A stretch of DNA of 11,312 nucleotides from Streptomyces sp. NRRL WC-3549 (GTDB lineage: Bacteria; Actinomycetota; Actinomycetes; Streptomycetales; Streptomycetaceae): contig NZ_KL585381.1 in assembly GCF_000721935.1 (NCBI RefSeq), positions 223,030 through 234,341 of the forward strand, read 5' to 3'. Of the stretch, positions 1 to 11,312 are shown one piece after another (positions within the stretch are counted from its first letter, which is position 1; every line of letters starts with the position of its first letter). The notes beneath the pieces are model-generated. The model ran no database searches. It had not been told where the DNA came from and saw only the letters and a program-made list of their open reading frames with translations. Both the position numbers and the translations under genes were made by a program.

Positions 1-3
1 CTT

Positions 4-9
4 AAGGAA
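4..9 (+). promoter_or_regulatory. Ribosome binding site for gnd
   Basis: AAGGAA lies 6 nt before the ATG at 16. It supports that ATG as the gnd start, since only 15 nt of upstream sequence is visible. Confidence 0.6.
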
Positions 10-15
10 TCTCTG

Positions 16-894
16 ATGGAGCTCGGTCTCGTCGGTCTCGGCAAGATGGGCGGCAACATGCGCGAGCGCATCCGCCGCGCAGGCCACACCGTCATCGGAT
101 ACGACCGCAATCCGGACGTCGCCGATGTCCACAGCCTCGAAGAGCTCGTGGGCAGGCTCAAGGGCCCGCGCGTCGTGTGGGTGATGGTCCCGGCCGGTGC
201 CGCGACCCAGTCCACCATCGACGAGCTGGCCGAGCTGCTCTCCCCGGGCGACGTCGTGGTGGACGGCGGGAACTCCCGCTGGACCGACGACGAGAAGCAC
301 GCCGTCGAGCTGGGCATCAAGGACATCGGGTTCGTGGACTGCGGCGTCTCCGGTGGCGTCTGGGGCCTGGAGAACGGCTACGCCCTGATGTACGGCGGCA
401 CCGAGGAGAACGTCGCCAAGGTCCAGCCGGTCTTCGACGCGCTGAAGCCGGAGGGCGACTTCGGTTCCGTCCACGCGGGCAAGGTCGGCGCCGGCCACTT
501 CGCCAAGATGGTCCACAACGGCATCGAGTACGCCATGATGCAGGCGTACGCCGAGGGCTGGGAGCTGCTGGAGAAGGTCGACTCCGTCACGGACGTGCGC
601 GAGGTCTTCCGCTCCTGGCAGGAGGGCACGGTCATCCGCTCCTGGCTGCTGGACCTGGCGGTCAACGCGCTGGACGACGACGAGCACCTGGACAAGCTGC
701 GCGGTTTCGCCGCGGACTCGGGCGAGGGCCGGTGGACGGTCGAGGCGGCCATCGACAACGCGGTGCCGCTGCCCGCGATCACGGCGTCCCTGTTCGCGCG
801 CTTCGCGTCGCGCCAGGACGACTCCCCGCAGATGAAGATGATCGCCGCGCTGCGCAACCAGTTCGGCGGCCACGCGGTCGAGAACAAGAAGTAG
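16..894 (+). CDS. gnd: 6-phosphogluconate dehydrogenase (decarboxylating), short form
   Basis: This enzyme oxidatively decarboxylates 6-phosphogluconate to ribulose 5-phosphate in the cytosolic pentose phosphate pathway. The 292-aa protein opens with a Rossmann nucleotide-binding loop, GLGKMG (residues 7-12). It has the family motifs DGGNS (83-87) and GVSGG (110-114), and the catalytic segment [10 protein letters not shown] (160-169) with the expected Lys164, Asn168 and, just after it, Glu171. The length fits the short class of about 300 aa, not the long class of about 470 aa (as in E. coli). An acidic residue, Asp30, ends the second beta strand (GYDRNP), which usually favours NAD+ over NADP+; this preference is inferred. 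The ATG at 16 has an AAGGAA site upstream. The gene sits 52 nt before recF in the same orientation, as is common in Streptomyces and some mycobacteria, and is probably cotranscribed with dnaN/recF. Confidence 0.95.
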
Positions 895-946
895 TCACAC
901 CAGCACACGCAGAGCACGAAGCAGGAAAGCGGGAAGGCCGGCGACC

Positions 947-2073
947 ATGCACGTCACGCATCTCTCGCTGGCCGACTTCCGCTCGTACGCCCGGGCCGAG
1001 GTCCCTCTCGACCCGGGCGTCACCGTGTTCGTGGGGGCCAACGGCCAGGGCAAGACCAATCTGGTGGAGGCCGTCGGCTACCTCGCGACGCTCGGCAGCC
1101 ACCGGGTCTCCTCCGACGCCCCGCTGGTGCGGATGGGCGCGGAGCGCGCCGTCGTCCGGGCCGCGGTCACCCAGGGCGAGCGCTCGCAGCTGATCGAGCT
1201 GGAGCTCAACCCGGGCCGCGCCAACCGGGCACGCGTCAACCGGTCCTCCCAGGTCAGGCCCCGTGACGTCCTGGGGATAGTCAGGACCGTGCTGTTCGCC
1301 CCGGAGGACCTGGCCCTGGTGAAGGGTGACCCGGGGGAGCGCCGCCGGTTCCTCGACGAGCTGGTCACCGCACGTTCCCCGCGCATGGCGGGCGTCCGGT
1401 CCGACTACGAGCGGGTGCTGAAGCAGCGCAACACCCTGCTGAAGTCCACGGCGATGGCCCGCCGGCACGGCGGACGGTCGATGGACCTGTCCACCCTCGA
1501 CGTATGGGACCAGCACCTCGCCCGGGTCGGCGCCGAGCTGCTCGTCCAGCGGCTGGACCTGATCGCGACCCTGCAGCCGCTGGCCGACAAGGCGTACGCG
1601 GACGTCGCCCCGGGCGGCGGCCCGGTGGCGCTGGACTACCGCAGCTCCGTCGGACCCGAGGGGGCGGCCTCCCGTAGCCGCGAGGAGCTGTACGAGCAGG
1701 TGATGGCGGCGCTCGCCGGGGCCCGCAAGCAGGAGATCGAGCGGGGCGTGACGCTGGTGGGCCCGCACCGGGACGACCTGGTGCTGGGGCTGCGCGGCAT
1801 GCCCGCCAAGGGGTACGCGAGCCACGGTGAGTCCTGGTCGTACGCGCTGGCGCTTCGGCTGGCCTCGTACGACCTGCTGCGCGGCGAGGGCAACGAGCCG
1901 GTGCTGATCCTGGACGACGTGTTCGCCGAGCTCGACACCCGCCGCCGCGAGCGGCCGAGCTGGTGGCCCCCGGCGAGCAGGTGCTGGTGACGGCGGCGGT
2001 GGACGACGACGTCCCCGGGGTCCTGTCGGGTACGCGGTATGCGGTGTCCGAGGGCGCGGTGGAGCGGCTGTGA
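947..2073 (+). pseudogene. recF: DNA replication/repair protein RecF, frameshifted near the 3' end
   Basis: RecF is an SMC/ABC-type ATPase that helps load RecA at gapped DNA with RecO and RecR. From the ATG at 947 (GGGAAGG 9 nt upstream) the protein shows Walker A GANGQGKT (30-37), [12 protein letters not shown] (127-138), the signature-like SHGES (292-296) and Walker [13 protein letters not shown] (319-330). After Arg336 the frame gives 11 unrelated residues ([11 protein letters not shown]) and stops at the TGA at 1988-1990, making 347 aa. The normal actinobacterial C-terminus ([19 protein letters not shown] and onward, 39 codons) lies in another frame from 1954 to the TGA at 2071-2073. Restoring 4 nt near 1953 would give RERLAELVAPG and a typical length of 376 aa. 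The lost part follows the D-loop and includes the last core strand, so function is doubtful. It could be a real mutation or an assembly error. The intended stop overlaps the next gene's GTG. Confidence 0.9.
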
Positions 2074-2642
2074 GCGGTCCGTCCGAGGCCCCACGCGGGC
2101 CGGCCGGGCCCGCGTCCCCAGGGGGGAAGGAGCCCGAGCTGTCGGGTGTCGACCTGGCGCGGGTCGCGCTGCGGGCGGCGAAGGAGCAGGCCCGGGCCCG
2201 GGGCACGGCCGCGCAACAGCGAAATCAGGCCAGACGCGGGGGCGGCCTGCGGTCGGGAGCCCGGTCCGACGGGCGTGACCCGCTGGCGCTGGGCTCGGCG
2301 ATCAACCGGCTGATCACGGAGCGCGGCTGGGAGACGCCGGCCGCGGTGGGCGGTGTGATGGGCCGGTGGCCGCAGATCGTCGGGGACGACCTCGCCAAGC
2401 ACTGTGTGCCGGTGCGCTATGACGAGGATCCGCAGGAGCGGGTCCTCACGGTGAGCTGCGATTCCACGGCGTGGGCGACGCAGCTGCGGTTGCTCGCCCC
2501 GCAGCTGGTGGCGCGGCTGAACACCGATCTGGGCCACGGCACGGTGCGCGTGATCAAGGTGCTGGGTCCCGGAGGCCCGCAGCGGGGTTTCGGCCCGCTG
2601 CGGGCCCCCGGCAGCCGGGGACCGGGCGACACCTACGGCTGA
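2070..2642 (+). CDS. dciA: DUF721 protein, DciA-like replicative helicase loader
   Basis: This 190-aa protein starts with GTG inside the recF stop (GTGA overlap), preceded by GGTGGAG at 2058-2064. Residues 1-69 are rich in Gly, Pro, Ala and Arg and look disordered or DNA-binding. Residues 70-165 form the DUF721/DciA domain, with [15 protein letters not shown] (98-112) and the strand-helix segment [15 protein letters not shown] (125-139). Family members without a DnaC/DnaI loader (the mycobacterial homologue is Rv0004) interact with the replicative helicase DnaB and are needed for replication initiation. The place between recF and gyrB is the conserved actinobacterial one. The C-terminal tail (166-190) is Gly/Pro/Arg-rich. 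The helicase-loading role is inferred from family and position; the domain assignment is firm. Confidence 0.88.
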
Positions 2643-2729
2643 CCTGCGCGTTTCCCTCTCCGTCGCCCCGTCTCCCGTACCGCCACGGGCTCCGGGACCC
2701 CCGGTGTTCCGCCGGGATGTGTGGTCTGC

Positions 2730-2771
2730 GCCGGTTCGCACCGGCCGACGCCGGTGAGGCGTCCCTCACCG
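2730..2771 (+). terminator. Tandem hairpins after dciA, candidate terminator
   Basis: There are two perfect stem-loops in a row: GCCGGT-TCGC-ACCGGC (2730-2745) and CGGTGAGG-CGTC-CCTCACCG (2752-2771), both with 4-nt loops. A weaker CCCGG/CCGGG stem (2700-2716) precedes them. No U-tract follows, which is common among Streptomyces terminators. They lie 88-129 nt after the dciA stop and upstream of the presumed gyrB promoter, so they probably separate the two transcription units. Confidence 0.5.
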
Positions 2772-2813
2772 TAGCGGGAGGTTGACAGCCCGAAGCGCTC
2801 AATGCCTGCGTGA

Positions 2814-5078
<2,265 letters not shown>

Positions 5079-5124
5079 GTCGGCCGTACCAGCCAGCCGC
5101 AGCCCGAAAGGATTTTGACCAGTA

Positions 5125-7740
<2,616 letters not shown>

Positions 7741-7743
7741 AGC

Positions 7744-8433
7744 GTGAGTGGAGCCACGGGCGCCGGTCCGGCCGCTTCGGGAGCAGGCGCGAACGGTGCC
7801 CGTGGCCCTGCCACGGACTCCCAAGGGGGCACTGTGACGGACACTCGGGGACCTCAGCCCCAGTACGAGGGCTACGCGACCGGGCCACTGCCCGGCGAAC
7901 GCGAGCCCGCAGCGGGCCAGGCGGGGCCCTACCACCCGCCGCAGGCGTACCCGACCCCCGTGGGCGGTACGCAGGGTGGCGTCGGCCCGCAGGGGGGCGC
8001 ACGGGGCGCGGAGGGCGCGCAGGCGACCCGTCTGCCCCGGACGGGGGCGCGGACCACTCCGCGTACCCGCAAGGCCCGTCTGCGGGTGGCGAAGGCCGAT
8101 CCGTGGTCGGTGATGAAGGTCAGCTTCCTGCTGTCCATCGCGCTGGGCATCTGCACGGTGGTCGCGTCGGCCGTCCTGTGGATGGTCATGGACGCCATGG
8201 GCGTCTTCGAGACGGTCGGCGGCACGATCAGCGAGGCCACCGGTTCGAACGAGAGCAACGGCTTCGATCTGCAGTCGTTCCTCTCGCTGCCGCGCGTCCT
8301 CATCTTCACCTCGGTCATCGCGGTGATCGACGTGGTGCTGGCCACCGCGCTGGCGACGCTGGGCTCGTTCATCTACAACCTGTCGGCCGGCTTCGTGGGC
8401 GGGGTCGAGCTGACTCTCGCCGAGGACGAGTAG
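7744..8433 (+). CDS. DUF3566 two-pass membrane protein
   Basis: The 229-aa product is encoded from GTG at 7744, 3 nt after the gyrA stop, with GAGGAG (7732-7737) inside the gyrA end, so it is probably cotranscribed and coupled. Residues 1-119 are Gly/Pro/Ala-rich and end in a basic stretch (TTPRTRKARLRVAKAD). The DUF3566 domain then gives two membrane segments, about 123-149 (PWSVMKVSFLLSIALGICTV is their opening) and 184-211, joined by an acidic loop of about 35 residues. The tail ends in AEDE. The same gene follows gyrA in mycobacteria (Rv0007). The topology is probably N- and C-terminus inside. Function is unknown to me; the basic juxtamembrane tail suggests contact with cytoplasmic partners, by inference. 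An in-frame GTG at 7834 with AAGGGGG upstream is a second plausible start, which would shorten the disordered tail by 30 residues. Confidence 0.88.
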   Translation: MSGATGAGPAASGAGANGARGPATDSQGGTVTDTRGPQPQYEGYATGPLPGEREPAAGQAGPYHPPQAYPTPVGGTQGGVGPQGGARGAEGAQATRLPRTGARTTPRTRKARLRVAKADPWSVMKVSFLLSIALGICTVVASAVLWMVMDAMGVFETVGGTISEATGSNESNGFDLQSFLSLPRVLIFTSVIAVIDVVLATALATLGSFIYNLSAGFVGGVELTLAEDE

Positions 8434-8451
8434 GTCGCCGGGTAACCGATT

Positions 8452-8480
8452 TTGGGACTGGCCCCGACGTGCGCTAATCT
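8452..8480 (+). promoter_or_regulatory. Promoter of tRNA-Ile
   Basis: TTGGGA (-35, 8452-8457) and TAATCT (-10, 8475-8480) are separated by exactly 17 nt. Transcription would start near 8487, giving a leader of about 26 nt before the mature tRNA. The -35 begins 18 nt after the DUF3566 stop, so the tRNA can be transcribed independently of the gyrBA operon. Confidence 0.7.
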
Positions 8481-8512
8481 TCAGAAGTCAGCGCGACGCA
8501 CAACAGCGCGGC

Positions 8513-8589
8513 GGGGCTATAGCTCAGTTGGTTAGAGCGCATCCCTGATAAGGATGAGGCCACAGGTTCAAATCCTGTTAGCCCCACCA
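8513..8589 (+). tRNA. tRNA-Ile (anticodon GAU), CCA encoded
   Basis: The acceptor stem GGGGCTA (8513-8519) pairs with TAGCCCC (8579-8585); the discriminator is A at 8586 and CCA is encoded at 8587-8589. The D-arm contains AGCTCAGTTGGTTAGAGC. The anticodon stem CATCC/GGATG encloses CTGATAA, giving anticodon GAT at 8547-8549. The T-arm carries GGTTCAAATCC. This tRNA reads AUC and AUU codons. Its place after gyrA/DUF3566 matches ileT in other actinobacteria. No second tRNA (such as Ala) follows within the window. Confidence 0.98.
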
Positions 8590-8592
8590 GCA

Positions 8593-8625
8593 CGAAGGCC
8601 CCCACCGGTTCGGTGGGGGCCTTCG
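8593..8625 (+). terminator. Strong hairpin terminator after tRNA-Ile
   Basis: CGAAGGCCCCCACCG (8593-8607) pairs with its full complement at 8611-8625 around a 3-nt loop (GTT), giving a 15-bp GC-rich stem starting 4 nt after the encoded CCA. No U-tract is visible, which is usual for Streptomyces. The symmetry means it may also act on transcripts from the right. Confidence 0.85.
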
Positions 8626-8819
8626 GCGTCTGCCGGGCCTTTCGTGCCACTCGGTGCCGGACGAGGGGCCCGTCCTTCTTGTACCGACCAAGAGAGCGGA
8701 CCGCGCCTCGGCGGGGAGAGGGTTCGGCGCCACCGCGATCAGGGGGGCTTTCGCCGGGGCGGGCCCCCCGCCGTCGTCTCCTGTCTCCCAGGAGGGCGAG
8801 GCTCTCTCCGGGCATGAAG
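8626..8819. other. Gene-free gap between two convergent terminators
   Basis: The short open frames here have no recognisable protein character or ribosome binding sites. Two further inverted repeats are visible: GGGGGGC (8742-8748) with GCCCCCC (8763-8769), and CTCCTG (8778-8783) with CAGGAG (8789-8794). I see no promoter or gene. Confidence 0.6.
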
Positions 8820-8855
8820 AAGGCCCCTGCCGGAGTGATCCGGTCCAGGGGCCTT
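8820..8855 (-). terminator. Hairpin terminator of the small exported-protein gene
   Basis: AAGGCCCCTG (8820-8829) pairs with CAGGGGCCTT (8846-8855). Inside it CCGGA/TCCGG pairs again around GTGA, leaving a 2-nt bulge. It lies 21 nt beyond the stop of the - strand gene, in the position expected for its terminator, and faces the tRNA terminator from the other side. Confidence 0.8.
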
Positions 8856-8876
8856 GCGGAGTCAGCCGCGGGGCTC

Positions 8877-9236
8877 TCAGGGTGGCAGCGGGGTCGAGTC
8901 CCGGGCGGGTGCCGGACCGAGGGCGGCGAGGGCGCCGAGCGTCGTGCGGGCGGTGTTCACGGAGTCGGTGGTCAGCTGCCGGGTGGCGGGCGAGGAACCG
9001 TGCGCCTCGGCGCGGATGCGCTGCTTCATCGTGGGCGGCAGTGCCCTGTCACGCGGAAAAGTCCATCGCGCGGACGGGGCGGGCACGGTTGCCGGGGTCG
9101 CCGCCGTGTGCTCCTGGGGCGTGGCCGCCGGCTCCGTGGCCATGGCCGGGGCGGAGGCGAGGCCCAGCGACGCGAGAAGTGCGAAGAAGGCGGTGACGAA
9201 GGCGGTCCAGATGCTCTTGGCCTTGAAGCTGCTCAT
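8877..9236 (-). CDS. Small exported protein of unknown function (possibly DUF6344-like)
   Basis: This - strand gene encodes 119 aa. Residues 1-33 form a clear Sec signal peptide: basic start (MSSFKAKS), hydrophobic core (FVTAFFALLASLGLA) and likely cleavage after APAMA (Ala33). The mature part begins with a Thr/Ala/Pro-rich linker (34-55). It then has a charged segment, LPPTMKQRIRAEAHGSSP (about 66-83), which looks like the conserved core, and ends in an Ala/Pro-rich tail. The start ATG is preceded by a GA-rich sequence (GCGAGGGG) placed very close to it. I recall similar Streptomyces proteins under a DUF label, but I cannot confirm the family, and no enzymatic motif is present. The gene is convergent with the tRNA and divergent from the DLW-39-like gene, with 283 nt between the two start codons. 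Confidence 0.72.
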   Translation of the reverse strand: MSSFKAKSIWTAFVTAFFALLASLGLASAPAMATEPAATPQEHTAATPATVPAPSARWTFPRDRALPPTMKQRIRAEAHGSSPATRQLTTDSVNTARTTLGALAALGPAPARDSTPLPP

Positions 9237-9369
9237 GGCCCCTCGCTTTCAGGTGGTCCGGTTTGCTTACCTTTCTGATGATGTGGATCCGGTCCGTGAA
9301 TCGGGGTTCCGACGCCCGCGCTTCGCCGATCTTCCGATGAACACCACTCTTCTGGTGCAACCGGCTCCG

Positions 9370-9421
9370 GGAACCTGTTCCACGGGCCCCGCGCACCGCC
9401 GTGAGACCCCTTGAAACAGGT
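9370..9421. promoter_or_regulatory. Inverted AACAGGT-type sites between divergent genes
   Basis: GGAACCTGTTCC (9370-9381) is a dyad with 5-bp arms and a 2-nt centre. Its ACCTGTT part (9373-9379) is repeated inverted as AACAGGT at 9415-9421. The pair lies about 50 nt upstream of the likely -10 of the DLW-39-like gene and could be an operator. This is inference from symmetry only. Confidence 0.3.
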
Positions 9422-9468
9422 CGGTCACAGGGCCCCGGGCAGGTCACCGAACGGTATCGGCCGGTGTG

Positions 9469-9474
9469 TATAGT
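9469..9474 (+). promoter_or_regulatory. Putative -10 box of the DLW-39-like gene
   Basis: TATAGT lies 46 nt before the GTG at 9520, which would put the transcription start near 9481. It is one of very few AT-rich hexamers in this GC-rich region. No clear -35 is seen at 16-18 nt. Confidence 0.45.
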
Positions 9475-9519
9475 CGGGCGGCAGAAGTCCCTTACGTCAA
9501 GGAAAGACGAGGTCGCGCG

Positions 9520-9654
9520 GTGAAGAAGCTTCTCCTGGTCGCACTGGCCGCCATCGGCGGGCTCCTCGTGTACCGCCAGATCCAGGCGGATCGCGCCGAG
9601 CAGGATCTGTGGACGGAGGCGACCGACTCCGTGCCCGCAGGTTCGGGTGTGTGA
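9520..9654 (+). CDS. DLW-39 family membrane microprotein
   Basis: This is a 44-aa protein beginning with GTG at 9520. GAGG at 9509-9512 sits 7 nt upstream and gives the start MKKLLLVALA. An in-frame ATG upstream at 9466 would overlap the -10 box and add an unlikely basic N-terminus. Residues 2-17 are a single hydrophobic segment after KK. They are followed by a charged amphipathic stretch, RQIQADRAEQDLW (19-31), which contains the Asp-Leu-Trp triplet that names the family, and a short polar tail. The protein is probably anchored in the membrane by its N-terminus. The family is conserved in actinobacteria at about this length and near gyrA; I know of no assigned function. A strong terminator follows 20 nt after the stop, so it is a single-gene unit. 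Confidence 0.87.
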   Translation: MKKLLLVALAAIGGLLVYRQIQADRAEQDLWTEATDSVPAGSGV

Positions 9655-9673
9655 GACGGAACAGTCTGAACAC

Positions 9674-9702
9674 GGGCCCCGGTCGCTGAGCGGCCGGGGC
9701 CC
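9674..9702 (+). terminator. Strong hairpin terminator after the DLW-39-like gene
   Basis: GGGCCCCGGTCGC (9674-9686) pairs with GCGGCCGGGGCCC (9690-9702) around a 3-nt loop, giving 13 bp with a single G-T pair. It starts 20 nt after the stop codon. Confidence 0.85.
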
Positions 9703-10025
9703 TGTGCTGTCCGGTCTCCTGTTGCGGGACCGTGGGGAGCGTGCTCATGAGTTCGCCCCGGCACCTCATCCGCCGTGCGAGAGCGAGGCGCGGGCCGGAC
9801 CCCCGGTGACCGGCGCGCTGATCCCGCCGCGGCGCGCGGTCCGTGGGGCCGGAGCCGGGCAGGAGCGGTGATTCACCTCCGCCCGCAGACAGCAGTGGTA
9901 CGGGCGGGGCAGGATGGACCGGCATCGCGACCGCGGGCGCAGGGGGCGCCCTGGTCGTTCCGATCCGCGGGGCTCGTCCTACGCAGCCGGCGCCGGTCGG
10001 ACAGGCAGACGACGAGGGGAAGCGC
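9703..10025. other. Upstream region of the secreted-protein gene, no gene seen
   Basis: About 320 nt separate the terminator and the next start. Short open frames here are Arg/Ala/Pro-rich in the manner of non-coding high-GC DNA. One hexamer, CAGGAT (9910-9915), resembles a Streptomyces -10 but has no -35 partner, so the promoter is not located. GAGGGG at 10014-10019 is the ribosome binding site for the GTG at 10026. Confidence 0.5.
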
Positions 10026-11312
10026 GTGAACAGGCAGCGCAGCAGGGGCCGGGTGGCGTCGGCGGCGGCCGCGGCGATGTGCGCGGCGGCGATGCTGCCG
10101 GGACAGGCGCTGGCGGCGACCGGCCCGGAGGCGTACGCCTTCGACCCGGCGGCGAAGACGGTGCGCGGCGCGGAGAGCAACTCCGAGGCCGAGGAGCTGA
10201 CGCCGGGATCGGTCCACCGCAGCTCGATCAAGCCGGGCGAGAAGCTCTACTACCGCGTGGAGCTCGACGACAGGACCAACGCCTACGTCTCCGCGGTCGC
10301 CGTGCCGAAGGCCGGGCAGGTCGCGTACGGGGACGGCATCACCGTGGGCATCCGCAACCTGGACGACACCCGGTGCGGATCGGGGGACGCGTCCTTCGGG
10401 CCGGCGGAGTTCCCGCGTCCCATCGCCGCGTACGCCTCCCGGACGGTGGAGAAGGGCAGTACCGACCCGTGCGACGCGGCCGGCACCTACAACGTCCTGG
10501 TCGAGCGGGAGAGCAAGCCGACCTCGTCCCCCGCCGAATGGGACCTGGAGCTGCGCTTCACCTCCGAACCGGCGACGAAGTCCGGCCAGGCGCAGCCGAC
10601 CGCGGCACCCGAGAACTGGCCGTCGGCCTCACCGGTCCCGCCCACGGGCCGGCGGAAGCGGTCCGGCGGCAGCAGCTACTACGAGGCCACCAGCCTGGAG
10701 ACGGGCGTGTGGGCGGACACCGTCGCCCCGGGCCAGACGCGCTTCTACCGGGTGCCCGTGGACTGGGGCCAGCAGATCTTCGCGACGGCCGCGCTCAGCA
10801 ACGACAACAAGTCCACCGAGTACCACGGCAACGCCTTGGCGGTGGCGCTCGACAACCCGGCGCTCGGGCACGTCGACGGCACCACCGCGTCGTACTCGGG
10901 GAAGCCGGTCTCGGTCTCCCTGAGGCCGCTTCCCCCGGTGGCGTACGAGAACCGCCACGCCTCCGCCTCGGCCGTCGGCGCCATGCGGTTCGCCGGCTGG
11001 TACTACCTGTCGGTGACGCTCGATCCGGCGGTCGCCGAGCACTACGGGGACGACCCCATCGGTCTGACCCTCAGGGTCAGCGTCCGCGGCGAGGCCCGCT
11101 CCGGGCCCTACGCCGGGAGCGCGGGGATCTTCGGGGTCACCGACGGGGACAGGGACATGGCCCGGAGCGGGCAGAGCGCCCCGCAGGCCGAGAGGAGCGG
11201 CACCATGACGACGGTGGCCGCCGCCGGGATCGGCACGGGGTCGGTGCTGGTGCTCGGACTGGGGGTGTGGACGCTGCTGGCCAGGCGCCGGCCCGCCGTT
11301 CCCGCGCCGGCA
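10026..11312 (+). CDS. Secreted, C-terminally anchored protein with duplicated beta-rich module (3' end outside window)
   Basis: The frame is open from GTG at 10026 (GAGGGG 6 nt upstream) to the window edge: 429 codons, no stop seen. Residues 1-30 form a signal peptide with likely cleavage after QALA. Residues about 31-180 and 218-355 look like two related beta-rich modules: SSIKPGEKLYYRVELD (66-81) resembles ADTVAPGQTRFYRVPVD (230-246), and each is followed by an alternating hydrophobic strand. Module 1 has Cys117 and Cys149, a possible disulfide. A Pro/Ala/Ser linker with RRKR (209-212) joins the modules. After a polar stretch, a membrane segment (about 396-419) is followed by RRR, the arrangement of a type I membrane protein, so the end of the gene is probably near. 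The modules faintly resemble PPC-type binding domains. I do not recognise the family and see no catalytic motif. Confidence 0.8.
   Translation, partial: MNRQRSRGRVASAAAAAMCAAAMLPGQALAATGPEAYAFDPAAKTVRGAESNSEAEELTPGSVHRSSIKPGEKLYYRVELDDRTNAYVSAVAVPKAGQVAYGDGITVGIRNLDDTRCGSGDASFGPAEFPRPIAAYASRTVEKGSTDPCDAAGTYNVLVERESKPTSSPAEWDLELRFTSEPATKSGQAQPTAAPENWPSASPVPPTGRRKRSGGSSYYEATSLETGVWADTVAPGQTRFYRVPVDWGQQIFATAALSNDNKSTEYHGNALAVALDNPALGHVDGTTASYSGKPVSVSLRPLPPVAYENRHASASAVGAMRFAGWYYLSVTLDPAVAEHYGDDPIGLTLRVSVRGEARSGPYAGSAGIFGVTDGDRDMARSGQSAPQAERSGTMTTVAAAGIGTGSVLVLGLGVWTLLARRRPAVPAPA

Follow-up and report, generated by a model that had tools for sequence, protein, structure and literature searches.

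The recF gene of Streptomyces sp. NRRL WC-3549 is broken in the available draft assembly (genome G000; 7.31 Mb in 124 contigs) by the absence of four bases, and we consider it somewhat probable that these bases dropped out where the short-read assembly, which is poor and contaminated with adapters, is locally faulty. Such a fault would most likely go back to a spurious short overlap or to one erroneous read in a region of thin coverage, and in the living strain RecF is probably ordinary and of full length. A first-pass annotation, made from the letters alone, had placed a frame break just after the Walker B motif and stated that, if the break is real, the strain has lost the last 40 residues of RecF. 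The observation is correct, and the loss of these residues holds for the sequence as assembled, whereas their loss by the living strain is not established; a loss of RecF by the strain remains an unproven claim that, in view of the state of the assembly, is likelier wrong than right.

The analyzed window comprises 11,312 nucleotides (C1:223030-234341, where C1 is the contig) and contains gnd, recF, dciA (DUF721), gyrB, gyrA, a DUF3566 membrane protein gene, a tRNA-Ile gene, a gene for a DUF6344 protein, and two genes for proteins without a Pfam match. The DUF6344 gene lies on the reverse strand (8877-9236), downstream of gyrA and tRNA-Ile. The two proteins without a Pfam match, both encoded on the forward strand, are a 44-residue protein (9520-9651) and a long one that appears secreted by eye (10026-11312).

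The assembled recF reading frame (947-1990, forward strand, stop codon at 1988-1990) encodes 347 amino acids, namely 336 normal residues followed by 11 out-of-frame ones, and scores 278.9 bits against the NCBIfam model TIGR00611 (cut-off 172), covering profile positions 2-322 of 339. The in-frame residues are 92% identical to the best Streptomyces protein matches. Three motifs, located by translation and by invariant alignment columns and assigned from general knowledge, are all present and intact: residues G30-N38 (1034-1060), which we take to be Walker A; S292-S296 (1820-1834), presumably the ABC signature region; and L320-D330 (1904-1936), presumably Walker B with the D-loop, which is the final conserved motif ahead of the lesion. 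Motifs of RecF are treated in the accessible part of PMC5794780.

The junction itself lies at 1949-1956. A DNA alignment with three relatives reveals a 4-nt gap private to this genome at window position 1952/1953 (C1:224982), where all three carry four extra bases; the alignment agrees with the first-pass annotation both in the loss of four nucleotides rather than one and in its placement between copies of GGC. The usual C-terminal end of RecF lies intact in the other, -1 frame (1954-2073, forward strand), with 39 residues and a stop codon at 2071-2073, and its 90% identity to the corresponding end in the relative G274 means that this frame does not match by chance. Thus, RecF as assembled lacks 40 residues and has gained 11 unrelated ones. 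A second recF copy was rejected, since the remainder of the genome holds just two weak partial matches (E-values of 5.6e-5 and 9.5e-4).

Among the missing residues is a strand motif that can be aligned with the known RecF structure 2O5V. According to the predicted structure of an intact relative, which is weak (mean pLDDT of 62.8), the lost part consists of the end of a helix, a strand, another helix, and a hairpin. A truncated RecF would probably be inactive. The following gene, dciA (2070-2642, forward strand), encodes a member of the DciA helicase loader family (PF05258), and its GTG start codon overlaps the usual recF stop codon in the sequence GTGA. Such an overlap, either ATGA or GTGA, is found in 101 of the 108 relatives with a recF stop codon; as assembled, translation of recF stops 79 nt ahead of the dciA start.

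The lesion is present in the assembled sequence and was found in no relative that we examined. The comparison covers 109 relative loci, including 80 named ones found by short peptides from the part of RecF preceding the lesion and 29 that are the best DNA matches to positions 1700-2110; because this query includes the junction, these 29 do not represent an unbiased sample. All 109 have the usual tail with the strand QVL[VI]TAAV, although the contig of L097 ends beyond the tail; RecF with the C-terminal QVLVTAAV strand in the same frame is therefore universal among these loci and is not encountered in the assembly under study. The relatives' proteins have a median length of 376 residues and a range of 371-433 (108 loci with a stop codon). 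The lesion itself occurs in 0 of the 109 loci (95% upper bound of 2.7%) and in 0 of 391 other genomes (bound of 0.8%), the latter figure coming from a search in 392 Streptomyces genomes for the exact junction pattern with two free positions, which requires near-identical flanks and would miss the same deletion amid other codons; its single hit was the studied genome. Relatives with an equally shortened RecF, proposed by the first-pass annotation as evidence that would refute a private loss, were found neither at these loci nor among the listed RecF protein matches (120 out of 7,695). The listed proteins have 372-388 residues; their matches span 97% of the query and end at the junction, past which none of them aligns. 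The best protein matches are 92% identical for RecF and 93% for DciA in a database clustered at 90%, and this clustering, together with a genome collection from which records of this genome may be missing, limits the comparison with sister strains.

The assembly contains many other local faults, which the letters of the window could not have revealed to the first-pass annotation. Its completeness is 85.5%, and in the 273 kb of C1 there are 50 runs of N, each 128-332 bases long, or about one per 5.5 kb, which we read as scaffold gaps; the window sits exactly between two of them. N can also stand for withheld sequence, but adapter sequence adjoins many of these runs. This genome contains 282 exact matches to the 19-nt Nextera end and none to the reversed control sequence. 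It is one of 10 out of 121 genomes of the genus with any such match, the runner-up having 17. The accessible part of PMC3906532, a paper on NexteraXT adapters, gives this 19-nt sequence twice. On contigs C1 and C40, an adapter piece of at least 10 nt lies within 60 nt of 28 out of 91 gaps, and 20 out of 23 whole adapters are no more than 30 nt away from a gap. Among the copies in the genome are those at C1:4370 and at C1:234601, the latter directly past the right-hand gap of the window, and one at C40:49092 that is distant from gaps. Three adapters are located within genes without any gap, each judged against a single relative: at C40:1537 (against G274), C40:97522 (against G029, and lacking about 50 nt of the gene), and C11:130644 (against G204). 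In addition, a block is replaced at C11:100320 (again relative to G204 only), the gene at C1:178871-179008 carries a tandem duplication of 23 bp along with a frame break at C1:178957-179008, and C1:165134, at a distance of 69 nt from a gap, has gained one base. A private single-base deletion is also seen at C40:80223, 528 nt from a gap, in a transporter-like gene, presumably of the EamA type as judged from its sequence.

A rough count, made after inspection by eye, gives nine broken genes including recF among 277 genes in 531 kb, or approximately 3%. On C1, nine frame-change rows for 140 genes yielded recF, G029|717, and G204|961; among the six dropped rows, G274|240 spans an N gap, and the others resemble starts extended too far, variable regions, or sequence between genes. 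The six rows for 81 genes on C40 yielded G274|154, G029|142, and G274|49 with three dropped, and the eight rows for 56 genes on C11 yielded recO and G204|68 with six dropped; G204|220 on C11 was added from the internal-stop rows because of its internal adapter. Outside this count are 13 internal-stop rows on C1, 13 on C40, and 5 on C11, some of them for the same genes, and the region C11:200001-220000 has no comparable gene. Frame-change rows in the controls, which were inspected in part, amount to 4 of 159, 3 of 160, and 2 of 157 for C1 and to 7 of 66 and 3 of 66 for C40, and at least one of them, in G274, resembles a true private single-base change. Genes alignable in all genomes comprise 123 of 140 on C1 and 49 of 81 on C40. 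Clean frame-breaking private indels number eight on C1 versus zero, six, and two in the relatives, and six on C40 versus seven and one. Small indels by themselves do not distinguish this genome from its relatives; the case for an assembly error is based on the adapters and the missing or doubled blocks.

As a gene of the same pathway as recF, recO was also inspected. This gene (approximately C11:121071-120350, locus L244) lacks 19 bases that are present in four out of four relatives, and its reading frame directly meets a stop, after residue 84, while recR has one intact match in the genome. At about 3% per gene, a rate in which recO itself is counted, the chance of a break is approximately 0.03 for recO and 0.06 for either recO or recR. 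Private changes in recF comprise 11 amino-acid and 8 silent ones, versus 4:25, 12:34, and 1:17 in three relatives (17:76 together). Fisher's test of this ratio yields a p-value of 0.0008 for the comparison with the three relatives, 0.015 for that with four neighbouring genes of the same genome, and 0.097 for that with the other 110 of its genes. When genes are ranked by their excess relative to two relatives, recF comes 109th out of 111, but by private amino-acid changes per codon only 70th out of 111. Compared with 99 relatives, 2 of the 336 residues in the RecF body are unseen elsewhere, a number also reached by 5 out of 32 near relatives and by 32 out of all 99, and none of the 39 tail residues is. 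The private changes in recO (3 amino-acid and 11 silent) are as in the relatives. Two fresh and independent lesions without decay would suit a faulty assembly better than prolonged relaxed selection.

The main rival to an assembly fault is a real and recent slippage deletion of 4 nt between the GGC copies in the strain itself, which we regard as a substantial possibility that falls short of being probable. Such a deletion would deprive RecF of the terminal part of the helix that follows the D-loop, of the QVLVTAAV strand, and of the last hairpin, probably leaving it inactive, and translation would end 79 nt before dciA rather than at its start. The clean loss of bases between short repeats looks like ordinary slippage and unlike a typical read error, and the accessible part of PMC3485313, on the lacI hot spot, describes tetranucleotide loss between repeats as a classic event. 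Several observations likewise count against an error: the lesion lies mid-contig, with the nearest gap 1,953 nt away, in a window with no adapter end piece of at least 10 nt and no whole adapter at up to 3 mismatches; small, clean frame-breaking indels are not clearly more frequent in this genome than in the relatives; recF stands out in its 11:8 ratio and its high rank by excess; and recO is broken too, with recR intact. A real deletion, however, has to be reconciled with its absence from every relative locus and, within the reach of the flank-dependent pattern, from the other genomes, with a demonstrably faulty assembly, with the undecayed tail and just two novel residues in the body, with the middling rank of recF by changes per codon, and with a recO gene that shows no decay either. 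According to the accessible part of PMC3711429, isolated frame breaks validated by BLASTp are expected to be sequencing errors over genuine indels; the same source holds that breaks near the 3' end are likelier than others to be real indels, which weighs against reading the recF lesion as an error. Given the faults documented elsewhere in the assembly, we would nevertheless count the recF lesion among them, with the overlap or read fault named above as its presumed origin. That both the recF and the recO lesions are real, amounting to a very recent loss of RecFOR gap repair through independent deletions, with recR kept and dciA translation uncoupled from that of recF, appears unlikely.

Two further explanations accept the sequence and preserve a working protein. 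Programmed -1 frameshifting could restore the normal RecF end, and is compatible with the intact tail in the -1 frame and with the CCCCC run at 1967-1971; we rejected it as highly improbable, since no slippery heptamer of the X XXY YYZ type occurs between 1880 and 1990, as the first-pass annotation had also noted, and since the break is conserved in none of the 109 relative loci, all of which encode the tail in a single frame. Still less probable is that the shortened RecF functions with its novel C-terminus: the lesion spares the upstream motifs for nucleotide binding, but the lost strand motif is retained in all 109 relative loci, and the 120 listed proteins, each of 372-388 residues, offer no match to anything beyond the junction.

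If the lesion is an assembly error, as we favour, it serves as a warning against the use of this genome, or of gene-loss calls derived from it, without the reads. If it is real, the strain would be a natural recF, and perhaps recF recO, mutant of Streptomyces, providing a handle on RecA loading at gaps without RecF and on the dependence of dciA on recF translation. Should both lesions be real, the strain would represent a natural Streptomyces with RecR alone at the onset of pathway loss, among examined relatives that all keep RecF (109 loci) and RecO (four genomes).

The gnd-recF-dciA-gyrB-gyrA order is the same in the relative G274, and RecF proteins of S. californicus (P0001), S. sindenensis (L034), and S. 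globisporus (L035), as well as the family TIGR00611, share with the assembled protein the ATPase motifs and the 336 in-frame residues at 92% identity; the latter protein differs from them in lacking the final 40 residues and in ending with 11 unrelated ones. Like the singleton frame breaks in the accessible part of PMC3711429, the break in recF is isolated, supported by protein matches, and unconserved; it differs from them in its position near the 3' end, where real indels are relatively likelier. As at the lacI hot spot in the part of PMC3485313 cited above, recF is missing a 4-nt unit between short repeats; however, the repeat copies are fewer in recF, and the event is known here only from the assembled sequence. 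The genomes in the accessible part of PMC1193525 that keep RecR without RecF or RecO have lost the genes altogether, whereas the recF and recO breaks described here are fresh, occur in no examined relative, and come from a faulty draft; as assembled, the studied genome resembles them in combining an intact recR with broken recF and recO.
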